Both the position numbers and the translations under genes were made by a program. This document shows, piece after piece, positions 1 through 64,000 of a stretch of DNA of 64,000 bases. The stretch's first letter is position 1. Every line of letters starts with the position of its first letter. Source of the stretch: Gemmatimonadota bacterium (GTDB taxonomy: Bacteria > Gemmatimonadota > Gemmatimonadetes > Longimicrobiales > Gaopeijiaceae); contig JAPPNO010000073.1 of NCBI GenBank assembly GCA_028873845.1, positions 62,001-126,000 on the forward strand, given 5' to 3'. The notes under the pieces are model-generated. The model was not told where the DNA came from and did not search any database. It was given only the letters and a program-made list of their open reading frames with translations.

Positions 1-45
1 TACCGCCCGCACCATGAGTCCAAACAGACCCGCTTCCCCAAGCTT

Positions 46-153
46 CTATCCCCGGCCACCGTTGGCGACGCCAATCCTGCTGCCGAAATGTGTCTCCAGT
101 CGGCCGAGCAGCCTGTCGCGCCGGGTCTCATAGAACTCGTTGAAGTCGGTCAT
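46..153 (-). pseudogene. short C-terminal remnant, possibly of a DUF262-like protein
   Basis: A 35-residue reading frame starts with ATG at 153 and begins MTDFNEFYETRRDRLLGRLE. The FYExRRxRL pattern resembles the extreme C-terminus of DUF262/GmrSD-type nucleases, but the piece is far too short to prove it and nothing upstream continues the homology convincingly. It lies next to the 23-bp repeats and downstream of the helicase gene, which fits a decayed edge of a defence island. The family assignment is a guess from memory of the motif. Confidence 0.2.
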
Positions 154-235
154 GGCCGCGGGCACCTCGCCGAGGTCGTGTAGCCGCCTGTGTGCGGCTG
201 ACTTCCTCGGGCCCCACTGTGATTCGACGTGCTCT

Positions 236-304
236 GGAATGCGTGATCGGCATGGCATGGAATCGCTGATCGGCATGGGCCGGAATCAGCAGCTCAACGC
301 GTGC
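236..304. repeat. 23-bp-period tandem repeat, left copy
   Basis: The pentamer GGAAT recurs at 236, 259 and 282, exactly 23 bp apart. Units 1 and 2 share GGAAT, then TGATCGGCATGG; the third unit is degenerate. The preceding 11 bases (TGCTCTGGAAT, 230-240) recur identically at 13106-13116, where a second array of the same period begins. Arrays of subterminal repeats are known at the ends of some insertion sequences, for example the IS21 family, but no transposase is present here, so that origin is only an inference. Confidence 0.6.
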
Positions 305-332
305 CCGGGTTGCCGGATCGTCCGGGCGGCAA

Positions 333-3300
333 TCACTCCGGCTCAAACACCAGCCGCGGGACAACCACTTCCCAGCTCTCGCATCGTGCTCGATCGCGGT
401 ACTGCGGATCCGAGAGCTCGCGGCTCCAGCCGACGATCGCCCGCACCTCCGCTGACGGAAGGCACATCCCCGCCGGGAACTGATGGTCCTTCGCCAACCG
501 CCCTACCGACGTTCCCGATTGATCGAGTAGCTCCCGGTGGCCCGCATCCGTCACTCGCAACCGAAGAGGATCTCCGGGCGCAAGCGCCGCGATCGCACTG
601 TGAACCGGTTGTCCGCGGTGCCGCCACCCGGCAAAGCTCAGGACCACATCGCGCAGGCCGAGCGGTCGATGCAGAAGGTGGTGCGCCGAGGTTGCAGAGG
701 GAAGCGGTACCGGTCCGCGCCGGAACACCGAAGCGACTCCGTCCAGTGCCTCCAGCAGGCCATTGGGGGAATCCTGGAACCCGGCCAGTGTCAGGGTCTG
801 CCGGGCCCGGGTCATGGCGACGTAGTAGAGGCGGCGAGGCGCGTCCGCGTCTTCGTTTCGGCCCACCGACGCCCACCCTCCGTCCAGCACCGCAACGTGG
901 TCGAACTGCAGTCCCTTGGCCCGGTGAGCCGTCAGGAGCAGCAGCCCGTGCTGTCGCCGCCGACAATCCCGGCCCCACTCTGCCAGCCACTCCAGCAACG
1001 AGTCCGTTGTGACCTCGCTTTCGCCCGCCTCCAGCTCGTGTTCCTGAATCGCCTGGTGCAGAAGATCATTCCAGGGTCCCGGTGGTTGTCCGCCCATCCA
1101 CTCCCGCAGCGAGGACGTGTGCACGATTCGCGGATCCCGTTCACGGAGCCACCGGACCATGGTCTGCGTCTCCCGCAGGTGCCAGAAGCCGGGAATCTCT
1201 TCGTCCCCCCTTTGCGCCTGGATCCCTTCGGCCTCGCAGAAGGCTCGCACCGGGTCCAGGTACCTCCATTCGCGGGCCATGACTGCGCAGCGCGACCAAT
1301 CCCAATCGGGATCAAGTGCCGCCAGACGCTGGAGCTCTACCACGACGGCCTCTGCCTGCTCAACCGGATGGCTGCCGACCGGAAGGATCTGCACCCGTCC
1401 CCGCGTAACCGGATCTCGCTCCTCCCACTCCCCGCCCGGGGGATCCTTCTTCCGCGCCCGATCAACCTCGATGGGATGCTCGGCCTTCATCCGCTCGCGC
1501 GCCGGCACGATCACCGCGTTGGCCGCCGCGATGATGTGACCGGTGGAGCGGTAGTTGCCGGTCAGATGGGCCGACTTGGCGCTGTAGTCCTCCTCGAAGC
1601 GCCGGATGAACTCCACCGACGCTCCTTTGAAGGCGTAGATGTTCTGGTCGTCGTCTCCCACGGCAAAGAGGTTGAGCTTCGCCGCCTCGTCGTCCAGCGT
1701 CCGGCCCGCCAGAGCCGCGATGAGCTCGTATTCGTCGGGGCCAATGTCCTGGTATTCGTCCACGAGAATCCAGCGGAAGCCGGCCAGCAGCCGCTCTCGG
1801 CGCTCATCGGCCTCCTCTGGCGGAAGTCCCTCGCCTCGCAACAGATCGATCGCGCGGCGGAGCACCTGCCGGAAGTCGATGTCGTCGGGCCTTTCGGATC
1901 GTCCGGTGAAGCTGAACCCCGCCAGCCGCATCGCCAGTGCGTGACAGGTCATTACGGTCACCCGGCGCGCGTCGTCTCCGATCAGGTTCTTGAGCCTCTG
2001 CCGGATCTCGACCGCTGCGTGCCGGTTGTAGACCAGTGCGAGAATCCCCCGGGCGTCCTGCCGCCGCGCGCGCACCAGATAGGCGATCCGATGCACCAGA
2101 ACCCTCGTCTTTCCCGAACCTGGTCCGGCAAGCACCAGTACGTTGGTCCGCTTGCGCTGGTCGGCCACGATATTCTGCTGGTCGGGGTTGTTCAGGCTCC
2201 CGACGATCGCCTGCCACGACTCGGGTGTGGTCTCGCGGGCGGTCTCGGCCTCCTGGCCGGGGAGCCACCGATCGAGGAACTTCTCCTCCGGCAGTCTGAA
2301 GTAATCCATCGCCAACTGCACGGCCTCGCCAGCAGCGGCAAGCCCGCGCTCTGCAAACTTCACCATCACATGGATCTGGAGCACCTGCCCCCCGTAGTGA
2401 AGAGCGAGTGGCTCAAAGTCGGCACTTGTGAAGACACGGCGCACGCCTGGCTCCAGTCGGATCTTCATCGCGGTCCTGAAGACTACCAGACCCTTGTGGA
2501 GCCGGATTACCTCCTGTTCGTGGAGCCAGAGCAGGGCGCGTTCCATGAGCCTTGAGGGTGAACCCACCTTTTGTTTCAGGATCTGGTCGGACTCGATGGC
2601 GTGGTTGAGTTTGCCCAAGGTGGTCTCCGCCAGGAGATCGGTGCCCCGCGCATCCGGCGGCAGGCGCTGCAGCAGATGCTCCAGCAACAGCTCCGCCCCC
2701 TCGCGGCGGACTCTGGCCCACTCCTCCAGCGCGTCCCATTCGCGGTGGAGCGTGATCTTCGCCTGGTCACGCCCACGTTTCCGCACACTCAGACTCCCCG
2801 GAGCGCCGTCGTCCTCTTCGCGCCCGTCGTTGCCGATGCTCCGGACGATGCGCATCAGCCGCTGCGGGAGCGTATCCGCTACCTCGTCGTCCCTCAGGCG
2901 CTGCGCTGCGGTCCGCAGATTCAGCACGGAGGATTCGTTTCTGCCGAGGTCGGGAGCCCGTTCCCGCATGTGCGAGATCAACGCGGTCTCGAGTTCGCGC
3001 GCTTCCGCCAACCGCTCCTTCGACGCGCCACTGACGGCCCTGTGGACATACGCCGTCAAGGCGGTGTCGTTGGTAGCGATACCAAGGCGCTCCAAATCCT
3101 CCAACGCACGGCGGACTTCCCTGGGTGCCAGCCCCGCCGCGCCCATCAGCTCGTCGGTGGTGACGCCCTTGTCGGGCGGCGCCTGGATCAGGACGCGGAC
3201 GATGCGCAGCAACTCGCTTCGCCGTTGCACCGATACATCGTTGCGCAGAAGCCGCTTCTCCGCCTCCTCCACTGAGTTCACCCGGAGCGACGACGGGAAG

Positions 3301-5522
3301 ATGCGCACGAAGTTCTCCTCGCGGCGGAGGTGATGCGCCTCCTCCAGCCAGGCCACGGCGGTCCGCACGCGATTGTCGTCGGTGGCAGAGTCGCGCTCGA
3401 ACGCCCTGTCATGGTCTTCCGTCAGAATCTCTCCCACGGTGGCCACCACTCGTGGTTCCCGATCTCCCTTGACCCGGTGTTTGCGGTTCTTCCTGTCGAG
3501 TCGGCTCAGTGCCCGCAAGATGCCCTGGATCTCTTCCCGGGTCAGCCGTGAGCGCGCAGCCATTCCGAATTGCCGCTCCACGTCATCCACCGTGTAGAGC
3601 AACACGCAGCGCGCCGGATGCTGGTCACGTCCCGCGCGCCCGGCCTCCTGCAGGTAGTTCTCCAGCGACCCGGGAATGTCGGCGTGGACGACGAGCCGTA
3701 CATCGGGCTTGTCGATCCCCATTCCGAAGGCGTTGGTCGCCACAATCACACGCAGGTCGCCCTCAATGAAACGACGCTGGACCTCCTTCTTCTTCTCCGG
3801 CGGCAAACCGGCGTGGAAGAAGTCCGCCCTGACATCCTTCGCCTGAAGAAACTCCGCGACCCTCTCCGTCCCACGACGGGTGGCGCAATAGATGATCGCG
3901 CCGTCGTTCCCGTCGTCCGGCAGGTGGCATTCGATGGCGACGTGGATGTCGTCGAACTTCTCGGCTTTGGTGGTCGATACGAACTCGAAGTCGAGATTCC
4001 CGCGCTTGGCGCCGCCGTTGTGGACGCGGACATCGACCCCGAGGGTTTCGCGAAAGTACTCCCTGATGTCGCGAATCACCTGGCGCTTCGCTGTCGCTGT
4101 CAGGCAGAGCACAGGCGGTGCCGGCATCTCATCGCCTTCGGCCCTCTCCTTGATGAAGCGTCCGATGTACCGGTAGTCGGGGCGGAAATCGTGTCCCCAC
4201 TTGGACAGGCAGTGCGCCTCGTCGAGCACCCATGCCGCGATCTCCCGCTGATCCAACGCCCGTCGCATGCTACGCGAACGCAGCTGTTCCGGAGCGATCA
4301 GCAGAATCCCGGCGTCCCCCAGACGCACTCTCTCCAGCGCTTCGGCGCGCTCGGGCATCGACAGCAACCCGTTGACCGTCACACAACAATCGATCCCATG
4401 GCTCTCCATCCCCTTCACCTGGTCCGCCATCAGCGCAACCAGCGGCGAGATCACTACCGTCAGCGCGCCCGTGTTGTGGTAGCGGGCAAGAGCCGGGATC
4501 TGATAGCAGAGCGACTTTCCCGTCCCCGTAGGCAGGATTCCGAGCACCGACTTCCCCGCCATCGCGTCCTCGACGATCGCCTGCTGATAGGGGCGCCCGT
4601 CGCTGCCGCGCGGACCGCGGAAGCTATCGAAGCCGAACCACCGCTTCATCTGGCGGTGCGCATCATGGTGCTTCCGGCACCACCGGCACCACGTATCGCT
4701 ACAAGCCGAATCCCGCAATGTTCGCACGAGCTTCCCTGCGTCCGGAAACTGGTGTCGTACCCAGGGCGACATGACCGACTTGCCGCCGGCCACCGAGAGC
4801 CACGCCAGAGCGTAGGCCAGCGACCAGCGGTGCTGACCGATCTGATCGAGGATCTCAGGCGTGTGTGTGGTGCAGGCCGTGCCCTGCAGGATGGTGCGAA
4901 TCGTGTGGGCGGCCTCCCATTTCCGCGGACGCTGCGCGCCACGGAGTTCGGCAAAGAAGTCGTTGAGCGCACTGTCCACGCCCTGGGGCTCGAATGTGCA
5001 CAGCCAGTGCCACGCGGTCAGCAACCCCGGCGACCTGTGACGCAGCTTCAGCAACGCGTCGCGCTGGTCGCCAAAGACCCGAAGAGCAAGGCCCGCATCC
5101 AGCAGAGGATCGTTCAGGGTATCCCGGATGAGTCCTCCGTCCTGGTGGTGCTCTACTAGGTGGTGGTAGGGATGGCGGGGGAAGGCAAGCGGGCCGAGAC
5201 GCGACGTATCGACCACTGGCAACTTGAGGAGGCGCAGCCTGGGCCTGGCCGCCCGCAGGTGCGGAAGATCGAACCCGATCACATTATGCCCCAACACGAA
5301 CGACGCGCCGTCCGCCAGATCGTCAAGACGCGACAGCGCTTCGGAGATGCCTTGGCGCCCCGAATGGGTGATGCGTTCGTGCGTATCCCCCCGAATGGCT
5401 GCCAGCGCACGGATTCGGTCGTCTTCCCTTCCGACCTCCAGGTCGAGCGAAACGCACGGCGGCCGGTATGGCTCGCCGCCCGCTGACTGCCGGGTGTCGG
5501 GCAGTTCCTCCGGGTTACTCAT
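333..5522 (-). CDS. exonuclease-RecQ-UvrD fusion helicase
   Basis: This 1729-residue protein joins three activities. Residues about 20-150 look like a DEDD 3'-5' exonuclease, with SLDLE at 25-29, GHNVIGFD at 78-85 and NDPLLDA near 137. A cysteine pair (CSDTWCRWC, 274-282) precedes a RecQ helicase with Walker A TGTGKS near 332-337, DEAH at 434-437 and QEAGRAGRD near 625-633. The C-terminal half is a UvrD/PcrA-type helicase with GPGSGKT at 1133-1139, DEYQD, a GDDDQNIYAF motif and a late TAHRAKGLQFD motif. Such proteins are usually called RecQ-family helicases in databases, and their exact role is not established. A role in DNA processing, possibly phage defence, is inferred from the neighbours. 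The gene starts at ATG 5522, 30 bp after a winged-helix gene on the same strand, so the two are probably co-transcribed. Confidence 0.9.
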   Translation of the reverse strand: MSNPEELPDTRQSAGGEPYRPPCVSLDLEVGREDDRIRALAAIRGDTHERITHSGRQGISEALSRLDDLADGASFVLGHNVIGFDLPHLRAARPRLRLLKLPVVDTSRLGPLAFPRHPYHHLVEHHQDGGLIRDTLNDPLLDAGLALRVFGDQRDALLKLRHRSPGLLTAWHWLCTFEPQGVDSALNDFFAELRGAQRPRKWEAAHTIRTILQGTACTTHTPEILDQIGQHRWSLAYALAWLSVAGGKSVMSPWVRHQFPDAGKLVRTLRDSACSDTWCRWCRKHHDAHRQMKRWFGFDSFRGPRGSDGRPYQQAIVEDAMAGKSVLGILPTGTGKSLCYQIPALARYHNTGALTVVISPLVALMADQVKGMESHGIDCCVTVNGLLSMPERAEALERVRLGDAGILLIAPEQLRSRSMRRALDQREIAAWVLDEAHCLSKWGHDFRPDYRYIGRFIKERAEGDEMPAPPVLCLTATAKRQVIRDIREYFRETLGVDVRVHNGGAKRGNLDFEFVSTTKAEKFDDIHVAIECHLPDDGNDGAIIYCATRRGTERVAEFLQAKDVRADFFHAGLPPEKKKEVQRRFIEGDLRVIVATNAFGMGIDKPDVRLVVHADIPGSLENYLQEAGRAGRDQHPARCVLLYTVDDVERQFGMAARSRLTREEIQGILRALSRLDRKNRKHRVKGDREPRVVATVGEILTEDHDRAFERDSATDDNRVRTAVAWLEEAHHLRREENFVRIFPSSLRVNSVEEAEKRLLRNDVSVQRRSELLRIVRVLIQAPPDKGVTTDELMGAAGLAPREVRRALEDLERLGIATNDTALTAYVHRAVSGASKERLAEARELETALISHMRERAPDLGRNESSVLNLRTAAQRLRDDEVADTLPQRLMRIVRSIGNDGREEDDGAPGSLSVRKRGRDQAKITLHREWDALEEWARVRREGAELLLEHLLQRLPPDARGTDLLAETTLGKLNHAIESDQILKQKVGSPSRLMERALLWLHEQEVIRLHKGLVVFRTAMKIRLEPGVRRVFTSADFEPLALHYGGQVLQIHVMVKFAERGLAAAGEAVQLAMDYFRLPEEKFLDRWLPGQEAETARETTPESWQAIVGSLNNPDQQNIVADQRKRTNVLVLAGPGSGKTRVLVHRIAYLVRARRQDARGILALVYNRHAAVEIRQRLKNLIGDDARRVTVMTCHALAMRLAGFSFTGRSERPDDIDFRQVLRRAIDLLRGEGLPPEEADERRERLLAGFRWILVDEYQDIGPDEYELIAALAGRTLDDEAAKLNLFAVGDDDQNIYAFKGASVEFIRRFEEDYSAKSAHLTGNYRSTGHIIAAANAVIVPARERMKAEHPIEVDRARKKDPPGGEWEERDPVTRGRVQILPVGSHPVEQAEAVVVELQRLAALDPDWDWSRCAVMAREWRYLDPVRAFCEAEGIQAQRGDEEIPGFWHLRETQTMVRWLRERDPRIVHTSSLREWMGGQPPGPWNDLLHQAIQEHELEAGESEVTTDSLLEWLAEWGRDCRRRQHGLLLLTAHRAKGLQFDHVAVLDGGWASVGRNEDADAPRRLYYVAMTRARQTLTLAGFQDSPNGLLEALDGVASVFRRGPVPLPSATSAHHLLHRPLGLRDVVLSFAGWRHRGQPVHSAIAALAPGDPLRLRVTDAGHRELLDQSGTSVGRLAKDHQFPAGMCLPSAEVRAIVGWSRELSDPQYRDRARCESWEVVVPRLVFEPE

Positions 5523-5552
5523 GACCGATCACGCGATCCCCTCTCTTCCCGG

Positions 5553-6026
5553 TCACCCATGGCTCCCGCCACCATCGCCCCCCTCGCCCCACGCCACGCT
5601 CACGTCACCATCCGGGTCCTCGCCGGTATCCCCGGCACCTCGCGACGCCGCCTGCCACCATCCCCTGCCCTTCTTGACGACCCAGCCGTTCTCGCGCGCG
5701 ACCTTCAGGGCTCCGACCACCGAGTACACCGGGTTCTGGGAAATGAACGATGTTCCGGTCTCCTCGAGAATCGTCAGGATGTCGCGGGCACGAAGCGGGC
5801 CTCCGTCATGGCGGAGGATTCCCACGACGCGGATCGCCAGGTCCTCGGTGGTCTCCCAATCGATCTGCGGCGTTCCGGCCGTCAGTTCCTTCGGAAGTTC
5901 GACGCTGGGGAGTGGCGGGGCGCTCGCAAGCCATTCGTCGAACTCCGCCACGAGCTTCCGCGCCTCCTCTACGCGCTTGAGGTAGGCCAGGAGAGCCGGA
6001 AGGTCGGGACGGGATGTGGAGATCAT
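5553..6026 (-). CDS. winged-helix-like small protein upstream of the helicase fusion
   Basis: This 157-residue protein starts with ATG at 6026 behind a good GAGGAG site six bases upstream. The N-terminal 45 residues look helical, possibly coiled. Residues about 60-125 have the pattern of a winged helix: a helix set around LAIRVVGILRHDGGPLRARD, then NPVYSVVGALKVARENGWVV and a KKGRGWW wing. This resembles HARE/Mrr-N-type winged helices, which often accompany restriction or DNA-repair enzymes. The tail is rich in Gly and Asp and probably disordered. It is the first gene of a two-gene minus-strand unit with the RecQ-UvrD fusion, so it may bind DNA as a partner or regulator. No family assignment is certain. 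Confidence 0.75.
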   Translation of the reverse strand: MISTSRPDLPALLAYLKRVEEARKLVAEFDEWLASAPPLPSVELPKELTAGTPQIDWETTEDLAIRVVGILRHDGGPLRARDILTILEETGTSFISQNPVYSVVGALKVARENGWVVKKGRGWWQAASRGAGDTGEDPDGDVSVAWGEGGDGGGSHG

Positions 6027-6140
6027 TATTGGCTCCTCTGGGAAGAGATCAGGGACTGGGGTACCTCACTCGTGTGGCCTGTGGAACAGCCTCTCGGGTC
6101 AGGTCGGCAGGCAGTGAAGGTAGGGCCACTCCCCTGATAG

Positions 6141-6177
6141 TGTCAAGTAAGTGATTTCACACGCAATCTTATGTGTG
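6141..6177. promoter_or_regulatory. divergent promoter/operator region
   Basis: The interval between the divergent winged-helix gene and ATPase gene is relatively AT-rich. It holds CACAC (6158-6162) and GTGTG (6173-6177) as an inverted repeat with a 10-bp spacer, and a minus-strand TTGACA (6146-6141) suitable as a -35 box. The matching -10 on that strand is poor. A promoter here is likely from gene order; the exact boxes are uncertain. Confidence 0.35.
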
Positions 6178-6321
6178 CTTGGTAACGATAGTGACCTTCC
6201 AATCAGTGCCGTCACGTCCCTCGCTTGCTTCGCCTGCGAGAACTCGCCATCGTTCCCCTGCTCCAGGCAGCCAGATCCTCCTCACTCAACTCGATCCGAT
6301 TGGACACGGAGGCGCGACCAG

Positions 6322-7563
6322 ATGGCCGATCCACGGAAACCTCTCGTGAGGGCGGTTGCCTTGCGGGGTTTTCTGTCCTTCGGGCTTGAGGTCGCGGAGT
6401 TTCCGCTGGCACGCCTGAATGTCCTGATCGGGCCGAACGCGTCCGGCAAGTCAAACTTCGTAGAAGCCATGTCGGTCCTGCGGGCGGTCCCGCGGGATCT
6501 TCCCAAGCCGATCCGGCAGGGGGGCACGGTAAGAGACTGGCTCTGGAAGAGCGGCCGCGCCAGCCAGGGGGCCGAGACGGCAGTCGATTCCGGTGAAGCC
6601 CCTCGGTCCGCCTGCCTCGAGTTGGTATTCTCCGGCGGTATGGTTGCTCAAACCAAGGACAATCCAGCGGTGCGGTACCGGCTCGTATTCGGGGTGGAAG
6701 GCGACTCTTTCGTCGTGCTCGATGAGCGGCTGGAGAATGCCCACGTCACCCCGGGCCACCCAAAGCCGTTCTTCTACTTCGGGTACGAGAATGGCCGTCC
6801 GATGCTGAGCGTTCGCCACCGAAAGAAGCGAAGAGAGCTTCGCAGAGAGTTCATCAACCCGGCGCAGTCGATTCTCTCGCAACGCAGGGACCCCGAGGAA
6901 TACCCGGAGCTTGGTCGCCTGGCAGAGATTCTGGCACGAATCCGGATCTACCGGAGCTGGCAATTCGGTCCCGACGCGGCTGTGAGGGCGGCTTGCGCCG
7001 CCGATGTTCGCACCGACCATCTGTCAGAGCAACTCGACAACCTGCCCGCACGCCTGCTGGCCCTGAAGCGGAGTCCCGTCGTCAAGCGGCGCATGATCGC
7101 GCTGGTGCGGGAACTGGCTCCAGGATTCGACGACTTCGAGGTAACCCCGGACGGCGGCCTGCTGACCCTCCGTCTCACGGAAGGCGACCTCTCGATCCCC
7201 GCGCGCCGCCTGTCCGACGGTACGCTCCGGTACCTTTGCCTGTTGGCGATCCTCGTCGATCCCGATCCGCCACCGCTCATCGTGATCGAGGAGCCGGAAC
7301 TCGGGTTGCATCCGGACATCCATCCGCAGCTGGCGGCGCTCATTGTCGAGGCGAGCCAACGCACGCAACTGATCGTGACAACCCACTCGGACATTCTGGT
7401 CGACGCGTTGTCGGAGACGCCGGAGGCGGTCGTGGTCTGCGAAAACGTCGGTGGCTCGACGCAACTCAAGCGCCTGACCTCCAAGACGCTGGGGCCTTGG
7501 CTCGACAAGTACCGTCTCGGAGAACTGTGGCTGCGGGGAGAAATCGGCGGTACGCGGTGGTGA
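6322..7563 (+). CDS. SMC/OLD-like AAA ATPase (AAA_21 type)
   Basis: This 413-residue ATP-binding protein has the split ABC/SMC-type ATPase fold common in OLD-like defence proteins. Walker A is GPNASGKS (37-44), the signature-like LSDGT sits at 297-301, Walker B LIVIEEPE at 319-326, and the H-switch TTHS at 353-356. The start at ATG 6322 gives the usual MADPRKPLVRAVALRGFLSF opening; a longer frame from 6151 has no family support. The stop overlaps the GTG of the following DUF4276 gene (GTGA), so the two are translationally coupled. The arrangement resembles an OLD nuclease split into ATPase and TOPRIM-like chains, and an antiviral role is inferred from that. Confidence 0.85.
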   Translation: MADPRKPLVRAVALRGFLSFGLEVAEFPLARLNVLIGPNASGKSNFVEAMSVLRAVPRDLPKPIRQGGTVRDWLWKSGRASQGAETAVDSGEAPRSACLELVFSGGMVAQTKDNPAVRYRLVFGVEGDSFVVLDERLENAHVTPGHPKPFFYFGYENGRPMLSVRHRKKRRELRREFINPAQSILSQRRDPEEYPELGRLAEILARIRIYRSWQFGPDAAVRAACAADVRTDHLSEQLDNLPARLLALKRSPVVKRRMIALVRELAPGFDDFEVTPDGGLLTLRLTEGDLSIPARRLSDGTLRYLCLLAILVDPDPPPLIVIEEPELGLHPDIHPQLAALIVEASQRTQLIVTTHSDILVDALSETPEAVVVCENVGGSTQLKRLTSKTLGPWLDKYRLGELWLRGEIGGTRW

Positions 7564-8159
7564 CGGCCAGACTCTACGTGGAGGGCGGCGGCGACTCGAA
7601 GCAACTCAAGTCTCAGTGCCGGAGGGGCTTCAGAGAGTTCATCGAGAAAGCAGGTCTTCAGGGCCGGATGCCACGCATCGTGGCCTGCGGCGGCCGCCAG
7701 CAAGCGTACGACAGCTTCGCGACGGCGCTTGCTGCCGGAACCAGCACTCCGATGCTTCTCGTCGATGCCGAGGGCCGCGTCAAGGATGCAAGCGCATGGG
7801 AGCATCTGCGCAAGAGGGATGGGTGGCCTCGCCCCGGTGGTGCCCACGAGAACCACTGCCACCTCATGGCCCAGGTCATGGAATCGTGGTTCCTGGTAGA
7901 CAGACGGACCCTGAGAACGTTTTACGGCCCGGAGTTCCACGAGAAACCGCTCCCTTCGAACCCGAGAATCGAGCAAATCGCAAAGGCTGATGTTCTGGAC
8001 GGACTGGCGCGGGCAACGCGGAACACGAGCAAGGGGCCGTACGACAAGGGACCGACGAGCTTCGCCATCCTCGCGGAGGTCGATCCGTCCAAAGTCGAGC
8101 GATCAGCACCGCACGCGAAGCGCTTTCTGGACACGCTTCGTGCCGGTGGCCCGGGATGA
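7560..8159 (+). CDS. DUF4276 family protein (TOPRIM-like), partner of the ATPase
   Basis: This 199-residue protein begins at a GTG that overlaps the ATPase stop codon. YVEGGGD near residues 6-12 and LLVDAEG near 66-72 supply the acidic E...DxE pattern of TOPRIM-like domains. A conserved HENHCHLMAQVMESWFL stretch lies in the middle, as is typical of DUF4276. These proteins often follow SMC-like ATPases, and the pair is thought to act as an ATPase-controlled nuclease. That function is family-level knowledge and is not shown here. The length is normal, and there is no sign of damage to either gene of the pair. Confidence 0.85.
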   Translation: MTARLYVEGGGDSKQLKSQCRRGFREFIEKAGLQGRMPRIVACGGRQQAYDSFATALAAGTSTPMLLVDAEGRVKDASAWEHLRKRDGWPRPGGAHENHCHLMAQVMESWFLVDRRTLRTFYGPEFHEKPLPSNPRIEQIAKADVLDGLARATRNTSKGPYDKGPTSFAILAEVDPSKVERSAPHAKRFLDTLRAGGPG

Positions 8160-8275
8160 GGTGCGATCGGGTGTCGGCCAGGCAAGAGCCGGCAGTCGTT
8201 GTCCGGTGCCTTGGAGATCGTCAACCGTCCGTCCAAATGGGCCCGGTCCTGTCCCCAAACCGGGACCATCCATAA

Positions 8276-9208
8276 ATGACTGCCGTTCGTACACCGTCGC
8301 GCAACTTGCGACTTCCACCGGCCTCAAGATACTTGCAACGCGGCGCCACCATCGCCATCGCATCCCCTGGCCCGACAGAGCCCGAACTATCACATTCGCG
8401 ATACGGCGAACTTCGCTCGCGCAGTGGCGCACTTCTCAGGCACACGACCAGTGATGCTGAGACAATACACCATGCATGGAAGAAACTTCACTTGGAGCTT
8501 CCTGACGAGCTCCACACGCTCCTCATCGACCCTGCGGTGAACGAGCTTGAATCCACCATTGCGACAGTCAGCAAACGGCTGCAAAAGGCGTATCCCGAGG
8601 ACATCGGAATCGACCTCTATTTCGCTGGTCACGGCGAACCCCTTACCGGCAATCTCATGCTGAAGGATGGCTCGCTGTCGCCAAGTCGCTTCCTGAACCT
8701 TCAGGAGGCGGATGTTAGTTCGAAACGCAGTTCGCGACGACGTGTGGGAGTAATGTTAGACTCCTGCTACTCCGGTGCTTTCTTGCTTCGCTTGGCAATC
8801 GCCGCTCTGGAAGACTTCGATGGGTGGTTTTTTTTCGAATCAGGACTCGCCTCTAGCCTTCAAGATGAACCATCATATGAGATGGAAGCTCTCGGGCACG
8901 GTGTATTCACTTTCACGCGGCTCTATCAGGGGAACAAGCACGTAGATCACGCTCGCTTCAATCAGGCGATTCTGCAAAACGACGTGCCTGAGATTGCGAG
9001 AGCCGTCCAAGGACTAGTTGGCATGACAAGCAGCGCCACGGCCTTTCTGACCGAAGGGAAACAGTTTCCTTTGCACTTCGAAAAGCACTACATCAACGTC
9101 GAAGGCGGTTACGCCCAGGCAGAACTACAAGAAACAAATGACATCGCCGAGCTCACAGAACAACTGGTCGCGTTCAAGAGCGACCGCGCGCAGTCCCGTC
9201 GGTCATAG
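8276..9208 (+). CDS. caspase-like (peptidase C14) protein
   Basis: This 310-residue protein carries the caspase dyad. The histidine is H119 in YFAGHGE, and the cysteine is C164 in MLDSCYSG, each preceded by a hydrophobic strand. The roughly 110 residues after the dyad have no recognised domain and may be a regulatory or effector tail. Bacterial caspases act as death or signal proteases in several anti-phage systems, which fits this neighbourhood. The coding sequence is noticeably less GC-rich than the genes around it and contains an 8-T run near 8827, suggesting separate acquisition. The ATG at 8276 lacks a clear ribosome site, so the start is tentative. It converges on the AAA pair across only 61 bp. 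Confidence 0.75.
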   Translation: MTAVRTPSRNLRLPPASRYLQRGATIAIASPGPTEPELSHSRYGELRSRSGALLRHTTSDAETIHHAWKKLHLELPDELHTLLIDPAVNELESTIATVSKRLQKAYPEDIGIDLYFAGHGEPLTGNLMLKDGSLSPSRFLNLQEADVSSKRSSRRRVGVMLDSCYSGAFLLRLAIAALEDFDGWFFFESGLASSLQDEPSYEMEALGHGVFTFTRLYQGNKHVDHARFNQAILQNDVPEIARAVQGLVGMTSSATAFLTEGKQFPLHFEKHYINVEGGYAQAELQETNDIAELTEQLVAFKSDRAQSRRS

Positions 9209-9269
9209 ATGGGCCGCTCGTCTTGGTCGGAGCCAGAGCCGGACGATCCCCAGCATCGTAGATGACCCC

Positions 9270-11774
9270 TCACGGCCCCGCCCGCACCCGCTCCTCAGCC
9301 TCGCGAAACCGGTCACGAATGTCCGCAGCCACCTCCTCGACTTCCCTGGGAGCGCGTACCGGGCTACCCGCGCGCTCGTGCAGGGCGACGATCAACGGGC
9401 GCAGGCTCGCGGACTTGGCGGTGTCGCCGGAAAGGACGGCCAACAGGTCTTGGGGCGGGACACCACTCGCGACCAACCTAGCCACCAAGTCCAGCATCTC
9501 CCCCGTCGTCGTCTCGTGGTTCGGGAGAAAAACGGCATAGGCACCCGCGAACGAGTCCAGCGCAGCTCGATGATTCTCCTGGACCGCCAAGGCCAGCGAC
9601 CTCGCCCCCTCGGCACGCCATTTCAACCACTCGACCCAGGATCCCGCGGACAGATCTTCCTCATCGATCGGCCACGAGTGAGCGGTCCTTTCCAACCTCC
9701 GGCAACTCACAAGGGCTTCGTCGGCCCGACCAACATCGGCCTGTGCCATGCACTTCCAGCTTAGCGCCACGGCCGCGTGCTGCCGGACATCCAGGGCATC
9801 AGAGCAATCGAAGCGCTCAATGACGGCATCGTAGCTCCGAATCTCCCCTTCCGTGTCACCCAGGCGTCGGCATGCCAGGGCCTTGCTCATCAGCGCGGCA
9901 ACGAGGCTCGCCTGGATTTCGGGGAGTTCGCTGCCGTCGAACCGATCCACCACTTCGTCGTAGTCGCGGATCGCGCCCCGATCGTCGTCGAGATGGGCCT
10001 TGGCGCATCCCCGTGCTGCAAGCGCGTCCGCGACCACCGCGCCGAAGGGGCTTTGCGGCCAGGAACCGAATCGGCGAACGATGTCGTCGCAGGTCGCGAC
10101 CGCGGAACTGAAGTCGCCGAGTTCCAATTGTGCCCCCGCCCGCGCCGCCAGGGTCGGTGCCGTCCAAGCCAGAATCGTGGTGTTGGGATGATCGGCAAGA
10201 GCAACCGCTCGCTCGGAGACCGAGAGAACAGTGCGCGCGTTCCCCAGGTGCGCATGCGCGAACGACAGGAGGTAGGTCGTCCAGGCAACACGCAAGTCCG
10301 CCATCGATTCAGGGACTTCAAGCCACCCGTCCGCGACACATTTGTCGACCAGACTGACGACCTTCTCGTACCGTTCCTCCGCAAGCGCGGCTTCGATGTC
10401 GGACCGAAGGCGTTGAGTGGCGGCGCTCTCGGCAAGGGATTCGGCCACGTAGGAGACCCGCTGAATGGCGCCCCACTTCATATCCAGGTCGCAGTCACCC
10501 ACGGTGGGCCTGGCTCCCAGCGCTCGCCGGACCCCCCGGCGCAGGGCATGTGACTCCGCCGCCTCGGTCGACAGCGGCGCTACGAAGCTCATCAAATCCT
10601 CCAATCCATAGCACGCCACCATGAACCGGATCAGGTTCTCGACGACCGCCGCCTCGTCCCGCTCGCGCCGCAGCTTGTAGTACATGCTGTACAACGGCTC
10701 CGCAGCCGCGTAGAGCCGCTTCCGGCCGCGGCCCTGCCGGAGCACGGCCCCGCGCTCAACCAAGCGCCCCAGCATGGTTGACGCCACCCGGATGTCCACA
10801 CGGGCCCGCGCCGCGACCTCACTCGCCGAAGACGGCTGCCACAGGTCGATCACGGCCACGTACACGCGCCGTTCCGTCTTCGCCAGCGCCTCCAAGTGAC
10901 CCCGGAAGTACTCGGTGTGCTCATCGATCATGGTGACCAGCTCGGACATCAGCCGGCGGAGGGAGCGATGCCGGGCGAACTCGGCCGCCATCACCAGCAA
11001 GCGGGGGTTGCCGCCGGTGAGAATCTGCAGGGGTCTGACTTCGGACCGGCTCGCGCGCTTGCCGCTCACGACCTCCCACAGGCGACCGCATTCCTCCGTG
11101 TTCAGCGGCGCCAAGTCGACGATGCGGAACATCTCGAAGAACGGCTCGCTCACATCGTCCAGTTCGCGGAAGCGGCTGGTGGCGGAGCCCAGCAGGATGA
11201 TCTGCGGTTCGGTCTGAAGGACTTCGCGGAGTTGCCAGCCGAAATCGTCGTGGACGTCACGGAAGAGCGACTGCAGGTTCTCGACGATGAGGACGAGCTG
11301 CTTGCCCAGTCGATCCGCGGCATCCAGCACGGTGGCGCGGGCGGGCGCCTCGGTGATCTGCTCCCGCCAGCGCGGCGCCAGCGCTTCCCGGGTGTCGCGC
11401 AGCTCCCGGGCCAGCGCGGCGTCGTGTTCGTCAACCTCGTTGGCCAGATGGAACATGGTCTCCAGCCAGAAGTCGGTGAGACTGAAGATCTCCTGGCTCT
11501 CTTCCATGAACCGGACCGGCAGTAGGGACGCGGCGAAGTGCTCGTTGCTGCGGAGCTCTGCCGCGACCCGTGCAAGGAGCATCGTCTTGCCGCGTCCGCG
11601 AGGTCCGAGGACCAGAATGTGCTGGCACGAGGGGGAACCGATGTTGGCCCGGAGGTCATCGAGCAGAAGACCGAGTTCGTGACCGCGAACCACGAATTGC
11701 TCCCTGATCTCCTCGTCTGACTGGAGCAGGCCGGGGTTGAACTTGCGGATGGTGGGGGTGGGGTGGTCTCTCAT
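9270..11774 (-). CDS. AAA/STAND-like ATPase with winged helix and TPR-like C-terminus
   Basis: This 834-residue protein has an N-terminal ATPase with Walker A GPRGRGKT (57-64) and a Walker B-like LVLIVEN (160-166), in which Glu-Asn replaces the usual Asp-Glu. A sensor-like LLGSATSRF follows near 194-202. A winged helix (SASEVAARARVDIRVAS, then GRGRKRLY) comes next, leading into about 450 residues of repeated helix pairs that look like TPR units. The layout is that of archaeal-type or STAND ATPases, which sense a ligand through the repeat half. Its ATG overlaps the stop of the preceding AAA gene (ATGA), so the two are made together. A defence or regulated-death role is inferred from the convergent caspase gene. 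Confidence 0.75.
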   Translation of the reverse strand: MRDHPTPTIRKFNPGLLQSDEEIREQFVVRGHELGLLLDDLRANIGSPSCQHILVLGPRGRGKTMLLARVAAELRSNEHFAASLLPVRFMEESQEIFSLTDFWLETMFHLANEVDEHDAALARELRDTREALAPRWREQITEAPARATVLDAADRLGKQLVLIVENLQSLFRDVHDDFGWQLREVLQTEPQIILLGSATSRFRELDDVSEPFFEMFRIVDLAPLNTEECGRLWEVVSGKRASRSEVRPLQILTGGNPRLLVMAAEFARHRSLRRLMSELVTMIDEHTEYFRGHLEALAKTERRVYVAVIDLWQPSSASEVAARARVDIRVASTMLGRLVERGAVLRQGRGRKRLYAAAEPLYSMYYKLRRERDEAAVVENLIRFMVACYGLEDLMSFVAPLSTEAAESHALRRGVRRALGARPTVGDCDLDMKWGAIQRVSYVAESLAESAATQRLRSDIEAALAEERYEKVVSLVDKCVADGWLEVPESMADLRVAWTTYLLSFAHAHLGNARTVLSVSERAVALADHPNTTILAWTAPTLAARAGAQLELGDFSSAVATCDDIVRRFGSWPQSPFGAVVADALAARGCAKAHLDDDRGAIRDYDEVVDRFDGSELPEIQASLVAALMSKALACRRLGDTEGEIRSYDAVIERFDCSDALDVRQHAAVALSWKCMAQADVGRADEALVSCRRLERTAHSWPIDEEDLSAGSWVEWLKWRAEGARSLALAVQENHRAALDSFAGAYAVFLPNHETTTGEMLDLVARLVASGVPPQDLLAVLSGDTAKSASLRPLIVALHERAGSPVRAPREVEEVAADIRDRFREAEERVRAGP

Positions 11775-13015
11775 CGGTCTTCAACTCCTGCCGACACGTC
11801 AGAGCACCGGCTCTCGAGCGGTACGTGATGATCCCGAAAGCGCGCCGCAAACCAGTCCTCCAGCAGCCTGGACGGAAACCGGTGTCCGTGCTCGCCGTCC
11901 TCGATGTAGCCGTCGTGCACCAGAACCTCGATCGCGTCAGCCACGCGTCCGCGGATGTCCGTCACCAGCGCTTCGTACTGGTCCTCCAGGCATCGCCGAG
12001 CACTCGGCGTGAACACGTTCCGGGTCGCGGCCTCCGCGAGAATCTCCATCGCAATGGAAAAGGTCTCGTCGTCCAGACCGTCCTTGAGGCGTGTCTCGTA
12101 GTGGATGAGGTCGTTCTGCCCAGAGGGCCCCAGCAGCCCGGTTCTGTAGACGTGCCGAACATCGTCGACGGTCACCGCACGCGTGCCTCTCAGGGTCGCG
12201 AAGTCCCGAATCCGCGCGAAGAACGACTGCACATGGTGCGGAATGCCGAGGCCGAGGGCATCGTACACCGCGTCCGCCACGCCTTCTTCAACCTGCAATC
12301 CCTCGGCCGTGGCGAGACGCTTGAAGCACGCTACGCTCCTCGTCCGGTCCCAGGGGTGCAGGCGGATGGGGTAGAAATGATTGATGCGGTCGGGGATTCC
12401 AAGGCGATGGACCAGCGGCTGGAGCCCGATGCTGCCCGACACGATGAAGACCGGCCCCTGATCCCCCAGCACCTGAATCGCACCGCGAAGCCAACTCAGG
12501 AATTCGTCCACCCGCTTCGCGTCGCCGTCGTCGTGGAGCATGCGCTTGAGGAAGATGGGAAGCTCGTCGATCACGAGGAGCACCGGAGCTTCGTGGTCGG
12601 CGCAGTGCCGGAGCAGCCGTTCGCCGAGTTGTCGCCAGTTGCCGGCGTGAAGCCCGGCCCGGATCCTCGCGCGGAAGCCGTGGAAACCGACCTCCTCGAT
12701 GTTCTCGCCCAACCAATCCTTGAGGCCGCGGCCGAAGCGGGAGGCGATCGAACGGATGGAATACGTCTCCTTCGCCATGGCCGCGATGGCGTCCTCCGCG
12801 CAGGTCGAGCCCTCGACATCCGCGAACAGGAAGATCCAGCCGTCGGCTTCCAACCGCCGTCCGAGCTCTCGCGCGATGCTGGTCTTGCCCATCCGCCGCT
12901 GTCCGGTCAGCAGGAGGTGGTTGTGGTCCCGGACGTGCGACTCCAGAACCCGGAGCTCGGGCTCGCGGTCGAAGAAGTCGTCGCCGCTCACCCAGCGGCC
13001 GGCGGTTGGTCTCAT
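11771..13015 (-). CDS. AAA ATPase, first gene of a coupled pair
   Basis: This 414-residue ATPase has Walker A GQRRMGKT (38-45), Walker B VLLVIDE (145-151) and sensor FIVSGS, followed by a lid and a C-terminal winged-helix-like domain ending in RFPSRLLEDWFAARF. It resembles the archaeal-type ATPase family PF01637/AAA_16. I chose ATG 13015 because AGAAGGAGACCC precedes it and the MRPTAGRWVSGDDFFDREPE opening fits the family; an upstream start at 13063 is less likely. It is the promoter-proximal gene of the AAA pair, behind a TTGACA-containing repeat region. Unlike its partner it keeps a canonical Walker B. Confidence 0.8.
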   Translation of the reverse strand: MRPTAGRWVSGDDFFDREPELRVLESHVRDHNHLLLTGQRRMGKTSIARELGRRLEADGWIFLFADVEGSTCAEDAIAAMAKETYSIRSIASRFGRGLKDWLGENIEEVGFHGFRARIRAGLHAGNWRQLGERLLRHCADHEAPVLLVIDELPIFLKRMLHDDGDAKRVDEFLSWLRGAIQVLGDQGPVFIVSGSIGLQPLVHRLGIPDRINHFYPIRLHPWDRTRSVACFKRLATAEGLQVEEGVADAVYDALGLGIPHHVQSFFARIRDFATLRGTRAVTVDDVRHVYRTGLLGPSGQNDLIHYETRLKDGLDDETFSIAMEILAEAATRNVFTPSARRCLEDQYEALVTDIRGRVADAIEVLVHDGYIEDGEHGHRFPSRLLEDWFAARFRDHHVPLESRCSDVSAGVEDR

Positions 13016-13059
13016 GGGTCTCCTTCTGTTCGGTGTGACTGGTGGATCAGAAAAAGAAT

Positions 13060-13094
13060 ACACAACGGTTTCGTTGTCAACGGGTTTGTTGTGT
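13060..13094 (-). promoter_or_regulatory. promoter/operator of the AAA gene pair
   Basis: Two near-identical 14-mers, AACGGTTTCGTTGT (13064-13077) and AACGGGTTTGTTGT (13079-13092), stand 15 bp apart. They lie inside a larger inverted repeat, ACACAAC/GTTGTGT (13060-13066 and 13088-13094). On the minus strand a TTGACA (13080-13075) could serve as the -35 box; no -10 box at ideal spacing is clear. A repressor bound here would control the AAA pair. Confidence 0.5.
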
Positions 13095-13111
13095 GTTGAT
13101 CGAGATGCTCT

Positions 13112-13157
13112 GGAATCGGTGATCGGTGTTCGGCGGAATCACGATCCGACACCACAC
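13112..13157. repeat. 23-bp-period tandem repeat, right copy
   Basis: GGAAT occurs at 13112 and 13135, 23 bp apart, with GGAATCGGTGATCGG matching the units at 236 and 259. The 11 bases ending at 13116 are identical to those ending at 240, and both copies point the same way. Together they lie just outside the helicase-to-AAA block. Confidence 0.55.
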
Positions 13158-13250
13158 CCGTCCCTCTATCCTGTCGACACGGCTGCAGCTGAAGCGCGGA
13201 CTGTTCACCTTCGTATGCGGACAGGAGCGAGCACACGAAAGGAGAGCACA

Positions 13251-13886
13251 ATGGATTTGTCAGTGATCTGGGATGCGGTTACCCGAAACCTTGCCACAGT
13301 GTCGGTGGTGTCCCTGGGAGGCCCGCTATGGGCCGGTGTCAGGTGGGTCTACTGCCGATTCAACAAGACGCGTCGCTTCAGGATGCTGCGGGACGAAGCG
13401 GTCGCCGTCACGCGGGAGATTTCGTTCCTCCAGCAGTCCTGGCAACACGACAACAACCGGGACAAACGCGCCTCCTACAGAGTGGAGACCGTGGACAACA
13501 TCGTTGAGATGGTCCGCGCCCTCCAGGACGACCTACGACCGCTGGGGGTCCACCTGTTCTCAGAGGATGAGATGTCGACGGAATGGCTGTACGCCCTGGA
13601 CAAGCCGCTGAAGGACGGGAATGCCTTCGAGCCCCTTGGGGAGGAGCGACGCCGAGAGACCGGGTTGGCCGTACAATCGGTGAGCAGGCTCATGCGTTCG
13701 GGCGAATACCAGAAGGCCAAGCGGGAATTCCCACCGACCTACGATGGCGCCAGACTGAGAATCAGTGCCGGGATCAAGAGCCGCCGGGCTGAAATCACGA
13801 AAGACTACATGGAGGCACAAGGAATCGACGACAATCGTCCCGTTGGCGCGCCCTTGCGTACCGAGACCACCCCGCCGACACCCTGA
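13251..13886 (+). CDS. hypothetical protein with N-terminal membrane segment
   Basis: This 211-residue protein of unknown function starts at ATG 13251 after AAAGGAGAGCAC, a strong ribosome site. Residues about 10-33 form one hydrophobic segment (LATVSVVSLGGPLWAGVRWV), followed by a basic, mostly helical cytoplasmic-looking region rich in Arg and Glu. A central stretch around DNIVEMVRALQDDLRPLGVHL could be coiled coil. It has its own ribosome site and probably its own promoter, divergent from the AAA pair. A decayed gene fragment follows directly. It may be a small membrane sensor of unknown role. Confidence 0.65.
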   Translation: MDLSVIWDAVTRNLATVSVVSLGGPLWAGVRWVYCRFNKTRRFRMLRDEAVAVTREISFLQQSWQHDNNRDKRASYRVETVDNIVEMVRALQDDLRPLGVHLFSEDEMSTEWLYALDKPLKDGNAFEPLGEERRRETGLAVQSVSRLMRSGEYQKAKREFPPTYDGARLRISAGIKSRRAEITKDYMEAQGIDDNRPVGAPLRTETTPPTP

Positions 13887-14183
13887 AGTCCCTCTTCAGA
13901 GACATCTTCCAATGCCGCGGACGCGACTTCGGCAGCCCATCCCGCGGCGTCCTGGGCATCTCGGACGGCAACGAGGGTGTCCAGTGGAACGCCGGCTACT
14001 ACCCCCGGTGACGGCGCGGTCTGGCTGGGCGTCAACCTCGAGGGCATGAAGTACGACGACTGGCCGGTCGCGCGCCTCATCGAGCGGGAGATCTCCCGGC
14101 CGCTCATCCTGACCCGGTATCGCCCGCAGGTCGCTGAGCGGTCGAGGCCGTACCGACATCGAAGCGGGTACTCGGTGAGGTAG
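13848..14183 (+). pseudogene. frameshifted gene fragment
   Basis: Two adjacent frames read as one broken protein. The first gives LKSLFRDIFQCRGRDFGSPS and continues to NAGYYPR, then stops. The second continues with GDGAVWLGVNLEGMKYDDWP and IEREISRPLIL. A single extra C in the run at 14002-14006 explains the break, so it is either a true frameshift or an assembly indel. The fragment lacks a plausible start and looks truncated at both ends. I do not recognise the family. Confidence 0.5.
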
Positions 14184-14228
14184 CACTTTCGAACATGATT
14201 GTTGCCAACGATTCTATTGGTAAACTGC

Positions 14229-14247
14229 GCATTACATTATGTAATGC
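14229..14247. promoter_or_regulatory. 19-bp palindrome, possible operator
   Basis: GCATTACAT and ATGTAATGC form perfect 9-bp arms around one central T. Its core plus 18 bases downstream match a second site at 17163-17193. It lies in an AT-rich gap between a pseudogene and the 163-residue gene, as an operator would. Confidence 0.45.
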
Positions 14248-14282
14248 AAAGATGACATTTCGACCCCCAGGGGCCAGTCTCG

Positions 14283-14309
14283 AACCGGCGACCGACACAC
14301 TCGCCGGTT
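14283..14309. other. hairpin with 9-bp perfect arms
   Basis: AACCGGCGA (14283-14291) pairs perfectly with TCGCCGGTT (14301-14309) around a 9-nt loop. Only three Ts follow on the plus strand, so it is at best a weak terminator. It may be a DNA site or part of a leader. Confidence 0.4.
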
Positions 14310-14408
14310 TCCCAGCCTTCCGATACCCAGGCGACCGCGCGAAGTAGGGGGCCGAACGCCCCTGCCACTATATTGCTCCATCCCGCTCCCAACTCCGAAC
14401 TCGACCCC

Positions 14409-14900
14409 ATGATCCGAACCTACCCCGACGAAGAGCTCAGCGACCTGGCCCGGCTCCCCAAGAGGGTCACCAATCCGGGAGCACGCTGGTCCGAGAAGCC
14501 AGCGGTACACCCGGTCCACAAGCAGCGTACTTACCGAGCCAGGGGAACCACCGCCGACGGTGAGACATTCCGTTTCCTCGTCTACCAGCGCCAGAATCTC
14601 CATGACCGACTCAACTACTCCTGCGGGATCATCTACATCGCACCGGGTGGGGCGCAGCTCACACTCGCCCGGTACAACGGGTCGAACCACCAGCACGGAG
14701 ACATCCGGTTCCAGACTCACATTCATCGAGCAACGGAGGCCGCGATCACCGACGGAAGGAAGCCCGAGCACGCAGCCGAGGAAACCGCGCGCTACCAGAC
14801 CCTCGATGGCGCCCTTGCGTGCCTGATCGAGGACTTTAGTCTGTCTGGAATACGTGCCGACCCCGATCACCCGAGTCTGTTCAATGGCCATCAATCCTGA
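14409..14900 (+). CDS. small protein upstream of a DUF1828 gene (possibly DUF6978-like)
   Basis: This 163-residue protein starts at ATG 14409 (MIRTYPDEELSDLARLPKRV). No Shine-Dalgarno is visible, but a TATATT box lies about 30 bases upstream. The middle alternates strands with a conserved-looking YRARGTTADGETFRFLVYQR and SCGIIYIAPGG, followed by HGDIRFQTHIHRATE. The frame overlaps the next gene's start by 17 bp, so the two form an operon. Its pairing with a DUF1828 protein is reminiscent of toxin-antitoxin-like gene pairs. The DUF6978 suggestion comes from memory of such pairs and is weak. Confidence 0.6.
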   Translation: MIRTYPDEELSDLARLPKRVTNPGARWSEKPAVHPVHKQRTYRARGTTADGETFRFLVYQRQNLHDRLNYSCGIIYIAPGGAQLTLARYNGSNHQHGDIRFQTHIHRATEAAITDGRKPEHAAEETARYQTLDGALACLIEDFSLSGIRADPDHPSLFNGHQS

Positions 14901-15663
14901 CGACCTCCAGAGGCGGCTTTGCGACCAGCTCTGCGCGTCCGTCCGCGTGGAGCGGCGTCCCGATGGCGAGCTCTTGCTCCAGACAGATTTCGAATTCCCC
15001 GACGGGGATCGCTATCCGATCTACCTGTCGGAGGCTCCCGGCGGCGTCCGCCTATCCGACCGGGGCGACACGCTGATGCGGATCAGCTACGACCATGACA
15101 TCGACGCGTTCCTGGCGGGAAGCCGCGGGCAGCTCATCGAGCGTATTCTGGGTGAGGAACGAGTCGCCCAGGACCGGGGCGTGTTCCAGCTGGATGCGCC
15201 CATCGACCGTCTTTCCGACGCGCTCTTCCGCTACGGCCGCGCTCTGACTCGGATCTACGACCTTACGCTTCATTCGCGGTCACGTGCGACCTCGACGTTC
15301 TACGAAGACCTCGCGAACCTGCTCTTCCAGACGGTCGACGAAGAACGGATCCAGCGCGACCACCTGCTTCCGGACCTTCCGAACGCCGAGGCCTACCCGA
15401 TCGACTATCGAATGGAGGGGAAGAGCGGCGCGCAAGTCTTCCTCTACGGCGTTCCGAACCGGGACAAGGCCCGCCTGACCACTATCATCCTGTCCCACTT
15501 TCACCGGAACCACCTCGACTTCGAATCGATCCTGGTATTCAGCGATCAGGCCAAAATCCCCCGGATGGACCTAGCTAGGCTGTCGGATGTGGGCGGGGAC
15601 ATGCTCTCGTCGCTGGCGTCGCAGGAGGACTTCCGGCGGAAGGTGGAGAGGCGGGTTGGGTAG
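14884..15663 (+). CDS. DUF1828/DUF1829 domain protein
   Basis: This 259-residue protein starts with ATG 14884 inside the end of the preceding gene. The N-terminal 100 residues match the DUF1828 pattern, with YPIYLSEAPGGVRLSDRGDT and a following ISYDHDID. The C-terminal half, from about residue 140, looks like DUF1829, with TSTFYEDLANLLF, DYRMEGKSGAQVFLYGVPN and ILVFSDQAKIPRMD. Members are found in mobile and defence-rich regions and are suspected toxin-antitoxin parts, but no activity is established for them here. Length is normal and the gene appears intact. Confidence 0.75.
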   Translation: MAINPDDLQRRLCDQLCASVRVERRPDGELLLQTDFEFPDGDRYPIYLSEAPGGVRLSDRGDTLMRISYDHDIDAFLAGSRGQLIERILGEERVAQDRGVFQLDAPIDRLSDALFRYGRALTRIYDLTLHSRSRATSTFYEDLANLLFQTVDEERIQRDHLLPDLPNAEAYPIDYRMEGKSGAQVFLYGVPNRDKARLTTIILSHFHRNHLDFESILVFSDQAKIPRMDLARLSDVGGDMLSSLASQEDFRRKVERRVG

Positions 15664-15681
15664 GGGGCGGGCCCGAACGGT

Positions 15682-15921
15682 ATGCATCTGTCCTCCGAGA
15701 TCGTCAATACTGTGGGCCTGGCTCTGGATATTGTCGGCGTGGTCTTGCTATTCCGCTACGGTTTGCCGCCGGATGTGAGTCGAAGCGGAGCCAACGTAGT
15801 GTCTATCGGAGTCGACGACGATGAGGCCAGAAAGGCCAAGCGCTACGACAAGATCTCGTGGAGTGCGCTGGCCATCATTGTCTTGGGCTTCATCCTGCAG
15901 ATCATCAGCAACTGGATATAG
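15682..15921 (+). CDS. small two-span membrane protein
   Basis: This 79-residue protein has two hydrophobic helices, about residues 7-25 ([20 protein letters not shown]) and 61-78 ([17 protein letters not shown]). They are separated by a polar loop with [13 protein letters not shown]. It starts 18 bp after the DUF1829 gene ends and may be the last gene of that operon. No family is recognised. Confidence 0.55.
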
Positions 15922-16004
15922 GTAAGGCAAGCAACACCGTCGCCTCACCAATTCCCGCGATTCCGACTCCCGACCCGAGACCGGTGATCGGCCGGGAAGG
16001 GGAC

Positions 16005-16600
16005 TCATTCCCTTGACGCGGCGGTGTTCGACCAGGTCCAGGTACGCTTCCTCCCAGTCCACCAGTCCCAGCGGCAGCTCGCCGGCGGCGCGGTCGCTGC
16101 CCGTCGAGCCCTCGGTCGCGTGCGCGTTGGCCCCGCTCTCCCACGAGGACGCGCGCGACACGCGGTCGATCCGCACTTGGGTCACGCTGTTCGCGTCGAG
16201 CGTGAAGTTGGCGTCCGTCTCGAAGTCGCTGCCGTCGGGAACGGCGGGAACCACCAGCCCCCGGCCAAGGAAGTCCTCGTTGGCCCGCACCGGCACCTTG
16301 AGCGGCACGGGATCGTGCGCCTCCAGCCCCTCGCGCTCCAGGTACCGGCGGAACTTGTTCATGTAGTCGGCGCGCAGGGCGAAGATGTTGAGGGTCTCCA
16401 GGAGGCCGACCTTGTCCGGGTTGCGGCCCGTCATCGGGCGTGCTGCGCTTGAGCGACATGCCCCTGCCCTTGAGCCTGACGCCGCGCCCGAATAGCTGGA
16501 TGATCTCGGAGCCCTCGCCCGTCCCCACGTTCATGAGCCCGATGTTCGGCACGCGCCACGAGTTCCAGCCCTCGACGAACTTCTTGGCCCCGATCAGACT
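16005..16600 (-). pseudogene. fragment of a type III restriction-like Res helicase
   Basis: The fragment opens with [20 protein letters not shown] and [15 protein letters not shown], helicase motifs typical of the Res subunit of type III restriction systems and relatives. Near 16437 the frame shifts, and the protein continues as [31 protein letters not shown], then [14 protein letters not shown] before the homology ends. The N-terminal ATPase half and the rest of the C-terminus are absent. It abuts the end of the small gene at 16599. This is clear debris of a restriction gene. Confidence 0.7.
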
Positions 16601-16931
16601 ACGCCTCCTCCGAGAGTCCGCAGGCCTCAAGCAGCCCCTCGCGAAGCTCCTGCAGCCGTGGCAGGTAGCCCCCCTTGGCGGCCGACCTGTAGTCGCAATC
16701 CGCAGCCTCGCTGATCTCCTGTCCTTCTTCGGAGCTGAGGCCGCAGTCCTCTGTGTGGAGGCTCCAGGCGTCGTTTCCGATGTAGGGTGGGTCGTCCAGA
16801 CTCGCCCCAGCGACGGCCATGATCGGGCAACAACCGCTTTCTGATCGGAGACGACCTTCCCGGAGCCTCCATCCCTCCACATCCGCTGTGTCAGCGAGCA
16901 TGGCCATGAACTCCATCTGTCCCTTCGTCAT
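16599..16931 (-). CDS. small hypothetical acidic protein
   Basis: This 110-residue protein begins with ATG 16931 behind GGAGGAGGTCAC, a very strong ribosome site that decides the start. The sequence opens [20 protein letters not shown] and is acidic, with five scattered cysteines and a C-terminal helix ([16 protein letters not shown]). I recognise no family. It lies between restriction debris and the acyl-CoA synthetase gene, so it may be a leftover of the island. Confidence 0.55.
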
Positions 16932-17149
16932 GTGACCTCCTCCTTCCGTAGCCAGCACCGAGTGGGCTGGCTCCTTTTCACGGACGGTTGATCGTGGGGT
17001 TTCTGATGACTGACGCGGTGCCCTCCAAACTCCCTCGATGGGGATAAAGAGGCAACCACTCACCTCACCCCACTGGAGACGACCGCGACCAAGCAAGCCG
17101 GGTACGGAGGCGGCCGCGCCACTGGCAGAGAGTCTTCCCCACGACGTAC

Positions 17150-17191
17150 TGTCAACTATACATGACATAATGTCAACTGTAGATGACATTT
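17150..17191. promoter_or_regulatory. tandem 21-bp palindromic operator-like repeats
   Basis: TGTCAACTATACATGACATAA (17150-17170) is followed directly by a near copy (17171-17191). Each contains TGTCA...TGACA arms, and the junction is itself a palindrome (TGACATAATGTCA, 17163-17175). The 21-bp spacing equals two DNA turns, as for cooperative repressor sites. The repeats overlap the chosen start of the synthetase gene, so either translation starts inside an operator or the real start lies elsewhere. Confidence 0.5.
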
Positions 17192-19428
17192 CGGCGCTCC
17201 ATCGCATCTTCGAGCCCCGCTCGATCGCGGTCGTGGGAGCCAGTGCGAACCCCACCAAGCGGGGCCACCAGATTCTTGGTGCCCTGGAGGAGTCCGCGTA
17301 CGCGGGGGCTGTCTACGCGGTCAACCGGGGCGGTGGGAGCATCCTGGGCCGGCCGGCGTACACTTCGGTGGACGAGCTCCCGGAGGCCGCCGACCTCGCG
17401 GTCCTCTGCACCCCGGCGGCGGCCGCTCCCGGCCTGGTGCGCAAGTGCGGCGAACGCGGGATAGGGGGCGTGGTGGTGCTGGCGGTTGGCTTCGGGGAGT
17501 CGGGAGAGGACGGCGCGCGGCTGGAGGGGCGGCTGCGGCAAGCGGGGCGCGAGTCCGGCGTCCGCATCATCGGGCCCAACACTTCGGGCCTGCTGAATCT
17601 CCCGCGCGGCGTCAACCTGATCGGGGCCCGGGGCGTGCGCCCGGGCCAAATCGCGCTGCTGGTCCAGTCGGGCAACATCGCCCTGGATCTCATGACACAG
17701 GTCACCGAGCGGTCGGGGATGGGCATCTCGATCTGCTGCGGGCTGGGCAACGAGGTCGATGTCGGTTTCGGCGAGGTGCTGGACTACCTGGGCGGCCACG
17801 ACGAGACGCGCGTCGTCATCGCACACATCGAGGGGTGCAGGGACACGCGGGCGCTCCTGCGCGCGGCCTCGGCGGTCACCCGGAAGAAGCCCGTCGTGGC
17901 GATCAAGTCGGGGCGGACCGCGGCCGGTGCCCACGCGGCGCTTTCACACACGGGCGCCGTGGCCGGCCCTTACGACCGCCTGAGCGCCGGGCTGGCGCAG
18001 GCCGGTGTGGTCGAGGTGCGGCGCACCGACGAGCTGCTGCCCGTCGCCGAGGCGCTGGCGTCGCAACCGGGCGGGTCGTTTGGGACCGCCGTCACGATTC
18101 TGTCGGATGGGGGTGGGCAGAGTACGCTGGCGGTCGATGCGTTGCACGAAATGGGCGTGCCGCTGGCGGAACTCGCGCCGCAGACGTCGGCTCGGCTGAG
18201 GAAGCTGCTCGGACCCGCCGCAGCAGTCCGCACACCGGTGGACATCGCGGGTGCCGCCGACGCCGACCCGGGAGCCTTCGCACCGGCGCTCGAAGTGCTG
18301 GCCGCCGACCCGGGGGTGGGCGTCGTCCTGTTGGTTGGGCTCTTCGGCGGCTACGCGATTCGCTTTTCGGCCGGACTCGCGGACGCGGAGAGCGAGGCGG
18401 CCCGGTCGATGACGAAGACGATGCGCGGGCTCGGCAAGGGGCTGGTGGTCCACTCCCAGTATGCGTCGCACGAGAGCGCCGCGCTGGACGCGTTCCGCGA
18501 GGCGCACGTGCCGGTGATCGAGTCGCTGGACGTGGCGTGCCGGGCGGTGGCCGAGGTGCACCGGCGCGGGGTGAGCCTGGTGCGTTCGCGTTGGTGGCGT
18601 CCCGGGCACGAGCAGGCGCGCATCACCACATCACCGCATCACGTCATCAGAGCCGCACGAGGGGAGGGCGGGACAGTCCTTGACGAGATGGAGGTGCGCG
18701 CCGAGGCGAGACGGGTGCTCGCGGAGATGGACGCGCGCGCCGAGGCGAGGGGGGTGCTTGACGAGATCGAGGCGCGCGCGCTCCTGGGCGACGCGGGACT
18801 GGTTTTCGAGCGCGCCGAGGTGGTGCGTTCGGCGGGGGAGGCGGCTGCGGCTGTTGCCAGGGCCGGCTGCCCGGTCGCGATCAAGCTCCTGTCGAAGCAC
18901 ATCAGCCACAAATCGGATGCCGGGGGCGTGGGGTTGGATGTGGGTAGCGCCGTTGAAGCCCGCGCGGCCTTCGAGCGCATCGCCGGAAACGCTGCTGCAT
19001 ACGCACGCGCCCACGGGTTCCCCGACGAGGACTACGCGGCGATCGTGTCACCCATGCTCGCACCACCGGTGGCCGAACTGCTGGCGGGTGCGTGCCGAGA
19101 TCCCCAACTCGGACCCGTGCTCACCATCGGTGCCGGGGGCGTCTGGGTCGAGGTGCTGCGTGATGTGGTGCACCGGGTGCTGCCGGTGGACGAGGGTGAG
19201 GTGGAGGCCGCGCTCGGGGAGCTGAGGGTGAGTGCGCTGCTGGCCGGGGCGCGAGGGGGGCAGGCCGTGCGGGTGGGGACGATCGTGAAGGCGGCGATGG
19301 CGGTGGCCGAGTGCGTGATGCGGTGGCCGGATGTGGCGGAGGTCGAGGTCAACCCGCTGTTCGTCTACGAGGACAGGGTGGTCCCGGTGGACGCGCGGGT
19401 GGTGCTGGGCTACGGGAACGGGACGTGA
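17170..19428 (+). CDS. ADP-forming acetyl/acyl-CoA synthetase, fused alpha-beta subunits
   Basis: This protein (about 750 residues) interconverts acyl-CoA plus ADP and phosphate with acid, CoA and ATP. The CoA-binding domain opens with HRIFEPRSIAVVGASANPTK. The ligase domain carries VQSGNIALDLM and the phospho-histidine region ALSHTGAVAG. The C-terminal ATP-grasp part includes AGCPVAIKLLSKHISHKSDA and ends with VEVNPLFVYE. ATG 17170 puts the CoA domain at a normal distance; a frame open from 17038 is also possible. A 39-bp in-frame tandem repeat lies in the linker at 18679-18783. The adjacent thiolase and dehydrogenase suggest acid or ketone catabolism. Confidence 0.85.
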   Translation: MSTVDDISALHRIFEPRSIAVVGASANPTKRGHQILGALEESAYAGAVYAVNRGGGSILGRPAYTSVDELPEAADLAVLCTPAAAAPGLVRKCGERGIGGVVVLAVGFGESGEDGARLEGRLRQAGRESGVRIIGPNTSGLLNLPRGVNLIGARGVRPGQIALLVQSGNIALDLMTQVTERSGMGISICCGLGNEVDVGFGEVLDYLGGHDETRVVIAHIEGCRDTRALLRAASAVTRKKPVVAIKSGRTAAGAHAALSHTGAVAGPYDRLSAGLAQAGVVEVRRTDELLPVAEALASQPGGSFGTAVTILSDGGGQSTLAVDALHEMGVPLAELAPQTSARLRKLLGPAAAVRTPVDIAGAADADPGAFAPALEVLAADPGVGVVLLVGLFGGYAIRFSAGLADAESEAARSMTKTMRGLGKGLVVHSQYASHESAALDAFREAHVPVIESLDVACRAVAEVHRRGVSLVRSRWWRPGHEQARITTSPHHVIRAARGEGGTVLDEMEVRAEARRVLAEMDARAEARGVLDEIEARALLGDAGLVFERAEVVRSAGEAAAAVARAGCPVAIKLLSKHISHKSDAGGVGLDVGSAVEARAAFERIAGNAAAYARAHGFPDEDYAAIVSPMLAPPVAELLAGACRDPQLGPVLTIGAGGVWVEVLRDVVHRVLPVDEGEVEAALGELRVSALLAGARGGQAVRVGTIVKAAMAVAECVMRWPDVAEVEVNPLFVYEDRVVPVDARVVLGYGNGT
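18679..18783 (+). repeat. 39-bp in-frame tandem repeat inside the acyl-CoA synthetase gene
   Basis: Units at 18679-18717 and 18718-18756 and a partial third from 18757 encode LDEMEVRAEARRV, LAEMDARAEARGV and LDEIEARA. They lengthen the charged helical linker between the CoA-ligase part and the ATP-grasp domain. The repeat keeps the reading frame. Confidence 0.7.
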
Positions 19429-19452
19429 TGCAGGTCAGACCCACCACCGGCC

Positions 19453-20703
19453 TCAGGGCTGCAGCACCACCTTCACCGCCTTGCTGCGACGATGGTTGTA
19501 AGCGGCCCGCAGCGCATCGCGGTACTGGGCCAGCTTGAAGACGTGGGTGACCACGTCGCGCAGTGCGCGCGGGTCGGCGGCCATCCGTTCCAGCGTCAGG
19601 TCGAAGGTGTGACAGGATCGTCCGTCCCAGGTCTCTGCGCCGTACCCCACATATCCCTCGACCCGTAACTCCTTCGCCCACAGGAAGGTCAGGTCCAGTT
19701 TGCGCATCTGTCCGGCGCATCCGAGCATCACGATGCGGCCACGCGCGGCACCATACCGCAGCGCCTGGTCCACGCTTGACCGGCTGCCCACGCAGTCGAA
19801 GATCGTGTCGAAGCCCCCTCCCGCGAACACCTCGTCGCCGATGACCGGCATGTACGCGCGCGCGCCGGTATCCACCAGCGCCTGGCGTGCGTCGTCGCCG
19901 GGCGTGATCGTGTCGTCGGCGCCGAGCGCGCGGGCCAGCGCGACCTCGTGGGGACGCTTGGCCTGTGCGACGAGGTTGCCGGCGTAGCCCAGCGTACGCA
20001 GGGCCCAGATGGTTGCGAAGGCGATCGTTCCGCTGCCGATGACCAGAATGGGCCCGGGGGACCGCAAGGCCCCACTCCGCAACACGCCGTGCATGCCGAT
20101 GGAAAGCGGTTCCGCCAGCACGGCGATCCGGTCGGGAATGGAATCGGAAACCGGGAAGACCTGGCGCCGGTGCGCGATCATCTGTTCGCCCCAGCCGCCG
20201 GGCAGGTCCCGGTGATAGCCGATGGTCAGGCCGCGGGCCAATCCCCCCTCCCCCACCACCAGGGGTCCCTCTTCACCCGACATCTCGCAGGTGGAGTGAT
20301 TGCCGCCCGCGCACGAGGGGCACCACGACTGCGCTCCCCAGCCCCGGGCCTCACAATGGAGCATCGGGTCGACCACGACCCGCTGGCCCGGCTGCACATG
20401 CGTCACGCCGGAGCCCACCTCCACCACGCGCCCCAGAATCTCGTGGCCCAGCACCGCGGGGAACGATCCGAACGGCTCCATGGCCGGACTGGACCGGTAG
20501 GAGATGTTGCCCAGGTCGCTCCCGCAGATGCCGCAGAGCAGGACTTCGACGCGGACCCAGTCGCCACCGGGGATCACCGGCGCCGGCCGGTCCACCATGC
20601 CCAGCGTGGACGGGCGGCCGTACACGCACGCGGCGCTGACGCGCCCCAGGGTCCGGCTGAGGATGAAGCCCGGGATGGTCACGTTGAACTGGACGGCTTT
20701 CAT
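19453..20703 (-). CDS. zinc-dependent alcohol dehydrogenase (MDR family)
   Basis: This 416-residue oxidoreductase begins with ATG 20703 after AAGGACTC. The zinc-binding GroES-like half shows CGICGSD and AVLGHEILG, and a structural-zinc-like cluster CPSCAGGNHSTC. The NAD(P) Rossmann half has VIGSGTIAFATIWALRTLGY. The protein is longer than typical members because of an N-terminal extension (FNVTIPGFILSRTLGRV) and an insert around the second cysteine cluster. It likely oxidises an alcohol linked to the neighbouring acyl-CoA and thiolase enzymes; the substrate cannot be read from sequence. It is convergent with the synthetase gene and divergent from the thiolase gene. Confidence 0.85.
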   Translation of the reverse strand: MKAVQFNVTIPGFILSRTLGRVSAACVYGRPSTLGMVDRPAPVIPGGDWVRVEVLLCGICGSDLGNISYRSSPAMEPFGSFPAVLGHEILGRVVEVGSGVTHVQPGQRVVVDPMLHCEARGWGAQSWCPSCAGGNHSTCEMSGEEGPLVVGEGGLARGLTIGYHRDLPGGWGEQMIAHRRQVFPVSDSIPDRIAVLAEPLSIGMHGVLRSGALRSPGPILVIGSGTIAFATIWALRTLGYAGNLVAQAKRPHEVALARALGADDTITPGDDARQALVDTGARAYMPVIGDEVFAGGGFDTIFDCVGSRSSVDQALRYGAARGRIVMLGCAGQMRKLDLTFLWAKELRVEGYVGYGAETWDGRSCHTFDLTLERMAADPRALRDVVTHVFKLAQYRDALRAAYNHRRSKAVKVVLQP

Positions 20704-20920
20704 GAGTCCTTCCGCGGCGTGCGGTGACAGGCGAGTTGGCGACGGGTTCGTTGCATCCGGCTGACGCGTGGGACCGCATGCTGTCGGCGTGCAGTGGCGC
20801 GGCCGCCAGGATGCGTCGATGGGGCGAACGTGGTAAAGTGGCGTTGTTGGCGACGCCGGGGAAGCAGCTGCTCCGCCACCAGCTCCCCCTGACAAGCTCC
20901 CACCCAGCCGAGGTCACCGC

Positions 20921-22195
20921 ATGAAGACTGCCGTCATCGACGGGTGCCGCACGCCCTTCGTGAAGTCGGGCACGCACTTCGCGCGCCTCACCGCGATCGA
21001 CCTGGGGCGCCACGCGGTCGCCGAACTGCTCGCCCGCGCGCAGGTCCCGCCCGACGTCGTCGACCACCTCGTCTACGGCACCGTCGTCCACGACCCGCAG
21101 GCACCCAACATCGCCCGCGAAGTGGGGCTGTCGACCCTTCCGAAGGACGTTCCCGCGGTGACGGTCTCCCGCGCCTGCTCATCCGCCAACCAGGCCATCT
21201 CGGACGGCGTGAACCTCATCGAGGCCGGGTACGCCGACGCGGTGGTCGCGGGCGGAGCCGAGTGCCTGTCCCGGATCCCGATCCTCGTCTCGGACCGGCT
21301 GTCGCGCACGCTGGTGACCGCATCGCGCGCCAGGACGCTGGGGGCGCGACTCAGGACCTTCGCGCGGACCCGTCCCCGGGACCTGATCCCCGTAGCGCCC
21401 GCAATTGCCGAGTACTCGACGGGCGAGACCATGGGCCAGGCGGCCGAGCGGATGGCAAAGGAGAACGGCATCGGGCGCGAGGACCAGGACCGTTGGGCGC
21501 TGGGGTCGCACATGAAGGCGCACGCGGGCACCGAGGACGGCCGGCTTACCGCCGAAATCGCCCCCTTCTACGTGCCGCCCCGCTACGAGAACACGGTGAC
21601 CCGTGACAACGGAATCCGGTCCGACACCTCGCTGGAAGCCCTGTCCGGTCTCCGGCCCGTCTTCGACCGCCGGTTCGGCTCCGTCACCGCGGGAAACGCC
21701 TCGCCCCTTACCGACGGCGCGTCCGCGGTGCTCCTCATGTCCCCCGATCGGGCACACGGCCTCGGCCTCGAACCGCTCGGGTACGTGCGCAGCTACGCCT
21801 TCACCGCGCTCGATCCGGGCGCCCAGCTGCTGCAGGGGCCCGCGTTCGCGGCACCGCTCGCGCTCGACCGGGCCGGCATCACCATGGCCGACATCGACCT
21901 GCTCGAAATGCACGAGGCCTTCGCGGCGCAGGTGTTGTCCAACCTTCAGGCGTGGGATTCGGAGAAGTTCGCTCGCGAGGAGCTGGGACGCACGGGAAAG
22001 GTGGGGCATCCCGACCCCGAGAAGATCAACGTGATGGGCGGCTCGATCGCGATCGGGCATCCGTTCGGCGCGACCGGGGGGCGGCTCACAATCACGCTGC
22101 TGAACGAACTCCGCCGGCGTGACGGCCAGTTCGGGCTGGTGACGGTGTGTGCTGCGGGTGGGCTGGGGTTCGCGATGGTGCTGGAGCGGGGGTAG
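20921..22195 (+). CDS. acetyl-CoA C-acyltransferase (thiolase), FadI-like
   Basis: This 424-residue thiolase cleaves 3-ketoacyl-CoA with CoA to give acetyl-CoA and a shortened acyl-CoA. The nucleophile is C86 in VSRACSSANQAI, and the acid/base residues lie in GGSIAIGHPFGATGGR and VCAAGGLGFA. Length and the inserted region after residue 130 are closer to FadI, the trifunctional-complex type, than to short biosynthetic thiolases. The ATG at 20921 opens the normal MKTAVIDGCRTPF. No FadJ-like partner is in the window. It shares an intergenic region with the divergent dehydrogenase. Confidence 0.88.
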   Translation: MKTAVIDGCRTPFVKSGTHFARLTAIDLGRHAVAELLARAQVPPDVVDHLVYGTVVHDPQAPNIAREVGLSTLPKDVPAVTVSRACSSANQAISDGVNLIEAGYADAVVAGGAECLSRIPILVSDRLSRTLVTASRARTLGARLRTFARTRPRDLIPVAPAIAEYSTGETMGQAAERMAKENGIGREDQDRWALGSHMKAHAGTEDGRLTAEIAPFYVPPRYENTVTRDNGIRSDTSLEALSGLRPVFDRRFGSVTAGNASPLTDGASAVLLMSPDRAHGLGLEPLGYVRSYAFTALDPGAQLLQGPAFAAPLALDRAGITMADIDLLEMHEAFAAQVLSNLQAWDSEKFAREELGRTGKVGHPDPEKINVMGGSIAIGHPFGATGGRLTITLLNELRRRDGQFGLVTVCAAGGLGFAMVLERG

Positions 22196-22219
22196 GGGCT
22201 GGCGAAGCCGCGCCTAACG

Positions 22220-23437
22220 CTAGCCTGAACCCGGGCGAACGATGTCCAGGCGCACGACGTAGCCTACGTCCAGTTCATCGTCGTCGGTCGCGTAGATCGC
22301 CTTATCGGTGATCGACCTGATCCACATCCCTTCAACGCCGGGCGGAAGCTCCGGCTGCCCCAGGTACCTTCCCTCCCGGTCGAACACATCGAATGCCACT
22401 CCGCCGGGTCCGGTTTTTCGCAACCAGAGGGTGCCGTCGCCCGATATCCGGAATCCCCTCTCGAAGGGCGGGTACAGCCGGGGAACATCATCCACGCTGA
22501 AGCGCGGAGTAATCCGGCTGGCTCCCTCGACGTACCTTTCGAGTGGTTCGAGGGCGGCGGCGCGGACGGAATCGGGGATCGCGGCAGGCTCGTAGTGGCG
22601 CCGGATCGTCAGGAGCGTATCGCCCTCCGTGCTCATCCGGATGATATCGTAGCTGCTCTCGCCGCAGTGTCCGCAGACCAGCCACCAATCGGTCCCCCGA
22701 CCGCGTGCAAACCAGGTTGACCGGGCATAAGGCAGGAATTGATCGATCCGGCCGTTGGGGTACTCGAACACGATCAACTGCCTCTCCGGGAGTTCCATCT
22801 CCGGCGGTTCGACCACACCGGCAGGACTGAGCAGCCCTTCGGAATTGAAGCGGAAGGCCCTGGTGAAGGACCGCTCACTGTCCCGGTCGTATTCCGACAG
22901 GAGAAAGCGTCCGTCCTCCGTCCACCCACTGAATCCGCCGCGCGTCATCGACACGCCCCGGTGCCCGCCGATCCTGGTACCCGTCGTGTCGAAGATCTCA
23001 AAGCGACCGAGTTGGATGTCCTCAACCCAGATCTCTCCGTTTGGGGCCCTGTGTGCCTGGCCGATGGACCCGAATTCGCCCGGGCCCTCGCCCGACCGTC
23101 CGACAGTACGCACGAATTCGCCGACCGCATCGAACACCCGGATCTCGTTTGCCAGGCGGTCCACGATCCAGAGGCTGCCGGCTTCGGTCACCACAACCGA
23201 TCCGACGCTACCAAAACTCTCCGGCCCATCCCCCGACATGGTTCCGATCCGCAATCCTTCCACCACCCGCCACCGCTCTTCCGGGTTCGCGTCCCACAGC
23301 CCCCTTGCCGGATTCGTCACGAGAACGGAGCCGTTCGCAAGTGTGTCGAAGGATGGGCCCGCGGAGGCAGGCGGCGCGGCGTCGCCAGCGCAGGCACCCA
23401 GCCAGAGGGCGGGTATGACGGTGAGGAAGCCTTTCAT
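22220..23437 (-). CDS. 6-bladed beta-propeller lipoprotein
   Basis: This 405-residue exported protein has a short signal ending in a lipobox (ALWLGAC) after ATG 23437. The body is made of repeated strand blocks such as GSLWIVDRLANEIRVFDAVG, with the family signature VGRSGEGPGEFGS near residue 120. Proteins of this type are NHL-like propellers of unknown ligand, abundant in Gemmatimonadota. It is one of four paralogs in the window and the only one outside the 35.7-42.8 kb cluster. A CGHC pair in the middle could form a disulfide. Confidence 0.8.
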   Translation of the reverse strand: MKGFLTVIPALWLGACAGDAAPPASAGPSFDTLANGSVLVTNPARGLWDANPEERWRVVEGLRIGTMSGDGPESFGSVGSVVVTEAGSLWIVDRLANEIRVFDAVGEFVRTVGRSGEGPGEFGSIGQAHRAPNGEIWVEDIQLGRFEIFDTTGTRIGGHRGVSMTRGGFSGWTEDGRFLLSEYDRDSERSFTRAFRFNSEGLLSPAGVVEPPEMELPERQLIVFEYPNGRIDQFLPYARSTWFARGRGTDWWLVCGHCGESSYDIIRMSTEGDTLLTIRRHYEPAAIPDSVRAAALEPLERYVEGASRITPRFSVDDVPRLYPPFERGFRISGDGTLWLRKTGPGGVAFDVFDREGRYLGQPELPPGVEGMWIRSITDKAIYATDDDELDVGYVVRLDIVRPGSG

Positions 23438-23498
23438 TGTTGGGTATCCGTATTGCATCGAGCACATCGGCATCGGTGCTGCCCTTCCGAGGGGGCGC

Positions 23499-24056
23499 CT
23501 ACCCGCCCGCCCCCGCCGTCCGCATCGCCGCCTGAATCGCTCCTGCCAACCTCTGCGGATGCTGCGACCCCACGTAGATCTGCTTCCCGCCACTCAGCGT
23601 GATCGCCGCCGCCTGGTTCCCCCGGATCGTCCAGGCGGTTCGACCGGGCCGCCACCTGATTCCCCAGCCGCCGAATTCGATGAGCGGGCGGAAGGTCAGG
23701 CCGCGCACCGATTCGATGTCGGAGAAGGAGATGCGCTTGCGGACGAGGTTGACCGGGCCGAACGCGATGAAGATGTGATCGGCGCGCACCTCAACGTCCA
23801 GGCGAATGAACATCGCGGTCAGGGACACGACAAGCAGCATCCCCACACCGATGCCGGCCAGCGTGAGCACCATCGACCCGGGCAGCGCTTCTCCGTACCG
23901 GCCGGCAATCTCCACCGCTTCCATCGTGGAAGTGACTGTCCCGATCACGGCCGCGAGGCATGCGCCCCAGATGAGCGCGATCACCCACAGCGGCGCCCAC
24001 GTCTCTTCGCGATAGTGCACGGGGTTGTCACCCATTCCGCCACTGCGGTTCGTCAT
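23499..24056 (-). CDS. membrane protein with PH-like domain
   Basis: This 185-residue protein has two membrane helices (about residues 23-43 and 62-85). After them comes a beta-rich domain with HIFIAFGPVNLVRKRISFSD, GGWGIRWRPGRTAWTIRG and a final helix, the pattern of bacterial PH-like domains. ATG 24056 follows GGAGG and overlaps the region of the upstream stop codon (TGAGATG), so it is coupled to the FAD-subunit gene. Its role in that operon is unknown. Confidence 0.7.
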   Translation of the reverse strand: MTNRSGGMGDNPVHYREETWAPLWVIALIWGACLAAVIGTVTSTMEAVEIAGRYGEALPGSMVLTLAGIGVGMLLVVSLTAMFIRLDVEVRADHIFIAFGPVNLVRKRISFSDIESVRGLTFRPLIEFGGWGIRWRPGRTAWTIRGNQAAAITLSGGKQIYVGSQHPQRLAGAIQAAMRTAGAGG

Positions 24057-24057
24057 C

Positions 24058-25113
24058 TCAGCCTCCGGCCAGTTCCTCGAGCGCACGCCGCACCTGGACG
24101 GGAACCATCGCCCGGCGCCACTTGGTATCCACGATAACGTTGTCGAGGGGGCGGCACTGCGCCCGCGCCCGCTCCGCCAGCGCCTCGATCACCCGCGGGC
24201 CGAGCCGCTCGCCCAGCGCGATTTCGTCCCAGCCGGCCAGCACCCGAGGCCTGGCGCCGAGCGCCGAGACCACACCGGTGAGCCCGGCCACGGTCCCGTC
24301 CTGCTCGAAGTCGCCCACCACCGCCACGGACAGCAGCGGAAAGTCGATCGAGTTGCGTTGGCGCAGCTTGCGGTAGGCGCTCCGGCGGTGGGGCCCGTGC
24401 CCGTTTGAATGCGGCCCCATCAAGGGAATACGTATCTCGGTGAGGATTTCGTCACCTTTTCGCCGCGTATTCCAGATGCCGTCGGTCACGAAGAAATCGG
24501 CGGCGGGAATCTCGCGGGTTCCATCCGGGCCGGCGAGTGTCAGCGTGGCGTCGAGCGCGATCAGGTTCGGCGGCGTATCGGCGGAATGGGCGGCCACGCA
24601 CTTCTTCCCGACCCTGGTGACGTGGCAGACCGTCCCGTCCTTCTTGAGGCAGTATCCGAGCGCGTCCCGCCAGAACTCGGTCTGGTTGTAGTAGGTGCAG
24701 CGGGTGTCGAGGCAGACGTTGCCCCCGATCGTGCCCATGTTGCGCAGCTGCGGACCGGCGACGAGACCGGCGGCCTCGGCGAGCCCGGCGCAGTGGCGGC
24801 GAACCAGCGGGTGACTGGAAACGTCGGAGAGAGTCTCAAGGGCACCGATGCGCAGAAAGAGGCCATCCGCGCGCGGGGCTCGGCCGTTGTCCGTGGAGGG
24901 ACCCGCGCCATTCACCGTACCGATCCCGCGCATGGCCGCGATACGGTTGAGCGACACCACGTGCGCCGGGGTGAAGAGCCGGTGCTTCATGTTGGGCATG
25001 AGATCGGTGCCGCCGGCGATGGGCATGGCGTCTTCCCCGAAACGGGCGAGCAGCGCAACGGCTTCGTCCACCGTGTCCGGGCGGTGGTAGCGGAAGGGGG
25101 GAAGTCGAAGCAT
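24058..25113 (-). CDS. molybdenum hydroxylase FAD subunit with [4Fe-4S] loop (4-hydroxybenzoyl-CoA reductase beta-like)
   Basis: This 351-residue protein is the FAD-binding subunit of a xanthine-oxidase-family enzyme, with IAGGTDLMPNMKH and NMGTIGGNVCLDTRC as the flavin-binding motifs. It also has an insert absent from ordinary xanthine dehydrogenases, with cysteines C139, C155, C163 and C172. Their 16/8/9 spacing equals that of the extra [4Fe-4S] ligands in 4-hydroxybenzoyl-CoA reductase beta subunit. It may therefore reduce an aromatic CoA ester, or belong to a wider group sharing this loop. The other two subunits are encoded upstream on the same strand, separated from it by a DUF1460 gene. 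Confidence 0.85.
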   Translation of the reverse strand: MLRLPPFRYHRPDTVDEAVALLARFGEDAMPIAGGTDLMPNMKHRLFTPAHVVSLNRIAAMRGIGTVNGAGPSTDNGRAPRADGLFLRIGALETLSDVSSHPLVRRHCAGLAEAAGLVAGPQLRNMGTIGGNVCLDTRCTYYNQTEFWRDALGYCLKKDGTVCHVTRVGKKCVAAHSADTPPNLIALDATLTLAGPDGTREIPAADFFVTDGIWNTRRKGDEILTEIRIPLMGPHSNGHGPHRRSAYRKLRQRNSIDFPLLSVAVVGDFEQDGTVAGLTGVVSALGARPRVLAGWDEIALGERLGPRVIEALAERARAQCRPLDNVIVDTKWRRAMVPVQVRRALEELAGG

Positions 25114-25114
25114 G

Positions 25115-26161
25115 TCAGGTCCCGGGGGGGAGCGGCCGCGCCACCATGATCCCGTCCTGGCCGCCGATCCGCGCGATCCGCTCGGCCAGCGATTCCTCGC
25201 TGATCCGGACGTGCGACCCCACGAGGGGGGCGTGCATCAGCCGCAGCGTGCCTTGACGCCAGAGGGCGATCCCGGTGTGCGCGATGTCCAGGCCCGGCAC
25301 CGTGCTGGTGGCGGCGATGATGTCGCCGTCGCGGATCCCGGCGGCGGCCGCGTCGATTGCGCCCGCCGGGATTTGGTAGCGGTCCACTTCTGCCAGCCGC
25401 GCCTCCATGTCGGCGATTTCGGCCAGGACATCGCGGTCGGCAAGTTGGCGGTATGCATCCGGGTGGGTGGACATGAAGTCGATGGGGGATGGGTCGGCCA
25501 CGCCGCCCAGCTCCCGCGAGATCGCGTCCACCAGCCCTGCGGCTTCGTTATCCGCGATCCATTCGCTGAAGTAGTGGAGACGGCTCGCGTAGCCGTCCAG
25601 TTCGCCGCCACGGTAGCGGATGCGGGTGAGTTCGTCCCGGTAGGCGGCCCGGAAGCGGTCGGGGTCATCGAGGGGGCCGGAGGGACGGGAGGCGGACTTG
25701 CCGGCGGCGGAAGCGGCGGGAGCGGCGGCAACGTCAATACCGTCGGCCATGTGCGCGGCGCCGGCGCGGGCAGACCACGCCAGGCGCGCCAGAACCAGCA
25801 CGTTTTCGACGAAGGTGACGCAGTCGAGCGCCTCCAGGTTGATGACCAGGCGCTCGGGCCCGTCCAGCTCCAGCGTGTGGGGCTGGTACGGCGTACCGGC
25901 GAAACGTTCGCCCAAACGCGCGAGGAGGTCGCCGAAACGGGGGAAGGTGGCGGGGGGCTGGGCGACCGCCCAGGCGAAGTGTTCCCGGGCGATCTCCCAG
26001 TCGCGGGCGGTGCCGGCGGCGGGCCGCTGGAGAGCACTGTCCTCAGCCGGCTGGGACGAATCGGCCCGGCCGCGTTCCCACAGGTTGTCGTAGGCCGCGT
26101 AGCAGACGAGCGCCAGCAACACGCCTGCCACAACCGCCCACCCCACCGGACGGGCCTTCAT
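25115..26161 (-). CDS. DUF1460 family N-acetylmuramoyl-L-alanine amidase-like protein
   Basis: This 348-residue protein has an N-terminal hydrophobic anchor or signal (residues 7-24) and a DUF1460 domain related to NlpC/P60 cysteine peptidases. C114 in LDCVTFVENVL is the likely nucleophile, with the histidine in DIAHTGIALW. Members are linked to peptidoglycan turnover. A low-complexity Ala/Ser insert follows residue 145. The gene sits inside the molybdenum hydroxylase operon, one base from the FAD-subunit gene, which is unexpected for a cell-wall enzyme. It may be only a passenger. Confidence 0.8.
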   Translation of the reverse strand: MKARPVGWAVVAGVLLALVCYAAYDNLWERGRADSSQPAEDSALQRPAAGTARDWEIAREHFAWAVAQPPATFPRFGDLLARLGERFAGTPYQPHTLELDGPERLVINLEALDCVTFVENVLVLARLAWSARAGAAHMADGIDVAAAPAASAAGKSASRPSGPLDDPDRFRAAYRDELTRIRYRGGELDGYASRLHYFSEWIADNEAAGLVDAISRELGGVADPSPIDFMSTHPDAYRQLADRDVLAEIADMEARLAEVDRYQIPAGAIDAAAAGIRDGDIIAATSTVPGLDIAHTGIALWRQGTLRLMHAPLVGSHVRISEESLAERIARIGGQDGIMVARPLPPGT

Positions 26162-26257
26162 GGCACTGCCCGGGAAGCCGGCGCGGGTTGAGCACGTCCG
26201 GGTCGATCGCGCCCGCGCAGCTTCCCGGTCCGGAACCGTCGGCTGCCGACTACCGTG

Positions 26258-28654
26258 TCACCTCGCATGTGCCGCCTCCCGGGTTGGTTTCGCCGCGCCG
26301 GGCGCCCCCCGCCCCCTTTCCGCCGCCTGCAGCGCCCGCCACACACGCGGCGGCGAGAACGGCAGCGCGTCCATGCGCACCCCCACGGCGTCGTAGATCG
26401 CATTCGCAATCGCCGGGATCGACGGATGCAGCGGCCCTTCCCCCGCCTCCTTCGCCCCGTACGGCCCCTCCGGATCGATCGACTCGACGATCAGCGACTC
26501 GAGCGCCGGCGTGTCGAGACTCGTCGGGATCCGGTAATCGAGGAGCGACGGCGCGTTGTGCAGCCCCTCCCGCCCCTGGTCCGCCGACTTGAAGATCTGC
26601 TCCTCCATGAGCGCCTCGGCGAAACCCATGTACGCGGAACCCTCCATCTGCCCCGCCACCAGCACCGGGTTCAGCGCCCGCCCGCAGTCGTGCGCGATCC
26701 AGATCTTCTCGACCGTCACGAACCCCGTCTCGGGATCCACCTCGACCTCGGCCACGTGGGCGGTGAAGGAATACGCCGGCGAGGCCCCGATCGTGGCGCC
26801 CCGGTAGCTGCCGTGCACGTCCTTGGGCGTGTTGTACGACCCCGTCGCGCCCAGCGTGCCGAACTTCGCCTCGGCCAGGTTGAAGGCTTCGCGCAACGGC
26901 ATGCTCGTCCCCGTGTCTCCCGCCCGCACCGCCAGCCCCCCCGCCAGCAGCACCTCACGCGGCTTCGCCTCCCACGCCTCGGCCACCGCGTCGCGCACCT
27001 TTGCCTTCAGCTTGCGGGACGCCTCGATGCACGCGTTGCCCAGCATGAACGTCACCCGGGACGAGTACGCGCCCAGATCCACCGGCGTAAAGTCCGTGTC
27101 CCCCGCCAGCACCCTGATGTGCTCCAGCGGCACGCCCAGCTCCTCGGCCACCACGTAGGCGACCATCGAATCCACCCCCTGCCCGATCTCGGAAGCCCCC
27201 GAGAACACCGCCACCCGTCCCGAGCGGTCCACCTGCAGCTGCACCCCCGATTGCGGCATCTCGTTCGGGTAGATCGGGTAGTTGGTCCCGGTGATATAGG
27301 TCGAGCCCGCCACACCGACTCCGCGCCCGTACGGCAGCCGGCGGTGCTTGCGCTTCCAGTCGCTGGCGCGCTCCACCTCTTCGAGGCACTCAAGGAACCC
27401 GTTCGACGTCACCCGCAGGTCGTTCACCGTGCGCGTGTTGGCACCGATGAAGTTGCGCCGCCTCAGCTCGATCGGGTCGATATCCAGCCGCTCGGCGATT
27501 CGGTCCAGTTGAACCTCGATGGCGAAGCGCGGCTGCACCGAGCCGTGGCCGCGCTTGGGCCCGCAGGCGGGCTTGTTCGTGTAGGCGCGCGTTGAATGGA
27601 AGCGGTAGGCGGGCATCTGGTAAGGCGCGGTCAGGAGTTGCCCGGAATAGTACGTCGTCACCAGCCCGAAGGACGCGTAGGCGCCGCCGTCCAGGACGAT
27701 CTCGGCGTCGACCGAGGTGAGCATGCCTTCGCGGGTGGCGCCGGTGCGGTACTTCATGTGGAAGGGATGGCGGCCGCGGTGGGCGTAGAAGACCTCTTCG
27801 CGCGTGTAGAGGATCTTGACCGGGCGGCCCGTCGTCATCGAGAGCTTCGCCACGCAGAATTCGAGGTCGAAGGGCTCCGACTTGCCGCCGAAGGCGCCGC
27901 CGACGGGGGGCTGGATGACCCGCACCTTGGCGGGGTCCACGTCCAGGACGCGGGCGAGTTCGCGGTGCAGGTAGTGGGGGACCTGCGTCGCCGACCACAC
28001 GGTGAGCTTGCCGTTGCCCTCGGCCAGCCCGATCGCGCAGTGGGGCTCGATGGGCGTGTGGGTGGTCCCCTCGAAGAAGTAGTCGCTCTCGACCACGACG
28101 TCCGCCTCCTCCAGCCCGGCGTCCACATCGCCGAACGCGAGTTTGACCACTTTGGTCACATTGCCGTTCCACCCCGGCTTGCGCGGTTCGTGGATGTACG
28201 GACCCGCCTCGGCGGCGATGGCCTCGTGGGGGTCCAGGTAGGCGGGCAGCTCCTCGTAGGTGACGTCGATCAGGTCGAGCGCCGCGATGGCCGTGTCCTC
28301 GTCGACGGCCGCCACCGCCGCCACCCCGTCGCCGATGTAGCGCACCTTCTCTACGCAGAGCGGGTACTCGTCGGGCGTCCACGGGATGATGCCGTATGAG
28401 GTGGGCATGTCGCGGCCTGTCACCACGGCGTGGACGCCCTCCAGCGCCTCCGCGCGGGAGGTGTCGATCGACACGATCCGTGCGTGCGGGTGCGGGCTGC
28501 GCAGGATCTTGCCGTGCAGCATGCCCGGGAGACGGATGTCGTCGGTGTAGCGGGCGCGCCCGGTGGCCTTGGCCAGACCATCGACCTTGCGCATGGGGCG
28601 GCCGATGGTGGAGAGGCCATCCTGGGAGGCGCGGGGTCCGTTGCGGCTCGTCAC
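26258..28654 (-). CDS. molybdenum hydroxylase molybdopterin subunit (4-hydroxybenzoyl-CoA reductase alpha-like)
   Basis: This 798-residue large subunit of the xanthine oxidase family carries the Mo-pterin site. Landmarks are the FGGKSEPFDLEF motif, GQGVDSMVAYVVAEELG, and the catalytic glutamate in GAKEAGEGPLHPS. The best start is GTG 28654, which overlaps the stop of the [2Fe-2S] gene as GTGA; an upstream start at 28720 would run into that gene. Sequence style and the partner subunits point to the hydroxybenzoyl-CoA reductase branch rather than to purine hydroxylation, but the substrate is not proven. Confidence 0.85.
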   Translation of the reverse strand: MTSRNGPRASQDGLSTIGRPMRKVDGLAKATGRARYTDDIRLPGMLHGKILRSPHPHARIVSIDTSRAEALEGVHAVVTGRDMPTSYGIIPWTPDEYPLCVEKVRYIGDGVAAVAAVDEDTAIAALDLIDVTYEELPAYLDPHEAIAAEAGPYIHEPRKPGWNGNVTKVVKLAFGDVDAGLEEADVVVESDYFFEGTTHTPIEPHCAIGLAEGNGKLTVWSATQVPHYLHRELARVLDVDPAKVRVIQPPVGGAFGGKSEPFDLEFCVAKLSMTTGRPVKILYTREEVFYAHRGRHPFHMKYRTGATREGMLTSVDAEIVLDGGAYASFGLVTTYYSGQLLTAPYQMPAYRFHSTRAYTNKPACGPKRGHGSVQPRFAIEVQLDRIAERLDIDPIELRRRNFIGANTRTVNDLRVTSNGFLECLEEVERASDWKRKHRRLPYGRGVGVAGSTYITGTNYPIYPNEMPQSGVQLQVDRSGRVAVFSGASEIGQGVDSMVAYVVAEELGVPLEHIRVLAGDTDFTPVDLGAYSSRVTFMLGNACIEASRKLKAKVRDAVAEAWEAKPREVLLAGGLAVRAGDTGTSMPLREAFNLAEAKFGTLGATGSYNTPKDVHGSYRGATIGASPAYSFTAHVAEVEVDPETGFVTVEKIWIAHDCGRALNPVLVAGQMEGSAYMGFAEALMEEQIFKSADQGREGLHNAPSLLDYRIPTSLDTPALESLIVESIDPEGPYGAKEAGEGPLHPSIPAIANAIYDAVGVRMDALPFSPPRVWRALQAAERGRGAPGAAKPTREAAHAR

Positions 28655-29118
28655 GGGTCCAGCCTCGCGGCGGCCGCCTCGACGGCGTCGTAGATCTTCT
28701 CGTAACCGGTGCACCGGCACAGATTGCCCGCCAGTGCCGTCCTGATCTCCTCACGCGTCGGCGACGGGTTCCGGTCGAGCAGCGCCACCGAGCTGCACAG
28801 GATGCCGGGGGTGCAGAAGCCGCACTGCGCGGCACCGTTCAGGTCGAATTCGTCCTGTACGGGGTGGGTTTCGGTGCCGTTGGCCAGTCCTTCCACGGTG
28901 CGCACCTCGCGCCCCTCCGCCTCCCACACCGGCGTGATGCACGACAGGATGGCGCGCCCGTCCACGATGACCGTGCAGGCGCCGCAGTCACCCTTGTCGC
29001 ACCCCTGCTTCGACCCGGTCAGACCGAGTCCGTAGCGGAGCGTTTCCAGCAGCGTGTAGTGGGCGGGCACCCCGCAGACGCGCTCGTCGCCGTTGACCCG
29101 CAGGCGGACTACTTCCAT
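28651..29118 (-). CDS. molybdenum hydroxylase [2Fe-2S] subunit
   Basis: This 155-residue electron-transfer subunit has a plant-type [2Fe-2S] domain ([12 protein letters not shown], then the ILSC cysteine) and a second helical [2Fe-2S] domain (CGFCTPGI and [11 protein letters not shown]). The ATG at 29118 follows AGGAGGTCGCGG, a strong site. It is the first gene of the unit, and translation of the large subunit is coupled to it by overlapping codons. Together with the 24058 and 26258 products it would form the three-subunit enzyme. Confidence 0.9.
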
Positions 29119-29338
29119 CCGCGACCTCCTCTCGGTTCAAATATCGGTCCGGGGGGTGCGTGGTGCTACCCCGGGGTCCTTCCAACCGGATCACGCGACA
29201 CGCCGCGCTGCACCTGTGAACGACAGTCCCGGCCCTTCGTCCGCGGGGAGTCGGGCCCTCGAGCAGCGTTGGCATCGAGCAACTTCCCCCGCGTATCTTA
29301 CAGGAGTTCGCCCGATTGACCACCACGCTTTCCCGCGC

Positions 29339-30169
29339 TTGAAGCTCGTCCGACATGAACCAGCCGAATTCCCAGAGGGTCCCCCTGCTCGAATAGAACG
29401 GCTGAACGTCCGCAATTTCCGTGCCCTGCAGAGCGTTGAGTTCAAGGACCTTCAACCGATGACGGTCCTGCTCGGACCGAACGGTAGCGGCAAGTCCACG
29501 GTCTTCGACGTGTTCGCCTTCCTGGCGGAGTGCTTCGAATCAGGCCTTCGGGGCGCGTGGGATCGTCGCGGGCGAGCCAAGGAGCTGATGACACGCGGGG
29601 CGGACGGTCCATTGACGATAGAAATCAAGTATCGCGAACGACCCGGGACACCGCTGATCACCTACCATCTATCCGTCACTGAGGCCAGGAGACGACCGGT
29701 CGTTGCGTCCGAATGGCTGCATTGGAAACGGAAGCCCTATGGTGCCCCGTTTCGCTTTCTCGAGAACAGCCGCGGCTCTGGCCAGGCAGTCAGCGGCGAG
29801 ATGCCCGACGAAGAGGACGAGCGGGTGGATATCGCGCTCAATTCACCTGACCTCCTGGCCGTCAACGCGCTCGGGCAGTTCCGGGAACATCCTCGCGTGG
29901 CTGCCCTCCGCACTTTCATCACCGGGTGGCACGTATCCTACCTGTCCGCCGACAGCGCTCGCGGCCAGCCCGAAGCCGGGCCCCAGGAGCGACTGACCAA
30001 GCGTGGAGACAACCTGGCGAACGTCGTCCAATACCTCGAAGAACAACAGCCACTGCAGCTCAAGCGGACTATTGCGGCACTGCGAGCGCGGGTCCCGAGG
30101 ATTGAGCGCGTCATTGCCGACACGATGCTGGACGGCAGGCTTCTCCTGCAGATCAAGGACGCTCCATAG
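29339..30169 (+). pseudogene. truncated SMC-like AAA ATPase
   Basis: The frame encodes the N-terminal half of an OLD/SMC-like ATPase: [20 protein letters not shown], then Walker A GPNGSGKS. It runs to LLQIKDAP and stops at 30167-30169. The C-terminal half that should hold the signature, Walker B and H-switch is missing. The 5' start is also unclear; a TTG at 29339 is the nearest plausible in-frame start and has no ribosome site. It resembles the intact ATPase at 6322 and is probably a broken defence gene. Confidence 0.65.
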
Positions 30170-30338
30170 CAAGCAGGATCTCCTCAAGAAGATCCGGGAT
30201 CGTTTGCTCGGATACCAGCACTGGATCCCGTCGAACTGGCGGATCGTTGTCCTGGTAGGTCGAAGCCGCGGAGTCGATCGCGGCCCACATCAATCCCGAC
30301 CGGAATACATCTCGGAGCTTCAATGTCTTTCGAAGCAC
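30153..30338 (-). pseudogene. short coding-like remnant, unknown family
   Basis: This 61-residue minus-strand frame (KTLKLRDVFRSGLMWAAIDS, ending [14 protein letters not shown]) has protein-like composition and reads open further upstream without a proper start. It overlaps the end of the truncated ATPase. It is probably the 3' end of a lost gene. Apart from this frame, I see nothing in 30170-30489. Confidence 0.25.
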
Positions 30339-30489
30339 CCTGGTGGAAGCGACAACTCCGTAGCCGGACCCGTGGCATTCTCCGTCGGCCCATTCAACGG
30401 TGCGTGACTGGAATCCCGTCCCCTTCCCCGGTAGAATTCAGGTCAACTCCAACAGGAAATCCGTCATCCACAGATACAGGATCCCAAGC

Positions 30490-30906
30490 ATGCCCTACCC
30501 CGAAATGATGGTGGCCCCGATGCGCCAGGAGCTGGTCCGTATCGGCTTCCAGGAACTCCGCGACGCTGAACAGGTCGAGCAGGCGATGGACGCCATGGAA
30601 GGCACCGTGCTCGTGGCGGTCAACTCGATCTGCGGCTGCGCCGCCGGGATCTTCCGGCCGGCCGTGATGATGTCGCTCCAGGGCGACAGCCAACCCGATC
30701 ACAAGGTGACCGTCTTCGCCGGGCAGGACCTGGATGCCACCGCCGCCGCACGAACGCACCTCGTCGGCTACCCGCCCTCGTCACCTTCGATCGCCCTGAT
30801 CAAGGACGGTGACGTGGTGTTCATGCTCGAACGCTTCCAGATCGAAGGGCGTTCGGCTCCCGCGATCGCCAGCGACCTGCAGGCCGCCTTCGCGGAGCAC
30901 TGCTGA
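30490..30906 (+). CDS. bacilliredoxin (BrxA/BrxB family)
   Basis: This 138-residue thioredoxin-fold protein has the CGC active-site motif (residues 48-50, VNSICGCAAG) that defines bacilliredoxins. These remove bacillithiol from mixed disulfides on proteins under oxidative stress. MPYPEMMVAPMRQELVRIGF at the start and the IEGRSAPAIASDL tail fit the family well. ATG 30490 gives the normal length. The gene stands alone between ATPase debris and a DoxX gene. Its presence suggests the cell uses bacillithiol or a similar thiol. Confidence 0.92.
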   Translation: MPYPEMMVAPMRQELVRIGFQELRDAEQVEQAMDAMEGTVLVAVNSICGCAAGIFRPAVMMSLQGDSQPDHKVTVFAGQDLDATAAARTHLVGYPPSSPSIALIKDGDVVFMLERFQIEGRSAPAIASDLQAAFAEHC

Positions 30907-30985
30907 CCGCGCCCACGGGCCGAGATATCGGGGGACCGGCGGAGCGGCCAACCGCGCCCGGCCGACCCGCTCGTCCGTCCCTGGC

Positions 30986-31408
30986 CTACTCTTCGGCCGC
31001 TTGCTTCTTCCGGCAGGCCAGCCACCCGTCGATCGAGTACTTGCCCGCCCCGTGCGCGCAGAAGAAGAGCCAGGTGAAGCAGTAGAAGGCGGCGAGCTCG
31101 CCGCCGTTGCCCGCACCTCCTCGTCCGACCGGCCAGAAGCCCTGAGGGGCGTGGCGCCAGAAGTAGGCCACCGCCATCTGGCCCGCGATCAGGAAGGCAA
31201 CGGGAGCGGTCAGCAGTCCGGCCATCATCATGATCCCCCCGAAGAACTCGAGGATCCCGGCGACGCCCATCGTGCTCATCACCTCGACCTTGCTCCCTCC
31301 CAGGACTCCGAAGAGCTTCTGCGCACCGTGGAGCGTGAACAGGAAACCCGCCACGATCCGCAGCGCGTTGTGGGTGAGCTCCTTGAATCCGGCATGATCC
31401 TTGAACAT
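30986..31408 (-). CDS. DoxX family membrane protein
   Basis: This 140-residue protein has four hydrophobic helices and the typical DoxX opening ALRIVAGFLFTLHGAQKLFG, followed by EFFGGIMMMAGLLTAPVAFL. ATG 31408 is preceded by TCAGGAGGCGACCAG, which fixes the start. DoxX proteins are membrane partners in thiosulfate or thiol redox chemistry in some bacteria; most have no assigned role. It is transcribed alone toward the bacilliredoxin gene. Confidence 0.85.
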   Translation of the reverse strand: MFKDHAGFKELTHNALRIVAGFLFTLHGAQKLFGVLGGSKVEVMSTMGVAGILEFFGGIMMMAGLLTAPVAFLIAGQMAVAYFWRHAPQGFWPVGRGGAGNGGELAAFYCFTWLFFCAHGAGKYSIDGWLACRKKQAAEE

Positions 31409-31595
31409 CTGGTCGCCTCCTGAAACGGGTCGGTACCACCGGGAACGGGAAAAGCGTAAGCCGGTCGTGCCGGTGGCGCAAAGCGGGGCAGGTCGGTGAC
31501 CGCAGCCCCGGGGGAATTCCTGGCGGACAGCCGGTCTGCCCGATCCCCGGGCCACCCCCGGCCAGCGCCGAAGCTCCACGCCCGGCCGTCGCCTG

Positions 31596-32303
31596 CTACC
31601 CCCTCAGCCGCTTCCGGCGCTTGCGCTCCAGGCGCCGCCTCCGCTTCGCCTCCTTGCGCGACTCTCCCACGTGTCTCGTCTCGATCTCCACCGCCCCGAA
31701 GACGGAGAAGCCGTCCACGCGCACCATGGATTCGTGCGAAGCAACCGGAGCCGGACTGGAATCGCGGCGCTCGAAGGTGCCGAACACCGCCGAACCCCCG
31801 CACTGGACGTGCAATCCCGGCGGCACCAGGATTTCGATCGACCCCATGACGGTCACCGCCGTAATGTTGGTCGGGCCGGGACCCAGCCGCGCTTCCCTCA
31901 GGTCGATCGTGGCCGATCCCATGACCGCCACCACCGTGTTTCGCCGCGCGGGCACCCACTGCCCCGCCCGGGCCGTCTCGCCGAACACCGCCACGGCGCG
32001 GTCCGTCGGCCGAACCTCGGAAAACGCCGCGGCCGGAGCACCCCGTGGAGCCTGCTCGGGCAATCCTCCCTTTTCCGGCGCGGTGAGACCGTCACTGCCC
32101 AGGCCCTCGATCGCCTCCCCCAGCTCGGCCATCGACCCGGCCGCGTGGGCGACAGCTACCCGCCTCTCGAAGTCCTCCACCGACAGCATGTCGCGCGCGA
32201 AGCATTCGCTCAGCAGGTCGATCGCCCTCTCGCGGGCCTCGTCGACCTCGAGCACCTTCGCCGATTTCGCGCCCGGCGATCCCCCGCTCTCCCGCTTCCT
32301 CAT
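31596..32303 (-). CDS. DUF1707 protein with LiaF-like C-terminal domain
   Basis: This 235-residue protein has an N-terminal DUF1707 helix bundle (RERAIDLLSECFARDMLSVE, then FERRVAVAHAA). A beta-rich domain follows with VVAVMGSATIDLREA and VTVMGSIEILVPPG, the repeated strands of LiaF-like cell-wall-active proteins. It ends in a very basic tail (KRRRRLERKRRKRLRG). ATG 32303 overlaps the stop of the channel gene. A role in envelope-stress sensing is inferred from the LiaF likeness. Confidence 0.8.
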   Translation of the reverse strand: MRKRESGGSPGAKSAKVLEVDEARERAIDLLSECFARDMLSVEDFERRVAVAHAAGSMAELGEAIEGLGSDGLTAPEKGGLPEQAPRGAPAAAFSEVRPTDRAVAVFGETARAGQWVPARRNTVVAVMGSATIDLREARLGPGPTNITAVTVMGSIEILVPPGLHVQCGGSAVFGTFERRDSSPAPVASHESMVRVDGFSVFGAVEIETRHVGESRKEAKRRRRLERKRRKRLRG

Positions 32304-33160
32304 TCCCCCCCCACGTCTACTACCGTGCCCCCGCACGTCTTGCAGAAACGGGCGTCCACGTCGTGTCCGCCGCTGCGGCAGCCCGAACACACCCGGTCAC
32401 GGATTCCCGGCGGCGTCCGGCCCAGGTGTGCCGCCTGCGCCAATTCCACGCTCACGATCCCGGTCGGCACGGCGATCAGTCCGTACCCCAGCAGCATGAT
32501 CAGCGCGGCCAGCATCTGTCCGGTCGCCGTAACGGGTGTGATGTCCCCGAAACCGACGGTGGTCAGCGTGACGACCGCCCAGTACACGGCAACCGGAATG
32601 GAGGTGAATCCGGCCTCCGCCCCTTCGATCAGGTACATGAACGAGCCCAGGATCACCGTCAGCGTCAACACCGTGATCAGGAAGACGATGATGCGGAAGC
32701 GGCTGGCCGCGAGGGCCCGCCCCAGCGTTCTCGCCTCGCCCAGGTAGCGCACCAGCTTGAGGACCCGGAAGACCCGCAGCACCCTGAGCACCCTGATGAT
32801 CACCAGGAACTCGGTGCCGGGGAGCAGCACGCTCAGATAGGTGGGGATGATCGCCAGCAGGTCGATGATGCCGAAGAAGCTGAGCGCATAGCGGCGCTTG
32901 GACTGAACCGACGCCAGCCGCGCGGCATACTCGAAGGTGAACAGGACCGTGAAGATCCATTCCAGTACGTGCAGCGCCAAATCGTGCCGGCCCACGATCG
33001 ACTCCACCGAATCGAGCATCACCACCAGGACGCTGCCCAGGATGATCAGGATGAGCGCGACGTCGAAGACCCTGCCGCCGAGCGTGTCGGTCTCGAAGAG
33101 GATGTCGTACAGCCTGCCCCGCCACGGAGGACCGTTTCGCGCGCGGTTCGACGGGGTCAT
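32300..33160 (-). CDS. voltage-gated-type potassium channel with C-terminal zinc ribbon
   Basis: This 286-residue channel has six membrane helices. The S4 helix carries regularly spaced arginines (RVLRVLRVFRVLKLVRY, 123-139) and the selectivity filter is TVGFGD (201-206). The cytoplasmic tail ends in a zinc-ribbon-like CSGC (258-261)...CKTC (273-276), an uncommon ending for this family. The gene starts six bases after the msrA stop and overlaps the DUF1707 gene, forming a three-gene unit. Confidence 0.88.
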   Translation of the reverse strand: MTPSNRARNGPPWRGRLYDILFETDTLGGRVFDVALILIILGSVLVVMLDSVESIVGRHDLALHVLEWIFTVLFTFEYAARLASVQSKRRYALSFFGIIDLLAIIPTYLSVLLPGTEFLVIIRVLRVLRVFRVLKLVRYLGEARTLGRALAASRFRIIVFLITVLTLTVILGSFMYLIEGAEAGFTSIPVAVYWAVVTLTTVGFGDITPVTATGQMLAALIMLLGYGLIAVPTGIVSVELAQAAHLGRTPPGIRDRVCSGCRSGGHDVDARFCKTCGGTVVDVGGE

Positions 33161-33166
33161 CCCGGA

Positions 33167-33838
33167 TTACGCGTCCCTTTCCACGATGCCGCTGGGACAG
33201 GACACGCCCGTGCCGCCGAGTCCGCAGTAGCCACCCGGGTTCCTGGCCAGGTACTGCTGGTGGTACTCCTCGGCGTAGTAGAACTCCGGCGCCGGGGCGA
33301 TCTCGGTGGTGATCGTCCCGAAACGGGCGGCGGCGAGTTCCGCCTGGTAGCGGTCGCGCGACTCCGTGGCAAGGCGCTGCTGCCGGTCGCCGACGGTGTA
33401 CACCGCGGAGCGGTACTGCGTCCCGATGTCGGCCCCCTGCCTCATTCCCTGCGTGGGGTCGTGTCCTTCCCAGAAGGCGGCCAGCAGCGTACGGTAGGCG
33501 ATCCGGTCGGGATCGAAGACGACCAGCACGGATTCGGCGTGGCCGGTGCCGCCGGTGCATACTTCCCGGTAGGTCGGGTTGGGGGTCGGACCGCCCTGGT
33601 AGCCGACGGCGGTCGAATACACTCCCGGAAGTTCCCAGAACCGGCGTTCGGCGCCCCAGAAACAGCCCATGGCGAAGCAGGCCGTCTGAAAGCCCGCAGG
33701 GAAGGGAGGCTTGATGCGGTTCCCGTTCACGTAGTGGATGACGGGTACCGGGAGGGGTTCGGACCTGCCCGGCAGCGCCTCGTCAGGTCCGGGGATCTCC
33801 GACTTCGAACGACGGGTAAACATTTGACGTAATTCCAT
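33167..33838 (-). CDS. msrA: peptide-methionine (S)-S-oxide reductase MsrA
   Basis: This 223-residue enzyme repairs methionine-S-sulfoxide in proteins. The catalytic cysteine is C59 in [19 protein letters not shown]. The [19 protein letters not shown] and [12 protein letters not shown] motifs are complete, and a resolving cysteine lies near the end in GTGVSCPSG. The catalytic residue is an ordinary cysteine codon here. The start may be ATG 33838 or 33823; neither has a convincing ribosome site. It heads the unit with the channel and DUF1707 genes. Confidence 0.92.
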
Positions 33839-33986
33839 TGCCAAAGGAAGGTAACAGAGTGGACCGTCTCTTGGCACACGCCGGCGGTGCCCACCTGTCC
33901 GGCGGGATTGTTTCGCAGGCTGCCGGAGGCGCTTTGATTCTCCACATCTTCCAACACCGACTGATTCACTCTCCCGGGAAGAGACC

Positions 33987-35225
33987 GTGACCTGGACTCT
34001 GAACTCGAAGACGGTGCCCGCGGGGTCCTTTCCGGAACCCCTGGGGGCGATTGTCGGACCCGCGTGCCACCGCGCCGCGCGCGCGGAGATCACTTCGTGG
34101 CCCGGATACGAGCCAACCCCGCTGAGGAATCAATGGAAGCTGGCGGAGGAGCTGGGGATCGGGTCGGTGTGGGTGAAGGACGAGAGCGGGCGGTTCGGGC
34201 TGGGAAGCTTCAAGGCGCTGGGGGGTGCGTACGGCGTGCGGCGGGTGATGAGGGCGCACGGGGGCGACAGGGGGCCGCTGACGGTGACCTGCGCCTCGGA
34301 CGGGAATCACGGCCGGGCCGTCGCGTGGGGTGCGATGCGGTTCGGTTGCGACGCCGTGATCTACCTGCCCGCACACGTCACGGAGGCGCGCGCGGAGGCG
34401 ATCCGGTCGTTCGGGGCGAGGGTGGTGCGCGTCGACGGCGAGTATGATGACGCGGTCGCGCGGGCCGACCGGGATGCGCGCGAGAACGGATGGACGGTGG
34501 TCTCGGACACCTCGTATCCGGGGTACATGGAGATTCCGCGTCTGGTGATGGTGGGATACACGGTCATGGTCGATGAGGTTCTGGGGCATGGCAGCCCATC
34601 CCTGCCCACCCACAAGGTATCTTCACCCACCCATCTGCATTCAGCCGGCCCGACGGCGCCGCCCGCCAGCGCGGAATCGGCCGACAGGGGCGCCCCATTC
34701 ACGCACGTCTTCATCCAGGGTGGCGTGGGCGGACTCGCGGCGGCGGTGATCGGGCACCTTTGGGAACGGTTGGGGAAGCGCCGCCCGGTGGCGGTCATCG
34801 TCGAGCCGGAGGAAGCGGACGGGCTGCTGTGCAGCGCGCGTGCCGGGCGGCCGGTGCCCGGCCGGGGGGACCTGCACACCGTGATGGCGGGGCTGAGCTG
34901 CCGCGAGGTGTCGCCGCTGGCGTGGGAGGTGGTGGGGGTGGGGGCGCATGCCTTCATGACGGTGCCGGATGGGGGGATCGCGCCGCTCATGTGCCGTGCG
35001 GCGCGGGGGGAGATGGGTGAGGCGTTCGAGGGGGGAGAGTCGGGGGTGGCGGGGTTGCTGGGCCTGATCGAGGTCGCGCGGGACGAGGAGAGGCGGGGTG
35101 CGATCGGGCTGGACCAGCGCTCGCGTGTGCTCGTGTTCAATACGGAGGGCGCGACCGACCCGGAGCTGTATGGGCGGATCGTGGGGCGGGGTGATAGCTT
35201 CGGTGGAGAGGCTGCGAGCCGGTAG
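33987..35225 (+). CDS. dpaL: diaminopropionate ammonia-lyase
   Basis: This 412-residue PLP enzyme converts 2,3-diaminopropionate to pyruvate and ammonia. The PLP lysine is K76 in [11 protein letters not shown], with the cofactor loop [13 protein letters not shown] and glycine loop [11 protein letters not shown]. The start is GTG 33987. An insert of roughly 37 residues rich in Ser, Pro, Thr and His (around 34590-34700) interrupts the domain before the glycine loop and probably forms a surface loop. The relative ygeX lies in a selenium-linked cluster in E. coli. Here the gene is followed 33 bp later by a putative selenoprotein gene. Confidence 0.85.
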
Positions 35226-35258
35226 CCCTTCATCCCCCTCAAACCGACGAGGCCCTCG

Positions 35259-35723
35259 ATGAGCGAACCGTTCTACACCGCGCGCGCCAGCGTCGCGAAG
35301 ATCGACGGCATCCACCGCCGCGCCACCCTGGAGGACGGCACCGAGATCGACTTCGGCGTCCACGGTCCCATCAAATCCCACTACCGCCTGCACGACGAAC
35401 CGGATCGGGCCCTCCCCGTCGACTACCTGGTCGCGGCCGCCGCCGGCTGACTGCTCGGGACACTCAACGGCGCACTGGAGGTGCGCGGGATCCCGATGGA
35501 CAACGACGCGATCCGCGTGGAGGCGGAGGGCGTGAAAGAGGTGGTGGACCGGATGGTGGTGCTGACGAAGATCCATGCGCACTACACGATTCGGCTGCCC
35601 GAGGGCGCGCCGCGGGAGAAGGTGGACCGGGCCCTGGCGACGCATGTGGCGAAGTGTCCGACGGCTCGGAGTCTGGAGGGGGCGGTGAAGGTGACCTGGT
35701 CGGCGGATGTGGCGGGGGGGTAG
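35259..35723 (+). CDS. OsmC-family protein with in-frame TGA at the catalytic cysteine (putative selenoprotein)
   Basis: One frame runs from ATG 35259 to TAG 35721-35723, with a single TGA at 35448-35450 (codon 64). The flanks are YLVAAAAG before the TGA and LLGTLNGALEVRGI after it. In OsmC/Ohr-type peroxidases this position is the peroxidatic cysteine, and the second conserved cysteine is present downstream in HVAKCPTARSLEG. Conservation continues without a shift on both sides of the TGA. A two-part hairpin at 35455-35496 fits a bacterial SECIS. Selenocysteine-containing OsmC-like proteins have been described in environmental data. The product would be a thiol or seleno peroxidase of 154 residues. 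The alternatives are a nonsense mutation or a TGC-to-TGA error. The Sec machinery genes are not in this window. Confidence 0.75.
35455..35496 (+). promoter_or_regulatory. candidate bacterial SECIS element
   Basis: TCGGGA (35455-35460) pairs perfectly with TCCCGA (35491-35496). Inside it GCGCAC (35470-35475) pairs perfectly with GTGCGC (35481-35486) around the loop TGGAG. The loop G at its second position is 27 nt past the TGA, within the usual 16-37 nt window for the conserved apical guanine. A 9/4-nt internal loop separates the stems. Confidence 0.65.
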
Positions 35724-35740
35724 GGGACCCCGACTGAACC

Positions 35741-36892
35741 CTACCGTCGTTCGAACCGCACCCGCGCGGCACGCTGGACGTCCAGCGAGTCGGCGGTCAC
35801 CCCGTACAGTTCGGACTCCGTGGCCCACGGCGTCGGGTATTTCAGGATACGGCTCGGCCACCGATAGTGCCCGACGAGCGTCGTCCCGTCCCACACATCG
35901 GCGTCGCGCACCGCCGCTCCCCGTTCAGCGGTCTTGACGACCCACAGCCGGCCCGCGCGGTCGAAGAACATGTCGTCCAGCGGAGGCTTGCGGTCGGGAA
36001 TCGCAAAGGGGTGGTTGTCGATGTCGGCGCGATCCCGCTCGCGGTCGATCCGGCTTTGCGCCCAGTCCCTGTCGGCATCACTCAACGGCGGTCCGGGGAG
36101 CGCGGGACCCTCGATCACGGACACGGTGCCGTCGGGATGATGGAGGTTGATCGAGTAGTCCGAGGTCACCGCCTCCGCCCATGTGCCGCCGTTCGCGTGA
36201 GCGTGAATCCATTGCGGTCCGAAGGGCTGATGGAGGTACATGATGCCACTGAACTCCCCCCTGGTGAACGGCACGGTTGCCTGGCTGACGGACTGGCGCT
36301 CCGCGTCCGCCATCATGACGGTGTCCACGGCCCCGTCGGCACCCACGCGGAGCCGCGCGAAAAAGCTCGGGTCGTCGCCACTGCGAACGGGACCGACACT
36401 GATCAGATCGCCCTCGCTGCTGAAGGTGAACGGAGCCATCAGGCCGACGTTGCCGGGGTGAAGCGTTCTGAGCATCCGCTGGTATTGCGCGCCCGCCGCG
36501 TCAAGCGCGAAGGCGCTGTACCGGGCGCTCTCGCGCACCCATAGTTCGCCATCCGGACCGAACTGCATGCAGCACAGGTCGCCGAATTCGCCGGGACCCT
36601 CGCCCAGGCGGCCGAAGTGGAACGCGTAGTCCCCATTGGGCTCGAAGACGCGTATCTCGGTCGATTGCCGGTCTGCGACGAACACCCGCCCCCGCTCGTC
36701 GGCCGCGACGTGCAGGATGTAGGAAAAGAGATAGGGGTCTTCGCCGGCGACATCACCGATTTCGAGGTCGATGGTGCCCTCGTAGGTGGGTACCTCCGGC
36801 AGGGCGGCTTCGGACTCCTCGCCCTCGGAACAGGCAGCCGCCGTCAGGAGGAATGCCGCGGCGATCGTCGGTCGAAACGGAGCAAGCCTCAT
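35741..36892 (-). CDS. 6-bladed beta-propeller lipoprotein
   Basis: This 383-residue exported protein starts at ATG 36892 with a signal ending in a lipobox (FLLTAAAC). Its blades include RVFVADRQSTEIRVFEPNG and the signature FGRLGEGPGEFGD. A CC pair follows the signature. It converges on the OsmC-like gene, with the stop codons only 17 bp apart. It is the last member of a minus-strand series of propeller and regulatory genes. The ligand is unknown; recognition of sugars or peptides at the cell surface is possible. Confidence 0.8.
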   Translation of the reverse strand: MRLAPFRPTIAAAFLLTAAACSEGEESEAALPEVPTYEGTIDLEIGDVAGEDPYLFSYILHVAADERGRVFVADRQSTEIRVFEPNGDYAFHFGRLGEGPGEFGDLCCMQFGPDGELWVRESARYSAFALDAAGAQYQRMLRTLHPGNVGLMAPFTFSSEGDLISVGPVRSGDDPSFFARLRVGADGAVDTVMMADAERQSVSQATVPFTRGEFSGIMYLHQPFGPQWIHAHANGGTWAEAVTSDYSINLHHPDGTVSVIEGPALPGPPLSDADRDWAQSRIDRERDRADIDNHPFAIPDRKPPLDDMFFDRAGRLWVVKTAERGAAVRDADVWDGTTLVGHYRWPSRILKYPTPWATESELYGVTADSLDVQRAARVRFERR

Positions 36893-36958
36893 GTCAGGCC
36901 CCTCTTTCGGTGGGTGCATATGGTCGCACGTAAGCTTCGGGCGCGCCGGCCTTGGTGT

Positions 36959-38177
36959 TTACCCGGCGGGCAATTCCAACCGGTGCAGCCGGACCGTCTG
37001 GAGCCCCAGTTCCGACTCGTGCACCAACAGCACGTCGTCCGCCCCGAATTCCCGGATCGGTCCGGGCAGCGGCGCCAGGTGGCAGAGGAACTGTCCGTCG
37101 GGTTCGAAGGCGAGCCACCCCGCGGACCTCCCGGGGCCTGTCATACTGGCGTACCCAGATGCGCCCGTCACTGCCGACCACCACGGCGGAGATCGCCGGG
37201 AAGAGTTCGGCCGCGGGTCGCTCCTCGCTGATCATGGCGTCATGAGCCTCGGCCATGGGAGAATAGTCCGGCCTCGGCCGAGTCTCCACGTAGTCCTCGC
37301 GCCACGCATCCACATCCGCCGCGGTCACCTCCCTGTCGGGCTCCGTCCAACGCACGATGAGACGCAGGTTGAACTCGTCGTCGAGGACGCGGACCTCGGT
37401 ACTCATTCCGTATGCCAGAGCGACCGTGGATCCGCCCGCGTCGACCTCGGCGCCCCCGTAGAAGAGACGGGGAAGCCAGAAGGTGCTGAGCGCCTCGTGA
37501 GCGTCCTGCCCCCATCTCCCGTGGGGGATTCGGGCCAGCGTGTCGACGAGGTGGCCGCCGGGACCGTGTGCCTCCACGATCATGGTGTCCGCAACGCTGA
37601 AGTCCGGCTTCCGTGCCCTCGTTTCGGTGGAGTTCACGCTGTAGCCGTTCGCCAGCACCCCTCCGCCCATCGACGAGTTGATGAACTGCGGGGTGAAGCT
37701 CACGTCCCGCGCGAACTCCCCGTCCGCGCTGAAGAGGTTGAAGCGCCAGGGGAAATAGTCGCCGGCCCAGATCGTGTCGGCGGCGGCGATCCACATCTGG
37801 AAGGGACCGTTCTCGAATTCCCCGGGTCCCTCGCCCTGTCTGCCCATCGTGCGCAGGTGCAGGCCATCGGCGTCGTAGACGCGGATCTGATTGGAGCCGC
37901 GGTCGACCGCGACGATGGATCCGTCGGACATCCGTGCCGCGCTCCCGACCCGGGCAAACCACAGGTTCTCGTCGCTCTGGTCGTCGCCGATGACGACGGT
38001 GGGCTGCTCGCTGATCGTGCAGGTCGCGTCGGAGGTGGCGGGGTGGCTGTGAACGATCCTGATGCCGGCGCTGTCGGTGACGAGGGGGGTGGGGCCGGAC
38101 CGGGTACCGGAGTCGCAGGCGAGGAGGAGGGTGAAGGCGGCGGTGGCGGTGGTGACTTTGGTTCCGGGCGTGCTCAT
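36959..38177 (-). pseudogene. 6-bladed beta-propeller lipoprotein, frameshifted near its C-terminus
   Basis: The gene starts at ATG 38177 with a lipobox (FTLLLAC) and the signature MGRQGEGPGEFEN. It reads well to IWVRQYDRPREVRG, then loses homology. The next frame continues with GWLAFEPDGQFLCHLAPLPG and ends properly at 36959. Deleting one base from the GGGG run (plus-strand 37118-37121) restores one continuous protein of about 406 residues. The break is therefore a recent frameshift or a homopolymer assembly error; it costs only the last blade. Confidence 0.75.
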
Positions 38178-38186
38178 GTGGCTAGT

Positions 38187-39920
38187 TTACCCGGAAGGCG
38201 GCCCGCGCAACAGTTTCAGCAGATACTCGACTGCTTCCTGGGATCCCGTACGGCCCATCCAGTAGACCGCCCGTTCGCGCACATCGTCATCGGTCTCGAG
38301 GCGGGCGAGCTCGACCATCTTCCGCACGACTTCCGACTTGGCGGCTTCGTCCCTGGTACGACCGGCTCTGCGGTAGAGAGCATAGAAGATCCGCTCGCGC
38401 AGGTCTGGGTCTTCCAGGCGTCCAAAGGCCTGGACCAGGCCGGACAGTTCCAACGACGGACTTCTGCCCCAGGCGTCCAGGGCCTTGGAGCGGATGTCGC
38501 TCGGCTCGTTCGAGTCGAAGGCCAGATTGAAGAGCCAGGTCTCCCCCTGTTTGCTCCCACTCTCCACCTTCCGGCGCAGCCGGTCGATCAGCGTGCTCTT
38601 GAGTTTTTCGGTCTCGACCGCCGCGTACAGCCGGATCAGCACGTCGGCTTCGACGTCGTCACGGCGGCCCAAGGCCACGATCGCGTCCTCGCGAAGTTCC
38701 TCCGGTCTGGTTGCGTCTGCGGCGTAGACCTCGAGCGCCTTGCGGGCCTCTGCGCTTTCGCTGCGCCTCAGGGCGGAAATCGCCGCCTCCTGTGTTTCCT
38801 CGTAGCTCGACCGGGTGAGCACAGTCACCAGGGCAGCGATTGCGGTCGGGGTGTCGAAGCGCCGCAGCCCCGTCACCGCGGCATGTCTGGCCCTCGGATC
38901 CTGATGGGTCATGGCAACATTGATCAGTTCCCTCTCCGCTTCCCCGGTATCCTCGCGCGCAAGCAACTCGACGGCGCGCACCCGCAGGTTGACGGAGCAC
39001 TCGTCCTCGCGGTCGATCACACCTCGCAGGACCCGGACCCGGTCCGTATCGACGAGCCGCAGGACCGCCGTCAGCGCCTCCTGCTGCACGGAATCGTCGT
39101 CACAGCCCTCCGGGAGCTCACGCCTGCCCGACGAAAACCTGAGGGCTGCTTCAAAATCCCGTAGCGAAACAACGGCATCATCCAACCTGAACCGTTCCAA
39201 ACGCTCCACGGCCCCCTGGTACTCCTGGGCGACAGCTGCCTCGATCGAGTCCATCGCCGGTCCCATCACAACCGCGAGCGAGTCCATGGCCCTGGCCATG
39301 GCGGTCGCGGCACTGTCCCACGCCACCCTGGAATGCGCCGCGATGCTGTCCCACGCCTGTCCGAGGGTCAGCTCCGACTGCCGCAGCACCTCCTCGGCCG
39401 CGCGGGAATCACCCCTCTCCGCCAGTTCTCCGAGGATCCGAAGGCGCAACTGGCGCGCGTCGTTGACGCGACGGAGAAGCAGATCGTCACCGGCTGTCTC
39501 GGGGTGTGCGGCCATCTCCAGCATGTTGTCGAGGAGCAGGTGGGCCTGCTCCAACTGGCCCATCCGATGACGGGCGAAGGCTTCCCAGTAGAAGGCGTCG
39601 CTGACGTGTCTTCCTTTCGGGTACTTCTCACGGAGTTGCCGGAACCTGGCGGCGGCATCCACCCAATTCGCCCGGTTGATCAGCGATCTCGCTAAGAGAA
39701 AATCCCTTTCCTCTTCTCTGTTCTCCTGGGCCGAAAGCTGCCCGCCTTCCCATGCGCGCGCGTGTCCGGCGGTCATGACCGTAACATCCGCGGCTATGAG
39801 AAGGGCCAGGATCGTCCCGGCGATCATCACGCTCTTCCTGCCGTTCGTCGTCGATTTGTGGTTCATCATCTTCGTGCCTCCGGAAGCAAGGCTCATTGGT
39901 AGGTGTCGTAGGTGCTTCAT
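38187..39920 (-). CDS. HEAT-repeat protein with N-terminal membrane segment
   Basis: This 577-residue protein has a hydrophobic segment after about 30 residues (VMIAGTILALLIAADVTVM). A TPR-like region follows (FLLARSLINRANWVDAAARF and FARHRMGQLEQAHLLLDNML). From about residue 270 on come HEAT-like repeats with the pattern LRRFDTPTAIAALVTVL. The middle carries near-repeats of xxAMDSLAVVMGPAMDSIEA. The start could be 39920 or an internal ATG such as 39866. It lies two bases after the anti-sigma-like gene, so it is probably a target or partner of that system on the periplasmic side. Confidence 0.75.
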   Translation of the reverse strand: MKHLRHLPMSLASGGTKMMNHKSTTNGRKSVMIAGTILALLIAADVTVMTAGHARAWEGGQLSAQENREEERDFLLARSLINRANWVDAAARFRQLREKYPKGRHVSDAFYWEAFARHRMGQLEQAHLLLDNMLEMAAHPETAGDDLLLRRVNDARQLRLRILGELAERGDSRAAEEVLRQSELTLGQAWDSIAAHSRVAWDSAATAMARAMDSLAVVMGPAMDSIEAAVAQEYQGAVERLERFRLDDAVVSLRDFEAALRFSSGRRELPEGCDDDSVQQEALTAVLRLVDTDRVRVLRGVIDREDECSVNLRVRAVELLAREDTGEAERELINVAMTHQDPRARHAAVTGLRRFDTPTAIAALVTVLTRSSYEETQEAAISALRRSESAEARKALEVYAADATRPEELREDAIVALGRRDDVEADVLIRLYAAVETEKLKSTLIDRLRRKVESGSKQGETWLFNLAFDSNEPSDIRSKALDAWGRSPSLELSGLVQAFGRLEDPDLRERIFYALYRRAGRTRDEAAKSEVVRKMVELARLETDDDVRERAVYWMGRTGSQEAVEYLLKLLRGPPSG

Positions 39921-39922
39921 GT

Positions 39923-40921
39923 TCAGGTCTCGCTTTCGGCGCTCACCGCGCGCAGTCGCATCAGGGTGCCCTGCCGCTCCATGCTCTCACGGGCCAGATC
40001 CCACTCGAAGTCGGGTGCACCGGGACCCAGGCCTGCCATCTGGATCAGGACGAGTTCCAGATCGTGGAGCAACTCCTCTTCCACCGGGGACGCGGAATCC
40101 GAGAAGCCGATGAACATGCGCGTTTCCACCAGCAGTTCCCGCGCCCACCCGGCCAGATCCGCCTGCGATGCCGGTGTGCGCGGATCGGTTCGGAAGGCGG
40201 TCAGCAGCGTCGCGGCGCGGCCCATGTGACGGGCGGTGGCGTCGTCGAATTCGGGCTCGAAGGTGCGGTTCAGGCGAGTCGGCCGCTCAGCCGGTTCGCT
40301 GACCGCGAACGACACGCGGCTATCGCCCTCATCGTCGGAGTGGGCGTCGGCGGCTACGGTCACCTGCCCCGACATGGCAGCCGGCAGATCGCCGGGATCG
40401 TCCGACTCCGGCACCACCCGCTCGGCGACCGCGGCAGGGGGCGTCTGCACCTGGCGTGTCAACGTGGAGGGGGGCGGCGCGCCAAGCGGAACCGCCGTCT
40501 CATCGGTCGCCGAAGGCCGCGTCCCCCTGCCCAGCCCGATCCCCAGCACCAGCGACGCCGCCGCCGCCAGGGCCGCAACCCAGCCCGCCGCACCCCGCTG
40601 GCCGAGCCACGCCGGACGCAGACGGGACACCGGCACCGCCCGCCGCAGCGACCAGGCCGACTCGATCCGGGCCCACATCTCGTCGCGCGGCGCCGGGGGT
40701 GGCCGGTTGTAGTCCAGCGGGGCGACGATGGGCCACCGGTCGCCCGGAAACCCGGTCTCGACCCCAGCGACCCGCCTCTCACTTTCGGAACTCCGGGCGG
40801 AGGGCGGATTCAGGCGCACGGCAACCCCCGGCCAAATCGAGTCGGCCGGTGTCTCCGGCGGCTCATTGTAGCCCGCGGCCTCGCGCAGCAGAAACTCGGT
40901 GAAGCGGTCGAAGTCCTTCAC
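39923..40921 (-). CDS. anti-sigma-like single-span membrane protein
   Basis: This 332-residue protein starts at GTG 40921, whose codon overlaps the sigma-factor stop (GTGA), with GAGGAG upstream. Residues about 1-105 are cytoplasmic-looking, with two similar YNxPPxxPxxxxW motifs (EPPETPADSIWPGV and RPPPAPRDEMWARIE). One membrane helix follows (AAGWVAALAAAASLVLGIGLG). The outer part is long, low in complexity and ends in helices. No zinc-finger anti-sigma motif is seen, so the anti-sigma role rests on position and topology. Confidence 0.65.
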   Translation of the reverse strand: MKDFDRFTEFLLREAAGYNEPPETPADSIWPGVAVRLNPPSARSSESERRVAGVETGFPGDRWPIVAPLDYNRPPPAPRDEMWARIESAWSLRRAVPVSRLRPAWLGQRGAAGWVAALAAAASLVLGIGLGRGTRPSATDETAVPLGAPPPSTLTRQVQTPPAAVAERVVPESDDPGDLPAAMSGQVTVAADAHSDDEGDSRVSFAVSEPAERPTRLNRTFEPEFDDATARHMGRAATLLTAFRTDPRTPASQADLAGWARELLVETRMFIGFSDSASPVEEELLHDLELVLIQMAGLGPGAPDFEWDLARESMERQGTLMRLRAVSAESET

Positions 40922-41460
40922 GACGCCCACTCCTCGGCGTGCACCGCCAGCATCTCGCGCAACCGGCTGCGCGCCCGGAAGAGCTGGGACTTCGATGTCC
41001 CCGCCTTGATGCCGAGGATCTCGCCGATCTCCTCGTGCGTGTAGCCTTCCAGGTCGTGGAGCAGGAAGACCGTGCGGTATCCCTCGGGCAGGTCGTCGAT
41101 CGCGCGGTGGAGATCCTCGCGCAGGTCGGGTTCGACCCTGGTGGCGGTGCTGGCGCCCACCAACTGATCGTCCAGCGGTGCCTCGCGGGTCCGGAAACGC
41201 TTGATTCGCCTGAGTTCGTTCAGCGACACGGACGTCGCGATCGCCGAGATCCAGGTCCCGAAGGCCGACTCGCCGCGGAAGGTGGCGATCTTGGAGAATG
41301 CGCGCACGAACGTCTCCTGCGTGAAGTCCTGGGCGAGATCGTACTCGCCCGCGAACCGGTAGCAGAGCCGGAAGACCCGGTCGACGTGCAGGTCGTACAG
41401 CGACCGCGCGACGCTGTGATCTCCGTCCTTCAATCGCTGTATGAGTTGCGATTCCGTCAC
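40918..41460 (-). CDS. ECF RNA polymerase sigma factor
   Basis: This 180-residue sigma-70 family factor shows region 2 (DLHVDRVFRLCYRFAGEYDL, then AQDFTQETFVRAF) and region 4 (DDLPEGYRTVFLLHDLEGYT, then HEEIGEILGIKAGTSKSQLF). I chose GTG 41460, which opens VTESQLIQRLKDGDHS as usual. A GTG at 41607 that overlaps the upstream propeller stop would add 49 unconserved residues, but could allow coupling. It should direct transcription of an extracytoplasmic-response set, probably including its own operon. Confidence 0.9.
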   Translation of the reverse strand: MTESQLIQRLKDGDHSVARSLYDLHVDRVFRLCYRFAGEYDLAQDFTQETFVRAFSKIATFRGESAFGTWISAIATSVSLNELRRIKRFRTREAPLDDQLVGASTATRVEPDLREDLHRAIDDLPEGYRTVFLLHDLEGYTHEEIGEILGIKAGTSKSQLFRARSRLREMLAVHAEEWAS

Positions 41461-41603
41461 CGACCCGAGTCTCCGGTTCCGCTCCGGGTTTCCTGTTTCC
41501 GATTGGTGGACACCATGAGGCGGGGAATGGTTGCGCCTGGCGGCCGGGGGCGCAATCGGGTGCTCCGGGTCGGCGGGAATCCGGGTGACGGCGGTCGAAG
41601 GAG

Positions 41604-42752
41604 TCACCGGCGGATCCTCAGGCGGGTCACGTAGGGCGTGCCGATGTCGTCTTCGCCCGTGAACAGGACGTAGTTCGCGGTCGCATGGACCACTGCGCCG
41701 GGTACGCCGAGGTCGATCCGAACCGTCTCCGGAACCGGGATCCGACCCACGAAGACGTGGCCCGCCCCATCCACGAAGAGGGCGGCGATGATCGGTTTGT
41801 GCTCCGGCAGGGCTCGCAGGTGGTCCTCCATCAACGCGACGCCGAGTTCCCGGTAGCGTTCGAACGTTGCACGCACCTCGCCGCGGTCGGTTTCGTCGAC
41901 AGCCGCCGGCCTGACTCCGTCGAGGGTGAACACCAGGGTTGTGTCACCGGCGTGGGAACGCCTGTAGACCCGGTACTCTCCGCTGTTTGCGAACCAGACC
42001 TCGTCTCTGCAACCCAGGGCCCTCTTGAGACTCGGTCCGAAAAAGACCGGCCGCCGGGTGCCCGTCGACGGCAGATCGGCCAGCGTCCGGGTGAACTCCA
42101 GGTACGGCAGCGTGTCCTGCTTCTCCCCATCGGGCGATACCCGGATCGGATAGTGATGGCGAAGGTCGTTGTCGGACATGTCTTCGCTCCTCTCCGCCTT
42201 CGGAAAACGCGTCCACCACTCCATGTAACTGCCGTCCGGCGCGATCGTGCAACGCTCCGAGAGCATGCCCCCGGCCGCCCTGCGGACCCGCGTACCGATG
42301 AGCGTACCGTCCGGAGCAAAGATCGAATAGCGCGGTACCAGCCCGTCCGCCACCCACAGCGTATCTCCCCGCGCGATGGCGGGCCCCAGCGCTTCCCGGA
42401 ACTCACCCGGCCCCTCGCCCTGTCCGCCGAGCGTCCGCAGAAATCCGCCCCCGGCGTCGAAGACCTGGATCTCCTGCGTCGTGCCGTCCAGGATGTAGAT
42501 GTTGTCCCGGGAATCGGCCGCCACCGCGATGACCCTGCCCAGGTAACCATCCGGCGGGCCCCAGATGCGGAGGTCCTCCTCGAGGGTCCACGGAGTCGTG
42601 GTGGTCCAGGCCGATTCGAGGGGATTCTCGACGACGACCTGTGCGGCAGCGGCGTCCGGCGGCACGGCACCGCTGGCCAGCAAGCCCCAAAGGGCCGCTC
42701 CAAGCGGCAAGCATCGTGTGGGTCGCAGGTGCGCCGAGGTGGGGTGGGGCAT
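41604..42752 (-). CDS. 6-bladed beta-propeller exported protein
   Basis: This 382-residue protein begins at ATG 42752 with a signal region (LPLGAALWGLLASGAVPPDA) that seems to lack a lipobox, ending instead near AAAAQ. Blades include NIYILDGTTQEIQVFDAGG and the signature LGGQGEGPGEFRE. The stop overlaps a GTG that could start the sigma-factor gene, so they may share a transcript. It is the most upstream member of the propeller and ECF series. Confidence 0.8.
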   Translation of the reverse strand: MPHPTSAHLRPTRCLPLGAALWGLLASGAVPPDAAAAQVVVENPLESAWTTTTPWTLEEDLRIWGPPDGYLGRVIAVAADSRDNIYILDGTTQEIQVFDAGGGFLRTLGGQGEGPGEFREALGPAIARGDTLWVADGLVPRYSIFAPDGTLIGTRVRRAAGGMLSERCTIAPDGSYMEWWTRFPKAERSEDMSDNDLRHHYPIRVSPDGEKQDTLPYLEFTRTLADLPSTGTRRPVFFGPSLKRALGCRDEVWFANSGEYRVYRRSHAGDTTLVFTLDGVRPAAVDETDRGEVRATFERYRELGVALMEDHLRALPEHKPIIAALFVDGAGHVFVGRIPVPETVRIDLGVPGAVVHATANYVLFTGEDDIGTPYVTRLRIRR

Positions 42753-42913
42753 GGTATTCCCGCGTTGGTAGGCTTCGGTCAGGGCCGGAGGCGGCTCTGT
42801 ACGGTTTGGGGACACGACCGCGGCGCGAATGGTTGCACATCCTTGGCCACAGTTCCAGAGTCGTGAGGTGACCACTTCACCACCTCGATGGAGCTGACTA
42901 TCGTACCTGTACC

Positions 42914-43306
42914 ATGGCCGACCCTCCCGTACCCACCACCCAACCCCGCTCGGCCGACACCGTGCGCGGCACCCAAATCGGTGTCCACACCAATGCGGAA
43001 ATCCTTGCCAGGAAGCTCGGGTACCGCATTCTCGGCGAATCCGCCTTCCTGTCCCGTGACCTCTACGACCTCGCCGTTGCCCATCACCTGGACGCCGTCG
43101 CGCTCGAGACCGCCTTCGACACCATTCACCCGCCCAACCTCTTCGTCATCCAACGCGGCCTCAGCGAGCTTGACCAAGCCACCGTTGTCCGCGATTCCCG
43201 ATCACTCCTACACCCCGCACACACCGGTGAAGCCGCCGACTTCCTTGCCATCGTCCAGCGCCTTGTCGAGCGGGAGATCGCCCGTCGCAACCCCCCCACC
43301 GGCTGA
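42914..43306 (+). CDS. hypothetical protein, possible AbiEii-like nucleotidyltransferase fragment
   Basis: This 130-residue protein begins at ATG 42914. The stretch EILARKLGYRILGESAFLSR followed by DLYDLAVA resembles the C-terminal part of AbiEii-type nucleotidyltransferase toxins, where a KL...RDLYDL pattern is common. The N-terminal nucleotidyltransferase motif is absent, so this may be a shortened or unrelated gene. A dyad GAGGTG/CACCTC (22 bp long) lies just upstream, around 42865-42890. It ends six bases before the next gene, implying an operon. Confidence 0.5.
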   Translation: MADPPVPTTQPRSADTVRGTQIGVHTNAEILARKLGYRILGESAFLSRDLYDLAVAHHLDAVALETAFDTIHPPNLFVIQRGLSELDQATVVRDSRSLLHPAHTGEAADFLAIVQRLVEREIARRNPPTG

Positions 43307-43312
43307 TCTCGG

Positions 43313-43921
43313 ATGCTCGATTTCGACCAGGTCCGCGCCTTCTACTTCGATCCTCCCCCACACGACCCCGAGCGTTTCCCCTCGCGCGAGGAACTCACCG
43401 CCCGCTACGAGCGAGAGCGTTTCGAGACCTGTGTCCTTCGGGGAGGCGATCCCGAGGCCGAAGCGCTCGGTCCCCACGGGTCTCTGATCGGCGGCGATGG
43501 CAAGGCGCTCACCATCCACCACACCATTCCTGAAATTCACGCCAAGCTGCGTCCTCTGCCTCTCACCTGGTTCGACCATCCTCGCCGCCACACCCACACG
43601 CTCCCTCCGGGCGGCATCGAAGAAGCCCACCTCTTCTTCCGTTCCCTCTCCTACGCCTACCTGGCGGGACATCCCGACCGCCCTTCAGGAGCCCGCCTCC
43701 GCCGTCACTTCCAGTCGTCCGAGCTATCCGGCCTTCCCCTGTCCCTTGTCTGGCACGTCCTGGCCTGCGTCCGCGGCTTCGACCTCAACCGGCTTCTCGC
43801 GTACGGTGGCCTCTCCCTTTACGAGATCGCCCGCGCCATCCACCTCACCGATATCCGCCGTACCTTCGTATCCCGTTGGATCAACCAATTCGGCCGTCGA
43901 CCCATCGAGGAAGGGGTGTGA
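43313..43921 (+). CDS. hypothetical protein, second gene of a pair
   Basis: This 202-residue protein starts at ATG 43313 (MLDFDQVRAFYFDPPPHDPE). It has no membrane segment or known motif. The C-terminal third is helical (LSLVWHVLACVRGFDLNRLL, LSLYEIARAIHL) and may be a binding module. Its position six bases after the 130-residue gene suggests a two-gene functional unit, possibly of the toxin-antitoxin type. No family is recognised. Confidence 0.5.
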   Translation: MLDFDQVRAFYFDPPPHDPERFPSREELTARYERERFETCVLRGGDPEAEALGPHGSLIGGDGKALTIHHTIPEIHAKLRPLPLTWFDHPRRHTHTLPPGGIEEAHLFFRSLSYAYLAGHPDRPSGARLRRHFQSSELSGLPLSLVWHVLACVRGFDLNRLLAYGGLSLYEIARAIHLTDIRRTFVSRWINQFGRRPIEEGV

Positions 43922-43949
43922 CTCGCCGCCCCGGCGCCGGTCGAAAGCA

Positions 43950-46025
43950 CTATCCCCCCACCCCACCCTCCGGCGCCCCCACATACCCCGCCTCGATGAA
44001 CGCCATGAACCCGAAGAGCGCACCCCACGAATGGAACGGGTCGCTGGACAGCCGTTCATCGTCTCCCGCGCCAGTGATCGAGGAGTAGTTCTCGCTCACA
44101 TATCCCTTCCGGCGCCACTCGGAGAGGAACATGTCGAGTGAACGCTGCGACAGCTCGGTCGCCACATCGTACGCCCCGGCCTTCCGCAGCCCCAGGTAGG
44201 TGAGGAAGTTGAGCGGCGGCCAGATCGCGCCCTTCCAGTAGCGCTGCCGGGGAAACGACGGGTCGTCGCGCGTGGTCGAGGGCAGCACGTAGTCGCCCCA
44301 GAACTCGGCCGGGTTGAGGAGATGGTCGCGGATGAGGCGGTCGGCGCGGTCGGGGTCCGGGACACCGGCGAGCAGCGGGTAGAAGAGCGTTGGCGACCGG
44401 CGCTCCGAGGGGCGGTCGAGATCCGTGCGATGGTTGAGGTAGTAGCCGCGCTCCTCGTCCCACAGCGCGTCCAGCGCATCCGCGAACCGGCGCGCGCGCG
44501 CCGCCAGCTCTTCGGCCTCCTCAGCCCGCCCGAGCACCCCGGCCAGCTCGGCCAGGGCCAGGCAATCAGCGATATACAGACTCGTCAGCCCCACATCCTG
44601 CAGCTCCAGCGTGTTCTTCTCCGGGTTGAACGGCACGTCCTCGTACATCGGCGAGTCGTCCATGCCCGATTCGTACCCCGCGGCCCGTTTCGTGCGGACG
44701 GCCGGTTCGTTGAACGGATTCCGCGCTTCGTGCGACCCGTAGCTGAGCAGTCCCCCGTTCAGCCGCTTCCGGGGCCACCACCGATTCCACGCCAGCAGCG
44801 GATCGAAGGCCGCTTCCAGGAACCACCGCTCCGGGTACCGCCGGTACACTTCCCGCACCATGATCCCCCCGACGGGCGGCTGCGAGCGATCCCACGACTT
44901 GCTGCCGTTGCCGCGGTTGTCGTTCGGCAGGAACCCTTCGGCGGTCGCGCCCCGCAGGTGCTCGATCACGTTGGCGATCGCCAGCTCGCGGTTGTCGAGC
45001 GACGTCATGTAGGCCAGGAAGAAGTTGTCCCAGCCGAAGAGGGCCACGCCGCCGTATTCCTGGTTCCAGAGCCGGCCCACGGTGGACACCACGCGGTCGT
45101 GGCGGGGTTCGTAGATCGTGTTCCAGGCGATGCCGGAGGTGACGGCGAGGTAGGCTTCGGAGAGGTCGCCGTACTCGGCCGCGCGCTCCCGCAGCGACCC
45201 CTCGGCGGCGTCGAGCGCGGCGCGGATTTCGTCCAGGTCACGCGGCTTGCCGGTCGATACGCCGGCCGCCCGGTCCAGACGCACGACCCGGTGTGGAAGC
45301 AGCGTCCCGGTGTAGGGATCCTCTTCCGCGACGCCCACGACGTGGATGGGATGGGTGGCGATGGGGTGCCGGGCCACGAATCCGTCGTCGGAAGCGTGCA
45401 CCGAGCCCTCCCGGTTCCAGGCGAAGCCGGCGCTGACCACGAGCTCGTAGTGGGTGGATTGGTCGGCCAATTCGGCGCTCACGTGGCCGACAACGTCCGC
45501 GCCGGGCGACTCGGGGGGCGTGACCAGCACGACCAGGTTGTCCCCCGCATGGCCCGCCTCGACGGTGGCCGAGAGCCCCTGCCACTGGACTTCAAGCCGC
45601 ATGTACGACCCGTCCAGCGCGTGGACCCCGGGACGGATCCGTTCGACATCGTCGCCTCGCCGGCCGATCAGCGCGTCGCCGAGGTAGCCCTCCTCGAGCC
45701 ACGCGTGCCGCTTGATGGCAAGGTCCACCGTGAGGCCGGAGGGGAGAAGGACATAACGGAGCACGTCACGGCTGTCCCAGGTGTTCCAGCCGTGCGCGAG
45801 TCCCGATTGGATGGCCCGGTACTCCTGGACGTCCGCCAGGTGCGCGTGGTACTCGGAGAGGCGGTCGGGCCATGCGCCCGGAGCGGCGGCGGTCCGGATG
45901 GCGCTGTCGGATCTGCCGGATGGGCCGGGGTCGGAACAGGCGGCCACACACAACCCCGGGAGGATGGCAAGGAGCGCGGGGACGGGAGGTGCTGAACGGG
46001 TCCGGTGTGTCGTCGGAGAGCGCAT
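43950..46025 (-). CDS. GH63/trehalase-like glycoside hydrolase, lipoprotein
   Basis: This 691-residue exported enzyme starts at ATG 46025 with a lipobox (GLCVAAC). A beta-rich N-terminal domain precedes an (alpha/alpha)6 barrel with GGVALFGWDNFFLAYMTSLD, the region holding the catalytic Asp in GH63/GH37 relatives. Later motifs include RQRYWKGAIWPPLNFLTYLG and FHSWGALFGF. It would cleave an alpha-linked glucoside or mannoside outside the cell. The divergent sodium symporter gene could import the product. The precise sugar is not evident. Confidence 0.8.
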   Translation of the reverse strand: MRSPTTHRTRSAPPVPALLAILPGLCVAACSDPGPSGRSDSAIRTAAAPGAWPDRLSEYHAHLADVQEYRAIQSGLAHGWNTWDSRDVLRYVLLPSGLTVDLAIKRHAWLEEGYLGDALIGRRGDDVERIRPGVHALDGSYMRLEVQWQGLSATVEAGHAGDNLVVLVTPPESPGADVVGHVSAELADQSTHYELVVSAGFAWNREGSVHASDDGFVARHPIATHPIHVVGVAEEDPYTGTLLPHRVVRLDRAAGVSTGKPRDLDEIRAALDAAEGSLRERAAEYGDLSEAYLAVTSGIAWNTIYEPRHDRVVSTVGRLWNQEYGGVALFGWDNFFLAYMTSLDNRELAIANVIEHLRGATAEGFLPNDNRGNGSKSWDRSQPPVGGIMVREVYRRYPERWFLEAAFDPLLAWNRWWPRKRLNGGLLSYGSHEARNPFNEPAVRTKRAAGYESGMDDSPMYEDVPFNPEKNTLELQDVGLTSLYIADCLALAELAGVLGRAEEAEELAARARRFADALDALWDEERGYYLNHRTDLDRPSERRSPTLFYPLLAGVPDPDRADRLIRDHLLNPAEFWGDYVLPSTTRDDPSFPRQRYWKGAIWPPLNFLTYLGLRKAGAYDVATELSQRSLDMFLSEWRRKGYVSENYSSITGAGDDERLSSDPFHSWGALFGFMAFIEAGYVGAPEGGVGG

Positions 46026-46243
46026 CGGGTTCGTTTTCAGGAGGGCAGGCGGCGCGGGGACAGCCATCGGCCGGCCGCAAGCTGTCGGGCCATGGCGTCG
46101 AAAGTCGCTATGGACACACGGTCGCTGGCACGGGCGGCATGGCCTCCAGATTGGAGGACCAGCCAAGCGGCTGGCAACACCTTCGGGCGGGGACTATGCT
46201 TCGAGTCGCACCCCCGCCTTCCCCCACCTCCACATCCCACCGA

Positions 46244-47773
46244 ATGACCTTCCAACCCCTCGACATCGCCGCCTTCGTCGGCTTCCTGGCGTTCGTGGTC
46301 GGCATCTCCCTCTACGCCTCCCGCGGAAAGCACGACGCCGCCGACTACTTCCTGGCGGGCCGCAACCTCCCCTGGTGGCTGATCGGCTTCTCGCTGATCG
46401 CGTCCAACATTTCGACCGAGCACTTCGTGGGGATGGCGGGCCGTGGCTACGACCTGGGCTTGGCGATCGCGAGCTACGAATGGATGGCCGCGGTGACGCT
46501 CGTGCTGGTGGGACTCTTCTTCCTGCCACGGTTCCTGCAGGCGGGCATCTACACGATCCCCGAGTACCTCGAATTCCGCTACGACGTGCGCACCCGCACC
46601 CTCATGGCGGCCTTCATCATGGCGGCGTACGTGTTCGTGGCGCTGGCGACCGTGCTCTACTCGGGGGCGCTCGCGCTGGAGTCCATCTTCGGGATCGACC
46701 TGAACCTGGGCATCTGGCTGATCGGCGTGCTCGCCGGGGGGTACACGATCTACGGCGGGCTCAAGGCGGTGGTGTGGTCCGACCTGCTCCAGGGAGTGGC
46801 GCTGCTCCTGGGCGGGGTGGTGGTGACGGTGCTGGGATTTCAGGCGATCGGAGGCATCGAGCCCTTCCTCGAGGCGGCCGACGGCAAGCTGAACACCGTC
46901 CTGCCCTGGAATCACCCGGAGATGCCGTGGCTCGCGGTCTTCGTCGGCGGGCTCTGGATCCCGAACCTCTTCTACTGGGGACTGAACCAGTTCATCACGC
47001 AGCGCACGCTCGCGGCGCGCAGCCTGGCGGACGGGCAGCGCGGCATCTTCCTGGCAGGGTTCATCAAGCTGGCCATCCCCTTCGTCATCGTCTTCCCGGG
47101 GATCATGGCCGCCGAGCTCTTCGCCGACCAAGTGGCGCATCCCGACCAAGCGTACCCGGTCATGATGCGCGAGCTGCTCCCCGCGGGGCTGACCGGCGTC
47201 ATGTTCGCCGCGCTCTTCGGCGCCGTGATGAGTTCGCTCGACTCGATGCTCAACTCCGCCGCGACGATCTTCAGCGTGGACCTCTACAAGCGGCACCTGC
47301 GGCCGGAGGCGTCGTCCCGCAGACTGATGGTCGTGGGACGCTGGACGACCGCGGCCCTGGTGCTGGTCGGGTGTCTGTGGGCGCCGCTGGTGGCGAAGGC
47401 GGGCAGCGTCTTCGACTACATCCAGATGTTCTGGGGGTTCATTTCGCCCGGGATCGTGGCGGCGTTCCTGTTCGGGATCTTCGTGCCGAGGACGCCCCCG
47501 GCGGCCGCCTTCGGAGGGATGATTCTGGGGATTCCGGTGTACGGGCTTCTACTGTGGCTGCTGCCGGAAGTGGCGTTCCTGCACCACATGGCGATCACGT
47601 TCCTTGTGATCTCGGGGTTCATGATAACCCTAACGTTACGTCAGGGTTTGGACGAGCCGAGGAGACTGCCTCGGTCGGCGGCGCAGGTGGATCTCACGCC
47701 CGCGCCGGGGGCGAAGTGGTGGGCGGGGGGGGTGATCGGGTGTGCGGCGGTGCTGTACGTGATCTTCTGGTGA
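46244..47773 (+). CDS. sodium:solute symporter (SSS family), sugar-type
   Basis: This 509-residue transporter has about 14 membrane helices. Family motifs are GRNLPWWLIGFSLIASNIST, GGLKAVVWSDLLQG and GVMFAALFGAVMSSLDSMLN. It starts at ATG 46244; the longer reading frame upstream is antisense to the glycosidase gene. The divergent pairing with the GH63-like enzyme suggests uptake of a released sugar with sodium. The last segment (PGAKWWAGGVIGCAAVLYVI) is normal for the family. A copy of part of the 3' end recurs at about 49322. Confidence 0.88.
   Translation: MTFQPLDIAAFVGFLAFVVGISLYASRGKHDAADYFLAGRNLPWWLIGFSLIASNISTEHFVGMAGRGYDLGLAIASYEWMAAVTLVLVGLFFLPRFLQAGIYTIPEYLEFRYDVRTRTLMAAFIMAAYVFVALATVLYSGALALESIFGIDLNLGIWLIGVLAGGYTIYGGLKAVVWSDLLQGVALLLGGVVVTVLGFQAIGGIEPFLEAADGKLNTVLPWNHPEMPWLAVFVGGLWIPNLFYWGLNQFITQRTLAARSLADGQRGIFLAGFIKLAIPFVIVFPGIMAAELFADQVAHPDQAYPVMMRELLPAGLTGVMFAALFGAVMSSLDSMLNSAATIFSVDLYKRHLRPEASSRRLMVVGRWTTAALVLVGCLWAPLVAKAGSVFDYIQMFWGFISPGIVAAFLFGIFVPRTPPAAAFGGMILGIPVYGLLLWLLPEVAFLHHMAITFLVISGFMITLTLRQGLDEPRRLPRSAAQVDLTPAPGAKWWAGGVIGCAAVLYVIFW
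47632..47682. repeat. segment repeated at 49322-49372
   Basis: ACCCTAACGTTACGTCAGGG and the following GA-rich bases, near the 3' end of the symporter gene, reappear with a 3-bp insert and a few changes at 49322-49372. The start forms an imperfect palindrome. The two copies bracket the metalloprotease-like gene. Confidence 0.5.
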
Positions 47774-47897
47774 GGGCACGCGCGGACGCAGGGGCCCGGC
47801 AGCCCCGCGGAACCCTGAGGTGTAGCGCGGGGTCCAATACCATGGGTTGGAGCGTGTCCAGGCTTCCAACCACAACCATTTCACAAAGGAGAAGACG

Positions 47898-49193
47898 ATG
47901 CTTATGGACAATCCACGTCAGAACCCAGCAGGACCCGGGTGGCCGACAACGCGAGCCGAAGGTGGTCTCGGCGTTCCCGGCACCCGCGCAGCCCGCCTCC
48001 CCGGGTTGCTGGCCGCGGCACTGGTGCTGCTCGCCCACGCCGGCTGCCTCACGTCGCCGGACTCCGATGTGAGGGAGATCGAAATCGTGTCCGGGAACGA
48101 ACAGTTCCAGGGCAGGGATCGGCAACTCAACGACCCGGTGGTCGTGCGGGCGGTGGACGACACCGGCAATCCGGTGACCGGAGCCACGATCGAGTTCGCG
48201 CCCGCACCCGGGAATGGCTCGGTCAGCTACCACATGGTCGAGACCGATTCGATCGGCGAAGCAGCAGTCCGATGGACGCTGGGCGGCGAGGCAGGCGCTC
48301 ATTCCATGACCGGCTCGGTTCGCGATGGCCCCAGTGTGGAGATCCGAGCCACCGCCCGCGTCAGCGACTTCGACATTCACGTCGTGGTGGAAGAGGGGTT
48401 CACGCTGGAACAGGAGACGGCGATTCGGGCCGCTGCCGAACGTTGGACCGATGTCATCGTGGGAGACAAACCGGATCTTGTCATCCCGGAGGACTACCAG
48501 GTGCCCGCCCAATGCGAGGGAATTGAGACCCTGTCGCCGGGTATGATCGACGACTTTCGGGTCAGCTTGAGCATGCGCCCGCCCGGGGAGGGATCGAGGT
48601 TGGCGATCTGCGAATTCAGATCCACCCCGATGTCCAGAGAACCGGTGTGGATCCACTTCGCCATGAATGAGAATTGGCTCCGGGTGTTCGGTTCCGACAT
48701 ACAGGAAGGGATGACCCACCACGTCGGCCACTTGCTGGGCTTCGGCTACTTCTGGAGCTCATTCCTGCGCAACCCAACGACGGAGGAAGGGCCGGGGGCC
48801 GATACCCACTTCGTGGATCCGGCGACGATCGCGGCTTTCGACGCCGCGGGCGGCTCGGATTGGACCGAGGGCTCGAAGGTCCCGGTGGAAAACAACCCGC
48901 TGCGCGGCGCGGACTTTCACTGGAGACTCTCCGTCTTCGGCAAGGAAATCATGACCCTGCCCACGCCCGTGTGGGGTTCCAACGTTCCCATGAGCGCGAT
49001 CACCGTGCAATCGATGGCTGCCCTCGGATACGAGGTCGACGTGAGCATGGCGGATCCTTTCGTCCTGCTGACAGCAGGGGCGATGGCGGAGCGGGACCTG
49101 GAGGCGCCTGGTCCGGGAGGCTGGTGCTTCCACGGCGAGCCGGCCGAAGTGATCTACGACCGGGGCCACATCGTGGGGATTGTGTACCGGTAA
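47898..49193 (+). CDS. metalloprotease-like lipoprotein with Ig-like domain, altered catalytic motif
   Basis: This 431-residue exported protein starts at ATG 47898 behind AAAGGAGAAGACG and has a lipobox (LLAHAGC). A bacterial Ig-like domain follows (VVRAVDDTGNPVTGATIEFA). The second half resembles leishmanolysin-like proteases of this lineage, with HFVDPATIAAFDAAGG and ITVQSMAALGYEVD. The zinc site reads HHVGHLLGFG at 274-283, so the usual HExxH glutamate is a histidine. The protein should therefore be inactive as a protease or use another mechanism. An error seems unlikely, because a Glu-to-His change needs two base changes. Confidence 0.75.
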   Translation: MLMDNPRQNPAGPGWPTTRAEGGLGVPGTRAARLPGLLAAALVLLAHAGCLTSPDSDVREIEIVSGNEQFQGRDRQLNDPVVVRAVDDTGNPVTGATIEFAPAPGNGSVSYHMVETDSIGEAAVRWTLGGEAGAHSMTGSVRDGPSVEIRATARVSDFDIHVVVEEGFTLEQETAIRAAAERWTDVIVGDKPDLVIPEDYQVPAQCEGIETLSPGMIDDFRVSLSMRPPGEGSRLAICEFRSTPMSREPVWIHFAMNENWLRVFGSDIQEGMTHHVGHLLGFGYFWSSFLRNPTTEEGPGADTHFVDPATIAAFDAAGGSDWTEGSKVPVENNPLRGADFHWRLSVFGKEIMTLPTPVWGSNVPMSAITVQSMAALGYEVDVSMADPFVLLTAGAMAERDLEAPGPGGWCFHGEPAEVIYDRGHIVGIVYR

Positions 49194-49321
49194 GTCCCCT
49201 GCCACCAGCCATGACTCCTTGCGGGCGTCCATGGGTCCAGTCGACATCGGGCGCAGGTCGGGGCTCTTTGCCTCGGCCTGCGCCTATGCCTACCGGCACG
49301 CCCCCCGGCCCAGGATGACCC

Positions 49322-49372
49322 GAACCCTAACCCAACGTTACGTCAGGGTTGGGAAGAGCCGCAGAGGCTGCC
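49322..49372. repeat. second copy of the symporter 3' segment
   Basis: This degenerate copy of 47632-47682 overlaps the 3' end of the HTH gene on the opposite strand. It shows AACGTTACGTCAGGGTT and AGAGCCG shared with the first copy. It probably marks an old duplication or recombination. Confidence 0.45.
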
Positions 49373-50311
49373 GGGGCCGACAGCTGCAACCTCCCGGGGC
49401 CGCGTGTCGTCTGATTCGATACCGTCGGTGCGAGTGCCAATCGACATCGCGCGCGAGTCAGCGACAACGGCGGCCCCACGGCCTTTTCGAAGAGACGTAA
49501 TTCGCTCGCTCAGTTCGTCCAGGAACCCGGGTAGCGTCTGGCCGAACGCGCTCGCGAAACTGGTTGCCGCCTTGACAGTCAAGCGCACCTTCTCCTTTTC
49601 CAATCGCCGGACGTGTCTCTCTGACAGCCCCAATATCTCAGTTTGCTTCAGTTGCCGATCACTCCTCATGTCCTGAAGGGCCTGCGACACGTTCTCCATT
49701 TCGTACCTGCGGATTTCCACGTCGGACAGGTACATGGGATCCACGGCCTGCAGCATTTGGGACGGACCCATATGCACATCCAGATCGGGCCAATACAGGC
49801 AGGAGCCGGATGAATCGATCTCGAACCGGCCAACCGCCGCCGGCTCAAGCCGCCCCACCCGGGGAAGCCTTCCGATTGGGAACTCCCTCACGCTGATGTC
49901 CCCAAGGACCACCACCAGAGAGTCTTCAAGGACATAGGCGTCGAGGATGCCCTCCCACGGTGCCGGTCTCCTGAGCGCGATGACCAGACGCTTCACCACC
50001 GATGGATCCCGGCAGACTCGCAGCCGCTGATCCGGCTTGTGGAGCCGAAGCGTCGAAGCGAGGCGCAATGCCGCCTGCTCCGGCACATCCAATACGACCA
50101 GATACCGAGTTTCGGCGTCCACCCAGTTCGGTAGCGCGAGCCGGGCCGGGCCGATCAGCTCGCTTGCGCGAGCCACGATCAGACTCGGTTTCCGTCCGGT
50201 CTGGATGGACCCCGATACCTGCCTTGCCAGCGAGCGAAACCCGGCGTTCGGCAAGTAGTCTGCCACCGTACCGCAGAAGGCAATGTGGCTGAATGGTCTC
50301 GCGTCGCTCAT
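49343..50311 (-). CDS. XRE-like helix-turn-helix protein paired with DUF4160
   Basis: This 322-residue protein starts at ATG 50311, overlapping the stop of the DUF4160 gene (ATGA). The first 230 residues form an unrecognised alpha/beta domain. Residues about 230-300 hold a helix-turn-helix of XRE style (LQDMRSDRQLKQTEILGLSE, then RHVRRLEKEKVRLTVKAATS). The tail is disordered. DUF4160 proteins commonly pair with DNA-binding partners in toxin-antitoxin-like operons, so this may be the regulator or antitoxin. The final residues overlap the degenerate symporter repeat, so the C-terminus may be recent. Confidence 0.65.
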   Translation of the reverse strand: MSDARPFSHIAFCGTVADYLPNAGFRSLARQVSGSIQTGRKPSLIVARASELIGPARLALPNWVDAETRYLVVLDVPEQAALRLASTLRLHKPDQRLRVCRDPSVVKRLVIALRRPAPWEGILDAYVLEDSLVVVLGDISVREFPIGRLPRVGRLEPAAVGRFEIDSSGSCLYWPDLDVHMGPSQMLQAVDPMYLSDVEIRRYEMENVSQALQDMRSDRQLKQTEILGLSERHVRRLEKEKVRLTVKAATSFASAFGQTLPGFLDELSERITSLRKGRGAAVVADSRAMSIGTRTDGIESDDTRPREVAAVGPGSLCGSSQP

Positions 50312-50565
50312 TCGCCGTGACTCCGTTTCCATTCGGTGAACAGCTTTGCGCGGTGCACGGCTGCCAGCTCCAGGATTGTCCTCACTGTTCTTGCGGGAAC
50401 GCGTTTCAGCTGAAACCTCACATCGTACTCCGGGGGCTCCTGCAGGAAGAAGACGCGTATTTCCCACGCGTCCACGACTCCTGCGTGGAAGTGTTGCGGT
50501 CCGTGGTCGCCGGTGTGAAACCACAAGCGACACCCGGACAGCTGAAACGCATGGAGCTGTCCCAA
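50308..50565 (-). CDS. DUF4160 family protein
   Basis: This 85-residue protein matches DUF4160, with the hallmark FHTGDHGPQHFHAG and a C-terminal helix (RTILELAAVHRAKLFTEWKR). The start appears to be TTG 50565, nine bases after GGAAG; no ATG gives a full domain. The family is widespread in mobile regions and suspected of toxin activity, without a proven mechanism. It is translationally coupled to the HTH gene that follows and lies 28 bp after the DUF2188 gene. Confidence 0.75.
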   Translation of the reverse strand: MGQLHAFQLSGCRLWFHTGDHGPQHFHAGVVDAWEIRVFFLQEPPEYDVRFQLKRVPARTVRTILELAAVHRAKLFTEWKRSHGE

Positions 50566-50593
50566 GGGCTACTTCCGAGGGGGGTCAAGGGGC

Positions 50594-50821
50594 TCACCCC
50601 TTCGGTGGGTAGTCGTCTCGGCCATATGTGTTCTTCTCCCGAATCCGCCCGTCGCGTCCATGGATCAACAGCTCCGACCGTTGGTTCCTCGCGATCTCAC
50701 GACCCCTCTCGATGGCTTCCTGCTGCGTCCCGAACACCCTCGTTGCCTTCGGGCTACCTGCGCGCCTGACCGCCCAACCATCCTTCGTCGGGACAACGTG
50801 CTGGTTGCGATTCCTCGTCAT
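50594..50821 (-). CDS. DUF2188 family protein
   Basis: This 75-residue protein covers a complete DUF2188 domain: NQHVVPTKDGWAVRRAGSPK, then TQQEAIERGREIARNQRSEL and HGRDGRIREKNTYG. ATG 50821 follows AAGGAGGTATCGCTC, so the start is firm. Members are small cytoplasmic proteins of unknown function, often near mobile or stress genes. It is first in a three-gene minus-strand set with DUF4160 and the HTH protein, directly behind a strong promoter. Confidence 0.85.
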   Translation of the reverse strand: MTRNRNQHVVPTKDGWAVRRAGSPKATRVFGTQQEAIERGREIARNQRSELLIHGRDGRIREKNTYGRDDYPPKG

Positions 50822-50848
50822 GAGCGATACCTCCTTCGTCTCTCGTTA

Positions 50849-50891
50849 CCGGACATAATACAATTGTAATCTATCTATAATGTCCGGTCAA
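50849..50891 (-). promoter_or_regulatory. promoter with flanking inverted repeat for the DUF2188-DUF4160-HTH genes
   Basis: On the minus strand TTGACC (50891-50886) and TACAAT (50868-50863) are 17 bp apart, a near-consensus sigma-70 promoter. CCGGACAT (50849-50856) and ATGTCCGG (50880-50887) are perfect inverted arms that overlap the -35 box and lie just downstream of the -10 box. A repressor, perhaps the HTH protein, could bind there. Confidence 0.7.
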
Positions 50892-51041
50892 GGCACTGGC
50901 AACCCGTTGGACAGGTCCCTCGAACCACCGACGGCGGATCGGAGTCCTCGCACTGCCCTCGACCGACCAACTGGATGGCCTTGACGGGAGTTTCCCTCCG
51001 GGCCGCGAATCGAATACCGCCCAGAGCTTGGAAGACGTTAG

Positions 51042-54887
<3,846 letters not shown>

Positions 54888-55018
54888 GACCAAGTCCTCC
54901 GGATGTCGGCTACATCGGGGACGGGTCGCGACGTGAGCGCCTCTTGCCTCATGATCCATTCTCGCTTCGACGAACCGCTGTCATGACCAATACCTCACGC
55001 CCGGGAGAAGTCCGCCAC

Positions 55019-55570
55019 ATGCGCCGAGTCGCCTCCTTCATCGCCCCCCTCGCAGCCGTCGCCCTCGCCTCCTGCGCCCCTCCCACAGACGATCCCCCAT
55101 CCCCACCCCCCGAACAGGCCACCGCCCCCACCCCCCGCCACCTCCCCACCGACGAAGACCGCGCGGCCATCCTGACCGTCGTCCAGTCCCTCTTCGACGC
55201 TCTCGCCGAACGCGACGGGAACACCTTGCGCTCACTGCTTCATCCCGGTGTCGTGATGCGCTCGGTCGAGGTGGCGGGCGACGGCGAGCGGTCCGTCGCG
55301 ACATCGACGCTGGACGATCTCGTGGCGCGGGTCGAGGGCAGCGAAGAGGTCCTCACCGAGCGCATGTTCGACCCGGAAGTGCGGATCAGCGGCGACCTGG
55401 CCATGGTGTGGACGCCGTACGACTTCTACGTGGGCGACACGCTGAGCCACTGTGGCGCGGACGTCTTCGTACTCGTTCGCGAAGACGAAGCGTGGCGTGT
55501 GACGGGGCTGTCCTGGACGCGCCAGCAACCGCCCGACTGCGAACTCCACCCGGACGGGCCACCAGCCTGA
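55019..55570 (+). CDS. SnoaL/NTF2-like lipoprotein
   Basis: This 183-residue exported protein has a signal with lipobox (AAVALASC) and a Pro-rich linker. An NTF2-like domain follows: ILTVVQSLFDALAERDGNTL, HPGVVMRSVEV and VRISGDLAMVWTPYDFYVGD. Such DUF4440/SnoaL-type domains bind small ligands, and some are enzymes; no catalytic set is clear. ATG 55019 is chosen over 54983 because GGGAGAAG lies before it and the signal peptide is then normal. Confidence 0.75.
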   Translation: MRRVASFIAPLAAVALASCAPPTDDPPSPPPEQATAPTPRHLPTDEDRAAILTVVQSLFDALAERDGNTLRSLLHPGVVMRSVEVAGDGERSVATSTLDDLVARVEGSEEVLTERMFDPEVRISGDLAMVWTPYDFYVGDTLSHCGADVFVLVREDEAWRVTGLSWTRQQPPDCELHPDGPPA

Positions 55571-55608
55571 CGACCGGATCTGGCCACGACGGCCCCTCGG
55601 TCATCGCC

Positions 55609-56061
55609 CTACCCCTCCCCACCCACCATCTCGAGGAACTCCTCCTCGTCCACCACCACGAACGTACCCGTCGCCGTCGCCACCACCTTCCCGTCCGACG
55701 CCCGCATCGCCTTCGCCTCCATCTCCACCACCCTCCGCCTCCGCGCCGTCGGCCGCCCCGTAAGCAACAGCCTCTCCCCCGGCGCGGCCGGCTCCCGGTA
55801 GCGAATCTCGCACCGCGCCGTGTACGCCCGCGCCCCACGCAGGTACAGCCAGTTCGCCATGACATCGTCGAGCGCGCTGTAGATCATCCCGCCGTGCACC
55901 ACGCCCGGGTAGCCGACGTGGTTCGGACCGGGCGTGAACTCGGAAACGCACGCGCCGTCCTCCAGGCGAAAGACCAGGTGCAGGCCGATCGGGTTGTCCG
56001 GGCCGCAGACGAAGCACTCGTGCGCGGGGCGGGGGCGGCGCGAGGAACCGCCGCTGCTCAT
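55609..56061 (-). CDS. PaaI-type hotdog thioesterase
   Basis: This 150-residue protein has the hotdog fold with the active-site segment VGYPGVVHGGMIYSALDDVM and an N-terminal CFVCGPDNPIGLHL motif. It would hydrolyse acyl-CoA thioesters, substrate unknown. Its ATG overlaps the stop of the upstream 210-residue gene (ATGA). It ends an operon with that gene and a uracil-DNA glycosylase gene. Confidence 0.85.
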   Translation of the reverse strand: MSSGGSSRRPRPAHECFVCGPDNPIGLHLVFRLEDGACVSEFTPGPNHVGYPGVVHGGMIYSALDDVMANWLYLRGARAYTARCEIRYREPAAPGERLLLTGRPTARRRRVVEMEAKAMRASDGKVVATATGTFVVVDEEEFLEMVGGEG

Positions 56062-56690
56062 CGTGCCTCCCGGAGTTCGTCCACGATTTCATCCTCTCCC
56101 GCGCTGTGGAAGGTCACCGTCGCCCAATCCCGGCCCTCACCCGCCTCCGGAAAGTGCCACACGCCGGCGGGCACGACGTCCCAGCAGGCGAGCAGTTCCC
56201 GGTCGGTCGCCGACCCGCCCGACAATCCCCCGCGCGGACTGCGAATCTCCCGAGGCCGCAAATCATCAGGACCCTCACCCGGAGCCCCCTGGTGAATCCG
56301 GCCGGCTCCACGCCACGAAACCAGGCGCTGAACACTGTTGCGATGCCGCTCGGGCGCGGCCATCCGGGCACCGCGCCGCAACAGAAACAGGCGGCACATG
56401 CGCACCGGGTCCTCCTCCGCGGGCATCGGATCCTCCAACAGCCGGTCCACCGGAATCACGGTCATGGTGTACCGGGCCCCGGGCTGTGCCTCGAGCGACG
56501 CCGCCAGTTGGGCAAAGGCGGCCGCGAGGACCGCCCGCACCTCCTCGCACCCGAAAACGCGCCCGTGAAGTCGGCGCAGGAGCGGGAGCGAATCCGGATC
56601 CGGTCTCATCGGCGGCGCACCGGTGTTCGAAACCCGCCGTCCCCGTTTCCGAACCGCAGCAACGTACCATGTTCCGGCCTCACGATGCAT
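56058..56690 (-). CDS. hypothetical protein between glycosylase and thioesterase genes
   Basis: This protein is up to 210 residues long and has no recognised family. It contains a long alpha-rich middle (EVRAVLAAAFAQLAASLEAQ), a strand set around ARYTMTVIPVDRLLEDPM, and a tail GVWHFPEAGEGRDWATVTFH. The start may be ATG 56690, overlapping the glycosylase stop by 11 bp, or ATG 56609; neither has an ideal ribosome site. It overlaps the thioesterase start. Position suggests co-expression, not function. Confidence 0.6.
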   Translation of the reverse strand: MHREAGTWYVAAVRKRGRRVSNTGAPPMRPDPDSLPLLRRLHGRVFGCEEVRAVLAAAFAQLAASLEAQPGARYTMTVIPVDRLLEDPMPAEEDPVRMCRLFLLRRGARMAAPERHRNSVQRLVSWRGAGRIHQGAPGEGPDDLRPREIRSPRGGLSGGSATDRELLACWDVVPAGVWHFPEAGEGRDWATVTFHSAGEDEIVDELREAR

Positions 56691-57381
56691 TCCCCCTCAC
56701 CCGCTCCGCCGCCCTCTCCCACACCGCGTCGAACATCTCCTCGGTCAGCTTCCCCGTGAACGTGTTCTGCTGGCTGGGGTGATACGATCCGAGCACCACG
56801 ACCCTCCCCAGGTCCACCTCGGCCCCATGTCCGAACTTCGGCCGCGGCCTGGGAATCCCGACCCCCAGTCCCGCCAGCGTCCTCAAGACGACCGCATGCG
56901 CGAACCCCCCCAGCGCCACGATCGTATGCAGCCGCTCCCACATGATCTCCATCTCCCGCCGCAGGAAAGACGCGCACCGGTCCCGTTCGCCGGTCGTCGG
57001 CCGGTTCCCCGGCGGCGCACACCGCACGCCCGCCGTCACGTACGCCCCTTTGAGCACGAGCCCGTCCTTCCGGTCGCGGCTCAGGGGCTGGTTGGCGAAC
57101 CCGGCCCTGTGCATCGCCCCGTACAGCCAGTCCCCCGCGCGGTCCCCCGTAAACATGCGCCCCGTCCTGTTCGCCCCATGCGCGGCCGGCGCAAGCCCCA
57201 CCGCCATCACCGAAGCCTCCGGGTCCCCGAATCCGGGAACCGGCAGCCCCCAGTACTCGTCGTCCCGATACGCTGCGCGCTTCTCCCGCGCCACCTCCTC
57301 GCGCCATTCGACCAGGCGCGGACACCGCCGGCACCGGATCAGCTCCTCGCGCAGACGGTCGAGTTCGTGGGGAGGGCTCAT
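56680..57381 (-). CDS. uracil-DNA glycosylase, family 5 (UdgB-like)
   Basis: This 233-residue repair enzyme removes uracil and other deaminated bases from DNA. Motif A is GLAPAAHGANRTGRMFTGD (62-80) and motif B is HPSQQNTFTG (201-210); both are diagnostic of family 5. Cysteines C17, C20, C121 and C136 should hold the [4Fe-4S] cluster. The start is ATG 57381 after GGAGGGAATCGTC. Motif A lacks the polar Asp/Asn catalytic residue of family 1, as is normal in this family. Confidence 0.92.
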   Translation of the reverse strand: MSPPHELDRLREELIRCRRCPRLVEWREEVAREKRAAYRDDEYWGLPVPGFGDPEASVMAVGLAPAAHGANRTGRMFTGDRAGDWLYGAMHRAGFANQPLSRDRKDGLVLKGAYVTAGVRCAPPGNRPTTGERDRCASFLRREMEIMWERLHTIVALGGFAHAVVLRTLAGLGVGIPRPRPKFGHGAEVDLGRVVVLGSYHPSQQNTFTGKLTEEMFDAVWERAAERVRGNAS

Positions 57382-57430
57382 GACGATTCCCTCCACGGGC
57401 CGCTCGGCACGCCTCCGCGCCGCCGCCCCG

Positions 57431-58153
57431 CTACCCGCCCGCCGGATCGACGACCGTGGCCGTGACGATGTGGTCCAGGTCCGGAAAGTTCTCCTCGAGG
57501 TACGCGTTGCCCTGCGAGGTGATGTTATAGGCCCGCGGTCCGGTGCCCCCCAATTCCTCGATATTCCCGTACCCGGAATGGATCAGGTCGACCACGTCCA
57601 TGCCCTCGCTCACCATCCCGACCGGGGCGAAACCCTGGGCGTCAAGACGGGAATTGTCCCCGAAGTTGATGAAAAGCTGGGTCGTCCGCGTGTTGGGGCC
57701 CCCCATGGCGTAGGTCACCGTGCCTCGCGTATTGGACGCCACCACCGAGTCGTCCTCGATCGTCGCCCGGGACCACCTGATCTGCACCTGCGGCTCGCCG
57801 TGCATGCCGAACTGGGCCATGAAGCCGCTCATCACCCGGTAGAAGTACACCCCGTCGTAATAGCCGTTCTTCACCAGGTTGTAGAAGCGGTCGGCACCCC
57901 TGGGCGCCCAGGCCCGGGTCACATCGACGATGAAGTCGCCCGCGGTGGTCTCGAAGCGCACCCGGAAGGTCTCCGGCGCGGTCTCGACGAGCCTGTCCGG
58001 GTAGTAGAGAATGGCGTTGATCCCGGAGTCGGAGGACTGGTCTCCGGCGGCTTCCGCGTCGGCCCCGTCGCCGTCTCCGCCGCAACCGATCACGGCGATG
58101 AGCAGCAAGGGCGGAAGCGCGGTGATCGCGGGGCTCCGCAGCGTGGTCTTCAT
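57431..58153 (-). CDS. cyclophilin-type peptidyl-prolyl isomerase, lipoprotein
   Basis: This 240-residue exported foldase has a signal with lipobox (LLIAVIGC), an acidic linker, and a cyclophilin domain from about residue 65. Landmarks are TTAGDFIVDVTRAWAPRGAD, YYDGVYFYRVMSGFMAQFG and TRTTQLFINFGDNSRLD. The catalytic arginine is the R of FYRV. It would assist protein folding outside the inner membrane. ATG 58153 gives a normal signal. The gene appears to be transcribed alone. Confidence 0.88.
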   Translation of the reverse strand: MKTTLRSPAITALPPLLLIAVIGCGGDGDGADAEAAGDQSSDSGINAILYYPDRLVETAPETFRVRFETTAGDFIVDVTRAWAPRGADRFYNLVKNGYYDGVYFYRVMSGFMAQFGMHGEPQVQIRWSRATIEDDSVVASNTRGTVTYAMGGPNTRTTQLFINFGDNSRLDAQGFAPVGMVSEGMDVVDLIHSGYGNIEELGGTGPRAYNITSQGNAYLEENFPDLDHIVTATVVDPAGG

Positions 58154-58343
58154 GGGACGCAGTCCTCCGGGGTCTGGGGTGGCTCGATTCCGTGAGCCGG
58201 GAAGATAGGCAGGGCGCTGGAAGACGGACAACGCGCCCCCCGGGACTCATCGGTTGTTTCGTGCGGATCGATTGCCCGAGATGCAGGGTAGGGATATGGT
58301 CCTCAACGAACCCGTCCCCGCCGAACGCCATCCAGGAGCCCGC

Positions 58344-59759
58344 ATGAAGCACACCCGCCCGGCAGCGGTCGCGCTGGTTCTCTTCGCGGCCACATGCGGC
58401 GACAATCCTCCCACCCAGCCCACCGGCACTCCCAACGAGCGCCCCACCGCCGCCTTCACCGTCGACGTCACCGAGGGCAACGCCCCGCTGGAGGTGCGTT
58501 TCGACGCCAGCTCCTCCACCGATCCCGACGGACGGATCGTCAGCTACGCGTGGGACTTCGGGGACGGCAACACGGGTTCGGGTCAGATCGTCACCCACAC
58601 CTACGACACACCCGGCGCCTACACCCCCAGCCTGACCGTCACCGACGACCGGGGTGCCACCCACACCACCACCGGAGACGCGATCACCGTCTTCCACCCG
58701 CCCGGCACCGGCGAGAACGAGATCTCGGGAGTGGTCTGGCACGACGCCGACGCCGACGGCGTGCGCGACGAGGACGAGGAGACGATCCCCGCGTTCATCG
58801 TCTTTCTGGACGAGAACGGAGACGCGATCCGGGATTCCGCCGAGGTCTTCACGGTCACCAACGACGACGGCGAGTACGCCTTCGAGGGACTTGACCACCG
58901 GTTGTCCTACACGGTCACCCAGGAACTCACCCTGGGGTGGACCAACACGGCCCCGGGACTGTCGGGGTCGGTCCGCGAGCCCGGGATCCAGGCCATCATC
59001 GGGGGTGAGGAGGCCGAAGAAGGAGAGTTTCCGTTCCAGGTCGCCCTCGTCACCAGGAGCACCCATTTCCAGTTCTGCGGCGGGGTCTTCATTGCGCGGA
59101 ACCGGGTGATGACGGCCGCCCACTGCGTAGACGGCGGCCTCGATCCGGCCTCGATCCAGGTGCTGGCCGGGACCCACGATCTGACCGAGGGCGGCGAGTA
59201 CATCGACGTGACGCGCATCAGGATCCACCCGGACTACTCCGCCGACGCCTTCATCTCGAGCGACATGGCGCTGCTTGAGCTCGACGGCGAGTTCATGTAT
59301 CCGCGCATCGAGCTCCTGACACCCGACCGGATCGAGATGTCCGCCCCCGGCACGATCGCCACGGTGATCGGCTGGGGCCTCACATCGGTCGGCGGGGAAG
59401 GGTCGGAGGTCCTCAGGAAGCTCGAGGCCGAGATCATCAGCAACGACGAATGCAAGACGCACCTCAACGAGAACATTCTGGAGACCACGATCTGCGCCGG
59501 GAAGCAGGGATCCTCCGAATCCACCTGCGATGGTGACTCGGGGGGCCCCCTGATGGTCCCGTTCCGGGGGCGCTGGCTTCAGGTCGGCATCGTGAGCTTC
59601 GGCACGAACATCTGCTACCAGCCCACCGCCTTCGCGCGCGTGTCCGCGCTCGTGGACTACCCGATCGAGAGCATCGCCCCGGAACTGTCGGGGTCCGTCG
59701 TGGTGGACTGGAGCGGCGGCGGGAAGCAGGCGGTGGCCGACTTCGGGAACTTCCGGTAG
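58344..59759 (+). CDS. trypsin-like serine protease with PKD and SdrD B-like domains, lipoprotein
   Basis: This 471-residue exported protein starts at ATG 58344 behind CAGGAGCC and has a lipid cysteine in FAATC. A PKD domain follows (VRFDASSSTDPDGRIVSYAW, DFGDGN), then an SdrD B-like domain (VVWHDADADGVRDEDEE, DDGEYAFEGL). The S1 protease begins at IIGGEEAEEGEFPFQVAL. Catalytic residues are H260 (TAAHC), D307 (SSDMALLEL) and S399 (CDGDSGGPL). The S1-pocket position is Ser instead of the trypsin Asp, so specificity is probably chymotrypsin- or elastase-like. A surface or outer-membrane protease is likely. Confidence 0.85.
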   Translation: MKHTRPAAVALVLFAATCGDNPPTQPTGTPNERPTAAFTVDVTEGNAPLEVRFDASSSTDPDGRIVSYAWDFGDGNTGSGQIVTHTYDTPGAYTPSLTVTDDRGATHTTTGDAITVFHPPGTGENEISGVVWHDADADGVRDEDEETIPAFIVFLDENGDAIRDSAEVFTVTNDDGEYAFEGLDHRLSYTVTQELTLGWTNTAPGLSGSVREPGIQAIIGGEEAEEGEFPFQVALVTRSTHFQFCGGVFIARNRVMTAAHCVDGGLDPASIQVLAGTHDLTEGGEYIDVTRIRIHPDYSADAFISSDMALLELDGEFMYPRIELLTPDRIEMSAPGTIATVIGWGLTSVGGEGSEVLRKLEAEIISNDECKTHLNENILETTICAGKQGSSESTCDGDSGGPLMVPFRGRWLQVGIVSFGTNICYQPTAFARVSALVDYPIESIAPELSGSVVVDWSGGGKQAVADFGNFR

Positions 59760-59843
59760 CGGCGATTTACGGCTCGTTCGCCTGCGGCAGGCGCTACGGG
59801 CCCGAAAGCAAGCTGCCCTCCCGCTGACTGCCGGCCAACCAGG

Positions 59844-61100
59844 TTAGCCGCCGTCGCACTCCCCCCACTTCGACGGCCGGCCAACCCCCGGTCGCTCGGG
59901 GTCGTCCAGCTCTTCGAAGACCCGCTCCATCAATCCCTTGCGGTGCAGGTCGATCAGCCGCTGCCCTTCCAGATGGAGCTCGGCGAAGCGTTCCCAGAGG
60001 ATCAGTTCCTCCATTTGCTCGGCGGTGGCCGGCACGTCGTGTGGCGGCAGGCCGACCGCCGCCCGCAACCGGTTCAGGACCGCCGTGGCGCCATCGAAGT
60101 CACCCCTCACGGCCTTCGCCTCGGCGATGATCAGCTGAGCCATGTCGTAGTGCACGACGGGGATGTCGTCCTCGGACGAGACGTACTTGAGCGGGCGGTA
60201 GTGGGGGATCTCGGAGCCGGCGAGCGTACCGCCATCGTAATGCACCGGGATACGGTGATCCTCCTCCCCGCTCCTGGGGTCGATCATGAATCCCGGATCT
60301 TCGCTCTCCTCGACCAGCGGCCACCACTTGTGCAGGAAACCGACGCTCCCCTGCTGGATCCAGAACACCAGGGGATTGGGGTCGCCTTCGATGTGGTAGG
60401 ACACGTACGAGAATCCCGCCGGCACCTCCATCGCATCGGACTCGGCTCCGTCCCAGTCCTCCAGCAGCATGAGTGTCTGGGCCCTCCCGGCCAGGGCCGC
60501 GTTCAGATAGTGTGCGCTGCCCGCCCTCCGGGCCGTCTCGATGGCCAGACCGAGGGACTGTTCCGCCCTCCGATACAGCTGCCTGTCCGACAGAAGCTCT
60601 TCGTCCAGGACCGTCTCGCAGAAGGTCATGCCCAGGTACAGCTCGGCCAGCCCTGTGGCCCACCGCACCTGTGCCATCAGGGGATGGGATTCGGCGTCCT
60701 CGAGCTCCAGTTCCCTGTGCAGGCGCTCCTCCACAACCGATGCGAGCTGCCGCGCCTGGTTCCAACCTCGTTCCAGGAACCCAAGGTAATCCCATCCGGG
60801 GTCGGGCTCCGGCTCCGCCGCCTGCAGCACGTCGGCCTGAAGGGCCTGGATGAGTACCCACCAGCCCGTGGATCTCTGGGCCAGGTCCTCGGCCCCGTTC
60901 GCCATGGGGGTGAGTTCCAGCTCCAGCTCGCTGAGGATGCGGCGCTTCTCGGCCTCCCCGTCAAAGAAATCACACCCGGAAAAAGCCAGGGCCGCCAGCA
61001 CGGCAACCTGGGCACCCCGGCACGGCCCGAGCCGCCCACGACCGATCCCCCCCGTCTCTCCCACCCCCCGGTACCACGACCTCCTCGGCTGCACGCTCAC
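59844..61100 (-). CDS. SusD/RagB-like lipoprotein
   Basis: This 418-residue exported protein starts at GTG 61100, just after AGGAGGCTGGC, and has a lipobox (ALAFSGC). Helical TPR-like segments and the C-terminal LILWERFAELHLEGQRLIDL are typical of SusD-like nutrient-binding proteins. These normally pair with a SusC TonB-dependent channel, which is not present in this window. The upstream DUF4340 and GldG genes are on the same strand 20 bp away. The ligand is unknown. Confidence 0.8.
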   Translation of the reverse strand: MSVQPRRSWYRGVGETGGIGRGRLGPCRGAQVAVLAALAFSGCDFFDGEAEKRRILSELELELTPMANGAEDLAQRSTGWWVLIQALQADVLQAAEPEPDPGWDYLGFLERGWNQARQLASVVEERLHRELELEDAESHPLMAQVRWATGLAELYLGMTFCETVLDEELLSDRQLYRRAEQSLGLAIETARRAGSAHYLNAALAGRAQTLMLLEDWDGAESDAMEVPAGFSYVSYHIEGDPNPLVFWIQQGSVGFLHKWWPLVEESEDPGFMIDPRSGEEDHRIPVHYDGGTLAGSEIPHYRPLKYVSSEDDIPVVHYDMAQLIIAEAKAVRGDFDGATAVLNRLRAAVGLPPHDVPATAEQMEELILWERFAELHLEGQRLIDLHRKGLMERVFEELDDPERPGVGRPSKWGECDGG

Positions 61101-61120
61101 GCCAGCCTCCTCTCACACTT

Positions 61121-62050
61121 CTAGAATACGTCCCCCACCACCTGTTCCACGCGCTCACCCAGTATTCTGGGAACACGGCCCAGAATGCGCGTGGTTTCGC
61201 TCCTCAGATAGTAAGTCTTGCGGGGTTCGCCGCCATCGTGCAAGACGTCGACGAATCCCAGGGGCTGCGCATCCACGCTGACATAGTCCACCCGCAGGAA
61301 GGGCGTCAGCGTCTGGGGAGCCGGCAGGTTGTCGTAACCCTCGATGGCCAGGAGTCCCACGCGCTCCATGAAGTTGCCGAAACCGGCGTCGGGGTTTCCT
61401 CCGCCCATTTCGGTCCAATCGCCCGACTCGGTGCGCGCCATGCGGCGTTCTCCGTCCGGCCCGCTGATGCGTACCGCGCCGACTTCGCTATCGCCGAAGT
61501 GGTGCACGATCCGCTCGCGGACCGCTCCCTCGCCGTGGTCCAGCCGGTCGACAAGGAGCCGTGACAGCACGTATCCCATCCCTGTCGAGGGCTCCAGTGC
61601 GTACCGATCCGTGCTGCCGAAGACCGAATCGCCGACCGCCAGCTCGCGCTGCCCGTCGGTAAACCGCACCGTGAGCCGCCTCGCGGGATCGTCGAGCCCG
61701 TAGCGCGTCTTCCGTTCCGGCGACAGTTCACCGAGGTCGCGCAGCGCCCGCAGAACGGCAAGCTCCACGAACAGATAGTGTCCCTCGGCGCCGACGGGGA
61801 ACTCCAGGGGCGCCCCGCCGTCCCGCGTCTGGATGCCCCACAGGAAGGCTCCGGCGTCGTCCTCCCGGCGCACCACCTGCAGATCCAGCGTGGGATTCCG
61901 GTAGTGCACGCCGACGACCTCGGTGCTGTCGCGGTCCCACACCACGGGCAGACCCATGTCCCGCACATCCACGGTGTCGCGGGTCCAGGTCAGCAGCGTC
62001 GCGACCACCGCCACGGCGAAAAGGACGATGTGCGCCTTGAGGTCCTTCAT
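61121..62050 (-). CDS. DUF4340 domain protein
   Basis: This 309-residue protein has one N-terminal membrane helix (HIVLFAVAVVATLLTW) and repeated beta-rich units of DUF4340, with TRYGLDDPARRLTVRFTDG and VDRLDHGEGAVRERIVHHFG. DUF4340 proteins usually follow GldF/GldG-type ABC transporter subunits, as here. The true start is ATG 62050; the frame open to 62155 is not supported. Function is unknown but tied to the GldG-like membrane complex. Confidence 0.8.
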   Translation of the reverse strand: MKDLKAHIVLFAVAVVATLLTWTRDTVDVRDMGLPVVWDRDSTEVVGVHYRNPTLDLQVVRREDDAGAFLWGIQTRDGGAPLEFPVGAEGHYLFVELAVLRALRDLGELSPERKTRYGLDDPARRLTVRFTDGQRELAVGDSVFGSTDRYALEPSTGMGYVLSRLLVDRLDHGEGAVRERIVHHFGDSEVGAVRISGPDGERRMARTESGDWTEMGGGNPDAGFGNFMERVGLLAIEGYDNLPAPQTLTPFLRVDYVSVDAQPLGFVDVLHDGGEPRKTYYLRSETTRILGRVPRILGERVEQVVGDVF

Positions 62051-62159
62051 GACGGCCCCGCAACGCGTGGCACAAATCCCCCGGGCCCGGCACCTCGCCA
62101 TTCCCGGCGCCCCGGCGATGGCCTTTCCCCCAGACCGCCCACCGACCTTGTGCAACGTT

Positions 62160-64000
62160 TCACGAGCCGTCTCCCTCCCGGATGCGCCGGCGGCGGTAGA
62201 GGACCAGGAGACCCGCGCCCAGCACCAGCAGCGGGGCTCCCCAGATGATCGAGTAGAACCAGATCACGTTCTCGGAGCGCGTGTGCACGATCGGCACATC
62301 CGCTTCGGAAACCACTTCGCCCGAGAAGTGGTCTTCCCGTCCCAGCCACTGGATCCCGTCCATGACGATCGACGGGTTCAGGATCTGGAACGGCAGGATG
62401 TGATCCGTGAACAGGTCGGCGTCCGCATAGACGAGCGCCCGCATCCCGGCCCCCGGGTCATCTCCCTCTCCCGCCTCGCGCTCGACGGCCGCCGCAACCG
62501 CGTGACTTCCCTTGACTTCGAGACCCTCGTCGAACTGGAAGTTGCCGTTCCGGTCCTGATAGTTGGTGGGATAGGTGTTGATGATCATGGTCGTGCGAAG
62601 CCCCTCGACATCCTCCGCCGCGCTGACCCGGCCCGGACCATCCATCAGGAGGTCCGCGCGACCGCCCGCGCGCCGCCCGGCCGTACTCACCGAGGCGTGG
62701 GCCGATATCCGGCTCGTGCCGACGAGCCGCCGGTCGGCGATGGTGCCCCGTTCCGTGAAGTGCCGCTCGTCGTCGAGCGTCATGTCCGGGTCGTAGTCGA
62801 TTCCCAGGCGGTCGCGAAACTCCTCGAAGCGGAATTCGGTGTCCGGTTCCAGCGCCACCAACAACGAACCTCCCTGGTCCATGTACTCGAAGATCGCGCG
62901 CATCTCCGATTCGTGGAGGTGCGTCTGCGGCGCGAGGATCATGACCATGGCCGCGTCATCGGGAATGCGGTTGCCCAGCCCTTGCTTGCCTCCGATGTCG
63001 CGCACCGTGTAGTTGAGGCGCTCGAGCAGGGTGCGCAGTTCCTGCAACGGCAGCTGCTCCTCGAGCGGGACGTCCTCCCCCTCGCGAACTGCCTGGAGCA
63101 GGCGCTCCATGGCATCCGGTTCCTCCACAACTCCCTGCGGGTCGTTGAGTTCCCCGTGCCCGGTGGTCAGATAGGCGAAGCGGCGCTTCCGGGCCAGCTG
63201 GAGCAGTGCCTGCTGAACGTGGCCATCCAGGATCCTCAGGCTGCCGCGGGCTATCTCCAGTTCCGTCGCGAAGTTGAGTTGCTCCGTACGCCCCGCCACC
63301 CGCAGGAAGACGGTCCCGTCGCGGCGCGCCCCGTAGTCGGCAGCCGCGTCGGGGCTGGAGAAGCGGTCGTACTCCTCGATGACGACCCGGTCCGTGACGC
63401 GGGCCAGCTCCTGGAAGTAGCCGAGAAGCTCGTCCTTCACCGGATGCACCGCGGGAAAGAAGAACGCCACCTGCAGCGGGGCTTCCAGGCTCAGCACGAT
63501 CTCGCGCACGGCCTCGCCGGGCTGCGAGGTCTTGAAGTAGCTGAAGTCGATCGTCCGGTCCAACACGGTTGTCACGTAGCCGAACAGCAACAGCGCGGCG
63601 CCGGCCAACCCGAGGCTCAGCGCGTTTGCGGCGCTTCCCCTCACGCGCAGCGCATCGACCGGAAGGGCGCCCGCGCTGCCCCCCTTCCCCAGCGCCCACT
63701 GGGCGGCCAGGACCGGCAGCAGCGAGCAGCCCAGCAGCATCGGCGAGGCCACCGAAAAGAACCTCTTGAGGCGCAGGTGTTCACCGATCTCCTGGAAGTC
63801 GAGACCGAGGAACCCCAGGCCCGTATCCGTGCCCGGGACGAAGCCGCCGAGCCCGATCACGCAACCGAGGGTGCCGAAGGCGAAGACGGCCGCGATCGAA
63901 CGCTGATCCCCCTCCGAGCGCTTCAGGGCGCGGAAGCGCCATGCGGTGACGAGGAGCAACACCGCCACGCCGCCCACGACGAGCGGGAAGCTGAGGAAGG
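62160..64000 (-). CDS. GldG-like ABC transporter auxiliary protein (partial, runs off the right edge)
   Basis: At least 612 residues are visible, and the reading frame is still open at 64000. The visible N-terminal part has several membrane helices, as in fused GldF-GldG proteins. The periplasmic GldG/ABC_transp_aux domain begins with TIDFSYFKTSQPGEAVREIV and includes RFAYLTTGHGELNDPQGVVE and MEYMDQGGSLLVAL-like motifs (FEYMDQGGSLLVALEPDTEF). A final membrane helix and a basic tail close the protein. The ATPase subunit should lie upstream of the window. Gliding itself is not implied; such complexes occur in non-gliding bacteria. Confidence 0.82.
   Translation of the reverse strand, partial: FLSFPLVVGGVAVLLLVTAWRFRALKRSEGDQRSIAAVFAFGTLGCVIGLGGFVPGTDTGLGFLGLDFQEIGEHLRLKRFFSVASPMLLGCSLLPVLAAQWALGKGGSAGALPVDALRVRGSAANALSLGLAGAALLLFGYVTTVLDRTIDFSYFKTSQPGEAVREIVLSLEAPLQVAFFFPAVHPVKDELLGYFQELARVTDRVVIEEYDRFSSPDAAADYGARRDGTVFLRVAGRTEQLNFATELEIARGSLRILDGHVQQALLQLARKRRFAYLTTGHGELNDPQGVVEEPDAMERLLQAVREGEDVPLEEQLPLQELRTLLERLNYTVRDIGGKQGLGNRIPDDAAMVMILAPQTHLHESEMRAIFEYMDQGGSLLVALEPDTEFRFEEFRDRLGIDYDPDMTLDDERHFTERGTIADRRLVGTSRISAHASVSTAGRRAGGRADLLMDGPGRVSAAEDVEGLRTTMIINTYPTNYQDRNGNFQFDEGLEVKGSHAVAAAVEREAGEGDDPGAGMRALVYADADLFTDHILPFQILNPSIVMDGIQWLGREDHFSGEVVSEADVPIVHTRSENVIWFYSIIWGAPLLVLGAGLLVLYRRRRIREGDGS

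Follow-up and report, generated by a model that had tools for sequence, protein, structure and literature searches.

The window examined here, a 64,000-nucleotide stretch of DNA, carries a gene that very probably encodes a selenocysteine (Sec)-containing protein with the OsmC fold. We regard this gene as representing a genuine selenoprotein because its in-frame TGA codon is conserved among relatives, a SECIS-type hairpin that follows this codon exhibits covariation, the presence of the gene tracks that of selA, and tRNA-Sec is found in congeners. The window lies on contig C32 of a Gemmatimonadota metagenome-assembled genome (MAG; 4.05 Mb, 137 contigs, 96.5% complete), whose closest named relatives are Gemmatimonadota/Longimicrobiales MAGs. 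The features that constitute the gene and its predicted decoding signal are as follows.

35259-35723, forward strand: probable OsmC-fold selenoprotein gene, encoding 154 residues with Sec at position 64 and ending with the stop codon TAG
35448-35450, forward strand: predicted Sec-UGA codon (codon 64) at the peroxidatic-cysteine position, assigned from the reading frame, the alignment to 1ukk and homologues
35455-35496, forward strand: lower helix enclosing the apical hairpin (35455-35460 paired with 35491-35496), kept only in close relatives
35470-35486, forward strand: putative apical SECIS stem-loop with a 6-bp stem (35470-35475 paired with 35481-35486) and the loop UGGAG (35476-35480), assigned from covariation, synonymous suppression and folding
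35655-35657, forward strand: codon for Cys133 of the KCP motif, presumably the resolving residue and unchanged across 33 aligned homologues

The TGA is the sole interruption of the frame, and 154 residues result when it is read as Sec. The Pfam OsmC model (PF02566, cut-off 27.5 bits) spans residues 52-147, and therefore extends across the TGA, with a score of 56.8 bits (E 3e-15). Moreover, codon 64 aligns with the reactive cysteine of the Thermus thermophilus OsmC protein 1ukk. An earlier reading of this DNA, made from the sequence only, had proposed that a single in-frame TGA occupies the position of the OsmC peroxidatic cysteine and that the second conserved cysteine is retained. The frame, the Pfam match and the alignment bear out the first proposal, and the presence of Cys133 agrees with the second. 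Both redox positions of the OsmC/Ohr superfamily are thus kept, with Sec at position 64 and an invariant cysteine at position 133. An AlphaFold2 model of the 154-residue protein (pLDDT 94) yields Ohr and OsmC proteins as its best Foldseek matches (E 1e-9, identity about 20%). Together, the Pfam score above cut-off and the OsmC fold of the model place the protein within the superfamily.

The putative SECIS element is a compact apical hairpin, GCGCAC-UGGAG-GUGCGC, that resides about 19-25 nt after the TGA and within the coding sequence. The published model for bacterial SECIS elements describes a loop of 3-9 nt, a stem of 4-16 bp, a G in the first two loop positions, a spacing of 16-37 nt and an MFE of -7.5 or lower (PMC13188914). 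The apical hairpin agrees with this description and is under RNA-level constraint; its first loop G is located 27 nt after the TGA, a spacing that fits the model and that had been noted in the earlier reading. On folding, the 19-nt apical hairpin surpasses 200 of 200 shuffled sequences (z -3.5; energy -11.3). The 61-nt stretch at 35440-35500 as a whole is not outstanding (z -0.30), and the case therefore rests on comparison among relatives rather than on fold energy. A scan of positions 35200-35800 against Rfam returned nothing.

Counting from the T of the TGA, stem positions 23-28 pair with positions 34-39 to enclose the loop TGGAG, and all six of these pairs are formed in each of 64 distinct sequences. 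The pair 26-36 is C-G in 52 sequences and T-A in 12, whereas the pair 27-35 is A-T in 32, G-C in 31 and G-T in one. The commonest stem types are GCGCAC/GTGCGC, GCGCGC/GCGCGC and GCGTGC/GCACGC, and compensatory double changes are found inside each of two paralogue groups. When the partner strand is shifted by one base, pairing falls to 15% or 1%. Codon usage exhibits the same constraint. The alanine at position +8 is encoded by GCA in 51 of 54 group 1 genes, a codon that these genes rarely use elsewhere; the exceptions carry GCG, either with a change of the partner codon to Ala (L072 and L081) or with the G-T pair (L071). Relative to expectation, codon diversity drops to 0.29 at positions +9 to +16 after the TGA, whereas most of the gene has values of about 0.7-0.95. 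The sequence-only reading had described a two-part stem of 6 plus 6 bp capped by TGGAG, and the apical part of this structure is upheld by the comparison. The lower stem is fully paired (100%) in 14 close sequences, but pairing is 58% and 44% elsewhere, and it was rejected as a general feature on this basis.

The genome carries selA (503 bits), selB (315 bits) and selD (350 bits), all scoring above curated cut-offs. Searches of the draft assembly for tRNA-Sec (selC) using RF01852, ARAGORN, a pattern for tRNA-Sec and, as query, the 97-nt selC of a congener did not reveal this gene, and the RF01852 matches that were obtained in the genome were rejected as tRNA-Sec because ARAGORN and Rfam identify them as tRNA-Leu and tRNA-Ser. 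The Sec machinery on which the earlier reading had made its proposal depend is therefore present as regards selA, selB and selD, with selC missing from the draft assembly, yet tRNA-Sec occurs in 22 of 22 congeners (RF01852 matches of at least 55.8 bits; gathering score 47). ARAGORN reports tRNA-Sec with the anticodon TCA in the eight complete congener loci checked; four congeners have an RF01852 match that starts at the first base of a contig. We infer that the missing selC reflects an assembly gap. Among 121 genomes of the family, tallied by hand, 80 carry both the gene and selA, five only the gene, 12 only selA and 24 neither (Fisher p = 6e-12, uncorrected for shared ancestry); all five assemblies with the gene but no selA are <90% complete.

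Two further observations concern this machinery. In selD, which is cut by a contig end, the motif HGAGUACK also contains an in-frame TGA (L011:5-817, G000:C74), and the hairpin GGCGCAG-GTC-CTGCGCC lies downstream of that codon. One congener (G026) carries two tRNA-Sec genes on different contigs (L148 and L165), possibly owing to duplication or strain mixture.

The same genome contains a second OsmC gene (G000:C33:29772-30230) whose product is 37% identical to the window protein and which has a TGA at the equivalent position. The terminal stop codon of this paralogue is also TGA. Because the paralogue uses TGA both internally and as its terminal stop, decoding of this codon must depend on context. 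These findings bear on the possibility that read-through of the TGA inserts a residue other than Sec, whether Trp or one supplied by some other suppression. This explanation draws on the fact that selC is not in this assembly and that the case for Sec is built on comparative data. However, it is rendered very improbable by the location of codon 64 at the catalytic cysteine position of the superfamily, by the covariation of the SECIS-type hairpin, by the correspondence between gene presence and selA, and by the use of TGA as a true stop in the paralogue.

Decoding of UGA as Sec generally competes with release, and one could envisage programmed termination that yields two functional products, one of 63 residues and one of full length, in proportions set by the hairpin according to selenium supply. 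However, the 63-residue part does not include the catalytic residue and would stop partway through the helix at the centre of the model (residues 53-75), and we consider this arrangement very improbable.

Conservation among relatives favours Sec insertion at codon 64. A TGA is present at this position in 111 of 111 homologous loci, which represent 86 of 86 distinct genes, and Cys in none. All full-length close matches in the 121 family genomes carry one TGA, with the terminal stop sometimes counted additionally. A profile of the subfamily (E <= 1e-8) matches sequences in 116 of 395 genomes of the phylum, with one TGA in every match among those listed. Scattered stop codons, which would have spoken against the earlier reading, were not encountered in either scan, and a sequencing error, with TGC as the true codon, is excluded by the TGA in all independent homologues. 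The gene parts on both sides of the TGA are under purifying selection, as indicated by dN/dS values of 0.20 downstream and 0.12 upstream, and the in-frame UGA is thus flanked on either side by coding conservation, as is expected for a bacterial selenoprotein. Although standard annotation would give two short ORFs of 63 and 80 amino acids, as the sequence-only reading had anticipated, the view that the TGA is an ordinary stop in a pseudogene, or an error that splits a normal OsmC gene, is already refuted by the fact that 86 distinct genes, drawn from many independent assemblies, share this TGA and by the purifying selection that preserves the downstream frame.

No Cys form of the subfamily was found among the genomes sampled (86 distinct genes, all with TGA), and consequently the Cys/Sec exchange that had been suggested as a check is not seen. 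Two contigs (L046 and L047) of one bin labelled Deltaproteobacteria carry equal-scoring copies that are 87% identical to the window gene and are probably misbinned Gemmatimonadota DNA. Sec forms that are 54-58% identical occur in MAGs labelled Acidobacteria or Acidobacteriota (L067, L068, L069 and L079), which might reflect transfer, shared ancestry or misbinning.

The genes that precede the OsmC gene in the window are the following.

33167-34093, reverse strand: msrA, encoding an ordinary Cys in GCFWG, which runs divergently from dpaL and overlaps the dpaL start
33987-35225, forward strand: dpaL-like gene for diaminopropionate ammonia-lyase, the upstream neighbour, whose linkage does not extend beyond the genus and a near relative and which lies outside the proposed mechanism

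Together with an ion-channel-like gene, msrA and dpaL reside beside the OsmC gene in the genus and in one near relative (L057), and not further away. A link between selenium and dpaL or the operon, which had been suggested earlier for dpaL, was rejected because the neighbours differ outside this narrow group. For the same reason, no functional partner can be named.

We propose that the UGA at codon 64 would be decoded as Sec by SelB and tRNA-Sec, and the conservation and covariation of the compact hairpin with its apical UGGAG loop suggest that this structure directs the process. Sec64 would occupy the position at which OsmC/Ohr peroxidases have their peroxidatic cysteine, with Cys133 most likely serving as the resolving residue. 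In Ohr, hydroperoxide oxidises the peroxidatic cysteine, which condenses with the resolving cysteine, and lipoylated proteins act as reductants (PMC5962072). By analogy, the window protein may reduce organic hydroperoxides via a selenenic acid and then an Se-S bridge, which a dithiol, for example that of a lipoylated protein, would recycle, a route that we somewhat favour. The paralogue would be encoded likewise. The protein is most likely a selenol-based peroxidase, judging from a superfamily whose characterized relatives are distant (about 20% identity) and which also includes YhfA, among the members without known activity.

OsmC-like selenoproteins (COG1765/PF02566, motif UxxT) have been known since 2005; they were described in surveys of the Sargasso Sea and GOS data and appear in a 2026 review (PMC1088965, PMC2398784, PMC13188914). 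The sequence-only reading had likewise pointed to environmental surveys. The window protein resembles these in its OsmC fold, its Sec at the first redox position, and its in-frame UGA with a downstream SECIS. However, the published motif description sets it apart, since U-[LM]-x-G-T is found here; all 86 genes carry UxxG followed by T, and the paralogue carries UL[VTLIA]GT. It differs also in forming two paralogous lines, mainly in Gemmatimonadota, with no Cys form found. The best NCBIfam match, aligned over residues 52-150, is NF041052, OsmC-related (seleno)protein (OsmC_like_Se), but the score of 30.1 bits versus a cut-off of 95 means that the protein is not a member by that model, and the one protein of the phylum that exceeds this NF041052 cut-off is a different one and lacks a TGA. 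The Ohr/OsmC peroxidases (Escherichia coli OsmC 1nye, Chromobacterium violaceum OhrB 6eb4 and T. thermophilus 1ukk) share the predicted fold and the two redox-residue positions, whereas identity is about 20% and Sec replaces the catalytic Cys. By motif comparison with the UxxT type, we would class the window protein and its homologues as a new subfamily within an already known kind of selenoprotein.

We give roughly even odds to the broader proposal that these genes constitute an unrecognised, apparently Sec-only OsmC subfamily of two paralogous lineages (about 36% identical), spread across Gemmatimonadota and present in certain genomes labelled Acidobacteriota; a Cys form would not exist, and loss of Sec decoding would lead to loss of the gene and not to Cys reversion. 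Because a Cys form is apparently absent, the subfamily is well suited to exploring what might make selenium indispensable to an OsmC-type enzyme, and its short covarying hairpin provides a compact SECIS for studies of SelB. More generally, the literature searched says very little about the selenoproteome of Gemmatimonadota, a major environmental phylum, which now gains a well supported and widely conserved selenoprotein subfamily whose genes standard annotation would split or truncate. A separate OsmC lineage, related only distantly to the window protein, was observed in other Gemmatimonadota families (L228, L229, L231, L233 and L235). The active-site position of that lineage is likewise a TGA (LGAU[TM]SMTIALYARR); the lineage has this codon followed by the hairpin CGCGC-TGTAT-GCGCG, and looks like another group of OsmC selenoproteins.
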